Source: Spirochaetota bacterium (GTDB taxonomy: Bacteria > Spirochaetota > UBA12135 > COTS27). From it: a DNA stretch of 64,000 nucleotides. Position numbers and translations under genes: made by a program. Below, one piece after another: positions 1 through 64,000 of the stretch. The stretch spans positions 951,638-1,015,637 of the forward strand of contig AP019861.1 of NCBI GenBank assembly GCA_013426755.1, read 5' to 3'. Below the pieces are notes generated by a model. It saw nothing but the letters and a program-made list of their open reading frames with translations. It ran no database searches and was not told the origin of the DNA. Position 1 is the first letter of the stretch, and the number at the start of each line of letters is the position of its first letter.

Positions 1-1
1 T

Positions 2-1111
2 CTTTATGCAGCGCAGCAACGTTATTTCTATTCGTGGTTTTTTATGGTGTTTAAAATCATCCCAGTGCCAGGTGCTAAGACGGTTTTATTGGTATTGACA
101 ATCAATCTTATCTCAGCTTGTGTGTATCGGTATCGCTTTGAGCCCAAGAAGTATGGGATTTTGATTATTCATTATGCGCTTATATTTCTACTCGTAGCGT
201 CGTCTATGACGCATTATTTTGCTAAGGAATCGTATATTGCGTTTAATGAAGGGGAAAGTGTAGGCGTATCGTACAATTATTACGACTCCGAATTGACGTT
301 GTGGCGTGAAGCCTATGATGAAACAGGACGGATCAGTCGTGATATCGAAGCATTTTCAGCGCATGCGATTAAAATAGGTGACCCCATTGTGTTTAGCAAT
401 TACAACGTAACACTTATTCCAGAGTATTATCACGAACACGCGCGCCCTGCCAATTTTGGAGCACCTGATGTTGCCAGTGTGAGTGGTCTTACGGCCTTGT
501 CTTATATGAAGTTTCCGCTTGAACGAGAACAAATTTTGCCAGGCGGTCTTTTTACTGTAATTACAGAATTCAAGGCAGCCACTCCGCAGGACGTCCGCAC
601 TAAACTGCAGTCCAATCAAAGTAACGCTCAGGCGCAAAATCCCCGTATTGAGTACGATCGATCATCACAAACGGTTCGTACTGAACAGAAGATCTTGCTC
701 TGGGAAGCAGACCCTGAGCCTTATGTCTTAGAAACCGCTGAGGGACCTCTTTATTTACGACTGCAGCGAAAACGCTATCCACTCCCATTTATCGTAACTC
801 TCAATGATTTTATCAAAGAAGATTATTACGGCACAGAACAAGCCAAAAATTTCGAGAGTAAAGTTACTCTACACCATGACAATGCAACACAAGAAAGTCG
901 TATCTATATGAACACTCCCCTGAGAATTGACAATTACACGTTCTTTCAAGCCTCTTTCGCTCAAGATAACCAAGGACGCGAACGGTCAATTCTTGCTGTT
1001 GTTTACAATACGGGTTACTGGGTGCCCTACGTGGCAAGTATATTGCTTGTCTTAGGCTTGATAGTACATTTTATCTACATGTTCGTTGCACGGCATGTTC
1101 GTAAGACTTAA
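2..1111 (+). CDS. resB: ResB-like cytochrome c biogenesis protein, 5' end outside window
   Basis: Membrane protein of the system II (Ccs) machinery, which with CcsA delivers haem to apocytochrome c outside the cytoplasmic membrane. The frame is open from base 2 through the first ATG at 44, and the residues before that ATG (ending YFYSWFF) fit a ResB transmembrane start, so the gene begins upstream. After base 44 there are two transmembrane segments within about the first 65 residues, a long extracytoplasmic domain, and a final membrane segment near residues 325-350. The line MNTPLRIDNYTFFQASF matches the conserved ResB pattern of a PL..-Y-FfQ stretch before the last helix. ccsA follows 136 bases downstream on the same strand, the usual partner. 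Confidence 0.85.
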   Translation, partial: LYAAQQRYFYSWFFMVFKIIPVPGAKTVLLVLTINLISACVYRYRFEPKKYGILIIHYALIFLLVASSMTHYFAKESYIAFNEGESVGVSYNYYDSELTLWREAYDETGRISRDIEAFSAHAIKIGDPIVFSNYNVTLIPEYYHEHARPANFGAPDVASVSGLTALSYMKFPLEREQILPGGLFTVITEFKAATPQDVRTKLQSNQSNAQAQNPRIEYDRSSQTVRTEQKILLWEADPEPYVLETAEGPLYLRLQRKRYPLPFIVTLNDFIKEDYYGTEQAKNFESKVTLHHDNATQESRIYMNTPLRIDNYTFFQASFAQDNQGRERSILAVVYNTGYWVPYVASILLVLGLIVHFIYMFVARHVRKT

Positions 1112-1247
1112 TTTCTGACTGCTTTTGATTAATAATGGGTTATAATGGGTTATAATTTATAATAATTGATGGGTTGCTGAGTATTTATTAGGTTATTTTG
1201 TTTGATAGAGATTGATCTATAAGAATTGAGCTATAGGAATTGATGTT

Positions 1248-3407
1248 ATGACAAGCTACCGTTTTTTGATAGCAATTTTAGTTTTTTTACAAGTCTTTCT
1301 ACAAGTCCAATTGTTAGGACAGACCGAGACGGCTAGTCCTCCTAATCCACCTGAAAACAGTGATTTTAGCTATTTTCGTTCCAAGCAAAACGGTGATATA
1401 CGTACTAACGAACCTATCTTATCCAATGTGAGCAGTCGTTCTGGTTTAGAGACACTAGAAGTAGCGAAGTTGCGTGATATACTCATTCACGATGCTGGGA
1501 GAGTGAAGCCGCTAGCGGCGTATGCGAAGACGACCTTGCTTATTTTCAATGGAAAAACAACATTCGAAGCCAATGACGGACAGAAATATTCTGCCTTAGC
1601 GTGGCTTGCACATACCCTATTTGAGCCTGAGCAGGCACTTGACGATCGAATCTTTAAAATTACTTTTGAAGATGTGTTTAATGCCTTAGGAATATCACCC
1701 CATCCTAGCAAAAGGTATTCGTTTACTGACCTTGTGCAAGGAATCGGTACGCTACAGCAATTAGCTAGCTTTGCATATCAAAAACCTGAATCAGCACGCA
1801 ATGCCTTAGACAAAGAACTCATTCGCATATATGAAGCCTATATTTTATATTACCAATTGCTCAGTTCCTTTGTGTATGCGTTGCCTTCTGAGACGTTTTA
1901 TATTCCTGATGATGAAGTGAGAGCATTGTTGAGCCTTTCTGCTGAGAGATCCAATTTTTCATACCTGGAAATGATGGAAATTACAGAACAACTCTCCGCC
2001 CAAGAACAGCTGGCGCAAGCAAAATCTGAAAAGACACGCACATCAGCAGAACTCATTATTATAGAACTTGCCAATCGCTACAATCAATTTCCACTCAGTT
2101 TTGGAGAATTGCCTTTTCGATTATTTCCTTCTTATTCGCACGGTGAAGAACGGTGGTTCACGCCATGGCAGATCTTCGCTCTCAATACAAGTGAAAATCT
2201 CGTCACGAAAGAGATCTTTGCCCTTAAAAATATTGTGACCGCTTACAGAGCTGGTGCCCAGTATGAATTTGATAATGCGGTAACAGAATATAAAACATTT
2301 ATTGACGCTAAACTTGTCGCTCCATTGACGCGTACTAAGGCGACGTGGGAGCTTTTTTATCATTCATTAGACCCTTTTTATCATGCCAGTCTATTGTGTG
2401 GATTTGCCTTTTTATCGATGCTAGCGTTTTTTGCCTTCCCGCTCCGTACTTCACTGCAACGTTATATAAAGATCGGCTCTACAACACTACTCTTAGGAGG
2501 ATTAGGTCTTATTGTAAGTGGGTTGTTATTACGTGTTTTGATTACAAGCCGTCCTCCAATTACCAATTTATTCTCAACGTTCACGTTTGTTGCTTTTGTG
2601 ACAAGCTTGGGTGGGGTTTGGCTAGAAAAATATGAAAAAAGAGGACTGGGAATTTTGACAGGCGCCCTTTCAGCAGCACTCCTGCTACTCATATCCAATT
2701 ATTTTGCAACAGATGGCGATACGCTACATGTTCTTGTCGCTGTTTTGCGTAGCAATTTCTGGTTGTCGACGCATGTTATTGCTATTAATCTAGGATATGG
2801 CGGGATTGTCCTCTCGGGTGTGATTGCGCATGTGTACTTGATTAAACGCATTTACAATCAAAACCCATTTCAAACGACTCAATCGAACGTAGAAAAGAAG
2901 CCTGCAGCTAAGAATACCTCCACTAAAGTTCTAACTACTGCTGACGGGGTAACTGAGCGAGAAGGTAAACGGGCAAAACATAAAAATTTGCAAGTTAATT
3001 TTAAACTCATTTATGCAACACAAGGAATTGGCATCATCTTTACGGTGCTTGGAACGATTTTAGGCGGTATCTGGGCAGACCAATCGTGGGGACGATTCTG
3101 GGGGTGGGACCCTAAGGAAAATGGTTCTCTTCTGATCATTTTGTGGAGTGCTATTTTATTTCATAGCAAATTTGGAGGGATGATTCGTGAACTCGGTTTT
3201 GCTTGTGGAGCGGTTATTGGCATTATTGTTGTAATGCTCGCTTGGTTCGGTGTCAATTTGCTAGGTGTAGGGCTGCATTCCTATGGTTTTACAGAAGGCA
3301 TTGCTTATCCGCTTATTCTGTATATCGTTCTTCAATTAACGGTTCTCTTCTTTCTGGTCTATTTTATCAAAATGACCGAACGTATACAAACCTTACAAAA
3401 ATCGTAG
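1248..3407 (+). CDS. ccsA: Cytochrome c assembly protein CcsA/ResC with long N-terminal domain
   Basis: Haem-handling subunit of system II cytochrome c assembly. The N-terminus looks like a signal sequence (MTSYRFLIAILVFLQVFLQV). About 350 extracytoplasmic residues follow, including GRVKPLAAYAKT, a feature I associate with long CcsA proteins of Bacteroidetes/Planctomycetes type. The C-terminal half (about 375-719) is polytopic and holds the tryptophan-rich haem motif WGRFWGWDPKEN near residue 612, with conserved histidines in LSTHVIAINLGYG and GVGLHSYGF. A hydrophilic Lys/Thr-rich insert at about 545-580 lies in a loop before the WWD region. It is probably co-transcribed with resB. Implies membrane-bound c-type cytochromes, unlike T. 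pallidum or Borrelia. Confidence 0.88.
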   Translation: MTSYRFLIAILVFLQVFLQVQLLGQTETASPPNPPENSDFSYFRSKQNGDIRTNEPILSNVSSRSGLETLEVAKLRDILIHDAGRVKPLAAYAKTTLLIFNGKTTFEANDGQKYSALAWLAHTLFEPEQALDDRIFKITFEDVFNALGISPHPSKRYSFTDLVQGIGTLQQLASFAYQKPESARNALDKELIRIYEAYILYYQLLSSFVYALPSETFYIPDDEVRALLSLSAERSNFSYLEMMEITEQLSAQEQLAQAKSEKTRTSAELIIIELANRYNQFPLSFGELPFRLFPSYSHGEERWFTPWQIFALNTSENLVTKEIFALKNIVTAYRAGAQYEFDNAVTEYKTFIDAKLVAPLTRTKATWELFYHSLDPFYHASLLCGFAFLSMLAFFAFPLRTSLQRYIKIGSTTLLLGGLGLIVSGLLLRVLITSRPPITNLFSTFTFVAFVTSLGGVWLEKYEKRGLGILTGALSAALLLLISNYFATDGDTLHVLVAVLRSNFWLSTHVIAINLGYGGIVLSGVIAHVYLIKRIYNQNPFQTTQSNVEKKPAAKNTSTKVLTTADGVTEREGKRAKHKNLQVNFKLIYATQGIGIIFTVLGTILGGIWADQSWGRFWGWDPKENGSLLIILWSAILFHSKFGGMIRELGFACGAVIGIIVVMLAWFGVNLLGVGLHSYGFTEGIAYPLILYIVLQLTVLFFLVYFIKMTERIQTLQKS

Positions 3408-3444
3408 TCTTGCATGGTACAATAACTACGCCGCTATGCATCAG

Positions 3445-3485
3445 CTATTATGAGCATACTGTATGCTGCTAATAGTCTTATTTTA
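3445..3485 (+). terminator. Hairpin with T-rich tail after ccsA
   Basis: CTATTA (3445-3450) pairs with TAATAG (3470-3475), and inside it AGCATAC (3453-3459) pairs with GTATGCT (3461-3467), with a 2x2 mismatch between the two stems. TCTTATTTTA follows. It lies 38 bases after the ccsA stop, a reasonable place for an intrinsic terminator of resB-ccsA. The tail is not a pure T run, so efficiency is uncertain. Confidence 0.5.
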
Positions 3486-3638
3486 CTGATGCCAGTTGTT
3501 GCTATGTGCGGGTAAGTGCGGATAGGCTAGGCTCTTAACTACTGTCAACTACTGTGGGCTGCGGTTATGAGCGGTTATGACTCAACTCGTATTGAAATAG
3601 TTTTCTGCACCAGTTTAAAGAAAGGATTGTGATCGAAG

Positions 3639-4631
3639 ATGAAAGCCTTTATCCGTTATGTGCGTGATTTTATAAAAAAAGATTTCAATTTTTTTGTTTA
3701 CGCTTATACGGCGGTGTTTCTTGCGGTGGCGATATACTTCAATTACCGTTATAATTTTATGACCGATAAAATAGGTGTGCACACAGGCAGCTGGAAAGGA
3801 CTAGGGTATGGGTATTTATTTTTTGCAGTTTTTTACTATGGCGTGGCTGTACCTAAATTAGTTATTGCCCGTGAGGGGTGGATGCTTCGTTCTTGGTCTT
3901 TCTATGTGAGGACTTCTTTTTTACTGCTAATGCTTACCATTGGAATTTTTTCAGATACGCGAAAATGGGTCGATGCTATTGTGAGTGTCATGAGCTCTTT
4001 TAGAGAGACGGATATCGATGCTAAGGAACGCTATTATCTTTTCTACAATGCGTCACATTTTAAATTTTTTGTTTGTTGGTTTTCAGCGAATTTTATGATG
4101 TATGTTGTGACAACACGCTATTACAGAAAACCTAGTTATTACGGTCTCACATTGAAAGCATTCAATCTTAAACTTTACAGTCTTATGTTTATGGTGATGA
4201 TTCCGTTGTTGTATTACGCGTCACTTCAAGATTCATTTCTAGCGACATATCCGATTCTTAAGATAGAGTTCATTGACAATGTCTTCAATCTCTCAACATT
4301 GAAACTTCTACTTATATTTGAAATTATCTATGCGCTTGCTTTTGTGGGCACGGAGGTGCTGTTTAGAGGAGCATTTGTCCTTGGTTTATTGGATATTGTT
4401 GATCACCACGCTGTGTTACCGATGACGTCGCTTTATTGTGTTATTCATTTCAATAAGCCGATGCTAGAAGCAATCAGTGCTATTTTTGGTGGCTATCTCT
4501 TGGGCATTCTTGCCCTTGCGACGTTTAATGTTATAGGTGGAATTCTTATTCACATTGCTATTGCATGGGGAATGGATTTTCTTTCTATTTTTCGGAAGAA
4601 TATTCCCTTAGTGAGCTTGAATTTAGGCTAG
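3639..4631 (+). CDS. CPBP-family (CAAX protease-like) membrane protein
   Basis: Polytopic membrane protein of 330 residues with about eight hydrophobic segments. The last third carries the three CPBP/ABI intramembrane protease motifs in order: TEVLFRGAF (family EExxxR), YCVIHFNKP (family FxxxH-like) and GGILIHIAIAWGMD (family HxxxN/D-like). The first glutamate of the EE pair is threonine here, so catalysis is doubtful. A Shine-Dalgarno-like AAAGGA lies 13-18 bases before the ATG. It stands alone between ccsA and rplU. Substrate unknown; such proteins process prenylated peptides in eukaryotes and have bacteriocin-immunity or secretion-related roles in bacteria. Confidence 0.75.
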   Translation: MKAFIRYVRDFIKKDFNFFVYAYTAVFLAVAIYFNYRYNFMTDKIGVHTGSWKGLGYGYLFFAVFYYGVAVPKLVIAREGWMLRSWSFYVRTSFLLLMLTIGIFSDTRKWVDAIVSVMSSFRETDIDAKERYYLFYNASHFKFFVCWFSANFMMYVVTTRYYRKPSYYGLTLKAFNLKLYSLMFMVMIPLLYYASLQDSFLATYPILKIEFIDNVFNLSTLKLLLIFEIIYALAFVGTEVLFRGAFVLGLLDIVDHHAVLPMTSLYCVIHFNKPMLEAISAIFGGYLLGILALATFNVIGGILIHIAIAWGMDFLSIFRKNIPLVSLNLG

Positions 4632-4666
4632 GTTTTAAACATTGCTTAAACTTAGGCTAGACTTCT

Positions 4667-4699
4667 TTAAATGCTGCTTGAATTTAGACCAGCATTTAA
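4667..4699 (+). terminator. Hairpin downstream of CPBP gene
   Basis: TTAAATGCTG (4667-4676) and CAGCATTTAA (4690-4699) form a perfect 10-bp stem with a 13-base loop. A T tract is missing, so it may be an mRNA 3'-end stabiliser or simply part of the repeat described next. Confidence 0.35.
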
Positions 4700-4809
4700 C
4701 CGCTAGTATCTACTAGGTGAAATCAATACAATAAATGCTGCTTGAATTTAGATTAGCATTTTAGATTAGCATTTAAACGCCAGTATCCACTAGGTGAAAT
4801 TAATACAAT
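4669..4809. repeat. Tandem duplication, about 64 and 77 bp, in the gap before rplU
   Basis: Copy 1 (4669-4732) and copy 2 (4733-4809) are adjacent and share AAATGCTGCTTGAATTTAGA at the start and ACTAGGTGAAAT near the end. Copy 2 is longer because a 13-base piece (GATTAGCATTTTA) is itself doubled. Each copy can fold through its AAATGCT/AGCATTT arms. The rest of the gap 4632-5084 has no convincing gene. Confidence 0.8.
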
Positions 4810-5084
4810 TAGGTTTTATTCACATTAATACCACTGAGTTTTGCTTGAATTTGTCTAAGTAGGTCACAATCTTTGTTGATACTGCATATATTTTGTCTAT
4901 TTTAGAATCTTAATGTTTGAAAATAGATATGGTATTGTATGAATAATATCGTAAAGTATCGTAAAGTATTGTAGTTTGTAGACATTAGAAAGTCAATTTG
5001 TACTAAAAATCTTATATTGACTGCTTTTCTATAGTATAATAATAGAGTGGTAAAGGAATAAAGCCGTTTAATGGTTGTAGAGAC

Positions 5085-5110
5085 TGCTATATTGTGGTAG
5101 CATTTTTTTT
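5085..5110 (+). terminator. Hairpin plus T tract in the rplU leader (attenuator candidate)
   Basis: TGCTAT (5085-5090) pairs with GTAGCA (5097-5102) over a 6-base loop (one T-G pair), followed by eight Ts at 5103-5110. It sits downstream of a TATAAT-containing stretch (5034-5039) and about 135 bases before the L21 start codon, so it would end transcription inside the leader. That resembles a leader attenuator for a ribosomal protein operon, but it could also terminate an unrelated short transcript. Confidence 0.45.
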
Positions 5111-5245
5111 GTAGTGTTGGCGTTGTATCAGCGCAGACAATCTATAAAGCAGCTTAGTTCTTTAAATACGGCTTATTTTTTAAGAATTGACTTTATAAAA
5201 CACATTGTAAAACACATTATCTTAGCGATTTATGTTCATACAGAT

Positions 5246-5563
5246 ATGATGATTATAGCTGAAATTAAAGGAAAACAGTACACCTTAGAAGCTGGAAAGA
5301 GTGTTACGGTGGATTACATTGATGAGCCTGAGGGCACGTCTTTTGCTGATCTTAAAGTGCTTTATTATAACAATGGGTCGGGTGAAATTCTCATTGGGAA
5401 ACCTTATCTCGATAACATCAAAGTTGAAGCAGCAATAACAGGTGAGACAAGAGGCCCTAAACTCCGCTCGGTCAGATATAGACCACGCGGCGGTCTTCGT
5501 AAAGTTCACGGCCACCGTCAAAATTATACCGTCTTACAAGTAAATAAGATCACTAAAACTTAA
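5246..5563 (+). CDS. rplU: Ribosomal protein bL21
   Basis: Large-subunit protein bL21, 105 residues from the chosen start. The N-terminal MMIIAEIKGKQYTLEAG and C-terminal RPRGGLRKVHGHRQNYT are diagnostic. The frame is open further upstream to an ATG at 5114, but those extra 44 residues are not L21-like and would make the protein much longer than the family norm (about 100-105). No clear Shine-Dalgarno precedes 5246 or the adjacent ATG at 5249, so either may be used. Followed by prp and rpmA, the order seen in Firmicutes and Borrelia. Confidence 0.93.
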   Translation: MMIIAEIKGKQYTLEAGKSVTVDYIDEPEGTSFADLKVLYYNNGSGEILIGKPYLDNIKVEAAITGETRGPKLRSVRYRPRGGLRKVHGHRQNYTVLQVNKITKT

Positions 5564-5797
5564 TTTTTCTAGCGATTTTATATAGCGCAGTACTGCTCCT
5601 ACACAGCAGTTTCAATGGTTATAAATGGTTGCAGTGGTTATAGAGAGTGGGTTAGCTTATATAAGATTATAAGAATAGGACTCTAAGAATAAGACTATAA
5701 GATTGTCCTCAGTAGTCAGAAATGAGAACAATGTTTATGACACTTTTAATCATAAAGACTGTGTTCATGACCCTTTCTAAGGTCAAACTCAAAACCC

Positions 5798-6265
5798 ATG
5801 ATCACTTCTAAGGTTAAACTCAATCATAAGAAGTGTGTGTTAGCGATTGAAACGTTGGGACATGCGTATTTAGAAGCATCTCGTCGCACTGCAGCCAGAG
5901 AAACCCAAATTTCAGAGCCTAAATATCCATTTCATACCGCACATAATGACCCCCCACATAATGACCGCATCATCATAGAACGTTCTGTATGTACGGCGGT
6001 TTCTACGGTCGAACAGCAATTTTTTTACGCCATTAAAATGCTCACTGACCTCAATCCCACTCTTGATATGCAGCACAAACTAGGTTCTTTCAAACTAGAA
6101 ATACCTTGCTCCGACCAGATTCTAACGAAAATCTCCTCAGAAACACTCCATAATTGGAAAATTCTTTCTGAGACCTTTTCAATCGGGTACAAAATGATTC
6201 TTTCCAATCATTCAGACCTTTTTCACGTCACATGGATTACGCTAGATCATAATAGATCATGCTAG
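5798..6265 (+). CDS. prp: Prp-like cysteine protease (YsxB family), between rplU and rpmA
   Basis: Homologues in Firmicutes cut a short N-terminal extension off ribosomal protein L27. The histidine is seen in VLAIETLGHAYLEA and the catalytic cysteine in ERSVCTAVSTVEQ, and the C-terminal LSETFSIGYKMILSNH fits the family's last helix. The His-Cys distance is about 44 residues, whereas Firmicute Prp has about a dozen; the extra stretch is charged and His/Pro-rich. The last codons (LDHNRSC) are written in the 10-bp tandem repeat that follows. The L27 encoded next door appears to have no cleavable extension, so the present substrate is unclear. The family call rests on the His/Cys context and position. 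Confidence 0.7.
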   Translation: MITSKVKLNHKKCVLAIETLGHAYLEASRRTAARETQISEPKYPFHTAHNDPPHNDRIIIERSVCTAVSTVEQQFFYAIKMLTDLNPTLDMQHKLGSFKLEIPCSDQILTKISSETLHNWKILSETFSIGYKMILSNHSDLFHVTWITLDHNRSC

Positions 6266-6423
6266 ATCACGCTAGATCATAATAGATTAGGCTAGATCAC
6301 GCTAGATCATAATAGATTAGACTAGATCAAGCTAGATTATAATAGATCATGCTAGAACACGCTAGATTATAAATAGATTAAGCTAGATCATGCTAGATCG
6401 CAATAGATTAAGCTAGATCATGG
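6241..6423. repeat. 10-bp tandem array, about 18 units, after prp
   Basis: Units such as GCTAGATCAT, GCTAGATCAC and AATAGATTAG repeat with an exact 10-base step from 6241 to about 6420, degenerating in the last units. The first units encode the C-terminal residues and stop codon of Prp. The remaining gap (6424-6978) holds looser A/T-rich repeats (variants of AATAGTAACAATTA around 6550-6730, and two GGTAGTGATTTATTCAATG-like copies near 6830 and 6885) and no gene. Confidence 0.9.
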
Positions 6424-6978
6424 GATTGATTCAAAGCAATTGATTAATTCAAAGCAGTTGATCGATTCAAAATAATGGATTGGTTGAATTTTCAAGTATA
6501 TCAAGTCTATTTTCCCCGTCATATGACGATTCAATGTTATAATTTCATCGTAATAACGATTATAGCAAAAACAATTATAGCAAAATAGTAGCAATCAAAA
6601 CAGTAACAATCAAAATAGTAATAATTACAGCAAAATAATTCATATTGCGGCAATTGTGATTATTAAAATAGCAACATTAAAATAGTAACAATTTTAAAAT
6701 AGTAACAATTGTAGCGAAATGATAACAATTATAGTACAATAGTTTATACGGCGGCAATTGTTATTATTGGAATTGACTATTATTACTATTGGAATTGTAA
6801 TTATTAGAGTTGTAGCTGTTAGGTAAGGTAGTGATTTATTCAATGGTTGGTGATTTGGAATTGTAGCTATTGGATAAGATAAGGCAGCGATTTATTCAAT
6901 GAAGCAGTAATTTTGTTGTATATTTGTTATATTTTTGTTGTATGGACATGGTCTAGCTTTAAAAATTAAATGTTTCTC

Positions 6979-6984
6979 GGAGGT
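6979..6984 (+). promoter_or_regulatory. Strong ribosome binding site of rpmA
   Basis: GGAGGT lies 9 bases before the ATG at 6994, ideal spacing, and downstream of the alternative ATG at 6970. It selects 6994 as the L27 start. Few genes in this window have so clear a site. Confidence 0.8.
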
Positions 6985-6993
6985 TTATCCATT

Positions 6994-7251
6994 ATGTCTA
7001 GTAAAAAAGGGAAGAGTTCCACTAATAATTTGCGTGATAGCAAACCTAAATATTTGGGTGTGAAACGGTATGCCGGTGAAAAAGTTGCAAGCGGCTCTAT
7101 TATTGTACGGCAACGCGGCACAAAATTTTATCCAGGTGATAACGTCGGCATAGGTCGCGATCATACCTTGTTCGCCTTGAAATCAGGTACGGTCAAATTT
7201 TCAAAAAGCCAAAATAAATCATGGGTCAGTATTCTTGAAGTAGCTTCATGA
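6994..7251 (+). CDS. rpmA: Ribosomal protein bL27
   Basis: Large-subunit protein bL27, 85 residues. Recognised by [29 protein letters not shown] and the [18 protein letters not shown] core. The upstream ATG at 6970 would add MFLGGLSI, which is really the translated ribosome binding site, so 6994 is chosen. The mature-type N-terminus (M-S-S-K-K-G) means there is no Firmicute-like extension for Prp to remove. obg, the common next gene, is absent; prpD follows 76 bases later. Confidence 0.95.
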
Positions 7252-7327
7252 AAAATTGTACCCAAAAGACCTCTTATAATTAATAACTTATATAAAGATG
7301 TTTATTTAAGAAGAAAGAGTTTTTAAT

Positions 7328-8854
7328 ATGAAGTCTCATACTCTCCGTCCGTATCTTTCTAGTGAAAAGTTAGCTAAACCTGATGAACTCGCTTACAAAT
7401 TGGCTACACTGGCTTGTAGCAAAGTGCAGCCTACTCCTGAAGCCGTGCAGATGGTTAAAAATCGTATCATTGATAACACCGCTGTTGCTATTGCTGCCCT
7501 TAATGATCGTCCTGTAATCATCGCACGTGAAATGGCACTTGCGCACCCTGCTAGAAATAGCCAAAGGGGTGGATCGCCTATTATTGGCGTCGATGCTAGC
7601 GATTCCCTCGTTTCGCCTGAGTGGGCAGCATGGGCCAATGGCACCGCAGTAAGACAACTTGATTTCCATGATACATTCCTTGCGCGTGATTATTCGCACC
7701 CAGCAGATAATATTCCGCCCCTCTTAGCCGTCGCCCAAAGCCGCTTGCTCTCAGGCGAAGCTCTAATATCAGCAATTCTCGTTGCTTACGAAGTGCAAGT
7801 CGCTCTCGTTAAAGCAATATCACTTCATCAACATGCCATAGATCACATCGCCCATTTAGGTGTGAGCGTTGCTGCTGGATTGGGAAAATTGTTAAATCTC
7901 GATCACGAGGTCATTTATCAAGCTATACAACAAGCCCTTCACGTAACGGTCACCACCCGCCAGTCACGAAAAGGACAAATCTCTTCCTGGAAAGCGTACG
8001 CACCTGCTCACGCAGGAAAATTAGCCATCGAAGCCATCGATAGATGCATGCGCGGTGAAGGCGCCCCCAGTCCTATTTATGAAGGTGAAGACAGTGTTCT
8101 AGCACAGGTCCTAGACGGGAAAGATGCACGCTATGAAATATTTCTTCCAGAACCCAATGAACCACTTCTAGCTATATTAGAAACATATACCAAAGAACAT
8201 TCCGCAGAATACCAGGCGCAAGCACTTATTGATCTCGCCTTCGAAATAAAAGCACAGCTAACAGACCTAAGTTCGATTGAGACTATTGTTATTCATACCT
8301 CCCATCACACACATAAAGTCATCGGAACAGGTTCTGGCGATCCTGAAAAATTTGACCCGCATGCCTCACGTGAAACACTAGACCATTCTATCATGTATAT
8401 CTTTGCTGTCGCACTAGAAGACGGCGCCTGGCATCACATTACTTCTTATACACCTGAGCGCACTAATAAGCCATCGACGATTGCCTTGTGGAAGAAAATA
8501 AGCACATGCGAAGACCCTAAATGGACTGAAGCTTATCATGCCCCCGATCCTAAAGAAAAAGCCTTCGGAGGAAGTGTCGTCGTAACGCTAAAAGACGGCA
8601 CCGTGCACCACTTTGAAAAGCGCATTGCCAACGCCCACCCCAATGGAAAACGCCCCTTCATCTATGAAAATTACGCTCACAAATTCAAAACATTGACAAC
8701 CGATCGCTTAACAAAAGAGACACAAGACCTGTTCCTAACAACTGTTTCGCGGTTAGAAGACCTCACATCCGATCAATTGCTTGCTCTTAATGTCTCCATT
8801 CCTAAAGCTACGCTCCAATCATCAGGCACCGCAGAAAAAGGATTGTTTCAATAA
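7328..8854 (+). CDS. prpD: 2-methylcitrate dehydratase (PrpD/MmgE family)
   Basis: Cytoplasmic enzyme dehydrating 2-methylcitrate to cis-2-methylaconitate in propionyl-CoA oxidation. At 508 residues it has full family length, with PrpD landmarks: WANGTAVRQLDFHDTFLA, YSHPADNIPPLLAVAQ, AYEVQ, and KAYAPAHAGKLA. The C-terminal GGSVVVTLKDGT and ANAHPNGKRPF also fit. It is first of three same-strand genes, 78 bases ahead of prpB. No separate AcnD-type aconitase or regulator is adjacent, so the hydration to 2-methylisocitrate must rely on an aconitase elsewhere. Confidence 0.92.
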   Translation: MKSHTLRPYLSSEKLAKPDELAYKLATLACSKVQPTPEAVQMVKNRIIDNTAVAIAALNDRPVIIAREMALAHPARNSQRGGSPIIGVDASDSLVSPEWAAWANGTAVRQLDFHDTFLARDYSHPADNIPPLLAVAQSRLLSGEALISAILVAYEVQVALVKAISLHQHAIDHIAHLGVSVAAGLGKLLNLDHEVIYQAIQQALHVTVTTRQSRKGQISSWKAYAPAHAGKLAIEAIDRCMRGEGAPSPIYEGEDSVLAQVLDGKDARYEIFLPEPNEPLLAILETYTKEHSAEYQAQALIDLAFEIKAQLTDLSSIETIVIHTSHHTHKVIGTGSGDPEKFDPHASRETLDHSIMYIFAVALEDGAWHHITSYTPERTNKPSTIALWKKISTCEDPKWTEAYHAPDPKEKAFGGSVVVTLKDGTVHHFEKRIANAHPNGKRPFIYENYAHKFKTLTTDRLTKETQDLFLTTVSRLEDLTSDQLLALNVSIPKATLQSSGTAEKGLFQ

Positions 8855-8932
8855 ATTTATTTCCAAGGACAGCGCCCATTCATTTAAAACCTAGAACCCT
8901 AAGAAGCTAAGCACCTAAGAACCTAGTATCAC

Positions 8933-9859
8933 ATGTTATTTAATAGGAAAGAACCACGTGCTATTCGTGCTGATTTTAGAGCAGCATTGAAAACGGATGC
9001 CTTGCTTAGACTGCCAGGGGCGTACGCTCCGCTTATTGCAATGGCTATTGAGCGTATTGGTTTTGAGGGCGTGTATGTTTCTGGCGCGGTTATGGCGAAT
9101 GACCTTGGCTACCCGGACATTGGCTTGGTAGGACTCGAACAAATAGCAGCGCGCAGTCATCAAATCGTTCGTGTGACAAAATTGCCTGTTCTTGCTGACG
9201 TGGATACGGGGTTTGGTGAGAGTATGAACTTCGCACGAACAGTACAGCTCATGGAAGAAGCAGGGCTCACGGGAATTCACTTAGAAGACCAGACCAATCC
9301 TAAACGATGTGGACATCTGGATAACAAAGAACTTGTTCCCATTGAAACAATGGTTAGAAAAATAGAAGCGGGACTCCGTTCTAAACGTGATGATAACTTT
9401 CTTATTATGGTCCGCTCCGATGCACGTGGTGTCGAAGGAATGGAACACATGCTAAGACGTATCAAAGCTTACGAAGCAGCGGGAGCTGAGGCTATCTTTC
9501 CCGAAGCACTTCAAAGTGAAAAAGAGTTCGCTACCGTTAGAGATAATATCAATGTGCCTCTGCTCGCCAATATGACCGAATTCGGTAAAACTAAACTTCT
9601 CGATGCACAAACACTTCACCGCCTTGGCTACAATATGGTCATTTATCCTGTGACCACACAACGACTGGCTTTAAAGAATGTGATCACAGGACTTGAAACT
9701 ATTGATAAAACTGGGTCGCAAAATTCTATCCTAACAACCATGCAAACACGCAAAGAACTTTATGATCTTGTTCGCTACCAAGATTATGAAGTGTTTGATA
9801 AAGATGTTTATAATATTGGTGTAGATCAATTAACGACTGCTGATGAAAAAAAAGAATAA
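8933..9859 (+). CDS. prpB: 2-methylisocitrate lyase
   Basis: Splits 2-methylisocitrate to pyruvate and succinate, the last step of the methylcitrate cycle. The 308 residues are typical. VLADVDTGFGES carries the metal-binding aspartates and KRCGHLD (about 124-130) the catalytic cysteine loop of the isocitrate lyase/PEP mutase superfamily. GAYAPLIAMAIERIGFEGVYVSGA is the PrpB-type N-terminal phosphate/substrate region. The ATG at 8933 lacks a clear ribosome binding site. Second gene of prpD-prpB-prpC. Confidence 0.93.
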   Translation: MLFNRKEPRAIRADFRAALKTDALLRLPGAYAPLIAMAIERIGFEGVYVSGAVMANDLGYPDIGLVGLEQIAARSHQIVRVTKLPVLADVDTGFGESMNFARTVQLMEEAGLTGIHLEDQTNPKRCGHLDNKELVPIETMVRKIEAGLRSKRDDNFLIMVRSDARGVEGMEHMLRRIKAYEAAGAEAIFPEALQSEKEFATVRDNINVPLLANMTEFGKTKLLDAQTLHRLGYNMVIYPVTTQRLALKNVITGLETIDKTGSQNSILTTMQTRKELYDLVRYQDYEVFDKDVYNIGVDQLTTADEKKE

Positions 9860-9969
9860 AACAAGAGAATAAGACTAAAACCAGTCATTTATAATAATAT
9901 AGGCTTAATTTCTATTATAGATGCATAACATAACGATAATACAATCAATTGTTTGAGGATTTTGAAGTC

Positions 9970-11094
9970 ATGACGGATATAAAAAAAGGCCTGCAAGGTG
10001 TGATTGCCGATACGAGTGCTATTTCACAAGTCGTTGCAGAGACAAGTACACTTACATATCGTGGGTACAAGGTATCAGACCTATCAGAGCATACGTCGTT
10101 TGAAGAAGTCTGCTGGTTGCTGTTATATGGAGAATTGCCGACTGAGGCGCAATTGGCTACGTTTAAATCAGAAGAACGCGCAGCACGGCAATTGCCAGCC
10201 AATGTTGAAAAAATGCTCGCTCATTTCCCATTAACGTGCCATCCTATGGATGTCATGCGCAGTTTTGTGAGTATGATCGGCATGGAAGCTGAAATGCTTG
10301 CTGATGGGATGCAGGCGGTTAAACCTGAGATGGCAATCCGGCTCTTAGGGTGTATGCCTGTATGTGTGGCATGGGATATTTGTCGCCGTTTACAAAGACC
10401 ACTCACACCGCCTGATCTAAATTTGTCAATGAGTGAAAATTTCTTTAAAATGGTCTTTGGTAAGATACCAGATCCACCGCTTGTGCGTGCTTTTGATGTG
10501 TCGCTTATTTTGTACGCGGAACACAGTTTCAATGCGTCTACTTTCACTGCGCGTATCATCACGAGTACGTTATCAGACTATTACAGTTCTATTACAGGAG
10601 CGATTGGGGCGCTTAAGGGGCCTCTTCATGGCGGTGCTAATGAAGCGGTGATGCGTATGTTTGAAAAAATTGGCACAGCCAGTGAGGCTGAAGCGTGGGT
10701 GATGAATGCCCTCCGTAATAAAGAACTTATAATGGGGTTTGGTCATCGCGTGTATCGGACAGGCGATTCGCGCGTTCCTACAATGAAAAAACATTTCCTA
10801 GAAGTCGCACGTAATAAAAATGATACTCAATTTGTTGATCTTTATGAAAATGTAGCGAGTGTTGTAATGCGCGAAAAAGGACTGCATCCCAATCTAGATT
10901 ATCCCTCAGCGCCGCTTTATTCTCTATTAGGTTTTGCAACAGACTTTTTTACGCCTATCTTCGTTATGAGTAGGTTAGCAGGTTGGTCTGCCCATATCAT
11001 TGAGCAGCAGGCTAACAATCGACTTATCCGTCCTATTTGTGCTTATACTGGAGAAGTTGATCGTGAAGTTATTCCGTTAGCTGAGCGACGCTAG
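9970..11094 (+). CDS. prpC: 2-methylcitrate synthase / citrate synthase family
   Basis: Condenses propionyl-CoA (or acetyl-CoA) with oxaloacetate. Catalytic positions are visible: histidine in GPLHGGANEA, histidine in GFGHRVYRTGDSR, aspartate in HPNLDYPSAPLY; AHIIEQQANNRLIRP is the C-terminal arginine region. The start at 9970 is preferred because GAGGA precedes it by about 10 bases and MTDIKKGLQGVIAD matches citrate synthase N-termini; an in-frame ATG at 9949 would add seven residues. Its place after prpD and prpB argues for methylcitrate synthase, though citrate synthase activity cannot be excluded from sequence. Confidence 0.88.
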   Translation: MTDIKKGLQGVIADTSAISQVVAETSTLTYRGYKVSDLSEHTSFEEVCWLLLYGELPTEAQLATFKSEERAARQLPANVEKMLAHFPLTCHPMDVMRSFVSMIGMEAEMLADGMQAVKPEMAIRLLGCMPVCVAWDICRRLQRPLTPPDLNLSMSENFFKMVFGKIPDPPLVRAFDVSLILYAEHSFNASTFTARIITSTLSDYYSSITGAIGALKGPLHGGANEAVMRMFEKIGTASEAEAWVMNALRNKELIMGFGHRVYRTGDSRVPTMKKHFLEVARNKNDTQFVDLYENVASVVMREKGLHPNLDYPSAPLYSLLGFATDFFTPIFVMSRLAGWSAHIIEQQANNRLIRPICAYTGEVDREVIPLAERR

Positions 11095-11215
11095 GCATAC
11101 GAATAACCAGAGCGGCAGGCAATGGTGGGCAGGCAGTACTTGAAGTTGTCTGCAGTTTAAAAAATTATGCCGGCAGGTGGTATTTGATACCGCTTGCAAT
11201 CTAAGAAGTTTGAGA

Positions 11216-11241
11216 GACAATGCTACAATAGATGCATTGTC
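11216..11241. terminator. Hairpin between prpC and the convergent small gene
   Basis: GACAATGC (11216-11223) and GCATTGTC (11234-11241) form an 8-bp stem over a 10-base loop, about 120 bases after prpC and 45 bases before the 3' end of the minus-strand small gene. There is no T run on the plus side, so it may act for either strand or neither. The rest of the gap 11095-11285 shows nothing else. Confidence 0.4.
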
Positions 11242-11285
11242 CCCCTGGTTGTTGATGGCTAAGCAATGATAAGAGGTTTGTGTTT

Positions 11286-11411
11286 TTAGCGAAACATCCT
11301 AGAGATCTGGTCAGCTAGTTGTTCGATGGCAAAATTCACATATTCTTCTTCATTGATGCGCTTTTTGAGTTTTTCGATCTTTTTGGGATCAATCTTAACT
11401 GCTACTTTCAT
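11286..11411 (-). CDS. 41-residue small protein of unknown function
   Basis: Short ORF, ATG at 11411 and TAA at 11286-11288. It starts MKVAVKIDPKKIEKLKKR and ends ADQISRMFR: an N-terminal Lys/Ile-rich strand-like part, then a predicted helix with acidic and hydrophobic residues (NEEEYVNFAIEQLADQI). AAGGA at 11420-11424 lies 8 bases upstream of the ATG, a good ribosome binding site in a window where most genes lack one. The periodic hydrophobic pattern looks like a real folded peptide, reminiscent of ribbon-helix-helix antitoxin-sized proteins, but no toxin is next to it and I do not recognise the family. yraN lies about 180 bases upstream on the same strand. Confidence 0.6.
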   Translation of the reverse strand: MKVAVKIDPKKIEKLKKRINEEEYVNFAIEQLADQISRMFR

Positions 11412-11592
11412 GCTTCATGTCCTTATGAAATAATGGCAACGTCCGTGTTGCTTAATAGAAAGACAACTAATAAAAAATATATCTACTCCTTTTATCGTAA
11501 CGTAGGGTATTAAAATGCATGTAAAATAAAGTCTTTTTTATTTCTAGAACACGTGTATTATTGGTGTGATTGTTATACCACGTAGTGTTGTA

Positions 11593-12126
11593 TTAAGAAA
11601 GCGTATGTTCGAATGCCTGTTCGATATGAGTGATGTCATAAGTTTTAGTGGAGAAGTGTTTTTTAGCGGTATTAAGGGCTGTTTTGTAGGGTGTTGTGAT
11701 TGACTTAGCATGGGTTTTTTGTGGTGGATCTTTGGGGCTGGGGCTAGGTGAGAATAAAATCACGTCATATTGGGCGATTCTAGCGGTGGCTAGATTGGGG
11801 TGTAAGGCAAGAAATTGTTCTGCTGCGATCATGATTCTTTTTTGTTGCTCTGCTGAGGGGGTTGTGTTGAGTGGAAAATGCCTGTGTTCGAGACGGTACT
11901 TGATTTCTAAGAAGACTAGGACCCCCTTAGGGTTTAGTGCTATAAGATCAATTTGATAATGCTTAAATCTGTAATTTCTTTCTAAGACGTGGTAATTTTT
12001 ATCGATAAGGTAGGCAGCCGCTTCGCGTTCGTAGAGGTCGCCTATGTGAGTTGTTGTGTTGTAGCGGGAGGGGTGATTTTTAGTTGGTTTAAGTTTATTA
12101 GCGGCTGTCATTTTGGGGGATACCAT
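11593..12126 (-). CDS. yraN: YraN/UPF0102 family endonuclease-like protein
   Basis: Small protein with a PD-(D/E)xK-type nuclease fold of unknown cellular role. The hallmark is HIGDLYEREAAAYLIDKNYH...ERNYRFKHYQIDLIAL followed by VLVFLEIKYR, giving the D..ExK active site. Both the Asp in QIDLIAL and the E-x-K in LEIKYR are present. At 177 residues it exceeds the usual 115-125; the excess is an N-terminal polar leader and a basic Ser/Pro/Lys-rich tail (SPSPSPKDPP). It is 53 bases after the HD-like gene and probably at the end of the flagellar transcription unit. Confidence 0.85.
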   Translation of the reverse strand: MVSPKMTAANKLKPTKNHPSRYNTTTHIGDLYEREAAAYLIDKNYHVLERNYRFKHYQIDLIALNPKGVLVFLEIKYRLEHRHFPLNTTPSAEQQKRIMIAAEQFLALHPNLATARIAQYDVILFSPSPSPKDPPQKTHAKSITTPYKTALNTAKKHFSTKTYDITHIEQAFEHTLS

Positions 12127-12179
12127 TACGGTTTAGTGGCGCCTTCGGATAGGTGGAATGAGCGGTGATGGTAAGGAGA

Positions 12180-13340
12180 TTAAATTTTTGCGTAAATACT
12201 GCGGATGGATTTTTGACGAATTTTAGGCGAATCGATAAGGGCAATGATTTTCAGATTCTCCTCAGCAAGATTAATCGTTTCTGTATCGCTGACGCCAATT
12301 TTTTTGGGATTTTTAATGACTTCAACAATAGGTCGTTTGGGATCGCGATAAGTGGCTTTGATAGAAACGGCTACTTTTTTGTCTTCAAGGAGTAGGAGTT
12401 GTCCTGGCGGAAAAAATGAATTGACGGTTAGAAAGTTTTTTAATACCTTGTTATCGTAGCGTTCTTTGTGTTTTAATAGCGTTAGAACAGCATTGGCGAG
12501 CAATGCAGGTGGTCTAAAAGGCTTTAAAAAATCAGCAAACAAGTAGACAAAGTTGTGACTGAGTGAAAAGATTCTTGCTAGAAATGTGATTTTATCTGGT
12601 GGAAGTTTGAGTGGACTGGATTTGTCTAGATGAATGTGTTGTGTGAGGACGAGATAGACCAATTCTGAGGGAGCAGATAATTTTTCCTTTAAGATAGAAC
12701 AACTTGCTTTGATATGACTGTTGAGATAGTCGTTGTCTTCGATTGAGAATTTAGGGGGTGTGCCACTTGATTTGTATTCTTCGAGGATAGACAATTCAGA
12801 CTTTTTCTGGAAGCCAATATCTGCGAAGATTGCTGCGTAAAATAACAACTTTAAATCCGCTTCCTTGAGATTTAGCCGTGTGCCTAGCATGATGACATAA
12901 AAGGCGGTAAGTAGGGCAATCTCTTCATATTTTTCAGATCGAAGTTCAGAATTGGCATAAAATGAAAAAAAATTGGCAGGATTACGGTAGAATGTTAAGA
13001 TTGTATCGAAATGCTTATCAAAGTCTGGCATTGTTAGGCTGTAATTGAGACGAATTGTCTCGTAAAATTCTCCAACATCATTCAAAAAGCAGCGCGAAAA
13101 ATTACGAAATTCCTTAATCTGTTCACGAAAGTAAAAATTAAACTTCCGTTCGCTTTGCAAATAGCTCTTAGTGTAAAGGTTGTCTAATTTCCATTTTTTG
13201 AGAAGCGTGATATCTTGTTCTTCAATGGGCATGTCTTTTTCTAAAAAGATACAATCCTCGCCTATGAAGAGATTCATATCATAGTGTGCTCCGACCGCTA
13301 GTTCTTCTGTTTTAATAAGATCATCTTTTTCTGGAATCAT
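12180..13340 (-). CDS. HD-GYP-like protein with degenerate active site
   Basis: 386-residue soluble protein. Residues about 140-270 follow an HD-type helical pattern: AAIFADIGFQKKSEL where active enzymes have HDIGK, then NSHIKASCSILKEKL, then LVLTQHIHLDKSSPLKLPP where c-di-GMP phosphodiesterases have HHE..DGxGYP. The metal histidine before Asp is lost and the GYP loop is absent, so it is more likely a binding or scaffold protein than an active phosphodiesterase. The N-terminus is charged and lacks a signal peptide. It lies downstream of fliW in the flagellar cluster, suggesting a motility link. Fold assignment is by eye and moderate. Confidence 0.5.
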   Translation of the reverse strand: MIPEKDDLIKTEELAVGAHYDMNLFIGEDCIFLEKDMPIEEQDITLLKKWKLDNLYTKSYLQSERKFNFYFREQIKEFRNFSRCFLNDVGEFYETIRLNYSLTMPDFDKHFDTILTFYRNPANFFSFYANSELRSEKYEEIALLTAFYVIMLGTRLNLKEADLKLLFYAAIFADIGFQKKSELSILEEYKSSGTPPKFSIEDNDYLNSHIKASCSILKEKLSAPSELVYLVLTQHIHLDKSSPLKLPPDKITFLARIFSLSHNFVYLFADFLKPFRPPALLANAVLTLLKHKERYDNKVLKNFLTVNSFFPPGQLLLLEDKKVAVSIKATYRDPKRPIVEVIKNPKKIGVSDTETINLAEENLKIIALIDSPKIRQKSIRSIYAKI

Positions 13341-13518
13341 GACAAGAATCGCTTAGGGATATATAAGATTTATGGTTACTTGGGTCATCATTGTGATTGT
13401 CATTGGATTATATCATTGTTAATGATTATTTGTCATTGTAAAGATTACTTTACTTTACTTATGGTAAAGGCAAAAGTGATACTCTGGTGTAAATTTATGG
13501 GTGTACGATAGATACTTA

Positions 13519-13998
13519 TTAAGGAGTTAAGCTCGATACGAGGGGTTGTGAAGAGGTCAATTTGAGAAGTGGTTTTTGATCGGACTTAGCATGATTTTTT
13601 ATGTCAATTATGTGACGCGTGCTAAAGGCATTGTTACTGGAAATAATTTGCCACCCAGTCTGGTTTTTTTTGTGAATAATGATAGGTCCTAGTAAATTGA
13701 CCGTAGTCTGTGCTTCTAGTTCACGATGTGTGACGATTGCAAAATGGTGCGTGTAGGGGTATGAAAAATCAGATTCTATTTTATAATTGGGGAATAGATC
13801 GCATGGATAGACTAGGATGAAGCATAAATCTGGTTCTGAAATAGCTTGAAGGAAGTAGAGGAGTTTATGATAATTGTCTTTGATCAGTAAATAATGCTTA
13901 ATGGTTTCAAATCCTAGGAGTCCTTCTGGGAAATGAATAATATCTGCTTGCGTGTAGGTAACGGTGCCAAGTTTCTTCGTTGCTAAGGTCATGGTCAT
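13519..13998 (-). CDS. fliW: Flagellar assembly factor FliW
   Basis: FliW binds flagellin and, in species with CsrA, sequesters CsrA to match flagellin translation to secretion. The family pattern is clear: IIHFPEGLLGFETIKHYLLI, FLQAISEPDLCFILVYP, TTVNLLGPIIIHKKNQTGWQ. The length of 159 is normal for spirochaetes. An alternative start two codons in (13992) is possible. It follows flgL by 157 bases. csrA, which commonly sits next to fliW in spirochaetes and Firmicutes, is not in the 178-base gap behind it. Confidence 0.92.
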   Translation of the reverse strand: MTMTLATKKLGTVTYTQADIIHFPEGLLGFETIKHYLLIKDNYHKLLYFLQAISEPDLCFILVYPCDLFPNYKIESDFSYPYTHHFAIVTHRELEAQTTVNLLGPIIIHKKNQTGWQIISSNNAFSTRHIIDIKNHAKSDQKPLLKLTSSQPLVSSLTP

Positions 13999-14155
13999 AT
14001 CAATTTTTTTTATACCTGTGCTGTAATGTATTTTTAAGATTTAACTTAATAGGTTAAATTTATTAATGATTGGCTGCTAGAAATAAATGTGCGGTTACTG
14101 ATTAAAATAGGTGGAGGATTTTATCAAAAAGGTACCTCAATGATTGGAATAAATT

Positions 14156-15409
14156 TTATAAAAAATCTAATAACGTCGGCGCTAGAAGGCGTGAAGCGGT
14201 CTGCAGAGAAATTTTATGAAGGTAATCAAATTCGTTAAATTCTATACTCGCCTCAGCAATATCTGTATCTTCAACAGCAGAACGCCGTTCAATGACCGCT
14301 TGTTTCTCGATAGATAAGTCGTGATCGGTTTGATCGAGCCGTGTTGTGAGAGCAGAGAATTTTGCCTGGCTTTTAACAAGACTTTCAAGACTTCGTGAAA
14401 TACCACCTAGATGAATCCCCCCAACATCACGAATGCGATTGTCAATGAGCGCATTGCGTAAGAGGATAATGCGGTCCATAATAGAACCATCATCGCGGAT
14501 GACGTTAGCACTCAAATTTTCATAAGGAACATCGCCAGGCGCACCTGATTTTAAAAAACCTAGTGTTCGCAGTAGCGTCGTCCCTGCTAAGTCTTCCAGT
14601 GCTACTTGATGAGGAAAGTTAGCTTCGATAGCGAGTGTCCGTTCGCCACCAGGAAGTTCTTGTGCAAAAGCAGTCACAGTGGGCACGGCTGCATTGATTT
14701 TTTCAATGATGACATCTAGATTGTCGCCAGCATCTAGTTCTAGTGCGAAGCCATCTATTCTAATAGTAGCAGGGGTGGGATTGATGAAATTACGACTGTC
14801 TGTGCGAGAAATGATAGTCGGACGGTCTGCCCAGAAGATCTCGCCGCCATTAGTAAGAATTTCTGCCTCGTCATTGTCGCCAATACGAATATTCTTAGTC
14901 AAATGGTCTCCTTGATAGAGTACTTTGGTAACAAGTGTTTTTCCTAGCTCGTTTTGAAAAGAATTAAACACCTGGAAGGGCTTTGTATTTCTCTTAGACC
15001 CCGCGAAGATATAACCGTCTTCGTATTCACTATTGGCAATGGCAATGAGTTCTTGAAGCATTTCTTCTACTTCGATTGCAATGATTTTACGGTCTTCGGC
15101 ATGAAGGGGACCATTGGCGGCTTGAACAGCTAATTCGCGCACACGCCGAACGATATTGTTGGCTGTGTCGACTTTATCGTGAGCGATCCTTAATTGTGAA
15201 CGTGCTTCTTGGATATTGGTTTGATAGCGGTCTAATTGATTGATGCGAATGCGTGTGTAAAGACTTGTGATTGTTTTAAGGGGTGCTTCGCTGGCTTGGT
15301 TAAATGTTTTACTGGTGATGAGTTTTTTTTGTGCTTTTAAAGCGTGTTGATTATTTTGCATCAAGTTGTAAACATTTGACTGTTTGACGTGTAAGTTCGA
15401 TATTCTCAT
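14156..15409 (-). CDS. flgL: Flagellar hook-filament junction protein FlgL
   Basis: HAP3, the junction protein between hook and filament, secreted by the flagellar export apparatus; in spirochaetes the structure is periplasmic. It has a flagellin-like N-terminal coiled coil (MRISNLHVKQSNVYNLM, then RIRINQLDRYQTNIQEARS), the SEYEDGYIFAGSK turn typical of FlgL, and a C-terminal helix (ASIEFNEFDYLHKISLQTAS). At 417 residues it is within the spirochaete range. The gene is between flgK and fliW on the same strand. Confidence 0.93.
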   Translation of the reverse strand: MRISNLHVKQSNVYNLMQNNQHALKAQKKLITSKTFNQASEAPLKTITSLYTRIRINQLDRYQTNIQEARSQLRIAHDKVDTANNIVRRVRELAVQAANGPLHAEDRKIIAIEVEEMLQELIAIANSEYEDGYIFAGSKRNTKPFQVFNSFQNELGKTLVTKVLYQGDHLTKNIRIGDNDEAEILTNGGEIFWADRPTIISRTDSRNFINPTPATIRIDGFALELDAGDNLDVIIEKINAAVPTVTAFAQELPGGERTLAIEANFPHQVALEDLAGTTLLRTLGFLKSGAPGDVPYENLSANVIRDDGSIMDRIILLRNALIDNRIRDVGGIHLGGISRSLESLVKSQAKFSALTTRLDQTDHDLSIEKQAVIERRSAVEDTDIAEASIEFNEFDYLHKISLQTASRLLAPTLLDFL

Positions 15410-15543
15410 GGGGTGATGCCTGCTTTTTTTAAAATTAATAACTGTGAAGGGGAGATGAGCGGTTATGTGAGAGGTTATGTGAGCTGTTAAATATATTAAT
15501 TTATTAAGAAGTGGAGGTGAATCGAATATGCGGCTAATAGATT

Positions 15544-17439
15544 CTATCCGAGTTGATTGATAAGGGTTTCTAGAAGTTCGTCCATGACCTTAACGACACG
15601 TGCCCCAGCTTGATAGCCTTGCTGGTAAGCAATCATATTAGCAAGCTCTTCGTCAATATTGACGCCTGAGATGGATTGTCGTAGTGATTTAAGAGCATTG
15701 AGTCCGACTGTAAATTGGTCTATTTCTAGTTGTGCGTTGTTTCCCTGGCTGCCGATTGCTGTGATCATTTCAATGTAGTATTCATTGATGGTGCGTCTAT
15801 TGTCGATGAGGGTGGGGTCAAAGCGTAGATTGGCAATGGCTGCGGCGCCTGATCCTTCACTTACACCATAAGGTTTATCGCGACCGGGTTCTGCGTTGTA
15901 GTTGGACCCGCCCCGTGTTCCAATCAAACCGCCGTCTTCGATAAGGTCTGGCTCAATATTGATCCATGATGAAGGATGTCTGAGCGGTGTTCGTTCGAAT
16001 CTTGCATCAGCACGAAGTTGGTCGATGGCATTAACTTCACTACTCGTGAAAGGGACTGTTCCATCGATCATGATCTGACTAATCGATGATAGGAAATCAC
16101 CTGTGTCTTCTAAGTATGGAATGGCAAAGGGATAGCGAGGTGTTGTTGAGCGGCTTTTTAGGACGAGTTGATTTTCAAAATTAAGATAGGCATTGATAGC
16201 GCCGTCGCTGTTATGAATTTTATTAAGAAGGTCTCCTATTGTTTCATCGGCGCGGTAAGTGATCTGAATGGTGTTATTATCCTGCTCACTACCACTTCTA
16301 CCGATGGTGAGAACGCCTTCTGAACCAATGACGTCTTCTGCTGAAAGCACTGCATTGCCTGTGACTTTAAAGATAAGAGAGCTATCTGGGGTTCCACTTT
16401 GTGTGGTGTCAAAATTACCATTGCCGCGTACATCAGGGTGCGCGGTAATGAAGAAGTCTCCTGCTTTATTGTCATAAAGATTGAAACTTTCACGATGAAT
16501 TTCATTGACACCGTAGCTGAGGTTGACGGCTAGTGTGTCTAGGTTATTGATCTCGCGTGGAATGTAATTGTCGCGCATGACAAAATTAGCTGATAAGTCT
16601 CCTTGGTCGGGTTCAAAGGGCTCTAATGTATTTGACCAGACGAATGCGTCGACGTATTTATCGGTTTCTGCGGTTTGGGTGAGAATTTGATTGGCAACAT
16701 TTCCTTGAACGAGGATACTTCCATTGACGAAGACTAGTGTTTCATCGCTATCGTTATGAGAGACGTTTACGGCTGTGATGCTTGAGAGTTGTTCGATGAG
16801 AGCGTCGCGTTTGTCTAGGAGATCGTTAGGGTTGTCATTTGCTGCTTCGGCGGATTCGATGCGGCGATTGAGATCGGCTATATTTTGAGCGAGATTATTG
16901 ATCGTGGTAACTTGTTCACCGATTTTCTGGTTGGTCTCTGCTTTGAGTGCGTAGAGTTGTGAGAATTTATTTCTGATGGCAGCGGTGAGATTCTGAGTGG
17001 TTTGAATCAGTTCTTCACGAGCGGCGGGTTCATTACCTCGGACGGTAAGTTCCTGCCACCTGTCCCAAAATTGGTCTAATTTCTCTTGTAAGTTACTGTC
17101 TTCTAGGGCGTGATAGACGCGTTCAAGTTCTGTAATATTTGCCTTATCACGTTCCCAATAGGCTAAGGCGCCTGTTTCTTTAAAGATACGTGTATCTAAG
17201 TACATGTCTCTGTCGCGTCTAATAGCAACAACTTCTCCGCCCTGTCCGATCTGTCCGGGACGATGTACACGTGTAAGATCATTTCGGTATAAGGGGTCAA
17301 TTGTTCCAAAAAATACGCGTTGGCGTGAATAGAAATCATTGTGGCTATTGGCTAGGTTATGAGAGACGACATTGAGTGCTTTGCGTTGGGCGATAAGCGA
17401 TCGTTTACCTATTTCTACGCCTAAGAAGGTTGATTCCAT
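15544..17439 (-). CDS. flgK: Flagellar hook-associated protein FlgK
   Basis: HAP1, first hook-filament junction protein. It starts with the rod/hook helix (LIAQRKALNVVSHNLANSHN), continues with a FlgK-type D1 domain (TQNLTAAIRNKFSQLYALK), and has an inserted central region with a flagellin-IN-like motif (EDVIGSEGVLTIGRSG). It ends with the conserved C-terminal SGVNIDEELANMIAYQQG. The 631 residues fit Treponema FlgK. It is 72 bases downstream of the FlgN-like chaperone gene and 134 bases upstream of flgL, consistent with one transcription unit. Confidence 0.95.
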   Translation of the reverse strand: MESTFLGVEIGKRSLIAQRKALNVVSHNLANSHNDFYSRQRVFFGTIDPLYRNDLTRVHRPGQIGQGGEVVAIRRDRDMYLDTRIFKETGALAYWERDKANITELERVYHALEDSNLQEKLDQFWDRWQELTVRGNEPAAREELIQTTQNLTAAIRNKFSQLYALKAETNQKIGEQVTTINNLAQNIADLNRRIESAEAANDNPNDLLDKRDALIEQLSSITAVNVSHNDSDETLVFVNGSILVQGNVANQILTQTAETDKYVDAFVWSNTLEPFEPDQGDLSANFVMRDNYIPREINNLDTLAVNLSYGVNEIHRESFNLYDNKAGDFFITAHPDVRGNGNFDTTQSGTPDSSLIFKVTGNAVLSAEDVIGSEGVLTIGRSGSEQDNNTIQITYRADETIGDLLNKIHNSDGAINAYLNFENQLVLKSRSTTPRYPFAIPYLEDTGDFLSSISQIMIDGTVPFTSSEVNAIDQLRADARFERTPLRHPSSWINIEPDLIEDGGLIGTRGGSNYNAEPGRDKPYGVSEGSGAAAIANLRFDPTLIDNRRTINEYYIEMITAIGSQGNNAQLEIDQFTVGLNALKSLRQSISGVNIDEELANMIAYQQGYQAGARVVKVMDELLETLINQLG

Positions 17440-17511
17440 GTGATGTGTTCCTTTTTATGAGGGTGTGATAGTGGGATGATGGGTTAGGGTTTATAAGTCA
17501 ATTTTTCTAGA

Positions 17512-17925
17512 TTAAGTGCTGTGGGAGTAATGTTTAAAGGGGGAGAAATTATGCTGTCCTTTTTTATTATAGGATTTGTGGTGTTCATAAAAGTATTTGT
17601 TGCAGAGAATTTCAATGTCTTTTAAGAGGGTTGCGTTGGTTTCTTTGATGATCTTCCAGTCTTTAATGGCTTCATGCAGGAGGTATTTATGATGAGAAGG
17701 CAGGTTATTTAGCGTAGAAGTCTTATGCGGCGGTCTTAGGGATATTGTAGGAGGTGAATGGACGCTATTTTTTTGAGCGAGGTCTTTTTTTATATGGGCT
17801 ATTAGCGTTTCTTGTAGGGCGAGAAGTCTAGTTAGCTTGGGGATATTTTTTGCTAACAGCAGCGTACGTTTCGATTTTTCTAACCGAATCAATCGTCTTA
17901 AGGACGTAAGTATTTGTGTAGACAT
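17512..17925 (-). CDS. flgN: FlgN-like export chaperone
   Basis: 137-residue helical protein at the head of the hook-junction operon. The N-terminal helix (LTSLRRLIRLEKSKRTLLLA) and KLTRLLALQETLIAHIKKDL resemble FlgN, the chaperone that delivers FlgK and FlgL to the export gate. A Ser/Pro/Thr-rich insert (residues about 55-75) breaks the helices, and the tail is His/Lys/Ser-rich. The identification relies mainly on position and helical pattern, since FlgN sequences are poorly conserved. Confidence 0.65.
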   Translation of the reverse strand: MSTQILTSLRRLIRLEKSKRTLLLAKNIPKLTRLLALQETLIAHIKKDLAQKNSVHSPPTISLRPPHKTSTLNNLPSHHKYLLHEAIKDWKIIKETNATLLKDIEILCNKYFYEHHKSYNKKGQHNFSPFKHYSHST

Positions 17926-17953
17926 AGAGAGTGGTAGATTCTTCAGTTAAATT

Positions 17954-17980
17954 TTTGCGGCAGTTTTGAGTGATTTTTTA
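17954..17980 (-). promoter_or_regulatory. Candidate sigma-28 (FliA) promoter for flgN-flgK-flgL-fliW
   Basis: On the minus strand, TAAA (17980-17977), exactly 15 bases, then GCCGCAAA (17961-17954). The enterobacterial sigma-28 consensus is TAAA-N15-GCCGATAA, so spacing is perfect and six of eight -10 bases agree. The -10 ends 28 bases before the flgN ATG, leaving a leader of roughly 20 bases. FlgK/FlgL/FlgN are classic late (class 3) genes. Confidence 0.6.
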
Positions 17981-18758
17981 TGGTAGTTTGTCCTTGATTT
18001 GCAGTTGATTTTACGGTTATTTCTTAACCATCAGTTAAATTTGGTGAGGTAATACAATTAGATCAGTAGTGTAAAATTCAATCAGTAACGTAGCATTCCA
18101 ATCGGTAACGTGGTATTCAATAAGTGGCGTAGCATTCAATCAGCTATGTATGATTGTTAAAAATACGTAGGACATTTGCAGTATAGGAGAAGGGAAGAAG
18201 GAAAAGAGAAGAATATGGTAAAAATATGGGAAAAGTGAGATTATTAGGATATTAAAAAATAGGTATGCCTAGGCTTTGATTCTATCTACGAATGATAGAG
18301 AAATTCTTAAAGTGAGTTTCTGCTTGGTAACAAAAAACTTAAAAGTTATAAAATTTGCTTAAATTTATAACCTTGTGTTATCAGAAATTGTGGCAAGGAA
18401 GGTGGAAATTTCTATGAATTTCCTATGAATTCTCAATAACAACCCCTAATGGAATTAAGAATTTTTTATAACCACGTAAATTTTTCTAGAGAATTCGTAT
18501 TTTTACAAGACTAGCTATTGAAATAGCGTAAAAATGATCGAATGCCGCAATAAATTTTTTTAAGCCAATTTTGACTGTGATTAGCAGTATTAGTAGGAAT
18601 AGGCTTATATAAGAACATGGAAATGACAGTAGTTAGTGGTAATAGTTAGTGGTAATAGGTTTATTAGGGCATGAAAAATTGGTTTACCTATGAGAAATAG
18701 GGTACGAAGAGGTAAACTTACCTGTGGGAAATATGCTATTTCACCTAGCGTAAAAGTC
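17981..18758. other. Gene-free AT-rich region
   Basis: With the flanks, about 1 kb (17926-18960) has no convincing coding sequence on either strand. 18050-18150 holds roughly 20-bp imperfect repeats around GTAACGTAGCATTCAATCAG. 18200-18650 shows no obvious structure. Two nearly identical pieces around CCTATGAGAAATAGGGTA and CCTGTGGGAAATATGCTA occur near 18690 and 18720. A small RNA or regulatory element cannot be excluded. Confidence 0.6.
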
Positions 18759-18971
18759 TAGCGTAGAACCTAGCGTAGAAGGGTAGTGATCAGTTAAGAA
18801 TTGCTAATAATTTAAGAAAACTCTTTGAAGCAATTTTTAATAAGGCTTATTAGAGCAATTGTAGAAGGATAGCGTAGAACCTAGCGTAGAAGGGTAGTGA
18901 TCAGTTAAGAATTGCTACTAATTTGAGAAAACTCTTTGAAGCAATTTTTAAGAAGGCTTATTAGAACAATT
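18759..18971. repeat. Tandem 102-bp duplication with 111-bp spacing, reaching the HdeD-like stop codon
   Basis: Copy 1 (18759-18860) and copy 2 (18870-18971) differ at only a few positions and are separated by 9 bases. They share TAGCGTAGAACCTAGCGTAG, GATCAGTTAAGAATTGCTA and CTCTTTGAAGCAATTTTTAA. The end of copy 2 includes the last codons and stop of the minus-strand gene at 18961, so copy 1 carries a duplicated gene tail. Each copy starts with a smaller TAGCGTAGAA doublet. Confidence 0.9.
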
Positions 18972-19461
18972 CACCAATTTTTCCGAAAGCGGTTAGCAGA
19001 AATGTTCCAGCAAGAATATAACTTAGCGCAATGATGCCTAGCGATGGAAAAATAATAAGTACAAGTCCTACGGTGATAAGCAGTAATGGAGCGCTTCTTT
19101 TCCATAACTTAGAAGAGGAATTGGTAAGGAGTAACGAGAAAACACCACTGATAACGACAAGTACCCCTACTACAATGGAGAATAATTTTAATGAAAATAC
19201 TGCGTTGAGAATCAGAAATAGTCCTAGCAAGCATTGTAAAACAGCTGTGAACATGCCTCCTGTGGATTTTCTCTTCAATGCGTAAGCAAAGTAGATAAGA
19301 TTGCTGACTAAGAGCAGAAAGCCAATAGTTGTGATAAGTCCATTGATACTTCCTACGGGATTAAATATGAGTATCATACTCAATCCAATAAGAACAACGA
19401 TATGGACAGTTTTCCATAGTTTGCTAGGTAGGGTATTTGATTGAATGAGGCGATGTTTCAT
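18961..19461 (-). CDS. HdeD-like (DUF308) small membrane protein
   Basis: 166 residues with about six transmembrane helices in three pairs, the layout of HdeD/DUF308 proteins linked in enterobacteria to acid resistance. Examples are LIGLSMILIFNPVG, LLGLFLILNAVFSL and LLLITVGLVLIIFPSLG, each an internal repeat of a helix with a GL-LI-NP-like turn, as expected for this family. No operon partner; it is flanked by repeat-rich gaps on both sides. Function in spirochaetes is unknown. Confidence 0.65.
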   Translation of the reverse strand: MKHRLIQSNTLPSKLWKTVHIVVLIGLSMILIFNPVGSINGLITTIGFLLLVSNLIYFAYALKRKSTGGMFTAVLQCLLGLFLILNAVFSLKLFSIVVGVLVVISGVFSLLLTNSSSKLWKRSAPLLLITVGLVLIIFPSLGIIALSYILAGTFLLTAFGKIGELF

Positions 19462-19499
19462 AGAAATTTTCTTATCACTTTCTAGGATTTTTTAGGACA

Positions 19500-19576
19500 T
19501 TTCAAAGATGCTTTAAAGATATTTCAAAGATATTTCAAGGATATTCTAAAGATATTTCAAGAATATTTTAGGGATA
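19500..19576. repeat. 11-bp tandem array, seven units
   Basis: Units such as TTTCAAAGATA, TTTCAAGGATA and TTTCAAGAATA repeat every 11 bases just upstream of the HdeD-like gene, where its promoter would be expected. Confidence 0.88.
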
Positions 19577-19665
19577 TGGACAAAGTGTATTATGAAAGAT
19601 TGATTTTTAGATGATATTTTACGGCGGGTGGTTAAGTATAAGTGCTCTTTTATGACGGTTTGAGG

Positions 19666-19790
19666 GATATTGTTTTAAGAATGTTGGGTAGATATTGCTT
19701 TAAGAATGTTGGGTAGATATTGCTTTAAGAACGTTGGGTAGATATTGCTTTAAAGACGTTCGGTAGATATTGCTTTAAGATTGAGTTTAG
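19666..19790. repeat. 25-bp tandem array, five units, overlapping the 3' end of coaDE
   Basis: GATATTGCTTTAAGA followed by A(T/C)GTTGGGTA repeats at 19666, 19691, 19716, 19741 and 19766. The last copies lie inside the coaDE coding sequence and encode its final residues and stop codon (19750-19752), so the array extends a gene tail into the intergenic region. Confidence 0.9.
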
Positions 19791-20979
19791 AAATAATTGT
19801 TTTAGCAAGGTTGCTTAGTTCTGTAAAGGCGTGGGGTGTGCTGTTATCGTATGAGAAGAGGTGTCCGTGATTGAGAGCGGAGAGGCTTTTTTTGAGGAGG
19901 CCAAGCCGTTCTTTTGCTGAGAGAGTCAGCGCTTCACGATTAGCCAATTCAGTTTTTGACAGATCGCGTGTTTGAAGGAGGCGTTTTTTTCGCTCAGTTT
20001 CACTGCAGTGAACATTGAGGACAAAGCCATTGCTTTCTTTAAGAAGGTCGTATTCAATCACCTGAGGAGCTTCTATGAGTAGGAGTCCTTGTTGGGTGGC
20101 TATGATTTGTTTGTAAGCACTGTGAATGTATGGGGCGAGTGTTTGCTGGAGGAATTGGAGGTCTTTTTTAGGATTAGGACGGTTGGGAGCAAAGATAATT
20201 TTACGAATATCTTGCTTTGAAAAAGGCGTTTTGAGTGAAAAATAGGTTGCTAGCTGCTGATTTAGCATAGGTTTTTCCCCTTGTGCTATCATTTCGTAAA
20301 GAGTGGCGACTATACTGTCCATATCAATGTGATGGGCTTCTATATTTGCCTTTTTAAGATTGGCTATGAGCTTGGGAATCAATGTTGATTTTCCTGACCC
20401 CATGCTGCCTGTGACAATGAGTTTGTATTGGTGGCGTAAGGTTTGTTCTAGTGATTGTTTGATGGGCAGGGGGACAAGTGAGGTTAGCGTTCCGCCTCTT
20501 AGTGCTAGTTTTTTGACTAGGCTAGAAGAGATGTCTTGATAGGTGCGATCGCACATAATGTAAATAACATTGGGCTTAAGGCCTAATGGTTTGAGTTGTG
20601 TTTCGTATCCGCTGTAAATCGTACGTTCATAGCTTAGGTCTTGCGTTGTTCGTAGTCCACGGATCACCGTAAAAATATTGCGTTCAATCATGAAATCATG
20701 TAAAAATCCATCCCAACTTACCAATTCAATTTTTTTCACCAGTGGCTGGCTGCTACGATTCATAGCAAAATGGGGGGTATCTGCAGTTGTGAAATGGTAA
20801 TCGATAGCTTTTTTTGTAAGAGCAAGCCGTTTAGGTAGTGGTAGCGAACTTTTTTTGTAATAATTGTCTAAAAGTACAATAATAAGGCTATCATCACAAA
20901 GGGTGAGCGCCTTCTCAATGACATTCAAATGTCCGTATGTGAGCGGGTCTGCTGAGATTGGAAATAGGGCTTGTTTCAT
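19750..20979 (-). CDS. Bifunctional phosphopantetheine adenylyltransferase / dephospho-CoA kinase (CoaD-CoaE fusion)
   Basis: One 409-residue chain holding the last two steps of coenzyme A synthesis. Residues 1-165 are a bacterial-type CoaD: FPISADPLTYGHLNVI (nucleotidyltransferase start with the GH motif), TVIRGLRTTQDLSYE and DISSSLVKKLALRGG. Residues about 185-400 are CoaE: P-loop GSMGSGKST (about 190-198), HIDMDSI, LLLIEAPQVIEYDLL, and NVHCSETERKKRLLQTRD. Separate bacterial CoaD and CoaE are about 160 and 200 residues, so both domains appear complete and no stop or frameshift lies between them. The fusion parallels animal CoA synthase in domain order. The tail is encoded by a 25-bp repeat. 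Confidence 0.9.
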   Translation of the reverse strand: MKQALFPISADPLTYGHLNVIEKALTLCDDSLIIVLLDNYYKKSSLPLPKRLALTKKAIDYHFTTADTPHFAMNRSSQPLVKKIELVSWDGFLHDFMIERNIFTVIRGLRTTQDLSYERTIYSGYETQLKPLGLKPNVIYIMCDRTYQDISSSLVKKLALRGGTLTSLVPLPIKQSLEQTLRHQYKLIVTGSMGSGKSTLIPKLIANLKKANIEAHHIDMDSIVATLYEMIAQGEKPMLNQQLATYFSLKTPFSKQDIRKIIFAPNRPNPKKDLQFLQQTLAPYIHSAYKQIIATQQGLLLIEAPQVIEYDLLKESNGFVLNVHCSETERKKRLLQTRDLSKTELANREALTLSAKERLGLLKKSLSALNHGHLFSYDNSTPHAFTELSNLAKTIISKLNLKAISTERL

Positions 20980-21110
20980 GAATCCTAATTGTAAAATGAT
21001 ATTTCCGTTCTAGAATAACAATTTTAGTCCGTTCTGTGAAAACTTTATTGCCATTTAGCCATTTTTACTAAGCAGTATTAATGACAATGAATTACAATCA
21101 GTTATAATTA

Positions 21111-21260
21111 ATCACAATTAATCATAATTAATCATAATTAATCACAATTAATCACAATTAATCACAATTAATCACAATTAATCACAATTAATCACAATTA
21201 ATCACAATTAATCACAATTAATCACAATTAATCACAATTAATCACAATTAATCACAATCA
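21111..21260. repeat. 10-bp tandem array, 15 units
   Basis: ATCACAATTA (with two ATCATAATTA variants and a final ATCACAATCA) repeats in exact 10-base steps for 150 bases. It lies between the coaDE start and the 3' end of the M24-like gene, 57 bases from the latter. It is the most regular array in the window. The rest of the 337-base gap has no gene. Confidence 0.97.
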
Positions 21261-21316
21261 ATAAGCTGTAAGACGGCACAGTCATGAGATTTGAAATGCA
21301 TTGATTTGAAGTGTCG

Positions 21317-22747
21317 TTAAAAAAAGTTAAGGAGTGCTCCGTTGTAGCTAGGTTCTTGTATGAAGTGAAGTTTAGGCTGGATTTTCGGTTGTTTAGGCTG
21401 AGTTTTTGTTTTAGTGTTACGATAAGCGCTCAGTTTTTTACGAATAAGCAAGCTTTCTGTAATATAGGGAGTAGGATAATTCAATTGTACGCTAGGAGAA
21501 GGGTTTTCTTGTACGAGAAGGTTTATAATTTCGTGTTGGGGGCTTGTAAGAAAATCCTGCAGCATCTCTTCTGTAAGCGGACTTAGGCGATGGTGTCCAT
21601 AACTTAGTAGCGTAGCAAAGATTCTGATATTATTTTGTGTTGGGGGTAGGAATTGGTTGAGATTTTGTGGGTCAGTTAGCAGTAATGCGAGTGATTTTTG
21701 GAATGATTCGTAGCGCTGAGTGAATTCTTCAGGTAGTGTTGTCGTTGCATAGGTGACTGTTTTAGCAAAATGAAGGGCAGCACCATTTCCGTCTAGGGCA
21801 ATATTGAAAATAATAACCGATGGGTCTGTGATCGAGGATGATGATATTGCAAGGTCTGTGGGTGATTTTCCTGTTGTTGTTGCTTTGGGTTGCATTGTAG
21901 ATGTGTTTTTAACAAAGCGAGCGCACTGTAATGTAAACCGCATAGATGCCGCTCCTTTGGTTTTGAGCGAGAGATAATGTCGGCATTCATTTTCAATGTA
22001 GTGAAGTGGGGCGTTTTGTTTGAGAAGACGGTAGCCGAAAACTGCGACCATTTCACATTGTACGTACATGTCGTGAATTGTCTTACAGTCTGCCTCTGTT
22101 AATCCAATGTGTGGTGTCAATACATTGTTAGCTGCCTTTGTTGTATAAGGATGTGAGAGCAATTTGAAGTCAATACGGGGTGATAGAGAATTGAGTGTTA
22201 TTTTAGATTTTTTAGATTTAAAAGTACTACGAAAACACAGTAAATCAGATATTGTAACGCTTTTTTCATCGTAATAAAGATGGATTTCAAAAGGAGTACT
22301 CTCACGAGGAGTAGTTTTTTGTGATTGAGTTGTTTTTTTGAGTGGAAATTTAAGTGAAAATCCCGCTAGTTTTATGAGTGCTTCTAAAATTTCGGTTATA
22401 TTGAGATAAATCGTTACATCGGTTGGAACGATGAAGCGTTTATCGGTCTGGAGTGTTATTGACGATTGATTGGTCTGGAATGTGGCTGATGATTGGGATG
22501 CTTTTTGTGTGGGGGAAATTGTCTTAGATAGGCTATGATTTCGATGAATGATGTGAAGTGGATAAGGAATGGGGTCGATGAGAAATAATTTTTTAATCGC
22601 TTGCGGATGAGCAGCAGTCGTCAATAGAAAAAGAATGCCATTATGGGCAAGAAACGTGTTATGAAGATGACGGTAGAGAATAGCTGGGGCGCGGGTAATT
22701 GTTCCCTTTGTTATAAGTGAAGAGTGGGTTTCGGAGGGGTGAGGCAT
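21317..22747 (-). CDS. Unknown protein, C-terminal half resembling a metal-less M24 (pita-bread) domain
   Basis: 476 residues, cytoplasmic by composition. Residues about 225-400 follow the M24 aminopeptidase pattern: LTEADCKTIHDMYVQCEMVA, APLHYIENECRHYL, then SVIIFNIALDGNGAALHFAK. In active enzymes the last stretch reads like vDhG..ynGY.sDitR; here the first metal aspartate is Asn and the second is His, so metal binding is probably lost. The N-terminal half would match the creatinase-like domain but carries Ser/Thr/Gln-rich inserts (about 75-105). Possibly a structural or binding pseudoenzyme. The family call is by eye; unrelated helical protein is the alternative. Confidence 0.4.
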   Translation of the reverse strand: MPHPSETHSSLITKGTITRAPAILYRHLHNTFLAHNGILFLLTTAAHPQAIKKLFLIDPIPYPLHIIHRNHSLSKTISPTQKASQSSATFQTNQSSITLQTDKRFIVPTDVTIYLNITEILEALIKLAGFSLKFPLKKTTQSQKTTPRESTPFEIHLYYDEKSVTISDLLCFRSTFKSKKSKITLNSLSPRIDFKLLSHPYTTKAANNVLTPHIGLTEADCKTIHDMYVQCEMVAVFGYRLLKQNAPLHYIENECRHYLSLKTKGAASMRFTLQCARFVKNTSTMQPKATTTGKSPTDLAISSSSITDPSVIIFNIALDGNGAALHFAKTVTYATTTLPEEFTQRYESFQKSLALLLTDPQNLNQFLPPTQNNIRIFATLLSYGHHRLSPLTEEMLQDFLTSPQHEIINLLVQENPSPSVQLNYPTPYITESLLIRKKLSAYRNTKTKTQPKQPKIQPKLHFIQEPSYNGALLNFF

Positions 22748-22998
22748 GATGATATTAACAAAATTACAGGAAATTTCTGCTCATTCTCTGCTCATTTTTA
22801 GTCGGTTAATCGATTTCTAAGTCTAAAAACTCTTTCTAATACGGTTTATGGGAGTTTCTCTAATAGAAGTTTCTCTATCTCCAAACAACTTTTTATCGGT
22901 TATTTATCGGTTGTTTAGAGGTTGATAGGAGTTTTTGATAGCAACCTTTAACGTGACTGGTTCTATAGGCTTCTAACGACGAGATGCCAGCAGCAGTT

Positions 22999-23496
22999 TT
23001 AGGAGCTTTTCTTTTTAAGGCGGTGCTGTTCTATTAAGTATTCTAAAGCAGCCATATAACTAAAAGCACCGAGCCCCGTAATAGTTCCCGTCGCCCGTGA
23101 AGAAAAGTAAGAATGATGTCTAAAAGCTTCACGAGTTGCAATGTTAGAGAGATGAACTTCAACGATAGGACATGTCATTACAGTCAACGCATCGTGAAGA
23201 GCAATCGAAGTATGTGAATATGCCCCTGGATTAAGGATGATTCCTATCAGATTAGCGTCATCGAGGAGACTGTGAATGAAATCGATGAGAGCACCTTCAT
23301 GATTGCTTTGAAAATCATTGATTTTTATGTTGAGGGTTGGATATGTGGCGGCGCGATGGTTTACTTGTGTAATTATTTCTTTAAGCGTTGTCGTTCCATA
23401 TAAATGTGGTTCGCGTTTGCCTAAGAGATTGAGATTGGGGCCATTGACAAGGGCAATGTTATTATTAATATTATCAATATTATGACTATTATTCAT
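22999..23496 (-). CDS. aroQ: 3-dehydroquinate dehydratase, type II
   Basis: Third step of the shikimate pathway, dehydrating 3-dehydroquinate. GPNLNLLGKREPHLYG contains the catalytic Arg and Tyr, NDFQSNHEGALIDFIH the substrate loop, NPGAYSHTSIALHDAL the catalytic His region and VEVHLSNIATREAFR the last active-site strand. The 165 residues are slightly longer than the usual 145-150 because of an Asn/Ile-rich N-terminus that overlaps repeat-like AT sequence; GPNLNLL would start about 19 residues in. It supplies chorismate for MenF encoded at 46.6 kb. Confidence 0.95.
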   Translation of the reverse strand: MNNSHNIDNINNNIALVNGPNLNLLGKREPHLYGTTTLKEIITQVNHRAATYPTLNIKINDFQSNHEGALIDFIHSLLDDANLIGIILNPGAYSHTSIALHDALTVMTCPIVEVHLSNIATREAFRHHSYFSSRATGTITGLGAFSYMAALEYLIEQHRLKKKSS

Positions 23497-23654
23497 CTTA
23501 AATCTTAATATTATTACTAAATGGAGACAATATGTTTGGGTAGGTTAAATGTGAACTGCATTGCTTCATCTTAAATCTTAATATTATTACTAAATGGAGG
23601 CATTATTGCTAAATGGAGACAATATGTTTCGATAGGTTAAATGTGAACTGCATT
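23494..23654. repeat. Duplication of the aroQ start and upstream region
   Basis: The stretch from the aroQ start codon upstream (23494-23562) recurs at 23567-23654: both share CATCTTAAATCTTAATATTA, TACTAAATGGAG, ACAATATGTTT and TAGGTTAAATGTGAACTGCA. The second copy carries an extra internal doublet (GGCATTATTGCTAAATGGAG). Beyond it, GGCTAACGT-containing copies occur at 23671 and 23704. The rest of 23497-23824 has no gene. The duplication may double a promoter or translation signal. Confidence 0.85.
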
Positions 23655-23824
23655 AGATTGTATTAAATAGGCTAACGTTAACTGAATTAGATCGTATTAA
23701 ATGGGCTAACGTCGGCTACCAACTTTATTATGACATGAATTACGCCATAGCACAAGAAATAAGGGATAGAAATGGACTACTGAAAGTAAAACACATCCCA
23801 AAAGAGGACTCATAAGAGAACTCA

Positions 23825-25837
23825 TCAGTCAATAATTTTTAGATAACGGATACAGAGATTGCTAGCGTTCATGACTTCTTTATAAAGGAGTAAAGCTTTT
23901 TCTAGGCGTATTTTTGCTTCCTGGTCGATATTTTTCTGCTGGTGAGCTGTATAAGTGGAATTTGAGGTATCAGTGGGTGAATTGGCGCCAGGATGGTCTG
24001 ACGCTGTGTTTTTTGTGAAGGTTGTATCACTAATATCGTAAAGTGCCCGCTGCATGACAATAGCAGTGAATTCTTTTTCAATAGAAGGGTGCTGCAGCCG
24101 TGAATTGAATGTGTCTAGTTTTTTAAGCAGGTTGGGAGATTTTGCTCGATTGGGATGTTTCAGGAATGTTTTAATGATGGTAGCAGCGCCTTTTCCTGTA
24201 TCGTGATAAGACTGCAATCGGTCAATAAGGCTCTGTGTGGCTTGATTGAACAGATTTTTTCTCTTTAAAAAGTCCTTAGCACCACTTCCAGCAGTCAATT
24301 GATGTTTCTGGCAGAGCTGATAAGCATTTTCTCTGAAATTGTCTTTGTGTGCAGAAATGGGGGCGTGCTGAGTGAAAAAATCACTCAATGCAAGGTAGGG
24401 AATCCCTTTAATAGGCTGGGCACGGGTTGAAGTATGAACCACCGGGAAGGAAAGATTATTACAATTTTCTTCAAACCACCGTTTATAAAGCTCCATAGCC
24501 GCGTCGGTATAAACGATTTGGTCGTTACGGCTGCGTATTGGGACGACGTCTTTTGAATTCATGATTGAGAATAGTCTTGTTTGGAATGTGTCTAGCCGAT
24601 TGATTTCTGAGAACCATTTCTCTTCATGAAAAGCACCTGAGAGATGATAGGCCTCACGTGAGTAAGCAAGATCAATGCCTGCTAAAGCAACAGCGCTAGG
24701 GTTAGCGTGTTTGACGATTTCAAACGCCACCGTTGCGACAGAACCGCCTACTTTTATATTGCCCTTAGGAGTAAAAAAACCTGTAAGATACGCATAATAG
24801 GGAGAAAAGTTATCGAACATGAAAATACGAGGAAATTTTCGCATTCCGTGATGACTGATCGAGGGTTCGGCAACGAGAATTGTTTTTTGCGTATGCGTAC
24901 TGGCAATGGCTTCTAGGTATTTTGCATTGGTTTTTTGCGGATCGATAGAGACCACAAGATCACAGCTAATACCATGTTTCAATAAAACAGCATAAGCTGT
25001 GTCGACAGCGATAACGAGAACATTGTTCTGATAACGTTTCAGAAATGGTATATCGGCTTCTAGAGAGGGAGCAGCACCAGCAATGACTACAGGATACCCC
25101 TTCATAACCGCTAATAATTGCGTAAGGGGAACGGCGTCGATAATGGCTGCGGTGTTTTTGATGAGGTTTCTAAACCACAGTTTCTCAAACCGACGAAATG
25201 TAGCGCGATTAATGGATTTTTCTTCCTGTTCGATTGTAATAGCCGATTGGATCGCTTCATAGAAAATGGGGTCGTTTGCAACTTCTTTAGGATTGCTGTG
25301 AAAACGAATGTGCTGCGTGGAATGATGTTTGAAGATGATAGCTAGGTTCTCACGAAATTGTGGAGTGAGCGTGGGAATCGCTTCTTTATGATGAGTGGGC
25401 TCTATTTCTGAACGAATGGCTGGAGCAGACACATTGCTCGCAGCGGCAGTTTCAATTAAATCTGAGAACATGTAGAAAAGCGGTGGCTGTGCTGCTGTCC
25501 TGTTCTTAACAAGCGTTTTGGGAAGGTAAGGACGTATGAGGTCTAGTAATTTGGTGTCGCGACAGATAATAACAATGGGAAGTGTTTTGTAGAGTTCAAG
25601 GGCCTGGGTGATGAGGGCAATATTGCCACACCCCAGTAGAAATACCATTGAAGGCGACGTTTGATTTTTGAATGGTTTTGTTAAAATACGGGTTGCTTCA
25701 GCACTAGGCGAATATTTGCTTGAAAGGGGGCGCATTGTTCCATGCGAGTCTTGATGGAAAACAACGGGTACAGAGTCCTTTTCCAGTTGTGCTGGCCTGA
25801 CTTGATAGGGATTTTTCACATTAAATGCAGCTAACAA
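23825..25837 (-). CDS. MAF-type motility-associated glycosyltransferase (DUF115 / 6-hydroxymethylpterin kinase-like)
   Basis: 670 residues. The central block has the MAF_flag10 signature: VVIAGAAPSLEADIPFL, VIAVDTAYAVLLKHGISCDL, VVSIDPQKTNAKYL, KVGGSVATVAFEIVKHANP and ALAGIDLAYSREAYHLSGA. Proteins of this family are linked to flagellin glycosylation (pseudaminic or legionaminic acid transfer) and motility in Campylobacter and Aeromonas, and occur widely in spirochaetes. Flanking N- and C-terminal parts are helical and less conserved; the C-terminus has a Thr/Ser-rich stretch. No sugar biosynthesis genes lie nearby, so the donor is unknown. Confidence 0.82.
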   Translation of the reverse strand: MLAAFNVKNPYQVRPAQLEKDSVPVVFHQDSHGTMRPLSSKYSPSAEATRILTKPFKNQTSPSMVFLLGCGNIALITQALELYKTLPIVIICRDTKLLDLIRPYLPKTLVKNRTAAQPPLFYMFSDLIETAAASNVSAPAIRSEIEPTHHKEAIPTLTPQFRENLAIIFKHHSTQHIRFHSNPKEVANDPIFYEAIQSAITIEQEEKSINRATFRRFEKLWFRNLIKNTAAIIDAVPLTQLLAVMKGYPVVIAGAAPSLEADIPFLKRYQNNVLVIAVDTAYAVLLKHGISCDLVVSIDPQKTNAKYLEAIASTHTQKTILVAEPSISHHGMRKFPRIFMFDNFSPYYAYLTGFFTPKGNIKVGGSVATVAFEIVKHANPSAVALAGIDLAYSREAYHLSGAFHEEKWFSEINRLDTFQTRLFSIMNSKDVVPIRSRNDQIVYTDAAMELYKRWFEENCNNLSFPVVHTSTRAQPIKGIPYLALSDFFTQHAPISAHKDNFRENAYQLCQKHQLTAGSGAKDFLKRKNLFNQATQSLIDRLQSYHDTGKGAATIIKTFLKHPNRAKSPNLLKKLDTFNSRLQHPSIEKEFTAIVMQRALYDISDTTFTKNTASDHPGANSPTDTSNSTYTAHQQKNIDQEAKIRLEKALLLYKEVMNASNLCIRYLKIID

Positions 25838-25877
25838 GTATATTGCAGGAATTGGAACAATAAAATTGGAGCAATCT

Positions 25878-25924
25878 AACGTTTCAGGTTTTAACGTTTC
25901 AGATTTTAACGTTTCAGGTTTTAA
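25878..25924. repeat. 15-bp triplet repeat upstream of maf
   Basis: AACGTTTCAGGTTTT occurs three times at 15-base spacing (25878, 25893, 25908), about 40 bases before the maf start, where a promoter or operator would lie. Confidence 0.8.
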
Positions 25925-25998
25925 AGGATATGAGATCGTTTGCTAATGAAAGCCCATATATAGAGCATTGTAGTTGCGAGGTGTGAATCGTGATATCG

Positions 25999-28269
25999 TT
26001 AATGTCCGAAGAAGAGTTTTATAACGGTATCCCCGCGAATACTAGTTTGTGGTGGTGGTTCTTGGTGAATAACGTAGCCACTGCCAGACAATTGATAAGA
26101 AACATGGTAGTCGCGCTGTGAATTTTCTAAAACCAATTTGTCCATGACTTTGATAGTTGTCCGCATGGACATGCCTTTAAATGAAGGGACACTTCGTGTT
26201 GAGAATTTATGAATGGATTTTGAATGAGCGAGGCTAGGATGTTTCCTGTGACCTTTATCAAAGGTAAATGAGTCCGCATGGGTAATAGAATTAGGATTAG
26301 AATCAGGAATGGGTATAGTTCTAAGACTGTTATCAATGGTTGTGTTTTCAGGCGAAATCTCAGCAGCATGGAGTGTATTTTTATCAAAAGATAGGGCGTC
26401 TGTATGATGGGTAGAAGGTACTGATGGATAGGATGCTGGTAATGCAATCGTTTCATAGGTGCGTTCATCGTCTAACCGATAGCTTAAGATAACATCATCT
26501 AGAATGTCTGCAAAAAGTGGAGCGGCAGTTCTTCCGCCGTGATATTCTTTCTTAGGTGAAATGAACACAACGAGAACAGTAAATTGTGGGTTAGTTTCTG
26601 GGTAAGCACCTGCGAAAATCGAGTGGTATTTATCAATGTGATACCCACCTATACGATTGTTGGCGACTTGACTGGTACTTGTTTTGCCTAAAACTTTAAG
26701 ATAGCCGCCTTTTTTAGCTGCGGCGCCTGTACTGTCGGCACGGACACCGTGTTTGAGCAATTGACGAATTTTAGCTGTAGTCGAAGACTGCAGGACTTTT
26801 CTTCTGGGCGAGGTGGGTGTCTTTGTTTCACGAAGGGGTTTATGGTCTTGGTAATATTGAAAATGTGTCGCTAGTTTGGGTTGATACAGGAATCCGTCTG
26901 ATACAACCATTGAAAAGGTATTGATGAGTTGTAAGGGTGTGACGCCGATACCTTGACCGATTAGACTGGTGGCAACCGTCCTTTGTCCCCATTCTTTGAG
27001 TGGGGGGAGAATGCCGTGTTCTTCACCCGGCAGATCAATGCCTGTTGGACGACCAATTTCAAGTTGAGTCAAAAAGTTATAAATATTCTTTTTAGAAAAA
27101 ACTTCTGCCGCTTGAATCATCCCTGCATTGCATGAATAGCTGATAATATCGCTTAATGAGACGGCGCCGTGTTTGCCTGTGCAGTTAATGATCTCACCGT
27201 TTTTGAGTTCATAAAAGCCATTGCAGTAGTATCGTTTATCGTTAATATCTAAGTCTTTATACTGTTCTAGTAGATAGGCGACAAAGGGTACTTTAAAGAT
27301 AGAACCAGGTTCAATAATATAAGAAATAGCGTTATTGCGAAAAGATTTTGCATCGGTTTGTGTGAAGTGATTGAGATTGAAGGTTGGATAGATATTTAGG
27401 GCACGTATAGAGCGTGTTTTAATGTCCTGAACGATGACAATTCCTGCTTGTGCTTGTTTTTCAATAACCTTTTTTTTGAGTTTAGCAGCAATATTGTATT
27501 GAAGATGTTTGTCAATGGCTAGTTTTAAGCGAAGTTCTTCTCCTGCCTTGCTGCCAATGAATGATGAAAGTTCTTTTTCGTAGTATTGTTCTAATCCTGA
27601 TAATCCGTGTTCGTCATGTCCGATAAATCCTAATGTCTGAGCGAGCAGAGTATTTTCAGGGTAAGTGCGGTGCAGCACGCGATCGATTAAAAAATGTTCA
27701 GTTTTTAGATTGTAGAGCCATTTGGCGGTATCTTTTTCTGCAAACCGTTTGAGAAGGACCACGCGATTTTGATAAAGATTGTCGTGAAGAGTTTTGGGGT
27801 CTGTGTTGATAAGCTCGGCAATTCGTTCTACCGAACTTCTGTTAAGAGGGGCTTTAACACGACCGTCTAGGTATAAGTTATATAAATATTCACTGTATGC
27901 AAGTGGGAAGCCACTCATGTCCATAATCGTTCCCCGTTGTGTAGTGGGCAGGAGAGCGTAATTTGAAGGACGTTTGTTAGTAAGAGTATATTTTTGTGTG
28001 GAAGTTTTAGCCGTAGTCTCAGTCGTTTTATCACCAGCCTGCTTGAGATCAGTCTCCAGTTGCTTAGAAAGCGTATCCGATGGTTCATTCGATGTTAGGG
28101 CAGTGTCTGGAGAAGAAGGGCTTTCAGCTTGGTTTAGGGTATTTTTATCATTATTTAAGGCGCCATTGAAGCTTTTCTCACCTAGTGTGAGGTAAAAACT
28201 CCTACTGAGGAGTGTTGAGAATCCTATTATAAGAAAAATGATGAATATATTGATTTTTATCTTATTCAT
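25999..28269 (-). CDS. ftsI: Class B penicillin-binding protein (FtsI/PBP3-like) with C-terminal PASTA domain
   Basis: Septal peptidoglycan transpeptidase. An N-terminal membrane anchor (INIFIIFLIIGFSTLLS) is followed by an about 55-residue Thr/Ser/Asn-rich insert, the PBP dimerisation domain (LLPTTQRGTIMDMSG), then the transpeptidase motifs: EPGSIFK (SxxK, about 322-325), SYSCN (SxN, about 375) and GKTSTS (KTG-like, about 526). The last 60 residues, with GMSMRTTIKVMDKLVL and GYVIHQEPPPQTSI, form one PASTA domain. Between catalytic and PASTA domains lies a low-complexity region with two related pieces (DALSFDKNTLHA and HADSFTFDKG). It is not in a mra/mur cluster here. Confidence 0.9.
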   Translation of the reverse strand: MNKIKINIFIIFLIIGFSTLLSRSFYLTLGEKSFNGALNNDKNTLNQAESPSSPDTALTSNEPSDTLSKQLETDLKQAGDKTTETTAKTSTQKYTLTNKRPSNYALLPTTQRGTIMDMSGFPLAYSEYLYNLYLDGRVKAPLNRSSVERIAELINTDPKTLHDNLYQNRVVLLKRFAEKDTAKWLYNLKTEHFLIDRVLHRTYPENTLLAQTLGFIGHDEHGLSGLEQYYEKELSSFIGSKAGEELRLKLAIDKHLQYNIAAKLKKKVIEKQAQAGIVIVQDIKTRSIRALNIYPTFNLNHFTQTDAKSFRNNAISYIIEPGSIFKVPFVAYLLEQYKDLDINDKRYYCNGFYELKNGEIINCTGKHGAVSLSDIISYSCNAGMIQAAEVFSKKNIYNFLTQLEIGRPTGIDLPGEEHGILPPLKEWGQRTVATSLIGQGIGVTPLQLINTFSMVVSDGFLYQPKLATHFQYYQDHKPLRETKTPTSPRRKVLQSSTTAKIRQLLKHGVRADSTGAAAKKGGYLKVLGKTSTSQVANNRIGGYHIDKYHSIFAGAYPETNPQFTVLVVFISPKKEYHGGRTAAPLFADILDDVILSYRLDDERTYETIALPASYPSVPSTHHTDALSFDKNTLHAAEISPENTTIDNSLRTIPIPDSNPNSITHADSFTFDKGHRKHPSLAHSKSIHKFSTRSVPSFKGMSMRTTIKVMDKLVLENSQRDYHVSYQLSGSGYVIHQEPPPQTSIRGDTVIKLFFGH

Positions 28270-28446
28270 AAGCTTAGTGTGACAGAGTGGTTATGCTTAG
28301 CTATTAGTATTACTTTGAGTATTACTTTGTTATATTATGGGAATTGGAAAAGATTATAAATCATTGGGGGAATTTTTTACTTAGGGAGGCTGATTTGGAG
28401 AGTTGGAGAGATATTTTAGCAATGTGATATCAGACTAGTGTTTGGA

Positions 28447-29865
28447 CTAGTGTTTTAGGGGGTACTCTTCGGTATTAATATCACCTTGAACGGTGCTTTC
28501 AATGACATTGAACCAGAGCGTGCCATTGGGATTGATACGCTTAGTGCGTTGGTAGAGAGATTTGAATGGTACGTGCGTCATTTCGCCGTGCCAATACCCA
28601 ATTAACATAGCGGTTTTACCTGCCATAGCGGCGTGAACGGCATTTTGTGCAATTCGTGAACAGAAGACACGATCAAAACAATTCGGTCTAGCAGACCGAA
28701 CATAATAACTCGGATCTAGGTATTTGAGTGAAATAGGAAAATTTTTACCTTTAAAAGCAGCGTTGATTTCATTTTTTAAGAACGTGCCAATATCAGGAAG
28801 AACTTTATTGCCTGAAGCGTCGTATTTAATGGTTGGCGTTTTGATAAGGTCTTGCCCAGCTCCCTCAGCAACGACAATGACCATATATGATTTTTGTTTC
28901 AAGTATTGGTGAATATAGGGAATGAGACCTCTTTTGCCTGTAAGCGTAAATGGAATTTCAGGAATAAGACAGAGACTGACGACTCCTGTAGACATTGTTG
29001 CGTGAGCGGCGAGATATCCCGAATAACGTCCCATAACCTTAACAAGTCCAATCCCATTGCGATGGCCGCGTGCTTCTTCATGGGCTGCCATAATGGTATC
29101 ACTTGCCTTTTCAACCGCTGTTTCAAAGCCAAATGACGTGATAACGTAGGGAATATCATTGTCAATGGTCTTAGGAATACCAATGACACTGATCTTAAGA
29201 TTGCGTTTGGCTATTTCCTCAGTGATGAGATGAGCGCCGCGCATAGTTCCATCACCACCTATTGCAAAAAGAATATTAAATTGATGCTTAGCGAGATTGG
29301 TCACGATCTCTTCAGCGGGTGGAGTGCCGCGTGAAGTACCTAAAATAGTCCCTCCTAAGAAATGAATATCACGAACATTCTCAGGCGACAAATTTATCAT
29401 TTTGCTAGCTTGCGTACTGAGCCCCTGATATCCAAAGTAAATACCGACAATATTTTTAACTTCATAGCGATTCCATAATTGTCGAACGAGTCCGTAAATT
29501 ATGGAATTGAGACCAGGACATAAGCCACCGCATGTGATAATGCCTACTTTGATTGTTTGTGGATTGAAAAAGATCTTGTAGCGCGGGCCTGATTTTTCGA
29601 ATGCGTAGTGATGAATATTAGCGGCATTGATAGCCGATTTAGACCCATCGGAACGAATGCTTACAAGCACGCGTTCTTTTTCACTGATAAAATTTTGTTT
29701 TTCATAAAGCGGACTGGTAAGATTTGGTTCGCCAAGCGTTGTGATGGAGAAGTTATTTGTATTGGGGGAGCGGACAATTTTGGGTGTTTTTTTGTCGTCT
29801 AGGTGTTCTTTATTAGAAGAGGTATGATTTTGATGATCTGGTTTAGACAGATGATGGTTTGCCAC
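28447..29865 (-). CDS. pfk: 6-phosphofructokinase, long PFP-like clade
   Basis: Phosphorylates fructose 6-phosphate in glycolysis. At 472 residues it is longer than E. coli PfkA (320), with about 90 extra N-terminal residues. Motifs: CGGLCPGLN, AIGGDGTMRGA (about 203), GIPKTIDNDIPY (about 231), GRYSGYLA, and EGAGQD. The donor-determining pair is Gly in GGDG (Asp in pyrophosphate enzymes) with Lys in PKTIDND (Gly in E. coli PfkA). That mixed state is known from ATP-using enzymes of trypanosomatids, so ATP is the better guess although spirochaete homologues are often labelled pyrophosphate-dependent. GpmI at 53.6 kb is a second glycolytic enzyme here. Confidence 0.9.
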   Translation of the reverse strand: MANHHLSKPDHQNHTSSNKEHLDDKKTPKIVRSPNTNNFSITTLGEPNLTSPLYEKQNFISEKERVLVSIRSDGSKSAINAANIHHYAFEKSGPRYKIFFNPQTIKVGIITCGGLCPGLNSIIYGLVRQLWNRYEVKNIVGIYFGYQGLSTQASKMINLSPENVRDIHFLGGTILGTSRGTPPAEEIVTNLAKHQFNILFAIGGDGTMRGAHLITEEIAKRNLKISVIGIPKTIDNDIPYVITSFGFETAVEKASDTIMAAHEEARGHRNGIGLVKVMGRYSGYLAAHATMSTGVVSLCLIPEIPFTLTGKRGLIPYIHQYLKQKSYMVIVVAEGAGQDLIKTPTIKYDASGNKVLPDIGTFLKNEINAAFKGKNFPISLKYLDPSYYVRSARPNCFDRVFCSRIAQNAVHAAMAGKTAMLIGYWHGEMTHVPFKSLYQRTKRINPNGTLWFNVIESTVQGDINTEEYPLKH

Positions 29866-30283
29866 GTATGACGTCCTTAGTGAATTTTTATACTTTCTGT
29901 GCTATGGATATACGATTATTATTTCGGATGATTGTTTTAAGATGTGAAGTGTTTTTATAAGGGGCTTATTGGGGTAATGTTCTCTTCTTAGGCAGTTAGC
30001 AATTCAATCAGAAATGGAGAGTCAGCAATTCAAAGTTGGCAATCACCCGTTTAACAGTTTAAGGGCAGTTGAGATGATCAGATATTCACTTTATTTAAAT
30101 TAAAGTTATACCGATAAATGTATTGTTCTTATTTAAGAATGCGGCTTGTTTAAGGCTGAGAGACTTGCTTTTTCAAAGAATTATTAGCTATGCGATCTTA
30201 GAAATCTTTTTAAGCATTTTTAATAAATTGCTCCCATTAGCACTTTATTACTGTACCAGCAATCTATATGGAGGAAAATTGAT
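29866..30283. other. Divergent intergenic region between pfk and the SPOR gene
   Basis: 418 bases between two genes transcribed away from each other, so it should hold both promoters. A Shine-Dalgarno (GGAGG) lies about 10 bases before the SPOR gene ATG. A CCGATAAA string near 30111 resembles a sigma-28 -10 box but has no correctly spaced -35. No coding sequence is convincing. Confidence 0.55.
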
Positions 30284-31498
30284 ATGTTTGAACGTTTGGA
30301 TTCAACGAAATCGTCTTCTACTGAGACATATCGCTATATTATTTCTTTAAATAAAAAGCGTCTATTTTTTCTCTCACTCAGTACGGCTGCTGCGGTGATT
30401 ATTATTTTTTTTGTAGGGTATTTGACGGGGGCTACGGGAGAAAAGACGCCTAGTTATGAAGAGCAGGTCAGTACAGCAGAAAGCAACGTTATTGTGAATA
30501 CGGAAGAATTACCATCATCCGCTAATATCACCGCAGAGAAAAAAGCGGCTACAACCGATGATTTTAACGAATTACTACCCAATGCCGTATCTCCCAATAA
30601 AACAAGTGATTTCAATACGAATGATCTTGTATTTGATAACATTTTTTCTGATGAGCAGCTTTCTAAGGAACTTATAGAAAGTGCCAAGACTCAGGACAAT
30701 GATCGTTACAATCAGCCTTCTAAGAAAACGGTTCCTGCTAAAAATACTGTTCCACCGCCCAGTTCAAAACGTGATTTGAAAAGCACCCAGCAGAAAAAAT
30801 CACCCATTCCTCCTACCTCTAAAGCGTTAGCAGCCGCTAGTATCTCCTCAAAGCAAGCAAATTCCAAGACCGATTCTGCTGTTCCTCGTGTAAATAAGCG
30901 TACGGGGGCTTCAAAAGTCAGTACGAGACCGTCTGTATCTAAAAAAACACCTCTACAGTCCACATATCAAACTGTCTATGAAGAGTATCCAGAAGTGGGC
31001 AAAACGTATTATTATTTACAATTGATGACAACAGGCGACGTAGTGAAAGGACGTCAATTTTCTGCCAGACTGCGAAATGAAGGATTTCTTACAAAATTAG
31101 TTGAAACAACGATTAATGATAGCAATCATTACGTTATTCTAATCGGTTTATACAAAAACAAAGCCTATGCCATTAAAGACCTCAGTCGCTTTAAAACGGC
31201 TCGACGCTACGGAAAAGCATTCAAAGACGCTTTTCTTAGACCCTATAACGCAAAACCCAATGAAAGTAGGGCTGGGACACCCGTAGGTTATAACACTTCT
31301 ACGCAGAATTCTCGAGCAGTACCGGTTTCTTCTGGGCAAGAAGCTGTTTTTAATAATAATACTAGCGATGGTGAAGTTTTTGATGAAAAATCGGGAGTTC
31401 AACGTCAATCCAATCAAGCCTTCTCAGCTAATCGAGTGTCGACGCCCAAGAAACCAGCCGCAATAGATGATCTTTTTTCTGATCCTTCGCTTTACTAG
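30284..31498 (+). CDS. SPOR-domain membrane protein
   Basis: 404 residues. A short cytoplasmic head and one transmembrane helix (about 27-49, FFLSLSTAAAVIIIFFVGYL) precede a long polar Lys/Ser/Thr/Pro-rich linker (50-225) and a SPOR domain (about 240-310, YYLQLMTTGDVVKGRQFSAR and NDSNHYVILIGLYKNKAYA). A second disordered tail follows. SPOR domains bind denuded septal glycan, so a role in division or envelope remodelling is likely, in line with the ftsI-like gene 2 kb away. GGAGG about 10 bases before the ATG supports the start. Confidence 0.8.
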   Translation: MFERLDSTKSSSTETYRYIISLNKKRLFFLSLSTAAAVIIIFFVGYLTGATGEKTPSYEEQVSTAESNVIVNTEELPSSANITAEKKAATTDDFNELLPNAVSPNKTSDFNTNDLVFDNIFSDEQLSKELIESAKTQDNDRYNQPSKKTVPAKNTVPPPSSKRDLKSTQQKKSPIPPTSKALAAASISSKQANSKTDSAVPRVNKRTGASKVSTRPSVSKKTPLQSTYQTVYEEYPEVGKTYYYLQLMTTGDVVKGRQFSARLRNEGFLTKLVETTINDSNHYVILIGLYKNKAYAIKDLSRFKTARRYGKAFKDAFLRPYNAKPNESRAGTPVGYNTSTQNSRAVPVSSGQEAVFNNNTSDGEVFDEKSGVQRQSNQAFSANRVSTPKKPAAIDDLFSDPSLY

Positions 31499-31556
31499 TG
31501 AAGGTGTGAAAATATAGCTTGTATTCAGTCATCGCACGGCACTAGCCATAATTATT

Positions 31557-32270
31557 ATGAATTCGGCTCATTTTTCTCAAAAAAACCAAGCCGCCTCCCA
31601 AAATCAAGCCAATTCTCCAAATCAAGCTAATTCTCAGAAGCTTGTCAAAAACAATCTAACCCAACTTTCAATCGAGCACGAAATGCCTATCCGTGTCTAT
31701 TACAAGGATACAGACGCAGGAGGAGTCGTGTATTACGCGAATTATGGTGGCTTCTTCGAGCAAGGACGGACAGAATTACTGAGAAATAGACAAATCTCCC
31801 CAAAAGTCATACAGACGTCTTATGAATTGCTACTTCCAGTAGTGCACTTCTCGGTCACTTACCATCATTCGGCGTATTATGATGACTTACTTAACCTACG
31901 TACATGGCTCGTAGTGATAAAAGGACTGAGACTGCATTATCAATACAAATTGTATAGATTGCCAGCTGAGACCAGCGATGAAACAGCATTTCTAAAAAAA
32001 TCTCAAAAACCTCTTCAAAGACAATTCCAATCACCAGCTCCTAAGAAACATTCTACGACTCACGCCCAATCACTAGCCCCTAAGAACCACTCCACGCCCC
32101 ACGATCAGAGCCATTCACAGTCCCAATCAACCCCTACTACGCCGCATTTCGCAGCCACTCCACTACTTATAGCAACAGCTGAGACGGTCAATGTTGCAGT
32201 GGATGCTAAAACATTGCGACCGCGACGACTTCCTCAGGATTTTCTTTCCAAGCTAGCCTCATCATATTAA
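31557..32270 (+). CDS. YbgC/4-hydroxybenzoyl-CoA-type acyl-CoA thioesterase with low-complexity inserts
   Basis: Hot-dog fold thioesterase hydrolysing short acyl-CoA or acyl-ACP. The active-site line is PIRVYYKDTDAGGVVYYANY (Asp within DTDAGG), followed by FEQGRTELLR and LLPVVHFSVTYHHSAYYDD. Family length is about 130; here 237. The extra residues are an Asn/Gln/Ser-rich N-terminus (1-42) and an about 60-residue Ser/His/Pro/Gln-rich insert (about 145-200) before the last strand (ATAETVNVAVDAKTLRPRR). The real start may be Met43 (31683), where YbgC proteins normally begin. It follows the SPOR gene by 58 bases. Confidence 0.82.
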   Translation: MNSAHFSQKNQAASQNQANSPNQANSQKLVKNNLTQLSIEHEMPIRVYYKDTDAGGVVYYANYGGFFEQGRTELLRNRQISPKVIQTSYELLLPVVHFSVTYHHSAYYDDLLNLRTWLVVIKGLRLHYQYKLYRLPAETSDETAFLKKSQKPLQRQFQSPAPKKHSTTHAQSLAPKNHSTPHDQSHSQSQSTPTTPHFAATPLLIATAETVNVAVDAKTLRPRRLPQDFLSKLASSY

Positions 32271-32354
32271 ATCCTTGTTTGATAAGGTGAGGGTACTATG
32301 TTTGATAAGGTGAGGGTATTGTGTTTGAGAAGGTGAGGGTACTATTATAGATTC

Positions 32355-34193
32355 CTAGAAGATATACTGCACACCGCCTTGGATAAGGCTAAGCGGCTGC
32401 TCTAAGTAAGGAATGCCATTGTAATTTTTTTTACTCACTAGGCTTGTTACGGAGAAAAATAAATTCACGTGATGCTGTGCTTGGTGGAAGACTTGAATTT
32501 CATAACGAAGATTGAGTTCGTGACGGCTGCGATCAATGTAACGTAACATATTTTCTGCAGCCAAGACATCGGCGCTAAGTACTCTATAAAAGTCCTCGAA
32601 TGTGTAGAGATGTGTCAATGTTAACTTTGAATGAATAATATTTTCACTCAAAACAAGACTTCCGCGTAATGTAAGCGTTGGATAAATGTCTTTTATCTCA
32701 GAAGCGGTGTAATTGAGTTTTTGTTTGAATGTAATGTATGGAGGGAAGGAGAAGGCAATCTCCGTGCTTACGCCTAGCGTATAAATGATATTTTGCGCTG
32801 AGGCTGAAATACGCGCCTTCCTAGCTAGCAATGTTGCGTCATCTAATACAATCGTTTCAATGTCAGAGAGGTATAAATCATTTAATAATCTAAGCGTCCA
32901 GTGAATGTATTTTTGATAATGAATCTGAAGTGCTGCGAAGTTCTGAAAATAGCGATTATCTGTTGTGAACGTTGCTTCCTTGAAGACAAGGGGCGCAGAG
33001 GTTTCATAAAATTCTTCAAGACTTGCCTTAGTCAAAAATCCTTCGAGTCCTAGTTTAATTGTTAAATAGCTTAACTGTGGAAATTCAAAAATAAACTTAG
33101 GCAATATGGGAAGAACAGTCGCCTGTTCATTACCGAGTGTTTCCATGCGGTAGCCACTTCCTAATCCTAAGTGAAGAATGAAATGTTTATGATTGTATCG
33201 ATAAGTAAAAAATGTCGTTATCACGGTATCGAGAATTTGTGCTACTGGAAAAGTAGCAAATGCCAATGAAAAAAGAAAGTCAAATTCATGAATGATATTT
33301 TTTGTGAAGGTTAGCTTGAATGTTTGACTCTCTTCGATGAGGTGGCGTTCTAGGATTTTTCGCTGCGGGCTGCCGGTTAAAAAATGCTGTCCGTAATGAA
33401 AATAAAATTGTGCCGTTAACGTTAAATCCTCAACAGCCTCAGAAATAAAACCGTGTTCAAAGCGGTACCCGATTGCATTAAGAAATAGTGAGTGGCGAAG
33501 GTCGTTAAAAATAGGTGCTGGATCACTGGCTGGATTGAAATTGGAGGGGGGAATGAAGGTGGGGTCTAGGAAAGAATAAGATTGCAGTCCTTTAATTTGT
33601 GTTAAATGGCGAATTGTGATAAGGTGTTTTTCATTGGTTAAAGCTGTCGTTTGCTCGACTAAGAGACGGATCGTTTCACTGTTGTGCGTGTTTGTGTATT
33701 GATTTGTCGTTACTAGGCTATGTGCGGATGCATAATTGGCTTCAATGTTTAACGTGAATAGATTGCTATTGAAGTAGCGTGTGATATAGGCCTGTGCTGT
33801 GACGTGATTGTGTGTGCCTAAGGAGAATTCTAGTTGATTGTAGGCAAGTGTTTTAAGGGGCTGGCTGGACTTGGCTTTTACTGGGGGAGGCTCTGTAAAG
33901 TCTAGTGTCTTAGCGGGTGATTTGGATTTAGAGGTTGGGACTTCACGTAGGTAGCGATTGCTACGGTTTTGCTTGCTAAGGTCTTCTAAGTAATCGGTTT
34001 GTTTCGTGCCTTCTAGTTCAATAGTTGAGCGTTCTGGTGAAGGATCATTTGTGCGGGTAGAGTCTTCTGGAGCTGTGGTGTCAGGTGGAGATTGCCCCGT
34101 TAGAACTGCTGCAGTTATGCCAAGCAAAATAACAACGATCTGGATAAGACTAGGCAATTTAATATCGCTTGCTTTTGTTATGAAAAATTTCAT
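32355..34193 (-). CDS. Predicted outer-membrane beta-barrel protein
   Basis: Starting at Met 34193, the protein has a signal-like segment (IQIVVILLGITAAVLTGQS). An acidic/Ser/Pro-rich linker follows, then about 480 residues of alternating hydrophobic and polar strands with aromatic ends (for example FNLNHF-like strands such as HFILHLGLGSGYRMET), ending in VQYIF, a C-terminal aromatic as in barrel proteins. The frame continues upstream to an ATG at 34322, adding 43 residues without a signal. It lies 65 bases from the TPR gene on the same strand. No family was recognised. Confidence 0.6.
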   Translation of the reverse strand: MKFFITKASDIKLPSLIQIVVILLGITAAVLTGQSPPDTTAPEDSTRTNDPSPERSTIELEGTKQTDYLEDLSKQNRSNRYLREVPTSKSKSPAKTLDFTEPPPVKAKSSQPLKTLAYNQLEFSLGTHNHVTAQAYITRYFNSNLFTLNIEANYASAHSLVTTNQYTNTHNSETIRLLVEQTTALTNEKHLITIRHLTQIKGLQSYSFLDPTFIPPSNFNPASDPAPIFNDLRHSLFLNAIGYRFEHGFISEAVEDLTLTAQFYFHYGQHFLTGSPQRKILERHLIEESQTFKLTFTKNIIHEFDFLFSLAFATFPVAQILDTVITTFFTYRYNHKHFILHLGLGSGYRMETLGNEQATVLPILPKFIFEFPQLSYLTIKLGLEGFLTKASLEEFYETSAPLVFKEATFTTDNRYFQNFAALQIHYQKYIHWTLRLLNDLYLSDIETIVLDDATLLARKARISASAQNIIYTLGVSTEIAFSFPPYITFKQKLNYTASEIKDIYPTLTLRGSLVLSENIIHSKLTLTHLYTFEDFYRVLSADVLAAENMLRYIDRSRHELNLRYEIQVFHQAQHHVNLFFSVTSLVSKKNYNGIPYLEQPLSLIQGGVQYIF

Positions 34194-34386
34194 AAGAGCA
34201 CGTGGCGCGCCTTGGAACTGTTTTAACGACTGCAATTTACGAACGATGTTTTGCTGTGGTAGGGTTAATGGATTGACTTTATTTAATATCAATTGTATTA
34301 CGGTGCGACTATTTTTTAGCATTGTGCTAGGTGCTATGTGCTATGGCTGGGAAAGCAAATGGGTTGTTGGGGGAGCAGGGTATGTA

Positions 34387-37300
34387 TTAATTGAGGTTTT
34401 TGAGATATGTTGAAGTAGGAAATTCACGTTTAAGTTTTTGTTTGAAGCGTGTGCTATCACGACCTTTGCTTAGGTGAGCAGAACTCAATGCGGCGGCGTA
34501 ATAGAGGAATTCTTGATGCTGTTGTGTGTCTTTGAAGTAGTCAGTTAGGAAATAATTTAAAGCAAGTGCATGTAGATTGGGATAGTCTTTGACTTTTATG
34601 AGTGCTTGCATAACGTTAATGGAAGTCTTTTTGGGAAGTGGCCAGAGTTTTTCTGCGTACTTTAAGTAAGCAAGGGCTTGTTCGATACGGTTTTTTTCAA
34701 GATATTTTTCAATGATGAGATTTGCTCCTTCGGCTTTCAATTGCGGTGAGGAGACGTTTTGGATTTTTTCTTTAATGGCTGGAATATGCGTAAGCGCCCT
34801 ATAGGGACTTCCTGCTAGAAAAATGTCAATGCGTTCTAGGTTTTCGGTGGCTTGCGTCTGCAGTTCTACGATAAAATCACGGGATGCGGGGGTCTGGTTA
34901 GCAATAAGGGGAGCGTGCGTAAGGATTTTACGAAATTGCTTCCCAGCTAGAACGTGCTCGCCTTTGTCTGCATTGAGAACAGCGGCTTCAAAGCAAGCTT
35001 CTAGATAAATCACGGTATAAAGGCGATGGGTTTCACTCAGTTCGATAATATCTTTAAATCGTGTATAGGCTAGGTTACGATTTTTTTTACGGGTCTTATT
35101 TTTAATGAGTTCGGTTGTAGCGGCTGCGAAGAGGGCGGAGATGTTCCAGGGAATGTTTGAAATACGGCTGGCGTGTGCTGCTGCTTCTAGCTGGATTTTT
35201 ATTGCCGTATCCCATTTCTTCTGTACCGTAAAGGCATCGGCAATGCGAGTGTAGTTTTCTGCTAGTAAAGGACTCTGTGGAAAATTGAGTTCCATCTTTC
35301 CTAAGTAATAATACGCTTCGCGTGGAGCATTGAGTTTGACTTTTATTAAAATACGCTGGTTGTAGGCCTGTTCTAGAATTTGACTAGGAGGAGGTTTTTG
35401 GGTGATTTCTGTGGCATTGATAATACGTGTATAGTAGGCTAGGGCTTTATCGTAGTTGTTTTTATTGAAGTAGACACTTCCTAGTTTGAGTAAACCGGTG
35501 TAATAAGTTTGTGCAGCTTGGGGGGTTAGTTTTTCTAGATGATCGATTGCTTTTATGGGAGCGGGTTCTTTCTTATTGAGATAGAGGTCGGCTAGGCGGA
35601 TATGGATTATATTCTGGTTAGAATAATCGGCTAGGCTCTCTGCTTGGTCAAGAGCGGCGGTGTAATAACGAACTGCAGTGGCGGGATCGGGTAGTGTTAT
35701 GTCATGGATCTTAGCGATTTGAAAATATATTTTGAAAAGGAGGGATTGAAACGCTATTTTTTCTGGGTGAGGGGCAGTGTGCGGCTGCGCTGCGACTTCG
35801 GGTAGCGTCTGATTAGAACGGGTGCTGGTAGTCGCTGTTGTTAGGATGGTTTCTGCTTGCTGGTAAGTGGCAATAGCTTTTTTATACGCTTCTTCCAGCC
35901 GTGCTATTTCACCTAAGTAAAAGTAAGCATGTGCTTTGAGACTGAGGTCCTGCTGCTGGGTATTGAGTTCGAAGTAAGAACGTGCCTTAGTAAGATCATT
36001 TATTTTGATATAAATAAATCCAATGAGATCATGGAGATAAGGTGCGCTGTTACGGTTAGAAGAGAGTTGTTGTTCTAATGAGAGAGCCGTTGTCAGTGCG
36101 CGGTCAAATTGTTTCTGTTCGATAAGTCCTTCGATGGCAGCGAAGATGAGTTTAGGTTCGTGCGTGAGGTTATAGCCTGCTTTAAAGAGGTTGAAACTCT
36201 GCTCGAATTGATTGTTTTGATAATGATAGGTCGCTGCTTTTAGATAAAGGTCGGCGCTAAGGTTTTTAGCCGGTTGAAGGTTGCCGTATTCCGCTAACCT
36301 GGTTTCTATCAGGGCATGAATATTTGTCACAAAATCAAAGGCGAGACCTGTTCTGCTGATGAAGAGAATGCTTTTTTCTAAGGCTGTTAAGCGGTCACCT
36401 ACATTGTTGGCTAAGCGAAGGAGTTCTTCGGTCGTTTCTAGGAGTGCTTGATCGTCTTCTATGAGTTCGTACAGGCTGTAGGCTAGATTGTGTGCTCTGT
36501 AATGATGAGATTGAAGGTTAGGATTGGTAAGAACACGACTGAGTGTCTTCAGTGCTAGAATAGATTGTTCTGTCTGCTGGTAGGATAATGCTAGATGAAG
36601 TAGTGCTTCTACGGAGTATTTTTCTTTAACGCGTGTTATGTTAGCGAGTTCGCTAGCGGATTGTGAAGGCGATGAGGTGGTGGAATTGGGTTCCTGGTTT
36701 TGCAGAGTTTTATCTAAATACCGTTTATAGCCAATGATAGCTTTAGGATAATTGCCTTTAAGATAAGCGAGGTGCACGAGGAAGAAATTAAGTTCATTTT
36801 GAAAGGCTTTATCTTTTGTTTGGTAAAGGGTTTCGGTAAGAATTTCTTCTGCTAGGTTGTATTGGCGTTGTTCGAGATAGCTTTTTATGAGGGCGAGACG
36901 GACAGTTTTTTTTGAAACGAGGGTAAAACTTTGCTTCAATGCCGTTTTATAGCGATTGGCGGCTTCAGGGTGGTCGGCTAGCTGGGTGAGAAGATCACCT
37001 TCTATGATGAGGAGGTCTCCTGCGACTTCTTTGCTGGTGTAGGCAGGTGGTGGTTTTGGGGTGTGACTGAGTGCGGCTTCTAGTGTAGGTCTTAGGTCTT
37101 TTATCAATGTCAAAAAATCTTCAATCCTTGTTTCATCACTAGTGCCTATGGCAAGCGCCTCTGTGGTTGCAGACATTGTTTTTACAATGAATGATACGTC
37201 CTGGGCGGTTAGGTGTGTCTTTTTTAAACGTGAAGAGGATTGTGTTAGCGAATTTTTTGCGTTATGCGGGGCATAGTGGGGATTAAATGCTGCGTGTGTT

Positions 37301-37686
37301 TCTGCAAGTGTTTTTCTTCCTAAAGAAAAGGCGGCTTCGAATTGGTTTTGTTCCTGTAATGTGAGAATGAGAGTATGCGTTGCTTCATACTTATACTGCG
37401 ACTTGGGGAATTGGCTAAGAAATGTTTGAAATGATTGTATGGCTAGGGCAGGTTGATCGGTTAGATAAAAGCTTGTGCTTACGTAAAATTGTGCTTGTTC
37501 TAGAATATTTGGAGGATAGGACTGGGGAGTGGCGAGTATTTTTTGATAATTTTTTATTGCGAATTCATAAAGTTCTTCATTGAAAGCTCTATTGGCTAGA
37601 TTGATTAAATTAGGGTCGACCGCTAGTAATAACTGGCTAGTACTTAGGATAATAGTAGTGTAGATGATAATAATAATTTTTTTCAT
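34387..37686 (-). CDS. Large exported TPR-repeat protein
   Basis: About 1,099 residues from Met at 37686, which begins a signal peptide (MKKIIIIIYTTIILSTSQLL, cleavage near LAVDP). The body is a chain of tetratricopeptide repeats from start to end, for example ANRAFNEELYEFAIKNYQKI, AHAYFYLGEIARLEEAYKKA and GSVYFNKNNYDKALAYYTRI. The longer frame from 37782 adds 32 residues without function. Such periplasmic TPR proteins in spirochaetes usually act as scaffolds for envelope complexes. Its neighbour downstream is a beta-barrel protein, so both may belong to one outer-membrane complex. Confidence 0.78.
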   Translation of the reverse strand: MKKIIIIIYTTIILSTSQLLLAVDPNLINLANRAFNEELYEFAIKNYQKILATPQSYPPNILEQAQFYVSTSFYLTDQPALAIQSFQTFLSQFPKSQYKYEATHTLILTLQEQNQFEAAFSLGRKTLAETHAAFNPHYAPHNAKNSLTQSSSRLKKTHLTAQDVSFIVKTMSATTEALAIGTSDETRIEDFLTLIKDLRPTLEAALSHTPKPPPAYTSKEVAGDLLIIEGDLLTQLADHPEAANRYKTALKQSFTLVSKKTVRLALIKSYLEQRQYNLAEEILTETLYQTKDKAFQNELNFFLVHLAYLKGNYPKAIIGYKRYLDKTLQNQEPNSTTSSPSQSASELANITRVKEKYSVEALLHLALSYQQTEQSILALKTLSRVLTNPNLQSHHYRAHNLAYSLYELIEDDQALLETTEELLRLANNVGDRLTALEKSILFISRTGLAFDFVTNIHALIETRLAEYGNLQPAKNLSADLYLKAATYHYQNNQFEQSFNLFKAGYNLTHEPKLIFAAIEGLIEQKQFDRALTTALSLEQQLSSNRNSAPYLHDLIGFIYIKINDLTKARSYFELNTQQQDLSLKAHAYFYLGEIARLEEAYKKAIATYQQAETILTTATTSTRSNQTLPEVAAQPHTAPHPEKIAFQSLLFKIYFQIAKIHDITLPDPATAVRYYTAALDQAESLADYSNQNIIHIRLADLYLNKKEPAPIKAIDHLEKLTPQAAQTYYTGLLKLGSVYFNKNNYDKALAYYTRIINATEITQKPPPSQILEQAYNQRILIKVKLNAPREAYYYLGKMELNFPQSPLLAENYTRIADAFTVQKKWDTAIKIQLEAAAHASRISNIPWNISALFAAATTELIKNKTRKKNRNLAYTRFKDIIELSETHRLYTVIYLEACFEAAVLNADKGEHVLAGKQFRKILTHAPLIANQTPASRDFIVELQTQATENLERIDIFLAGSPYRALTHIPAIKEKIQNVSSPQLKAEGANLIIEKYLEKNRIEQALAYLKYAEKLWPLPKKTSINVMQALIKVKDYPNLHALALNYFLTDYFKDTQQHQEFLYYAAALSSAHLSKGRDSTRFKQKLKREFPTSTYLKNLN

Positions 37687-38183
37687 TGTTATTAAAACTT
37701 TGTGACGGCAATAACGAAACAAGCAAATGACTGCGTCTACTATTATTTCATGGTGGGTGTGACAGTCCGTTGTTAGAAACAATTCTTCATTGTATAAAAT
37801 TTATGTTAGAATGTGGGGTATTTTACGCTACGGAGATAAAGGTTAGCTGGATTTGAGTTTGCGGTTACTAAGGGGATGAAATTATATACAATTCATTCAA
37901 TCGCTTTCATGTCATATTAGAGGATATTGTGTACAATTTAACGTTTAATACCCATAAAAAGCGTATTTTCAATGTAGTGTGCAATTTTTCTTATTTTACA
38001 ATAGAAAAGTGGTTTGTATGAATGATTCTAGCTTCCTATATTAATATCATTAATATAAGGCAGGGGGCTTAAAGGTTATGGCAATCAGCGATTAAAACAG
38101 CACTAGTATAATGGCAATCATAGTAGCAATCAATTCTTAAAACATCAGCAGAAACCTAAGTGGTGGCAGTCAGCTATTAAAAT

Positions 38184-38275
38184 AAAACTACCATTGAAAC
38201 AGGACTACCATTGAAATAAAACTACCATTGAAATAGAACTACCATTGAAATAAAACTACCATTGAAATAGAACTA
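38184..38275. repeat. 17-bp tandem array
   Basis: ACTACCATTGAAATA(A/G)A repeats at 17-base steps from about 38187 (38187, 38204, 38221, 38238, 38255). Around it, ACCTAAGTGGTGGC appears twice (about 38153 and 38344) and AATATCACTAGTA also recurs, so most of the 683-base gap 37687-38369 is repeat-derived. No gene seen. Confidence 0.85.
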
Positions 38276-38369
38276 ATATCACTAGTAAATGGAAATAATA
38301 TCACTAGTATAATGGCGATCAATTCCTAGAACATTAGCAAAAACCTAAGTGGTGGCTTACAGGTTCATT

Positions 38370-40139
38370 TCAATCAAGGTGGAAGATTCCTGTTGCAATG
38401 GTTGTCGCTGCGCCTGTCATAAAGATTTCATTGAGGTGGGGCTCTTCGGTTGTGTGGAGGGCGGAGGGATCTGTCTCTTCTGAAATGGTATGAGTACTAG
38501 AAGAAGGAGAAGCAGAATAAGGAGGAGAAAGAGGAGGTGGTGTCCAGTCAATGGTTAAAACTCCCCCTTTCAGGGCAATTTGATAAGAACGTTGTGATTT
38601 TGGCGTTTCTTTGTGAGACGGTGTGCGATTTTGGGATGATGCGTGATTTTGGGACGATGCGTGATTTTGGGACGATGCGTGATTTTTTTCTAGATTTTCT
38701 AGTTTTTCTAGCTCCATAGCAATGGCAACAACTGCGGCACAGGCGGCTGTTCCACAAGAAGCGGTCTCTCCGACACCGCGTTCAATGACGTTTAAACTGG
38801 CGTACGCAGGACCTGTGAGAGAGTTTCTATGAGAATTGATTGAATTTTTAGAATCTCTGGTATTGGGACTGTCAAAAGTGGCGTTGCTGGAGGAATTGGG
38901 GTGTATTTTTCTTAGAAAACTCACATTAACGCCATTAGGAAAGAGCGTTTTTTCATTCTGTAGTGCAGTGGCGTAGTTTATGTCTGTTTGTGAAAGAGCT
39001 GCTACTGGAATTGTGTTTTGCTCTTTTTCTAGTGTTGCGATTGTATTAGAGGGTATATGGGAAGTTGTATTAGAGGAGATATTGGGAGGTGTATTGGTAT
39101 TGGGAGGTTTATTGAGGTTTGTATTAGAGGGAATATGGGGAGGTGTATTACTATGGGCTAGGTTTGTATGAGAATTGGTGTCTTGTTCATGATGGTTTGT
39201 ATGGGGGTTAATATTTTGAGGGTTAATATTTTGAGGATTGATGTTTTGAGTGTTAGTATTTTGGGGGTTAGTATTTTGAGGGTTGATATTTTGGGGGTTG
39301 ATGTTTTGAGGGTTGATGTTTTGTTTGTGAGTAGGGTTGGAAATGGACATAGCCATAGGAATAATGGCGTGTGGATTGCCCATTGAAACAAAAAATCCTG
39401 TCCGTCCATTGAATTGAAACCGCTGCAGGCAATTTTTAGCAGAGGCAGGGGAGTCCTGCGCTACAAAATCGGCACTTGCAACCTGTGGTTTCCCCATATT
39501 GACGCGTACTAGGGCAGTTGTCGTGTCATTTTCAATCAATTCTGTACGAATCAATCCCGCTGCGGTATCAAAAGTACAACATTGATGACGATGGTAACGA
39601 TTGTCATAAAGGTATTTGGCGACACAACGAACGGCATTACCGCACATTTCAGCAATGCTGCCATTGGCGTTGTAAATGGCTAGATTGAAATCGGCGGCTT
39701 GAACGGTTGTAGTTTTGATGAGAATCAATCCATCCGCACCTAGTCCGTATTCTTGACTGCACAGTTGTGCTATCTTTTTTGTATCAATTGAAGGGGAATT
39801 GAAAGAATCATCTGAAAGTAAAGAATCATTTGAAAGATCAATTGAAGGGACACTTGAAAGATTATTTGAAGGGCAATTTGAAGGATAGGGTGGATTGGAC
39901 GTTTCAATGGCGGTAGTAGTGATTTGGGTAGCGATTGCGGTAGGGGTTGAATGAGGAGTTAAATTTTCTGAATTTTCAGTGATTGTATGGTTATGGACAT
40001 GTGATTTGGGGTGGGATGTGGAAGTGGGAGGTTGCGAACGAGAAAGCTTCTGGGTAACAATATTGGAAAGATCGCTAACAATAATGAAACTATTGCCTGT
40101 TCCATGCATTTTAGAAAATTGAACTTCGATCATAGCCAA
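38370..40139 (-). CDS. dapF: Diaminopimelate epimerase with five low-complexity insertions
   Basis: Converts LL- to meso-diaminopimelate for lysine and peptidoglycan. All active-site segments are present: SKMHGTGNSF, YNANGSIAEMCGNAVRC (first catalytic Cys), VSMGNPHAI, GVNVSFL, RGVGETASCGTAACA (second catalytic Cys), GGVLTIDW and MTGAA. Family length is about 275; this is 589. The extra 300-odd residues sit between core segments: about 29-117 (Ser/Thr/Pro/Asn), about 255-370 (repeats of NINPQ, then PSNT-like), a short Asn/Ser stretch, NHASSQ three times, and a Ser/Pro/Thr loop. The frame is unbroken throughout, so it is likely functional. Confidence 0.9.
   Translation of the reverse strand: MAMIEVQFSKMHGTGNSFIIVSDLSNIVTQKLSRSQPPTSTSHPKSHVHNHTITENSENLTPHSTPTAIATQITTTAIETSNPPYPSNCPSNNLSSVPSIDLSNDSLLSDDSFNSPSIDTKKIAQLCSQEYGLGADGLILIKTTTVQAADFNLAIYNANGSIAEMCGNAVRCVAKYLYDNRYHRHQCCTFDTAAGLIRTELIENDTTTALVRVNMGKPQVASADFVAQDSPASAKNCLQRFQFNGRTGFFVSMGNPHAIIPMAMSISNPTHKQNINPQNINPQNINPQNTNPQNTNTQNINPQNINPQNINPHTNHHEQDTNSHTNLAHSNTPPHIPSNTNLNKPPNTNTPPNISSNTTSHIPSNTIATLEKEQNTIPVAALSQTDINYATALQNEKTLFPNGVNVSFLRKIHPNSSSNATFDSPNTRDSKNSINSHRNSLTGPAYASLNVIERGVGETASCGTAACAAVVAIAMELEKLENLEKNHASSQNHASSQNHASSQNRTPSHKETPKSQRSYQIALKGGVLTIDWTPPPLSPPYSASPSSSTHTISEETDPSALHTTEEPHLNEIFMTGAATTIATGIFHLD
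39198..39340. repeat. 15-nt coding array in dapF
   Basis: On the plus strand GGGTTAATATTTTGA and variants repeat every 15 bases, encoding NINPQ/NTNPQ pentapeptides on the minus strand. The unit length preserves the reading frame, unlike the intergenic arrays. A second dapF array at about 38628-38690 repeats 18 nt (GTGATTTTGGGACGATGC) and encodes NHASSQ. Confidence 0.93.
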
Positions 40140-40159
40140 TGGGAGTGTATTTTGTCAAC

Positions 40160-40400
40160 ATGTAAAAATTCTAGCAATGATGATATGTATTGTGAATATG
40201 TGAAGATTCTAGCAATGGTGATACGTATTGTGAATATGTGAAGATTCTAGCAATAATTGTACGTATTGTGAATATGTGAAGATTCTAGCAATGGTGATAC
40301 GGATTGTGAATATGTGAAGATTCTAGCAATGGTGATACGGATTGTGAATATGTGAAGATTCTAGCAATGGTGATATGCATTGTGAATATATAAAGATTCG
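40160..40400. repeat. 38-bp tandem array upstream of dapF, about six units
   Basis: TGTGAATATGTGAAGATTCT followed by AGCAATGGTGATACGGAT repeats at 38-base steps (for example 40201, 40239, 40277). It begins within about 20 bases of the dapF start codon, so any dapF promoter must lie inside or beyond it. Confidence 0.93.
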
Positions 40401-40609
40401 CATTTTTACTGTGATTTTGTACTCAATAACCCTAAGAATGCAGTCTGCGATTTCCTGCTCTCTAACGATAAGAGAGCAATGAAATGACAGGAAGTAAAAA
40501 CAGGAGTGTATGTGTGGATAGCAATAAAACACTAGCCATAAAAATACCAGTCATAAAATAACGACTATTGTCAAAATAACGACTATTGTCAAGACGATAT
40601 ATTGTCAGA

Positions 40610-40860
40610 ACAGCAAAGCAATTGAAAAGCAAGGCAATTAAAGGGCGAAGCAATCGAGAAGCAAGGCAATTAAAGGGCAAAGCAATTGAAAAGCAAGGCA
40701 ATTAAAGGGCAAAGCAATTGAAAAGCAAGGCAATTAAAGGGCAGAGCAATCGGAAAGCAAGGCAATTGAAAAACAAGGCAATTAAAGGGCAGAGCAATTG
40801 AAAAGCAAGGTAATTGAAAAACAAGGCAATTAGAATGAACAGGCGATCGAATAAACCATC
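40610..40860. repeat. 32-bp tandem array downstream of rpsD
   Basis: A 32-base unit containing GGCAATTAAAGGGC, AAAGCAATTG and AAAAGCA repeats at 40641, 40673, 40705 and 40737, then degenerates into shorter AATTGAAAA(G/A)CAAGG pieces up to the rpsD stop. The segment 40540-40600 has a doubled AAAATAACGACTATTGTC. The whole gap 40140-40858 is repeat material with no credible gene. Confidence 0.92.
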
Positions 40861-41458
40861 ATTTAGAATAAAACTCGATGACAAGGGCTTCATTTAATTG
40901 AAATGGGTAGGAGATCTCTTCGCGTTCGGGCAATCGTTCAAATTTACCTGTGAGTGTTTGCGAATCAATGAAAACATAGGGAGGAATAGAACGTTCGGGT
41001 TCATTGATATGGCTTTGAATGAGGGGCAGTGAGCGAGATTTTTCTTTAACTGATATTTCGTCACCGTCTTTGAGAGAGTAGGAAGGAATATTGACACGTT
41101 TTCCATTGACAAGGATATGGCCATGGCTTACGAATTGGCGTGCTGCGAAGATTGTGACGGCAATATTGAGCCGATAGACCGCAACGTCGAGCCGTTTCTC
41201 TAGCAATGTTAGGAAATTGTTTCCAATATTCCCACCTTGGCGTTTGGCTTCTTTGAAGTAACGTTTGAATTGGCGTTCTCTGATTCCGCCATAAAAGTAG
41301 CGTAATTTTTGTTTTTCTTCTAATTGGAGAGCAAAATCAGATTTTTTGCGTCCGCGACTGGGCGTGTTTTTGGTACCAAGCGGGCTGACAGAACGTCCCC
41401 ACAGATTAACATTAAATCGTTTCGCTATTTTATTTTTGGGTCCGCTATATCCTGCCAT
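40859..41458 (-). CDS. rpsD: Ribosomal protein uS4
   Basis: Small-subunit assembly protein that binds 16S rRNA. The N-terminal GPKNKIAKRFNVNLWG lacks zinc-ligand cysteines (C-minus form). KKSDFALQLEEKQKLRYFYG and ERQFKRYFKEA are typical, and residues about 88-150 form the S4 RNA-binding domain (RLDVAVYRLNIAVTIFAARQ, VNGKRVNIPSYSLKDGDEI). The 199 residues are normal. The gene is isolated, not in an alpha/S13-S11 operon, as in some spirochaetes. Confidence 0.96.
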   Translation of the reverse strand: MAGYSGPKNKIAKRFNVNLWGRSVSPLGTKNTPSRGRKKSDFALQLEEKQKLRYFYGGIRERQFKRYFKEAKRQGGNIGNNFLTLLEKRLDVAVYRLNIAVTIFAARQFVSHGHILVNGKRVNIPSYSLKDGDEISVKEKSRSLPLIQSHINEPERSIPPYVFIDSQTLTGKFERLPEREEISYPFQLNEALVIEFYSK

Positions 41459-41489
41459 GACAATTTCTATTTTTATTATAATTTTTATT

Positions 41490-42215
41490 ACTTGTTAATC
41501 AATGATGATGATTCTTATGATGATAATTCTTATGACGATGATTCTTATTAAAACTAAACGGCAGGACTTAACATGGGTGAACGTGGGGGTAGAAAGAAGT
41601 CTGCATGTATAGACGTGTACAGAAGGTCTTTGTATTTTTAGTGAGCATTATAAAAATTAGGCAATTACTGCGGTAGATATATTATATTATAATATGAAAT
41701 CTGATTGATCGGTATAAAATTTAAAGAAACTGCTGAGTTGTTTAGGGTTTTAGAATTGTTAAAATCATTGAAATTGTTAGAATTGTTAAAAAAACTATAC
41801 ATTAATGAGATCAATGTAATTCATAAGATCGATGTAATTAACGATAAAGCCGATTAGCCTAGAATGAGCCTACAATTAAGCCTAGAATTAGCCTAGAATT
41901 AGCTCAATCATCCCAACTTATAGCCCTATCGTCCCTTATTATCTCAGAATTGACCTCAAAATTAACCCCAGAATTGACCTAAAACTAGCCCGTTATCCCA
42001 GAATCAGTCATTAGCCCATTATCACAGAATTATATCCCTACCAATTATATCTCTACTAATTATAGCCCTACTATTTATTCAGAACTAGTCTTTAACGTAT
42101 TCTTGTAAACTCGCAAAACCATAAACAAGTCTAGCAGAACCACAAACAAGCCTAGCAGAACCACAAACAAGTCTAGCAGAACGACAAACAAGTCTCGCAG
42201 AAGGACAAACAAGTG
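41490..42215. repeat. Gene-free gap with several tandem arrays
   Basis: The gap 41459-42250 has no gene. It contains a 15-bp array (ATGATGATTCTTATG-like, 41500-41550), an 11-bp array (AGCCTAGAATT-like, 41857-41902), looser CAGAATTGACC-type repeats to about 42040, and a 21-bp array of five units (ACAAACAAGTCTAGCAGAACC-like; the same base recurs at 42126, 42147, 42168, 42189, 42210). The last array ends 36 bases before the transporter ATG. Confidence 0.85.
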
Positions 42216-42250
42216 AATCTAGCGAATAGAAATTTAAAAAAAATGAGTCA

Positions 42251-43213
42251 TTGCCCAGTATGAAGACAAAATCATCATCCCTAAGATCATCGATCGTTAT
42301 GTTCAGTGCCTTGTTATCGCTAGGGTCTTTTACAACGTATACAATAATGGATATTGGAGTTCAGCACTTATTGTATAAGCTAGATTTGTTTTACGTGATG
42401 TTTTTTAGCAATCTGTTTGCAATTGTGTTCATGACGTTATGGAGTGGGTCAATGTCTATTGTAGGTAGGAAGCGAAAGTCAGCAATGATTGAGATGTGGC
42501 TTGTCTGGAAACCTAAGCGTTGGCGGCTGCACCTTCTTCTTGCTGGAATTGCGTTGATTGGAGATATTTTGGTTTTTTATAGTTTTAAGTTTCATTCATT
42601 GGCGGAGGTGTATACGATTATATTGACGACACCATTATTTGCGGCGTTATTTGTCTGGCTCTTTCAACGTGAAAAGATGGGATGGATGAAGTGGTGCTGT
42701 ATTGGGGTAGGTTTTGCAGCGTCTTTATGGGCGTTAAATCCGTCTTATGCGGGTATATCGTGGGCTTTGGTGGGCGTGCTCAGTACGGCGGTGATGTATG
42801 CAGGTTGGTATTGGATAGTCAAATATCATGCAAAAGATGAGAGTGTTTTTTCTCTGTTTATGTCATCACGATTGTTATCATTGCTGGGTTTAGCGATTCC
42901 TGCTTACTTGGGGGCGACTCCGCTTCTATGGGAGGAAATTCTAATCAATCTCGGTAATGGATTCAGTTATTTTATGGGCTATGTGATGATTATTCTAGCC
43001 ACGCGCTTAGGCAATGTGAGTACTGTTTCTGGAATTCACTACGTTCAATTGCCGTTAGGCGTTATGGCAGATTTTTTGTTTTATAAGATTTATCCTGGTA
43101 TTGTTTCGATTTGTGCGGGGGTATTGATTGTGACTTCAGGGGTATTGATGGTAGTTATTGACAGACGTGACGAAGTTATGACGGACGTGATGAAATTAAA
43201 GAACAGTGCATGA
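42251..43213 (+). CDS. DMT-superfamily (EamA-like) transporter
   Basis: 320 residues with about ten transmembrane helices arranged as two five-helix halves, the drug/metabolite transporter pattern. EamA-like features are FHSLAEVYTIILTTPLFAALF (end of repeat one) and ATRLGNVSTVSGIHYVQLPLG (matching position in repeat two). The start could be Met4. Substrate cannot be told from sequence. No operon partner; uvrC begins 291 bases later across a palindromic 11-bp repeat region. Confidence 0.75.
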   Translation: MPSMKTKSSSLRSSIVMFSALLSLGSFTTYTIMDIGVQHLLYKLDLFYVMFFSNLFAIVFMTLWSGSMSIVGRKRKSAMIEMWLVWKPKRWRLHLLLAGIALIGDILVFYSFKFHSLAEVYTIILTTPLFAALFVWLFQREKMGWMKWCCIGVGFAASLWALNPSYAGISWALVGVLSTAVMYAGWYWIVKYHAKDESVFSLFMSSRLLSLLGLAIPAYLGATPLLWEEILINLGNGFSYFMGYVMIILATRLGNVSTVSGIHYVQLPLGVMADFLFYKIYPGIVSICAGVLIVTSGVLMVVIDRRDEVMTDVMKLKNSA

Positions 43214-43270
43214 TAGGATTATATGTATTTGCTCCTACGTAATTCAATTCAAGCGCATTCTACCCAATTC

Positions 43271-43376
43271 AATTGAATTGCAGTTGAACTGCAGCTAAAC
43301 TGCCGCTGAACTGCAGCTCAATTGCAATTGAACTGCAATTGAATTTAATTGAATTCTATTGAATTCGCTTGAATTT
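43271..43376. repeat. 11-bp array with palindromic units
   Basis: Units AATTGAATTGC, AGTTGAACTGC, AGCTAAACTGC, CGCTGAACTGC, AGCTCAATTGC, AATTGAACTGC follow each other in exact 11-base steps, then drift to AATTGAATT pieces. The units are nearly self-complementary, so the region could also fold. Just before uvrC, ATCATAAGACGA occurs twice (about 43480-43504). Confidence 0.85.
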
Positions 43377-43504
43377 AACGGGTTTGAAGCGTAATGGTGC
43401 GTGGTGGGATGGTATTTGTTGATGAACTATGGATCGTAGGGTTAGTGAATGTTTTATAATTTCTGGTATCAATAAAATGAATCATAAGACGAATCATAAG
43501 ACGA

Positions 43505-46363
43505 ATGACAAAGACAATGAACGGTTCTATGCAGCGTAGTGAACGTGCTGTGATGCAGTCGTATTTGAATCGTTTTGAGGCGCAGGTTTCAATTCAGGCG
43601 CCACATTCAGCTTGTCGTACTTTAGCGACCAAAATGACCTTTTTTAAAGCACAAATTCGTCTTCTTCCGCAGACGTCGGGTGTTTATAAAATGCTCGATA
43701 AAACGGGAAAAATCATTTATATTGGCAAAGCTAAGAATTTACGTCATCGCGTAGCCTCTTATTTCCATGCCAGACAAGACCGGCTTGTGACACAATTGCT
43801 CGTCACACGCATTCAGGCGCTTGATTACGTTGTAACAATTACGGAAAAAGACGCTCTTATATTGGAAAACATCCTTATTAAACGTCATCAGCCTTTTTTC
43901 AATATTGATCTGAAGGACAAAAAGACATACCCTTATTTATGGTTGACAACCCATGAAAAATTCCCACGTTTGGTTAAAACGCGTGAAGTGACCGACCAAG
44001 GCACGTATTTCGGTCCCTATACAGACGTGAAAAAAGTCAATGTTTACTTGGATGTTCTCAATTCGTTATTTGCTCTCAAAAAATGCCGGCAGACACGCTT
44101 TCCAAAGGGGTTTAAGCCGTGTTTGTACTATCATATCGGTAAGTGTTTAGATTACTGTACAGGGTCTGTTACTCAGGAGACAATTCAAGCACTTAATTCG
44201 GAAATCAAGACCCTATTACGCGGCAATCTACAAGAAGTTGTGCTTAAATTAGAGGAAAAAATGAAGCAAGCGAGTGCCAATCTCAATTATGAACTTGCTC
44301 TTACCATTCGCAATGCCTGTACAACGCTTAAAGCCATTGATTCTGAGCAGACAATCAGTACGTTCAAGGAAGACAGTTTTGATGTTTTTCATTACAATGT
44401 TTCAGCAGGTTGGTTAGTCATTTCATTGCTCATGTTCCGTGGCGGACGTTTGGTCGATAAAGGAATCTTTCAATTTAAAAATGCGCTCTGGGGCTCGGTA
44501 GCAGAACATTCGGCTAAAACAATTGAGGATACAGAGAATATTACAGAACATACGGCAGAAAATACGGCAGAGCATACTGCAGAAAACACCGCAGAGAACA
44601 TTGAAATTGAAAATTTTAAGGAGGTCTCCGCTCAGAATTTCACAGGGCATAACGCTAAGATTTTCTTCGAAAAATCTGCTGAGGAAATTGAATCCGAATT
44701 ATCACCTCGTCCAAATCCAGTAACACCACATAAAAATAAGACTTCAGACCCCAATTCATCCGCAGTTTCAACTTCAACTCCAACTCCAACCTCAACTCCG
44801 ACCTCAACTTCAACTCCAACCTCAACTTCAATTCCCACAGCAGAGGAAATCTCCTCACTACCCGAGACCAACGGTGCCAATGAAGAAAATCTCTTTGCCA
44901 CAGCAGAACGACTGCAATTCATTGTCGAGGCATTTTCACAATTTTTCTTTGAATACTACCAGACAAATGACGATTCTATAGGTTATATTGTTTTGCCAGA
45001 AGACTTATTGAATGCCCAGGGAGCACGTGAATTGCTGACGAACACGATTCGTGAGGCACGTACTCTATCACAATCACATGCCGCTATAAAGCCACTTCAT
45101 GAAACTGATGAAGCTGAGACAACTAAGGTTATAGCCAATGCAGTGAATAATAAAGACGAAGCAATGTTAACACCCCCTCCTGCACCAGCAACGAATCAAG
45201 CTAACGAAAAACAGTCTAAACAACAATCTAAGGAAGGATTGACTCCCTCAGCACCCGCTCCACCTGTAAAAACGATGAAATCAAAGCAGTCGGCAACGGT
45301 GGATTCAGAAAACATCACTTTAACACGGGGCAGGAAGCGGCAGCACACCCACGTAGGAGCGGACTCATCAACCCATCATAGAGACATTTTTTCAGATTCT
45401 CACCGGGGGAGTGAAGGGTTACCTTCCTCACCTGCACCCAAAACTTCTTCTGATGCCGCGTCAATAATCAATGAGCAGCACGAAATAGCTGCAAATTCTA
45501 CTCCTTCTATTAAAATACCTAATCTTATTACGGGACTTAGAGGCCCTAAGAAGCGATTTTTAAAATTGGCGAAAGCAAACGCAGACCAATCTTTTTATAA
45601 CATGCTTTATCAGCATAAAAAACAACAATATCTCAAACGGCTTAAAGAAGTTTTGAATTTGGATAAAATTCCAAGTATTATCGATGCTTTTGACGTTGCC
45701 AATACAGGAGATCGGAATCTGGTAGCGGCGTGTGTCCGTTTTGTCGATGGCAATCCCGATAAACAGCACTATCGGTTATTCAATATTCAATCGACACAGC
45801 AGCAGAATGACTTTTTGAGTATGGCGGAAGCGGTGTATCGGAGGTATCATCGATGGTCGAGTACAGAAAAATCAGGCTTATTACCGCAATTGATTCTCAT
45901 CGATGGCGGAAAAGGACAGCTCAATGCTGCACATAAGAGTCTTATCAAGCTAGGATTACGGCATATTTCATTGATCGCGCTTGCCAAGCAAGAGGAACTC
46001 GTTTTTACTTTGACACAGCAAAAGCCTATTGCTATAAAGCATACCGATGAAGCACTTCGATATTTGGTACGTGTCCGCAATGAAGTTCATCGCTTTGTCA
46101 ATAAACACCACAAAAACAGACGTGATAAAGAAATGTTAAAGAGTAGTTTCAGCCAGATTCCTGGACTAGGTCCTAAGAAAATCAATACGCTTCTCACTCA
46201 TTTCGACAGTCTAGCGGGGCTTAAATTTTCTTCACGTGAATATGTGACAAGTCTTCCTTATATTGGGAATAAAGACTACGATCTGCTTATAGAATTCTTT
46301 AAAAAACAGCGCAGTACCTCACAGCAATCAGCCATTTCTATACACTCAACTAATCTAAAATAA
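43505..46363 (+). CDS. uvrC: UvrABC system subunit C, expanded by low-complexity inserts
   Basis: Dual-incision nuclease of nucleotide excision repair. From Met44 (43634) the family N-terminus is clear: QTSGVYKMLDKTGKIIYIGK (GIY-YIG nuclease), then the cysteine-rich CLYYHIGKCLDYCTG, the UVR helix near residue 250, the RNase H-like nuclease (SIIDAFDVANTGDRNLVAAC, LPQLILIDGGKGQLNAA) and C-terminal helix-hairpin-helix (SSFSQIPGLGPKKINTLL). Usual length is about 600; this is 952. One insert (about 335-465) is built of HTAENTAE and TSTPTSTSTP repeats, another (about 540-680) is Ser/Thr/Lys-rich; both lie between the UVR part and the second nuclease. The extra 43 N-terminal residues may not be translated. 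Confidence 0.92.
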   Translation: MTKTMNGSMQRSERAVMQSYLNRFEAQVSIQAPHSACRTLATKMTFFKAQIRLLPQTSGVYKMLDKTGKIIYIGKAKNLRHRVASYFHARQDRLVTQLLVTRIQALDYVVTITEKDALILENILIKRHQPFFNIDLKDKKTYPYLWLTTHEKFPRLVKTREVTDQGTYFGPYTDVKKVNVYLDVLNSLFALKKCRQTRFPKGFKPCLYYHIGKCLDYCTGSVTQETIQALNSEIKTLLRGNLQEVVLKLEEKMKQASANLNYELALTIRNACTTLKAIDSEQTISTFKEDSFDVFHYNVSAGWLVISLLMFRGGRLVDKGIFQFKNALWGSVAEHSAKTIEDTENITEHTAENTAEHTAENTAENIEIENFKEVSAQNFTGHNAKIFFEKSAEEIESELSPRPNPVTPHKNKTSDPNSSAVSTSTPTPTSTPTSTSTPTSTSIPTAEEISSLPETNGANEENLFATAERLQFIVEAFSQFFFEYYQTNDDSIGYIVLPEDLLNAQGARELLTNTIREARTLSQSHAAIKPLHETDEAETTKVIANAVNNKDEAMLTPPPAPATNQANEKQSKQQSKEGLTPSAPAPPVKTMKSKQSATVDSENITLTRGRKRQHTHVGADSSTHHRDIFSDSHRGSEGLPSSPAPKTSSDAASIINEQHEIAANSTPSIKIPNLITGLRGPKKRFLKLAKANADQSFYNMLYQHKKQQYLKRLKEVLNLDKIPSIIDAFDVANTGDRNLVAACVRFVDGNPDKQHYRLFNIQSTQQQNDFLSMAEAVYRRYHRWSSTEKSGLLPQLILIDGGKGQLNAAHKSLIKLGLRHISLIALAKQEELVFTLTQQKPIAIKHTDEALRYLVRVRNEVHRFVNKHHKNRRDKEMLKSSFSQIPGLGPKKINTLLTHFDSLAGLKFSSREYVTSLPYIGNKDYDLLIEFFKKQRSTSQQSAISIHSTNLK

Positions 46364-46460
46364 TCTTATAAGCCTAAATCACCCAATATAAGCCTAAATC
46401 ACTTCATTATAGCCCCCGTTCTCGCCATTTTATTTTTATAACCGACTGGCTTCGTAGTAC

Positions 46461-46530
46461 ACAACAATACAGGATAATACAAAATAATAGAAAACAATAG
46501 AAAATAATAGAAAACAATAGAAAATATAAC
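46461..46530. repeat. 10-bp tandem array, seven units
   Basis: ACAACAATAC, AGGATAATAC, AAAATAATAG, AAAACAATAG and so on repeat in exact 10-base steps about 45 bases before the menF start. Confidence 0.88.
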
Positions 46531-46575
46531 GAAATAGCAATATAGAATTCTAAAAGAATTCTGAGGAAGCTAGGG

Positions 46576-48072
46576 ATGACACTAGAAGTGAAGGAGGAAC
46601 GGGTAGCGATTGATTGGTGGGCTTTGAGTGCTGCGTGCCAGCAGGAATTGGTCGTTAAATTTATGGCGGTGGCTGTTGACTACGCGTATGCATTTGCTTT
46701 TTACAGTTTGCCAATACTTGGGCACGACAAGGAAGTTTCGATGCGGCGTAGTATGCCGGTATTTTTCTTCTCGGCGGGAGACTTGCAGACGGCTACGGCT
46801 AGTGAATGGCGCCGATTTGGGCGTAACCAGGAAGCCTTTGTTTTCTCACCGTTTCTATTGAAAGAGCAAAAAGGTCGTGAATTTTATGATTTTCCATTTC
46901 AATTTCTCAAACCTAGCGTCAGTTGGGACAGTCACCGTGGCTTACTGCGATTGTATCCCAATTCGGATTCACAGCTAGATAAAGACAAAACACTATTTGT
47001 CATGCTGCGTGCTATCATTGAAAAGACGGTAGCCTTGCATTCGGCAGGGATTTCTGGGGGGACGCAGATGCAGTCTCCTACGTCTCTTCATGATGTGAAC
47101 GAACATCTAGATCGAGAAGATCGAGATCAGTCTGAGCCCGATCGTTCAAAACATGCTTTAACGTCATTCAAGCCATCGAACCCATTAAAAGACCTCTACA
47201 TAGCCGACCTTCCACCTACTTCACGATTTTCTTCTGAAAAAAGGTTCTGTGCTGGCGTGTCGACTATTGTTAAAGAAATTGGCATTAACAAACTTAAAAA
47301 AGTTGTGCTGTCCCGTGCCGAATATTCTGAATTCACTCAAGACATGGAAATAGCTACGGTCATTGCGCGTGTGTTCATCGAGACGTTGAGATTGCCTCAA
47401 CATATAGAGACAATGGTTGCATTGTTTTCATCGCCTTCAGCAGGAACTTGGTTTACGGTATCACCTGAGTTGCTCGTTTCTCAAACACAGGATATTTTCC
47501 GTACGGTATCTTTGGCTGGGACACAACTTTGTCAGCAGTCTAATTACGCTAAACCAGACCTAGCAGGTGTTTTATGGAGTGATAAAGACATTCAAGAACA
47601 GGTTATGGTGAGTCGTTATATTGTCGATTGTTTTAAGATTTTACGGTTGCGTTCTTATGAAGAAACGGGTCCTGAGACGGTGCAGCGTGGAAATCTACTT
47701 CATCTAGAAACTAAATTCACAGTCGATACTAAAAAGATTTATGGCAATGAATTGGTTCTCGATATGCTTACATTGTTACACCCCACATCAGCGGTTGCAG
47801 GAGACCCATTTGATCGCGCTTTAAATTTACTACGTGTTTTAGAACCGCATGATCGTGGTTATTATTCGGGATTTTTAGGTCCACTTCATCTGCAGGGAGA
47901 AACGGTTATTTACGTTAATCTTCGCTGCGCTGAACTGATGCGGACGGGAATCATTGCTTATGCTGGAACAGGCATTGTCAAGCAATCTGTCCCACACCTA
48001 GAATGGAAAGAGAGTACATATAAACTTCACGTCATCAAAAACCTATTCAAACACGCTCTTAAAACAATTTAG
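46576..48072 (+). CDS. menF: Isochorismate synthase (MenF/EntC family)
   Basis: Converts chorismate to isochorismate, the entry to menaquinone (or catecholate siderophore) synthesis. The C-terminal chorismate-binding domain is well kept: VSPELLVSQTQDIFRTVSLAGT, LHPTSAVAGDP, RGYYSGFLGPLH, VNLRCAELM, YAGTGIVKQSVPHLEWKEST. The N-terminal region is divergent and carries an about 60-residue polar insert (160-220). No other men or ent gene is in the window; with ResB/CcsA present, menaquinone is the likelier product line. murA follows 97 bases later. Confidence 0.82.
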   Translation: MTLEVKEERVAIDWWALSAACQQELVVKFMAVAVDYAYAFAFYSLPILGHDKEVSMRRSMPVFFFSAGDLQTATASEWRRFGRNQEAFVFSPFLLKEQKGREFYDFPFQFLKPSVSWDSHRGLLRLYPNSDSQLDKDKTLFVMLRAIIEKTVALHSAGISGGTQMQSPTSLHDVNEHLDREDRDQSEPDRSKHALTSFKPSNPLKDLYIADLPPTSRFSSEKRFCAGVSTIVKEIGINKLKKVVLSRAEYSEFTQDMEIATVIARVFIETLRLPQHIETMVALFSSPSAGTWFTVSPELLVSQTQDIFRTVSLAGTQLCQQSNYAKPDLAGVLWSDKDIQEQVMVSRYIVDCFKILRLRSYEETGPETVQRGNLLHLETKFTVDTKKIYGNELVLDMLTLLHPTSAVAGDPFDRALNLLRVLEPHDRGYYSGFLGPLHLQGETVIYVNLRCAELMRTGIIAYAGTGIVKQSVPHLEWKESTYKLHVIKNLFKHALKTI

Positions 48073-48169
48073 ACTCCGCCTATATCCTCGTTTCTACTTT
48101 CTCAAAAGTTAAAGCATTGATAAAGCATGGATAAGATATTTATAACCTATACAATACATCTGTAAGATT

Positions 48170-49504
48170 ATGCTAAGGAAATATACAATCAAAGGAGGTC
48201 CTGCGTTACAAGGAACGGTCTGTACGGCGGGATCAAAAAATGCAGCGCTGCCTATATTTGCAGCGACACTTCTCACCGAAGAAGAGGTTATTCTTCACAA
48301 TGTGCCTGTACTTAGAGATACAGATACAATGATACGACTTCTCGAGCGGCTTGGTAAACGTATTGTTCGGGTGGGAACAACGGTTACGATTAGTGCTGCG
48401 GACGTACCTATTAAACAGCCGGTACAGGCAACGTATGAGGTTGTCAAACAGATGCGGGCGTCTATTTGTGTATTGGGGCCGCTACTTGCTAGATATGGAC
48501 ATGTAGAGGTGGCATTGCCGGGTGGTTGTGTGTTTGGTCCGCGTCCTGTGGACCTTCATTTGAAAGGGCTTGCCCAGCTGGGGGCGGATATTAATATTCA
48601 ACACGGCGATATTATGGCAACCGCACGAAGTAAAACCTTAGTCGGAGCGCGCGTCGATCTACTAGGTAAATTCGGTACTTCCGTGCTTGCAACAGACAAT
48701 GTTCTAAGTGCTGCTGTGTTAGCGAAAGGAAAAACAATTATTAATCACGCAGCACAGGAACCTGAAACCGTAGACCTCATTCATTTCTTACAAGCGCTGG
48801 GTGCGACGATTCACTGTCCTAAGCAAAAAGGTTATGCGACAATTGAGATCGAAGGCGTCGATCGGTTGCATGGTACGGAATACACTATTATTCCTGATCG
48901 CATCGAGGCTTGTACGTATATGATCTTTGCTGCGATGACGGGTGGGAAAATAACACTTACTCATGTCCAGGCAGATCATCTATCCGCTCCTATTACACTT
49001 CTTCGCAATATTGGTTTTGAGGTTACGGTCAGTAAAGGCAATAGTCACCGAGGGACGTACTTAGGACAATCCATTGTCTTTCAGAGTACGCCCCTTCATC
49101 AATGTGACCCTTTTACGTTAACGACAGGGACATATCCAAATTTTCCGACGGATATGCAGCCTCTATTTATGGCACTAGCGACAATGGTACCTGGCTGTTC
49201 TGTGATCTATGAAAGTATTTATCCTAATCGCTTCAATCATGCTCCAGAACTGGCGCGTATGGGTGCTGCTATTGTCATTGAAGGAAATAGTGCCCGCATT
49301 ACGGGGGTTCATAGTTTACAGGGCGCGCGTGTTCAGGCTTCAGATTTGCGCGCTGGCGCGGCGCTTGTTGGAGCGGCACTGAGTGCTGAAGGTGAAAGTG
49401 CTATCAAGCGGATCTATCACATTGAACGCGGTTATGAGGGCTTGGTTACTAAACTCTCGTCGCTTGGAGCACTTATTAATGTAGATGAAGACCCCATTCT
49501 CTAA
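48170..49504 (+). CDS. murA: UDP-N-acetylglucosamine 1-carboxyvinyltransferase
   Basis: First committed step of peptidoglycan precursor synthesis, adding enolpyruvate to UDP-GlcNAc. GSKNAALPIFAATLL holds the catalytic Lys-Asn, RASICVLGPLLARYG the conserved Arg region, and PGGCVFGPRPVDLH the loop cysteine (Cys115 in E. coli numbering), replaced by Asp in fosfomycin-insensitive enzymes such as that of Borrelia. PTDMQPLFMALATM and RGYEGLVTKLSSLGA complete the fold. The 444 residues are normal. The cysteine predicts a fosfomycin-sensitive enzyme. Confidence 0.95.
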   Translation: MLRKYTIKGGPALQGTVCTAGSKNAALPIFAATLLTEEEVILHNVPVLRDTDTMIRLLERLGKRIVRVGTTVTISAADVPIKQPVQATYEVVKQMRASICVLGPLLARYGHVEVALPGGCVFGPRPVDLHLKGLAQLGADINIQHGDIMATARSKTLVGARVDLLGKFGTSVLATDNVLSAAVLAKGKTIINHAAQEPETVDLIHFLQALGATIHCPKQKGYATIEIEGVDRLHGTEYTIIPDRIEACTYMIFAAMTGGKITLTHVQADHLSAPITLLRNIGFEVTVSKGNSHRGTYLGQSIVFQSTPLHQCDPFTLTTGTYPNFPTDMQPLFMALATMVPGCSVIYESIYPNRFNHAPELARMGAAIVIEGNSARITGVHSLQGARVQASDLRAGAALVGAALSAEGESAIKRIYHIERGYEGLVTKLSSLGALINVDEDPIL

Positions 49505-49586
49505 GTGGAGCTAAATAATATAAGGCTTAACCGATAAATGCAACAATACAACGAATGCAATAAGCGTAGCTGGAAGTTAGAGGTTT

Positions 49587-50492
49587 TTAAGATTTGCTTA
49601 GTTTTTGGGCTTGATTTTTGATCGCTTCGATGCGTGGAATGAGTGGTTGGAGTTGCTGCCATGTTTGTTGTTTGAGGACAGGTTCGTCAACTAATTCTTT
49701 GGGATGGTGGGTGTAGACAATGTCAATACCTTTATAACGATGAATGTTGTGATTTGTATGAGGTGTGGAATGCGGCGCAGTGGAAAATAGCGTCTTAAAG
49801 TCACTGCGGTGAGTGAGCAGCTTATAAGTGTCTTCACCAAAGGCAATGATAAGCTCTGGTTTGACGAGGGCAAGTTCTTCAGCTAAGTAGTGAAGACAGA
49901 CTTCAATGATGTCGAGTTGATTAGAAATTTCCGTTGTCGATGAACACTTAATGGCTGTAGAAATGTAAATTTCTTTAGGGTCTAGGTTGAGTGCTTTAAG
50001 GATTTTTAAGAGTAGTTCGCCATCTTGGGTAGTGAAGTTTTTGCCGTGCAGTTGGTCATTCCAATTCACAATATCTAAAAGTAGCATAATAGGAAGACTG
50101 TAGGAACGATTGAGTGGGGGTGGATTGTGGCGACTTTGATGAAGTTTGCATTGGGTACAGGTGGTTATTTTTTTGTGGAGGGCTGTTAATGGTGAAGAGG
50201 GAGATTGCTGTACAACTGTAGAGCGCGAGGACGTTTTATTTTGCTGCTGCGGTGGAAGAACGGTAGACGAACGTGCTTGTGAATTAGGTTTTTGTGAGTT
50301 ATGATCTTGCTGGAGTTGTTTGTAATGACGGAGCAGGTTATCGCCCAGTTTTAATGAAGGTCGAATACCAGCTAAATTTGTGATCGAGGTCTTTGTTACA
50401 GGATAGGAACGGGGAAGTTCATTGAGATACGTGTAAATTTTCCGTAAAACTGTCCGATGCGCTAAGGGAAGAGGAATTTTACTCATTATCAC
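49587..50492 (-). CDS. Family 4 uracil-DNA glycosylase-like protein with divergent active site
   Basis: Residues about 110-290 match the iron-sulphur UDG family: cysteines in CTQCKL, then IKCSSTTEISNQL and EVCLHYL for the 4Fe-4S cluster, VKPELIIAFGEDTYKLL, and IVYTHHPKELVDEPVLK (HP motif). The catalytic GEAPG..E...G.PFVG line is replaced by LLDIVNWNDQLHGKNFTTQD, so glycosylase activity is uncertain. The N-terminus adds about 100 residues with a Gln/Ser-rich part. It may act on other lesions or simply bind DNA. Confidence 0.65.
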   Translation of the reverse strand: MIMSKIPLPLAHRTVLRKIYTYLNELPRSYPVTKTSITNLAGIRPSLKLGDNLLRHYKQLQQDHNSQKPNSQARSSTVLPPQQQNKTSSRSTVVQQSPSSPLTALHKKITTCTQCKLHQSRHNPPPLNRSYSLPIMLLLDIVNWNDQLHGKNFTTQDGELLLKILKALNLDPKEIYISTAIKCSSTTEISNQLDIIEVCLHYLAEELALVKPELIIAFGEDTYKLLTHRSDFKTLFSTAPHSTPHTNHNIHRYKGIDIVYTHHPKELVDEPVLKQQTWQQLQPLIPRIEAIKNQAQKLSKS

Positions 50493-50551
50493 TATGGTTT
50501 GCTTATAGTATCAGAACACACGGCCGCATTACAAGCTATCGCAGATGAAAG

Positions 50552-51685
50552 TTAAGGTTCAGGGACAATACTAGGAATCTGCTTGGCGTCAGGAATAATG
50601 TTATCGATAGAAGGTTTTGTGAGGGGTTCTTTGGGTTTGCGAAGGAAAAAGGATAGATCAATGCCGAATAGAAATTGCGGGTAGTATTCAATGCTTGGAA
50701 ATAGAATGTGATATGAAAACGTGAAATGCAGGGCAGAATTGGGCGATATGCGGTAGAGAAATTTGATCTTTGGACTGAGCAGATATTCGTCCCAAGCCAA
50801 CATGCGAGGCCGTGAAATGCTTTCTCCTGCTAATCCAACATTAGTACGCTCAGTCACGCTTACACTACGCCGTAGCCATGAATTTTCTAAGCCCACGCCT
50901 AAATTAAATCTGTTTTCATAAGACCAAATAAGGTACTGCTGCTCAAAGCCAAAGCGATAATAACGATGTGCTTCTAATAGACTTTGATAAGGTCTGATAT
51001 AATTGACGGGGTATTCGAAGTTAGGACGTTTTGAGTAGCCAAATACGAGAATTGATTTCCAATGATCTAAAAAGACCACCCCCGTCTTCAAGTTGTATGA
51101 AAGAGCAACTGTATCACTTATATTGTCTAGATTATAGCGTTCAGTAGTTCTATTGACATTGTACCCGAAAGCGTTGACACCGAGTTCTATTTCAAAGACA
51201 TAATACACCGGTTTTAGAATAATTTCATCGTTCTTGGTGGTTGTACTGGAAGATTCCGCTTCTTTTTCAACAGATTGTTCAGTAGTCTCTTCAGTAGGCT
51301 GCTCGACAAATTCATCATCAGATTCTTCAACGGACGGTTCGCTAGACTGCTCAGTGGATTGTTCAGTAGATTGTTCAGTGGATTGTTCGCTAGACTGTTC
51401 AGTAGACTGTTCGCTAGACTGATCAGGAGGTTGTGGTTTTTGTGTGGGGGATGGTGTGTCGGTTTGTGCTGGATTGGCTGGAGGAATGGGATTGGGCTCT
51501 TGTGCGTGGAGTAGTGGCAATGTTATTTTTGTGTGTGCTAGTGGTGTTTGTAGTAGTTGTGAAGGGCTGCTGAGGGTTGTTTGGTCTGCTGGAATGTGGG
51601 GTGTCCATATTTGGATGCTTATTGCGATGGCGCCGACTGTCCAGCGGTTAACAACAATTCGTCCTAAGTTAGATAGCTGCTTCAT
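50552..51685 (-). CDS. Predicted outer-membrane barrel protein with Ser/Thr/Glu/Gln repeat spacer
   Basis: 377 residues. The N-terminus has a long weakly hydrophobic leader (WTVGAIAISIQIW) then a Pro/Thr/Gln-rich zone. A tetrapeptide array (SSEQ, STEQ, STEQ...) occupies about 92-125, followed by acidic residues. From about 155 to 355 it is beta-rich with aromatic girdle residues (YVFEIELGVNAFGYNV, YYRFGFEQQYLIWSYENRFN, HFTFSYHILFPS), consistent with a small barrel. A Pro/Ile tail ends it. It is unrelated by eye to the barrel gene at 32.4 kb. Family not recognised. Confidence 0.55.
   Translation of the reverse strand: MKQLSNLGRIVVNRWTVGAIAISIQIWTPHIPADQTTLSSPSQLLQTPLAHTKITLPLLHAQEPNPIPPANPAQTDTPSPTQKPQPPDQSSEQSTEQSSEQSTEQSTEQSTEQSSEPSVEESDDEFVEQPTEETTEQSVEKEAESSSTTTKNDEIILKPVYYVFEIELGVNAFGYNVNRTTERYNLDNISDTVALSYNLKTGVVFLDHWKSILVFGYSKRPNFEYPVNYIRPYQSLLEAHRYYRFGFEQQYLIWSYENRFNLGVGLENSWLRRSVSVTERTNVGLAGESISRPRMLAWDEYLLSPKIKFLYRISPNSALHFTFSYHILFPSIEYYPQFLFGIDLSFFLRKPKEPLTKPSIDNIIPDAKQIPSIVPEP
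51325..51425. repeat. 12-nt coding array (Ser-x-Glu-Gln tetrapeptides)
   Basis: GATTGTTCAGTA/GACTGTTCGCTA type 12-base units encode S(S/T)EQ on the minus strand; unit length is a multiple of three. Confidence 0.9.
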
Positions 51686-51897
51686 AGCGTGTCAATTACT
51701 CCTGTGCACTAAAAAAAGAACTAGCGAGGGTATTCAATCAATTCGTCTCATCGATATTTAAATCTCGAAATGGGTTATTAATCTTGAAATGGGTTAAAAT
51801 GGGTTAAGATAAATTATTGAGTTATATTTGAGGATTCCCTATAATATGCTGGGGATGATTTCTGCTGGTGAGTGAATTGTTGCCAAATTGAACTATC

Positions 51898-51963
51898 GCA
51901 GAATTATCGTAGTATTGTCGTAGTATTGTCGTAGAATTATCGTAGTATTATTGCGAAGTTATC
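51898..51963. repeat. 11-bp tandem array, six units
   Basis: CGCAGAATTAT, CGTAGTATTGT, CGTAGTATTGT, CGTAGAATTAT, CGTAGTATTAT, TGCGAAGTTAT follow at exact 11-base spacing. Part of the gene-free gap 51686-52294. Confidence 0.9.
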
Positions 51964-52094
51964 GCATTCAAAGGAGAGGATATATAATAATGGTATCAAT
52001 TATAAAAAAATGCTAGAAAATTTCAGATTGAAACGAATTATTGAAGTGAATTCTTAAAAAGAACCTCAAAAGAAAAAACTTAACTATAAAAACT

Positions 52095-52245
52095 AGCAAT
52101 AAAAGTCATAGAATAGTCTTATTAGCAATAAAAGTCATAGAATAGTCTTGCTAGCAATAAAAGTCATAAAATAGTCTTATTAGCAACAAAAGTCATAAAA
52201 TGGTCTTATTAGCAATAAAAGTCATAGAATAGTCTTCATAGAATG
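52095..52245. repeat. 29-bp tandem array, five to six units, downstream of serC
   Basis: AGCAATAAAAGTCATAGAAT followed by AGTCTTATT repeats at 52095, 52124, 52153, 52182 and 52211 with few changes and a truncated final copy. There are no unique spacers, so it is not a CRISPR array. It ends about 50 bases from the 3' end of serC. Confidence 0.93.
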
Positions 52246-52294
52246 ATCCTTAAAGCAAGTAACATGCTCCCAGAGAACGACAATTCGAGACCTG

Positions 52295-53407
52295 TCAATG
52301 TTTTTTTTCAAAATCGACCATGAATTCGACGAGTTTGGAGACGTATTCAATTTTCATAGCGTTGTAAATGGAGACACGGATTCCACCTGTTGAGCGGTGT
52401 CCTTTAATGGCAACAATATTGTTATTTGCTGCGGATTCAATGAATTTTTGTGTCAATTCTGCTGTGGGAAGTTTCCATGTGACGTTCATAATGGAACGAT
52501 AGGCTTTATGGGCGACGGGTTTATAGAGATCGCTATTGTCAAGACATGTGTAGAGCAATTGGGCTTTAGTGCGATTGCGTTTTTCAATGACGGTGACGCC
52601 GCCTTCTGCTTCGATCCATTTGAGGACTTCATTGACGAAGTAAATATTGAATGTGGGGGGTGTATTGAAAAGACTGTCTTTGGCAACAGCTTCTTTATAG
52701 GAATACAGTGCAATGGCTTGTGGATTGCATTTTGCTAGGAAATCGTCCTTGATGGCTATAACGGAGCAGCCTGGTGGTGCTAGATTTTTTTGTGTTGCGG
52801 CGAAAATCATTGAAAATTGGTTGTAATCAATGTCACGTGAGAAAATATCTGATGTGAAATCACCTATTAAGGGGATATTTTCTGTTTTAGGGTAGGTTTG
52901 AAATTGGGTGCCGAACAGGGTATTATTGGAACATAAATAGAGGTAACGACTATTGGGATTGAGATTGAGTGTGGCTGGCTCTGGAATCGATGAAAATTGG
53001 TTGTGTTCAGAGGAGGCTGCTATATGGACGGGATGAATGGTTCGCGCGGCGTTATAAGCTTTGGTTGACCAGTGTCCTGTTAAAATGTAATCTGCACAGT
53101 GGTCTTTTTTATATAAGAAATTGAGTGGAATGCGATAAAAATCACTTGTTGCTCCACCATGAAGAAAGATGATGTGGTAGCTATTATCTAGGTTGAGTAG
53201 GGCTTTTAACCGTCTTTTCGTGTCTGCAAGTACTTCTAGAAATACTTCTGAGCGATGCGAAGTTTCTGCTATTGAGTATCCTAGGTGGTTATAACTAAGA
53301 AATTCGTCGGCTACTTTCTGCATAACAGGTTCAGGCAACATGGCGGGCCCTGCTGAGAAATTGTAAGCACGTTTGACGCTCACGCGACTTAATGAATCGG
53401 TCTTCAT
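52295..53407 (-). CDS. serC: Phosphoserine aminotransferase
   Basis: PLP enzyme making 3-phosphoserine from 3-phosphohydroxypyruvate for serine synthesis. NFSAGPAMLPEPVMQKV is the family start, followed by HRSEVF, FLHGGATSDFY (phosphate site), GDFTSDIFSRDID and FAATQKNLAPPG with the PLP lysine near residue 206. RSTGGIRVSIYNAM is the conserved end. At 370 residues it is complete. The start is chosen at the first ATG; Lys/Arg-rich residues before RAYNFSAGP are short. It lies between an outer-membrane protein gene and gpmI, all on the minus strand. Confidence 0.95.
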   Translation of the reverse strand: MKTDSLSRVSVKRAYNFSAGPAMLPEPVMQKVADEFLSYNHLGYSIAETSHRSEVFLEVLADTKRRLKALLNLDNSYHIIFLHGGATSDFYRIPLNFLYKKDHCADYILTGHWSTKAYNAARTIHPVHIAASSEHNQFSSIPEPATLNLNPNSRYLYLCSNNTLFGTQFQTYPKTENIPLIGDFTSDIFSRDIDYNQFSMIFAATQKNLAPPGCSVIAIKDDFLAKCNPQAIALYSYKEAVAKDSLFNTPPTFNIYFVNEVLKWIEAEGGVTVIEKRNRTKAQLLYTCLDNSDLYKPVAHKAYRSIMNVTWKLPTAELTQKFIESAANNNIVAIKGHRSTGGIRVSIYNAMKIEYVSKLVEFMVDFEKKH

Positions 53408-53599
53408 CTTAATAAATAGCTACCAATGCAGAACATAAAACCAGAACATAAAACAAAAGTGCACTCACCATAATATTTATGATGCAGCACCACGAATGAT
53501 ACTTATCTTTGAAAGTATATCATTAAAAGGGGTGTTTGGCATTGAGAATTGGGCTGTGGAGCTGTGGGTCGCCAGTGATTTATTTTATTTCAATAGTAC

Positions 53600-55282
53600 T
53601 TATGAACGCCATTTAATGAGTGATGGGAGATAATCGTGTGGGGGCTCAAATCCCAATAACATTAGTGTTGTTGCTGCTAAATGGGCGATTCCAGCGTTAT
53701 GGACGGCGTTATCTGAACGGAGTTCATATTCTCCTTGATAAGCGGGGTCGTAAAAGATACAAGGAACGGGATTGAGTGTGTGAGACGTTTTTAGCAGGGG
53801 ACGATCAGCTTCGTCGCGTAAAATAGCACCTGTTGTAGGGTCAAGTTCATACATCTGGTCACAATTGCCATGGTCTGCGGTCACAATTGCAATGCCTTCT
53901 ACCGATTTAACGACGTCCAGTAACCGACTCAATGCCAGATCAACCGCTTCGACAGCAATAATACACGCCTGGAAATGTCCTGTATGACCGACCATATCGC
54001 CATTGGGATAATTGATGCGTGCGAATTGGTATTTTTGGGAGTGGAGACATTTTATGGCTTGATCTGTGATTTCAGCGGCTTTCATCCAGGGGACTTCTTC
54101 GAAGGGGCGATCGTTAGATTTGATTTCTAGGTAGGTTTCTAGGTTACGGTCAAATGGTTGTGATCGATTGCCATTCCAGAAATAGGTCACGTGCCCGTAT
54201 TTTTGTGTTTCAGACAGGGCGAATAGGGGTATTTTGTTAGCAACAAGGTATTCGCCCATTGTTCGATCGATGAGTGGCGGCGGTACCAGGTATTTTTGGG
54301 GTGTTTGTGTATCGCCATCATAAAGCGTCATACCAAAATAATGGACCTTAATATCAGGTTTTTTTGTAAATGGAACGTCCCCATCGAAAGCACGTGAAAG
54401 TTCTATTGCGCGGTCACCTCTAAAATTAAAGCAAATTACGACATCTTCGTCACAAATTGTGATTGATTTCTTAGCGTTACTTTGTTCGAGTCCTTCGGCA
54501 GCAACCAGAAATGGTGTGACAAACTGATCGTTGGGGTTTTTGCGGTGAGATGCACGAATTCCCGCCTCAGCAGAAGGGAATTGAGGACCTATTCCTGCTA
54601 CAACGAGATTCCAGCCCCGCTCAACGAGGTCCCAATTGGCTTCATAACGGTCCATAAAAGCAGTCATTCGTCCTGCAACAGATACGATCCGACAGTCCAG
54701 CCCTGGTTTTTGTGTTTTTAACGCGCTAAGATGATTTTCTAGCCGAGCTAGTAATTTTAAAGAAGAAGTCGGAGGCATATCGCGACCATCGGTGAGGAGA
54801 TGGAGGTAAATTTTCATCGCACCGGCTGCAGCTGCTTGTGAAACTAGGGCTTCTAGATGGGAAATATGCGCATGCACATTGCCATCTGAAAGCAGACCAA
54901 GCAAATGTAGCGCACGACTTGGATTTTTAAGTAGATCTATAATTTCATTCCAAGCAGAATACGTGTACAAACTCCGATCAATAATAGCATTCTGGACAAT
55001 TTTAGCGCCCTGGTCGAAAATACGCCCCGCTCCAATAGCATTGTGTCCTACTTCAGAATTACCCATGTCTGTTTCCCCAGGCATCCCAACGTGATGACCA
55101 TGCGCATACAATTGTCGATACAGGCACGTTTTCATGAGATTGTCTAAACAAGGTGTCCGCGCCTGGTAAAAAGCATTTCCACAGTGATGAGGACTTATCG
55201 CTAGCCCGTCAAGAATAATATTGAGGACAGGTCCTTTGCGGTTGAGTGGCTGCGCTATTTTTTTAAGGGTCAATTTATCCAT
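53600..55282 (-). CDS. gpmI: 2,3-bisphosphoglycerate-independent phosphoglycerate mutase
   Basis: Interconverts 3- and 2-phosphoglycerate in glycolysis with two Mn ions. ILDGLA holds the first metal Asp, GETDMGNSEVGHNAIGAGR the phosphorylated Ser (about 76), HLLTDGRDMPP the substrate loop, FNFRGDRAIELSRAF and ITVADHGN-like TADHGNCDQMYE the second metal cluster. The 560 residues are slightly above the usual 510-550. The treponemes I know of use the cofactor-dependent enzyme instead. The gene is 192 bases upstream of serC on the same strand. Confidence 0.94.
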   Translation of the reverse strand: MDKLTLKKIAQPLNRKGPVLNIILDGLAISPHHCGNAFYQARTPCLDNLMKTCLYRQLYAHGHHVGMPGETDMGNSEVGHNAIGAGRIFDQGAKIVQNAIIDRSLYTYSAWNEIIDLLKNPSRALHLLGLLSDGNVHAHISHLEALVSQAAAAGAMKIYLHLLTDGRDMPPTSSLKLLARLENHLSALKTQKPGLDCRIVSVAGRMTAFMDRYEANWDLVERGWNLVVAGIGPQFPSAEAGIRASHRKNPNDQFVTPFLVAAEGLEQSNAKKSITICDEDVVICFNFRGDRAIELSRAFDGDVPFTKKPDIKVHYFGMTLYDGDTQTPQKYLVPPPLIDRTMGEYLVANKIPLFALSETQKYGHVTYFWNGNRSQPFDRNLETYLEIKSNDRPFEEVPWMKAAEITDQAIKCLHSQKYQFARINYPNGDMVGHTGHFQACIIAVEAVDLALSRLLDVVKSVEGIAIVTADHGNCDQMYELDPTTGAILRDEADRPLLKTSHTLNPVPCIFYDPAYQGEYELRSDNAVHNAGIAHLAATTLMLLGFEPPHDYLPSLIKWRS

Positions 55283-55334
55283 GATTTTTTATAGGTTACA
55301 ATTTTATAGGTTACAATCATACTTGGCTTTGATG

Positions 55335-55590
55335 AACAGTCTGCAGAAATTAGGGTTATTTAAAGATTGGGATTATTTAAGCACTGCAATTATTCAAGAA
55401 TTGGGATTATTTAAGGATTAGAATTATTCAAAGATCGGTATATTATTCAAAGATTGGTATTGTAATCGTAATATGGATTAGCATTAAAGAATTGGGACTA
55501 TTTAGGGATTAGAATTATTCAAAGATTGGAATTATTCAAAAATTGGCATTGTAATCGTAATATGGATTAGCATTACGGTTGTAATACTAA
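55335..55590. repeat. Imperfect repeats upstream of gpmI
   Basis: AATTATTCAAAGATTGG-type units of about 18-19 bases recur from 55345 to 55545, and ATTGTAATCGTAATATGGATTAGCATTA occurs twice (near 55457 and 55548; quoted here in part as ATTGTAATCGTAATATGGAT). The remainder of the gap 55283-55994 is AT-rich and presumably includes the promoter of the sugar operon; two GTACAA(T/C) words 21 bases apart near 55890 and 55910 could be an operator but are weak. No gene. Confidence 0.75.
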
Positions 55591-55994
55591 AAAACATAAT
55601 ACAATAACGCAAATACTAGCCCAATATGACTAGCATTGAAATCATGGCATGGAATATTGAAAAACCGTTGAATAATATAAAATCATGGTATTCTTTATAA
55701 GGAAAATGACTACGCAATGCAGTAAATTTTACAATGTAATTGTATTAATCCCTAGTTCTTGTTATGGCGATAAAATCATTGATTGTATGTTCCTTCCTTA
55801 GTAAAAACGTCCTACGTTCCTTAGTAAAAACGTCCTATTTAGGTGTATTTTGGGCATGTTTTGTAAAATTAAAATTATAATATAGAGTACAATGCTGTAA
55901 ACAGGGTACAACTTTTTTATGTCAATATAAAATGTAGAATGTATTATGGTATTGCATTAATTTGTATGTGATTAATATAATTTAATTAGTTTGT

Positions 55995-57314
55995 ATGAGA
56001 GCAAAGATGAAGAAGACACAATCATTGAAGAAAAATAGCTTTAAGTTATTTCGATTCGTAGTGGTTTTAGTAGGTCTAATAGGTCTAATGGGGCTTAGTG
56101 GATCGCTTTTTTCGGCAACGGTATCTATTTCTACGGGTTCTGTAGGAAAAGATGTTGAAGCGTTACGCACTTATCTGGATATGTGGGAAAAAGATACGGG
56201 CAATACAGCGCGGATAGTAACACTGCCAGCATCGACAACCGATCAATTCGGTCAGTATAAAATCTGGCTAGGCAATAAAAATAGTGATATTGACGTCTAT
56301 CTGCTAGATGTGATCTGGGCACCGCAGATCAATCAGCATTTTATCGATCTTTCTCGTGCGTTTAGCAAGGAAGCCAAAGAGCACTTCCCAGCAATTATCG
56401 CATCGCAGACAATCGGTAAAAAATTAGTCGCCATTCCATTTTTTACTGACGCACCTATGTTGTATTACAGAAAAGACTTGTTAAGCAAATACAACACGAA
56501 ACCTCCTAAAAATTGGGAAGAATTGAAATCTATTGCTAAAATTATCCAGAATGGCGAACGCGCAGCTGGAAATGAAAAAATGTGGGGCTTCGTCTTCCAA
56601 GGCAATGCATACGAAGGACTCACGTGTGATGCCCTAGAATGGATCAATAGCTACGGCGGTGGCAGTATTGTCGATGCCAGAGGACAAATTACCGTCAATA
56701 ATCCCAGTGCTGTTAAAGCAATTGACTTTATGGCGACTTTTGTAGGTGATATTTCACCGCCTGGTGTCCTCACGTACCAAGAAGAAGAAGCCCGCGGTGT
56801 CTGGCAACTAGGCAATGCCGTATTTATGAGAAATTGGCCTTACGCATACAGCCTCGGCAATAGTTCAGATAGTGCTGTTCGTAAAAAATTTGATGTTGTC
56901 ACATTGCCACGGGGAACAACTCCCAATTCTAAAAGTGCTGCTACGCTAGGAGGGTGGAATTTAGGTATTTCTGAGTATTCTAAAAACAAAGAAGCGGCGA
57001 TATCATTAGTGAAATTTCTAGCAGGCAAAAAAATTCAAAAATTGAATGCGGTGAATCTGTCCAAACTTCCAACGCTTCCTGCTCTTTATGAGGACAAAGA
57101 AGTTTTGAAAGCTGCACCCTTTTTTGCCACAATGAAAGATGTTCTAGCTGAAGCGGTTGGCCGTCCTTCAGGACCTACGCAAAAAAAATACAATGAAGTT
57201 TCTAAAGAATTCTGGACAGCTGTCCATGCTGTGCTAGCAGGTGATAAAAATGCTAAAACGTCGCTTGCTGAGCTCGAACGGAAACTCAAACGTGTACGCG
57301 GTAGGAAATGGTAA
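55995..57314 (+). CDS. ABC transporter sugar-binding protein (AglE/ThuE-like, alpha-glucosides)
   Basis: Extracytoplasmic solute-binding protein, family 1 type, 439 residues. A signal peptide (LFRFVVVLVGLIGLMGLSGS, cleavage likely after LFSA) without lipobox cysteine indicates a soluble periplasmic protein. DIDVYLLDVIWAPQI, IPFFTDAPMLYYRKDLL, GGWNLGISEYSKN and GRPSGPTQKKYNEVS fit trehalose/maltose binders of the ThuE/LpqY/AglE group. It is first in a binding protein-permease-permease-glucosidase-ATPase set, the same order as aglEFGAK of Sinorhizobium, hence the inferred substrate class (maltose, trehalose or sucrose). Met5 is an alternative start. Confidence 0.85.
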   Translation: MRAKMKKTQSLKKNSFKLFRFVVVLVGLIGLMGLSGSLFSATVSISTGSVGKDVEALRTYLDMWEKDTGNTARIVTLPASTTDQFGQYKIWLGNKNSDIDVYLLDVIWAPQINQHFIDLSRAFSKEAKEHFPAIIASQTIGKKLVAIPFFTDAPMLYYRKDLLSKYNTKPPKNWEELKSIAKIIQNGERAAGNEKMWGFVFQGNAYEGLTCDALEWINSYGGGSIVDARGQITVNNPSAVKAIDFMATFVGDISPPGVLTYQEEEARGVWQLGNAVFMRNWPYAYSLGNSSDSAVRKKFDVVTLPRGTTPNSKSAATLGGWNLGISEYSKNKEAAISLVKFLAGKKIQKLNAVNLSKLPTLPALYEDKEVLKAAPFFATMKDVLAEAVGRPSGPTQKKYNEVSKEFWTAVHAVLAGDKNAKTSLAELERKLKRVRGRKW

Positions 57315-57401
57315 GTAACTTTGTGCATTGCTGGGTAAAGCTCAGATAAGAATGAAGCATAATAACGTATGCTTTGTTTAAGAGCCACTGTCGGTATGGG
57401 G

Positions 57402-57475
57402 TGTTAATTTTCAATAGTTCTGCTCTGTTTTGCTTGATTTTGCTTGATTTTGCTTGAAACAATTGAAAATTAACA
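57402..57475 (+). promoter_or_regulatory. Inverted repeat in the binding protein-permease gap
   Basis: TGTTAATTTTCAA (57402-57414) is the exact reverse complement of TTGAAAATTAACA (57463-57475). The 48-base loop contains three 10-bp TGCTTGATTT units (57431-57460). The 433-base gap 57315-57747 otherwise holds nothing coding. Such stem-loops after binding-protein genes commonly protect the upstream mRNA or cut read-through, giving more binding protein than permease. Confidence 0.6.
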
Positions 57476-57747
57476 ACCACTGCCGAGTGAAATTGTCGTA
57501 GCGCACTGTATTGTTAGGATCGTAGTCGTATAATTTGCTTGTGAAAGGTCGTGTTCTCAGTATTTATGATCGTAGTCGCATCATTATACGGGCGAAGGGT
57601 CATGTTGTTAAGCTCTGCATGGGACTCAGCTATCGATTCACGTTGCTTCTCGCCTTGGTTTTAGAAAGGACCTGAGTGAGCTACTGAGTGAGTTAAGGTG
57701 GATTGATGGTTGTCTGCGACTGATTACAACATGTACTCAAAATTATA

Positions 57748-58698
57748 TTGATCTCCATGCATCCATCATTACCAGCATCACAAGGCAATTATTCACGTCG
57801 TTCATTGTCATTGGAAGAACGGCGTATTCGTTCGGCTTGGTTGTTATTGCTACCTATGTTGCTTGTTTTGGCATTGGTGGCGATGCTTCCCCTTTATCAG
57901 ACGGTTTTTTATTCGTTTACGGACGTGAGTTTAGACGATCTGACGGTATACGAATTTGTAGCTTTTCAAAATTATTTGGATTACTACGAAGAAGAGTGGT
58001 ATGGACTGCTCAGTGATGGGCTCTGGTGGAAAGCGGTTTGGAATACGCTTGTCTTTGCTACAATATCGGTGTCATTGGAGACGTTATTAGGGCTGATGAT
58101 AGCCTTGTTTTTAAATACAAAGTTTAAAGGACGTGGTTATTTACGTGCGGCTATTCTGATTCCCTGGGCGCTTCCTACGGTGGTTTCTGCTAAAATGTGG
58201 GCGTGGATGTTAAATGACCAGTTTGGAATTATTAATGATTTGTTTGTGAAAATAGGTCTTATTTCCGATCCGATTGCCTGGACGGCTTCATCTGGATTAC
58301 TGACTATAATCTTAGTCGATGTCTGGAAGACAACGCCTTTTATGGCACTGCTTATCCTAGCGGGGTTACAGACACTTCCACAGGACTGTTACCAAGCGGC
58401 TAAAATAGACGGTGTTTCACCAGTACGCGTCTTTTTTAAAGTCACGCTTCCCTACATTAAGTCGGCTATTATTGTAGCGGTTATTTTTAGAATGCTCGAC
58501 GCCCTACGTGTATTTGATCTTATTTATGTACTCACACCCAATAATCAAAATACGATCAGTATGTCCGTATTTGCACGGCAATATCTGTTTGATTTCGATC
58601 GGTTTGCCTATGGGTCTGCGGCCTCTTCATTTTTATTTATAGTGGTTTGTATGTTCACTTTGACAATGATAAAACTTAGTAAATTTAACCTTAACTAG
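57748..58698 (+). CDS. Sugar ABC transporter permease (MalF/AglF-like)
   Basis: Inner-membrane subunit, 316 residues, about six transmembrane helices after a polar N-terminus (SWLLLLPMLLVLALVAMLPL is the first helix). The EAA loop that docks the ATPase is QAAKIDGVSPVRVFFKVTLP. FYSFTDVSL and ALPTVVSAKMWAWMLNDQFG match MalF-type permeases for di- and oligosaccharides. The next gene encodes its partner permease 107 bases downstream. Confidence 0.9.
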   Translation: MISMHPSLPASQGNYSRRSLSLEERRIRSAWLLLLPMLLVLALVAMLPLYQTVFYSFTDVSLDDLTVYEFVAFQNYLDYYEEEWYGLLSDGLWWKAVWNTLVFATISVSLETLLGLMIALFLNTKFKGRGYLRAAILIPWALPTVVSAKMWAWMLNDQFGIINDLFVKIGLISDPIAWTASSGLLTIILVDVWKTTPFMALLILAGLQTLPQDCYQAAKIDGVSPVRVFFKVTLPYIKSAIIVAVIFRMLDALRVFDLIYVLTPNNQNTISMSVFARQYLFDFDRFAYGSAASSFLFIVVCMFTLTMIKLSKFNLN

Positions 58699-58805
58699 CA
58701 TCAATTCAAAAACCTACACAAAACCTATAAAAAACTTATAAAAAATCTATAAAAACATGTAAACAACCTAGGATCTAGTGAGACAATCAGTGAGGAGATG
58801 AGCAG

Positions 58806-59648
58806 GTGAGACGAATGACCGTCCGTGAGAAAATATTGCGTGTGCTGTTTTATGCCACACTCGGAGCAATCGTGGTTGTGTCCGTATTTCCATTTTATTA
58901 CGCGATTATTTCATCATTGAAATCGGGGACAGACCTATTTCGTGTGAGTTATGTTCCGTATCCGATTGATTTTTCCAATTATATTAGCGTTCTCAATCAA
59001 GGTTCATTTGTTCGCAATGTCTTCAATTCCTTGTTTGTCGCTCTGTTAGTAGTGATTATTTCAATTGGCTTAGCTGTGGGAGCGTCGTATGCGATTGCAC
59101 GGATTCGCTTCAAGGGGCGGGGTATTTTGATGATGCTTATCTTATCAATATCAATGTTTCCGCCTATTGCGGTTTTGCCTGGGATGTTTCAATTGATTAC
59201 GGTACTGGAATTATCTAATTCGCTTATTTCATTGCTTTTTTCGTATATGATCTTTACGATTCCGTTTACGGTATGGGTATTTAATGCATTTATGCGTGAA
59301 TTTCCTAAGGAATTAGAACATGCGGCGTTAGTTGATGGGGCTTCTACAGCTACTATTATTATGCGTGTTTTTCTACCCGTGCTGTGGCCTGCGGTTGTTT
59401 CAATTGGACTTTTAACCTTTATAGCGGCGTGGAATGAATTTTTATTTGCTTTGACGTTTATATCGTCAGACCCGAAGCGAACGGCACCTGTTGCGATAGC
59501 ATTATTATCGGGTTCTACCAATCATGAGATTCCATGGGGGAATATTATGGCGGCGTCTGTTATTGTGACATTGCCTTTGGTGGTGCTGGTGCTTGTTTTT
59601 CAACGTAAGATTATCTCTGGTCTCGCAGCAGGAGCTATTAAAGGTTAA
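58806..59648 (+). CDS. Sugar ABC transporter permease (MalG/AglG-like)
   Basis: Second membrane subunit, 280 residues, six helices. FPFYYAIISSLKSGTDLFR near the start and the EAA loop EHAALVDGASTATIIMRVFL are characteristic of MalG-type proteins. AAWNEFLFALTFISS is the conserved penultimate region. GTG or other starts upstream were not needed; the ATG at 58806 follows GTGAGGAGATGAGCAGG, containing a GAGGAG ribosome binding site about 12 bases away. Confidence 0.9.
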   Translation: MRRMTVREKILRVLFYATLGAIVVVSVFPFYYAIISSLKSGTDLFRVSYVPYPIDFSNYISVLNQGSFVRNVFNSLFVALLVVIISIGLAVGASYAIARIRFKGRGILMMLILSISMFPPIAVLPGMFQLITVLELSNSLISLLFSYMIFTIPFTVWVFNAFMREFPKELEHAALVDGASTATIIMRVFLPVLWPAVVSIGLLTFIAAWNEFLFALTFISSDPKRTAPVAIALLSGSTNHEIPWGNIMAASVIVTLPLVVLVLVFQRKIISGLAAGAIKG

Positions 59649-59809
59649 TAAAGGTTAATAAAGGCTATTAAAGACTAATATTTCTTTGTTTAAGTGCTTC
59701 TTAGACAAATAAAACAGAACGTAGAACAATGAATACAACAACTAAAATAGGTCATAGAACAGTGAATACGACAACGAATATGACAATTAAAGACCAAAGG
59801 CGTAGAAAT

Positions 59810-61561
59810 ATGGACAATTGGTGGCAATCTGCGGTCATTTATCAAATTTACCCACGTTCCTATGCGGATACAAACAGTGATGGGATCGGGGATTTACGGG
59901 GCATCATCGATAAATTGGGGTACATTGAAGATTTAGGTGTGGATGCGATCTGGCTATCCCCCTTCTTTACCTCGCCAATGAAAGATTTCGGTTACGATGT
60001 TAGCAATTATAAAGCAGTCGATCCTATGTTGGGTACGATGCACGATTTCAATGAACTCATCAAACAAGCACACAAACGACATCTTAAAGTCATTATCGAT
60101 CAAGTTTATAGCCACACGTCAGACCGTCATCCATGGTTTCTAGCCAGTAAGCTAGATAAGACCAATGCTAAAGCCGACTGGTATGTCTGGGCAGATGCGC
60201 TAGCTGACGGATCACCCCCTAACAATTGGCAATCTGTGTTCGGTGGCAATGCTTGGCATTGGAATCCTCTTCGCAGGCAGTATTATTTTCATAATTTCTT
60301 AGTAGAACAGCCAGACCTCAATTTTCACTGTCCGGCTGTGATTGCTGAGATTTTGTCGGTTGCTAAATTCTGGCTCGAATTGGGCGTCAATGGCTTTCGG
60401 TTAGATACCGTCAATTTTTATTTTCATGATAAAAATCTTCGCTCCAATCCACCCCATAAAGAAAGAATTTCACAACCAGCCGCTACCAGAACATTGCCCG
60501 TTACTCAAACAGAGGTCACCAGTCTTATCAATCCCTACCATTTTCAGCAGCATCTTTACGATAAAACACAACCTGAGAATATTGCATTCTTAAAGCAATT
60601 ACGTAAACTCATGGACAGTTACGGCGCAACGATGACTATTGGCGAGGTAGGTGAAAATAACCACGGCATTGAGATTTTACATCAATACACTAAAAACACG
60701 GATAGACTGCATACCTGTTATAGTTTTGATTTTTTAAGCAGTCAATTCTCACCATCTTTCTTCAAAGAGACGCTAGAGCGGTTTGAACGTATGCGTCAAA
60801 GTGACCTTGCTAAGAACAGTACTTCCCATGAAGCTCAAAGTTGGGCTTGCTGGGCCTTTTCCAATCATGACGTAATGCGCTCATCCACACGCTGGTACAC
60901 ACAGTCGCTCACCAATGCTAAAACTTCATCTACCACAACTGATGGTGCAGTAGATGACAATTTTACTAAACTGCTTATAACATTACTTGGAAGTCTGGCG
61001 GGGCCTATATGTATTTACCAGGGTGAAGAGCTGGGGCTTCCTGAGGCGGAAATTGAGTTTTCTGATCTTAGAGACCCGTTTGGTATTAATTTCTATCCGC
61101 AATTCAAAGGACGTGATGGTTGTCGGACTCCTATGCCGTGGTTGGCTGATCAGGTTAATGCAGGGTTCTCTAAATCCTCACGGCCATGGCTTGCTGTAGC
61201 AGCTGAACATTACGCGCTTGCCGTAGATACCCAGGCAGCTAATCCACATTCTACGCTTAGCTTTACGCGAAGATTCCTTAAATTTAGAAAAAACCAACCG
61301 CTACTTACAGCAGGAACGATTGAAATCACAATGGCAACAGCAACGGTACTAGGCATTGTCCGTAATCTAACGGCTGAGCGTATGTATATTTATTTTAATT
61401 TTACGAATGAAGTAACTGAGATCACAGTGCCGCTAACAAAGATAGAGACTGAACGCCACGTGCTTTTTTCTCACAATTGCCGTGTTATAGAAGGGGATAA
61501 GGAGAAGTACCAGGTTGTCCTTAGGGCGTATGGGTGTATTTTCTTAGGAATTTTCAAGTGA
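59810..61561 (+). CDS. Alpha-glucosidase, glycoside hydrolase family 13
   Basis: Hydrolyses imported alpha-glucosides in the cytoplasm (no signal peptide). WWQSAVIYQIYPRSYADTN and DGIGDLRGIIDKL open the barrel. Conserved regions: VIIDQVYSHTSDRHPW (region I), GFRLDTVN (nucleophile Asp), TIGEVGE (acid/base Glu) and SNHDVMR (transition-state Asp). The calcium-independent oligo-1,6/maltase-type layout and operon position match AglA. I chose Met at 59810 because AAAGG precedes it by about 10 bases and the 27 residues from the longer start (59729) are Asn/Thr repeats; the frame does extend there. Confidence 0.92.
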   Translation: MDNWWQSAVIYQIYPRSYADTNSDGIGDLRGIIDKLGYIEDLGVDAIWLSPFFTSPMKDFGYDVSNYKAVDPMLGTMHDFNELIKQAHKRHLKVIIDQVYSHTSDRHPWFLASKLDKTNAKADWYVWADALADGSPPNNWQSVFGGNAWHWNPLRRQYYFHNFLVEQPDLNFHCPAVIAEILSVAKFWLELGVNGFRLDTVNFYFHDKNLRSNPPHKERISQPAATRTLPVTQTEVTSLINPYHFQQHLYDKTQPENIAFLKQLRKLMDSYGATMTIGEVGENNHGIEILHQYTKNTDRLHTCYSFDFLSSQFSPSFFKETLERFERMRQSDLAKNSTSHEAQSWACWAFSNHDVMRSSTRWYTQSLTNAKTSSTTTDGAVDDNFTKLLITLLGSLAGPICIYQGEELGLPEAEIEFSDLRDPFGINFYPQFKGRDGCRTPMPWLADQVNAGFSKSSRPWLAVAAEHYALAVDTQAANPHSTLSFTRRFLKFRKNQPLLTAGTIEITMATATVLGIVRNLTAERMYIYFNFTNEVTEITVPLTKIETERHVLFSHNCRVIEGDKEKYQVVLRAYGCIFLGIFK

Positions 61562-61782
61562 TCCGTACCCCTCAATAACTCCTAATAACTCTCAATAACT
61601 AATTATAATCAGAAATAACTAGCAATGTGATTCTCGTATTAACTCGTCTATATATGTGGACATGCAATTATAAAGATGTTGAATATGAAATTTAGTATAA
61701 AAGAATTGAATACTGATTGAATATTGATTGAAAACCAATTGAAAATCAATTGAAGACGAATTGAAGGGGTGAGAATTTTTTT

Positions 61783-63000
61783 ATGGCTAAGGGTTTAGTG
61801 GTGGCTAATGTTAGCAAAGCTTTTAATAAGGTTAAAGTGCTTGAAGATATTTCATTTGCAGCGGAGGCGGGAGAGTTTACGGTCTTACTAGGTCCGTCTG
61901 GGTGTGGGAAATCGACGCTACTTAATATTCTAGCGGGGCTTGAACCGGTGAGTGGGGATGGAAAAGTCTTCATTAAAGACCGTGAAGTAACTGACCTTAC
62001 TCCTAAAGAACGTAATATTGCAATGGTTTTTCAATCTTACGCCTTGTATCCGAATATGACTATTCGTGAGAATATTGGGTTTGGTCTTAAAAACAGGCAG
62101 TACAGCAAGCAGGATTTAAGTACGATTGTTGAGCGTGTGGCTAAGATCTTACGTATTACAGATTTGCTTGAAAGAAGACCGAGTGAGCTTTCAGGTGGGC
62201 AGCGGCAGCGCGTGGCTATGGGGCGTGCTATTTCACGGAGTCCGGATCTGTATTTATTTGATGAGCCCTTGTCAAACCTCGATGCTAAGCTTAGAGTAGA
62301 ATTACGGCTTGAACTCAAATTACTTCATCAAAACGAGAAAAAGAGCATTGTCTACGTCACCCACGATCAGATCGAAGCAATGACGTTAGCCGATAAAATT
62401 ATTATCTTAAACAAAGGACGTATTATGCAGATCGGTACGCCGCTGCAAATCTACACAGCACCGAACAATGTCTTCGTAGCCACCTTTATTGGCGTTCCCA
62501 CAACGAATATCTTTCCAACGACTATTGAAAAAAACACCGATACACAGCAATTGACTTTTACGCTTACTAATGCGCTCAATCAATCTTTTACTATTCCGTT
62601 AAAAAAGCATGTGCTTTATGACGTTCTTACCCGTTATACTAAGAAGCGGATCTTACTTGGGATTAGAGCAGAGCAGCTTATCATTGTGACGAACAATGAC
62701 CGTGCGACTAATAACACAATGAATACAATGACTTCTAATAATACGACTGATCGTATTACTGGTGAGGATGAAATAAGTTCTGCCGAGACAACATTTTCAT
62801 TTAAAGCACGGGTTACGGCAGTAGAGTTTGTCGGTTCTGAGTTTTACGTGTACTTTGACATAGACGCTAAGCGCATTGTTGCAAAATGTTCGGCTACACT
62901 GGCAATTAAACGTGGAGACGTGATCACACTTCGTGCGCGTTATGAAAGCATTCACTTCTTCGATTGTGAGACCGAAGAGCGCATCACGGCTGAGTCATAG
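61783..63000 (+). CDS. Sugar ABC transporter ATPase (MalK/AglK/UgpC-like)
   Basis: Energises the transporter encoded upstream. Walker A GPSGCGKST, Q-loop FQSYALYPNM, signature LSGGQRQRVAMGRAI, Walker B LYLFDEPLSNLDAK and H-loop VTHDQ are all intact. The C-terminal regulatory/TOBE part (about 240-405) carries an Asn/Thr-rich insert near 305-335 (TNNTMNTMTSNN) not usual for the family. It is 221 bases after the glucosidase gene and ends 7 bases before the convergent recA stop. Confidence 0.93.
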   Translation: MAKGLVVANVSKAFNKVKVLEDISFAAEAGEFTVLLGPSGCGKSTLLNILAGLEPVSGDGKVFIKDREVTDLTPKERNIAMVFQSYALYPNMTIRENIGFGLKNRQYSKQDLSTIVERVAKILRITDLLERRPSELSGGQRQRVAMGRAISRSPDLYLFDEPLSNLDAKLRVELRLELKLLHQNEKKSIVYVTHDQIEAMTLADKIIILNKGRIMQIGTPLQIYTAPNNVFVATFIGVPTTNIFPTTIEKNTDTQQLTFTLTNALNQSFTIPLKKHVLYDVLTRYTKKRILLGIRAEQLIIVTNNDRATNNTMNTMTSNNTTDRITGEDEISSAETTFSFKARVTAVEFVGSEFYVYFDIDAKRIVAKCSATLAIKRGDVITLRARYESIHFFDCETEERITAES

Positions 63001-63007
63001 GTATCGC

Positions 63008-64000
63008 TTATTCTTTTAACCAGCTAGGTTTGTGCTCGGCTGGTTTAGTGGATTTGGTAGCGGTGTCCGTATTTGTCTGTGCTGATTTAGTATTTTTGGG
63101 GGGGGCTGGTGTTTTTGTTGAGGCGGAGGTGGTGGGTGGTTTGGGATTGATCTTGGCTTGAATGTCATTAAAAATGGCATCGTATAAGGACGTGTCTGCT
63201 TCTAGTTCTGAGCGAACATTTTCTACACCTTGTGCTAGCCGTTTGTCGTTGTAGGAGAACCAGGAGCCTGATTTTTTAATAATTTCTAGGTGAACGCCGA
63301 GTTCAATGATCTCATGAATTCGTGAAATGCCTTTACCAAAGATAAGGGTTGTTTCAATGCTTTTAAAGGGCGGGGCGACTTTATTTTTAACGATGCGGAC
63401 ACGGAGCTTATTTCCGTAGGGCGTGTCCCCTTTTTTAAGGGTTTCAATCTTCCTCACGTCTAGACGGATCGTGGAGTAAAATTTGAGTGCATTGCCGCCT
63501 GTGGTTGTTTCTTGGGGTCCATAGAAACTGCCTACTTTCATGCGGAGTTGGTTGATGAAGATAAGGGTTGTTTTGCTTTTGGAGACGCTACCGGTGATTT
63601 TCCTGAGGGCTTGGCTCATAAGACGTGCTTGAAGTGCCATTTGCGGGTCACCCATATCGCCTTCTATTTCTGCCCGTGGAACAAGCGCAGCTACGCTATC
63701 TATGACGATCAAGGCAATATCTCCTGAATTGATAAGACTGTCTGCAATCTCTAACGCTTGTTCGCCATTTTCTGGTTGGGCTACGTAAAGGTCATCTGTA
63801 TTGATGCCAATTCCCTTAGCGTATTCGATGTCTAGGGCATGTTCTGCGTCTATAAAAGCACAAAGTCCGCCTTTTTTCTGCATTTCTGCTATAGCGTGGA
63901 GTGAAAGCGTTGTTTTGCCGGAGGATTCAGGACCGTAAATCTCAATAATACGCCCCCTAGGGAAACCACCTACACCAAGGGCATTGTCTAATAGGATCGA
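63008..64000 (-). CDS. recA: RecA recombinase, N-terminal part outside window
   Basis: DNA strand-exchange and SOS coprotease. The frame is open to base 64000; upstream of the first in-window ATG (63883) it encodes [16 protein letters not shown] (Walker A), so the gene starts beyond the window. Further motifs: [20 protein letters not shown] (Walker B), [17 protein letters not shown] (loop L1 area), [12 protein letters not shown] (loop L2) and [14 protein letters not shown]. The C-terminal tail is Thr/Lys/Pro-rich (about 45 residues) instead of the usual acidic tail, ending SWLKE. Confidence 0.97.

Follow-up and report, generated by a model that had tools for sequence, protein, structure and literature searches.

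The dapF locus and its surroundings

The window (the whole stretch of 64,000 nucleotides analysed here) lies in a bacterial genome of 2.68 Mb and 40% GC that is assembled as one contig. Its minus strand carries an open reading frame for diaminopimelate epimerase (DapF) that runs through 589 codons with no internal stop and whose codon-3 ATG lies at window 40131-40133 (Table 1). A genome-wide search found this to be the only dapF copy. The flanks of the gene are array-rich too: tandem arrays account for 73% of the sequence over 719 bp upstream and for 24% over 587 bp downstream. Two other genes of the window, uvrC and a family-4 uracil-DNA glycosylase gene, encode proteins longer than their models; uvrC contains coding arrays with units of 24 nt (44532-44596) and 18 nt (44768-44835), and one 18-nt array encodes TSTPTS. 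RpsD, also encoded in the window, is of normal length.

Table 1. Window coordinates of dapF, its catalytic codons and inserts, the flanking arrays and two enlarged neighboring genes.
Feature	Position	Strand	Description
dapF, diaminopimelate epimerase	38370..40139	-	589 codons; first codon TTG; ATG at codon 3
First catalytic Cys codon	39642..39644	-	motif EMCGNAVRC (MCGNAVRC); column invariant in 67 DapF
Second catalytic Cys codon	38754..38756	-	motif ERGVGETASCGTAACA (ASCGTAACA); column invariant in 67 DapF
Insert 1	39792..40034	-	ORF residues 36-116, 81 aa; 18- and 24-nt arrays at 39802-39886
Insert 2	39018..39353	-	residues 263-374, 112 aa; follows VSMGNPHAI
Insert 3	38817..38909	-	residues 411-441, 31 aa; follows NVSFLR; low complexity without clear array
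Insert 4	38592..38705	-	residues 479-516, 38 aa; lengthens the helix after the second catalytic Cys
Insert 5	38439..38549	-	residues 531-567, 37 aa; rich in Ser, Pro and Thr, with no clear array; lies between the final strands of the core
Intergenic array, 37-38-nt unit x 6.9	40137..40399	.	76-/114-nt higher-order units; directly upstream of dapF
Intergenic array, 32-nt unit x 6.9 (48-nt alternative)	40608..40832	.	upstream of dapF
Intergenic array, 17/34-nt unit x 5.9/2.9	38176..38275	.	downstream of dapF
uvrC	43505..46363	+	952 aa vs 574 in the model; open frames of class relatives have 640-762 aa
Family-4 uracil-DNA glycosylase	49587..50492	-	301 aa vs ~184 in the model; match starts at residue 103

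The catalytic core of DapF

By model and by fold the frame encodes a genuine DapF. It scores 168.7 bits against the NCBIfam equivalog model TIGR00652, above the curated cut-off of 114.65, and 111 bits against Pfam PF01678, and the DapF model aligns to the swollen protein in two pieces. In a MAFFT alignment with 21 relatives from the phylum (278-325 aa) the conserved segments are complete and in order, and a 67-sequence alignment shows that both Cys motifs are kept along with the conserved Asn, Glu-Arg and Gly. AlphaFold2, given the window DapF and 66 DapF sequences from fetched loci, predicts core blocks mostly at 80-95 pLDDT and inserts mostly below 50; in its numbering (ORF minus one), values below 50 span residues 38-114, 264-374, most of 415-440 and parts of inserts 4 and 5. 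A Foldseek search of the PDB with the predicted structure returned DapF structures at the top (best E 1.5e-18), and all 26 of its best matches are structures of DapF or of O-ureidoserine racemase, a related enzyme (TM by target 0.65-0.81), in agreement with a two-domain DapF fold. Because this core is intact, the swollen DapF is probably enzymatically active.

Five inserts and their repeats

The sequence-only reading of this DNA had described a DapF doubled in size by repeats placed in loops around an intact core. The MAFFT alignment bears out the architecture: 299 residues fall into five inserts and 290 into the core, and the predicted structure maps the inserts onto low-confidence segments between confident core blocks. 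Insert 1 follows the second core strand and its short helix and precedes the next core helix. The two arrays named in that reading are present, i.e., a 15-nt array encoding NINPQ in insert 2 (39205-39323, 7.9 copies, nested in a 60-nt unit) and an 18-nt array encoding NHASSQ in insert 4 (38627-38686, 3.3 copies, 97%); insert 2 has a second array, of 24 nt, at 39041-39095. The description of the inserts as made of repeats holds in part, since recognisable arrays account for a fraction of the insert sequence and the remainder is low-complexity sequence in which no clear period can be made out. Array coverage of dapF is 350 nt; when codons were permuted within each insert, it averaged 12 nt and peaked at 116 nt (0 of 200 shuffles reached the observed coverage), so the repeats are not a by-product of the composition, which is strongly skewed to Ser, Asn, Pro, Thr, His and Gln.

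The earlier statement that no similar bacterial DapF was known stands within the 149 genomes of the phylum that we searched. A DapF match was found in 118 of these, and the interruption is unique to the present genome; other full-length DapF frames are of 265-391 aa, apart from frames of 1245-1450 aa in which a contiguous DapF domain is part of a fusion (genomes G069, G080, G085, G110 and G145). A profile search of genome contigs with the DapF alignment, from which records of the genome itself may have been excluded, returned no near relative. In a genome of the same family but of another genus (G001), the loop that holds insert 3 is expanded by ~15 aa of unrelated sequence.

Tandem arrays throughout the genome

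In a 704-kb sample of stretches from the genome, tandem arrays occur at ~780 per Mb and occupy 8.4% of bases, as against 58 per Mb and 0.4% of bases in a control of 80 loci from other bacteria and 6 per Mb in a Markov simulation. The poorest locus of the swollen genome is 1.0% array, and the median of the other bacterial loci is 0. Arrays occupy 24.4% of noncoding but 2.5% of coding DNA, a difference of about ten times, and tandem repeats form a large share of the noncoding DNA, in the manner of Ehrlichia ruminantium. The same-family genome has 480 arrays per Mb (3.8% of bases), an order-level relative (G002) 94 per Mb and a class-level relative (G003) 19 per Mb.

Array periods vary widely, with units mostly of 12-30 nt. 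Coding and noncoding arrays agree in their medians, 18 nt for the period and 2.5 for the copy number, which points to one mutational source acting inside and outside genes, followed by a filter on reading frame. The filter is visible in the periods modulo 3: coding arrays divide 96/0/4 among remainders 0, 1 and 2 and noncoding arrays 141/146/120 (chi-square P = 3e-27), and the coding arrays of the same-family genome divide 33/1/0.

Other enlarged proteins

Forty ORFs were drawn at random, 23 of which had a usable NCBIfam model. Nine of the 23 exceed their model by more than 60 aa (HflX, LysA, a RarA-like protein, PyrG, LigA, a KDO transferase, ProS, MnmE and ApbE), lengths being measured from the first start codon, so that N-terminal excess is possibly overstated. 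LigA has 980 aa against 664 in the model, MnmE 617 against 446, PyrG 649 against 526 and LysA 527 against 417, and several conserved proteins are swollen more strongly than DapF. The KDO-transferase-like ORF (locus L127, 9311-13972, minus strand) is more extreme than DapF, at 1553 aa against ~425, and contains in-frame arrays of 18, 45, 51, 72 and 252 nt. MutS is expanded, to 1016 aa; PolA is nearly insert-free, and SerS, YaaA, aspartate kinase and FloA are of normal length. Since some proteins are swollen and others normal, tolerance for inserts differs between proteins.

In the same-family genome, MutS and UvrC are expanded at the same sites as here, as is the DapF loop noted above, by unrelated sequence, and GlmU has 622 aa against 452. 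The swelling process is thus genome-wide and probably family-wide, and the earlier treatment of the inserts as a peculiarity of DapF was mistaken.

Divergence and selection within coding arrays

Adjacent copies in coding arrays differ by 19.4, 15.9 and 19.8% at codon positions 1, 2 and 3, and copies in noncoding arrays by 21.1, 21.3 and 22.3% at matching positions. Position 2 changes slightly less, and the inserts are therefore not wholly free of constraint. Among single-base codon differences 67.6% are nonsynonymous, against 70.3% expected, giving a dN/dS-like ratio of 0.88. The mean hydropathy of coding arrays is -1.1 and that of the stop-free frames of noncoding arrays +0.37, a gap that suggests that hydrophobic insertions are removed from genes. 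Identical copies are seen in ~10% of the arrays in coding DNA and ~16% of those in noncoding DNA, and array formation therefore looks recent or continuing.

Taken with the predicted disorder and the frame-blind arrays of noncoding DNA, the near-even divergence across codon positions and the ratio of 0.88 favor two of the interpretations offered in the sequence-only reading, tolerated noise and a by-product of slippage, though not as properties of DapF in particular. We consider DapF very probably to be an ordinary epimerase whose five surface loops have taken up ~300 residues of disordered filler that derives from repeats and is tolerated, as one case of the genome-wide process. Short tandem duplications of any period occur throughout the genome and would arise in place, probably via replication slippage or misalignment. 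Those that survive in genes would be the ones that keep the frame, open no stop, sit in a length-tolerant loop and encode hydrophilic residues, and the filler would then drift almost neutrally, blurring into low-complexity sequence.

The inserts might instead have been selected, as length-variable or sticky disordered loops that confer new interactions, localisation or phase-separation properties. The strong Ser/Asn/Pro/Thr/His/Gln bias, far more hydrophilic than noncoding stop-free frames, would agree with this, as would the loop sites partly common to the same-family genome and the slightly lower change at codon position 2; a filter on solubility alone, however, would leave the same hydrophilic bias, the insert sequences are not shared with that genome, the dN/dS-like ratio lies at 0.88 and the same arrays also crowd noncoding DNA, where they ignore frame. 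We regard selection for the inserts as unlikely.

Very unlikely, in our estimation, is that dapF is a decaying relic with a non-working product, expanded because it is no longer constrained. The protein is far from the normal DapF length, and beside the second Cys the usual CGTGA is replaced by CGTAA. Yet half of the sequence is repeat-born and the 589 codons contain neither a stop nor a frameshift, the catalytic segments are all intact, the genome has no second dapF, and it also encodes LysA, which acts directly after DapF in the pathway and is expanded as well.

Mobile repeats can also enter genes in frame: Rickettsia palindromic elements are dispersed, palindromic mobile repeats found in frame inside conserved bacterial proteins. 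We think it extremely improbable that the DapF inserts are selfish elements of this kind, or inteins. One repeat family, with the core GATGAACGCAGATAAACACAG (GATGAACGCAGATAAACACAGAT), is common to ~15 sampled arrays, and purely local slippage would not yield that family, but almost all other units are locus-private (417 units of at least 15 nt fall into 390 clusters) and their periods are wide-ranging. The DapF inserts are head-to-tail arrays of differing units, and neither Pfam nor NCBIfam matches an intein or other domain within them, which places them outside such families. Tandem arrays are difficult to assemble, but an assembly or sequencing artefact, including an error at 39198-39340, has a negligible chance of accounting for the inserts, because 96 of 100 coding arrays preserve the frame, many arrays consist of no more than 2-3 diverged copies and the separately assembled genome of the same family shows the same pattern.

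Repair genes and the source of the duplications

This genome (G000) and the other repeat-rich one (G001) both have genes for MutS, MutL, the PolA 5' nuclease, RecA and XseA, so the rate of tandem duplication is not explained by a simple loss of repair, whether of mismatch repair, the PolA 5' nuclease, RecA or exonuclease VII. Neither these two genomes nor G002, all three of one order, yield a RecJ match, and the remaining 18 of the 21 genomes searched do; SbcD is unmatched in the two repeat-rich genomes and patchy across the phylum. Among the 21, the repeat-rich pair are the only genomes that match neither RecJ nor SbcD, an association that, in two related genomes, is only a lead to the cause of the repeats. 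G002 also has no RecJ match yet is repeat-poor, so that RecJ loss alone is insufficient and at most contributory.

Relation to known systems

The phylum appears to be Spirochaetota: FlaA (PF04620), the sheath protein of periplasmic flagella, has three matches in the genome and is found in 20 of 21 genomes (this one and its relatives) and in none of 14 controls, and a SpiroCoCo protein occurs among the randomly drawn ORFs. In Leptospira interrogans, 42 satellites have been counted in 4.3 Mb, all with long repeats and partly in transposed families (PMC6749651). If the phylum is as we infer, the two share it, together with satellites in both intergenic and coding DNA; here, however, the arrays are far denser and their units mostly short and mostly private, a comparison across differing counting rules (PMC6749651).

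The nearest known case is Ehrlichia ruminantium, whose tandem repeats are said in PMC10710844 to expand and contract actively, by a process targeted to noncoding DNA (Collins et al., 2005; Frutos et al., 2006; both as cited there). Like the present genome, that of E. ruminantium has a small coding fraction and is pervaded by tandem repeats that lie mostly outside genes (PMC10710844). E. ruminantium belongs to another phylum and its process is described as noncoding-targeted (PMC10710844), whereas here arrays also take up ~2.5% of coding sequence and the swelling extends to many housekeeping enzymes.

For the proteins themselves a likeness is found in a eukaryote. Housekeeping enzymes of Plasmodium falciparum carry Asn-rich low-complexity inserts. 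Non-globular, low-complexity regions of its proteins are open to much drift (PMC3197514), and non-globular low-complexity inserts in conserved proteins are what the two organisms share. P. falciparum, however, is a eukaryote with nearly 80% AT in its coding regions (PMC5389722), and the present organism is a bacterium of 40% GC in which the units, mostly of 12-30 nt, are longer than those of short microsatellites. The arrays described here also differ from Rickettsia palindromic elements, which are dispersed, in being locus-private and head-to-tail.

On balance we lean towards a broader reading, in which runaway minisatellite formation in a family-level, probably spirochaetal lineage has remodelled the housekeeping proteome, leaving about two in five conserved enzymes with long, near-neutral, disordered inserts. 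Such a proteome would be a match, in bacteria, to the low-complexity one of Plasmodium, and the process may have begun once exonucleases (RecJ and SbcD, for example) had been lost. A literature search that covered few subscription journals found no published report of the lineage, and a bacterium with housekeeping enzymes swollen so widely is undescribed in the literature thus covered.

Eukaryotic parasites have usually supplied the arguments on how low-complexity sequence enters essential enzymes; in the present case one bacterial genome displays the whole route, from frame-blind noncoding arrays through frame-filtered genic arrays to near-neutral drift, and mutation and selection become separable by counting. 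The genome also offers a natural test of how much disorder DapF, LigA and UvrC can bear while still working. Genomes of this kind may be under-called by domain models and by estimates of completeness, since their conserved domains are split; the estimated completeness is 75.7% for the single 2.68-Mb contig, and our guess is that this low value is tied to the split domains.

Further features of the window

A 2-methylcitrate cycle cluster at window 7328-11094 (plus strand) encodes PrpD, PrpB and a methylcitrate/citrate synthase, all of normal length. CoaD (phosphopantetheine adenylyltransferase) had been considered as a further swollen protein, at 409 aa against 155, and was dropped, the 409-aa ORF (19750-20979, minus strand) being a fusion of CoaD with the dephospho-CoA kinase CoaE (PF01121) in an arrangement that resembles the fused CoA synthase of animals.
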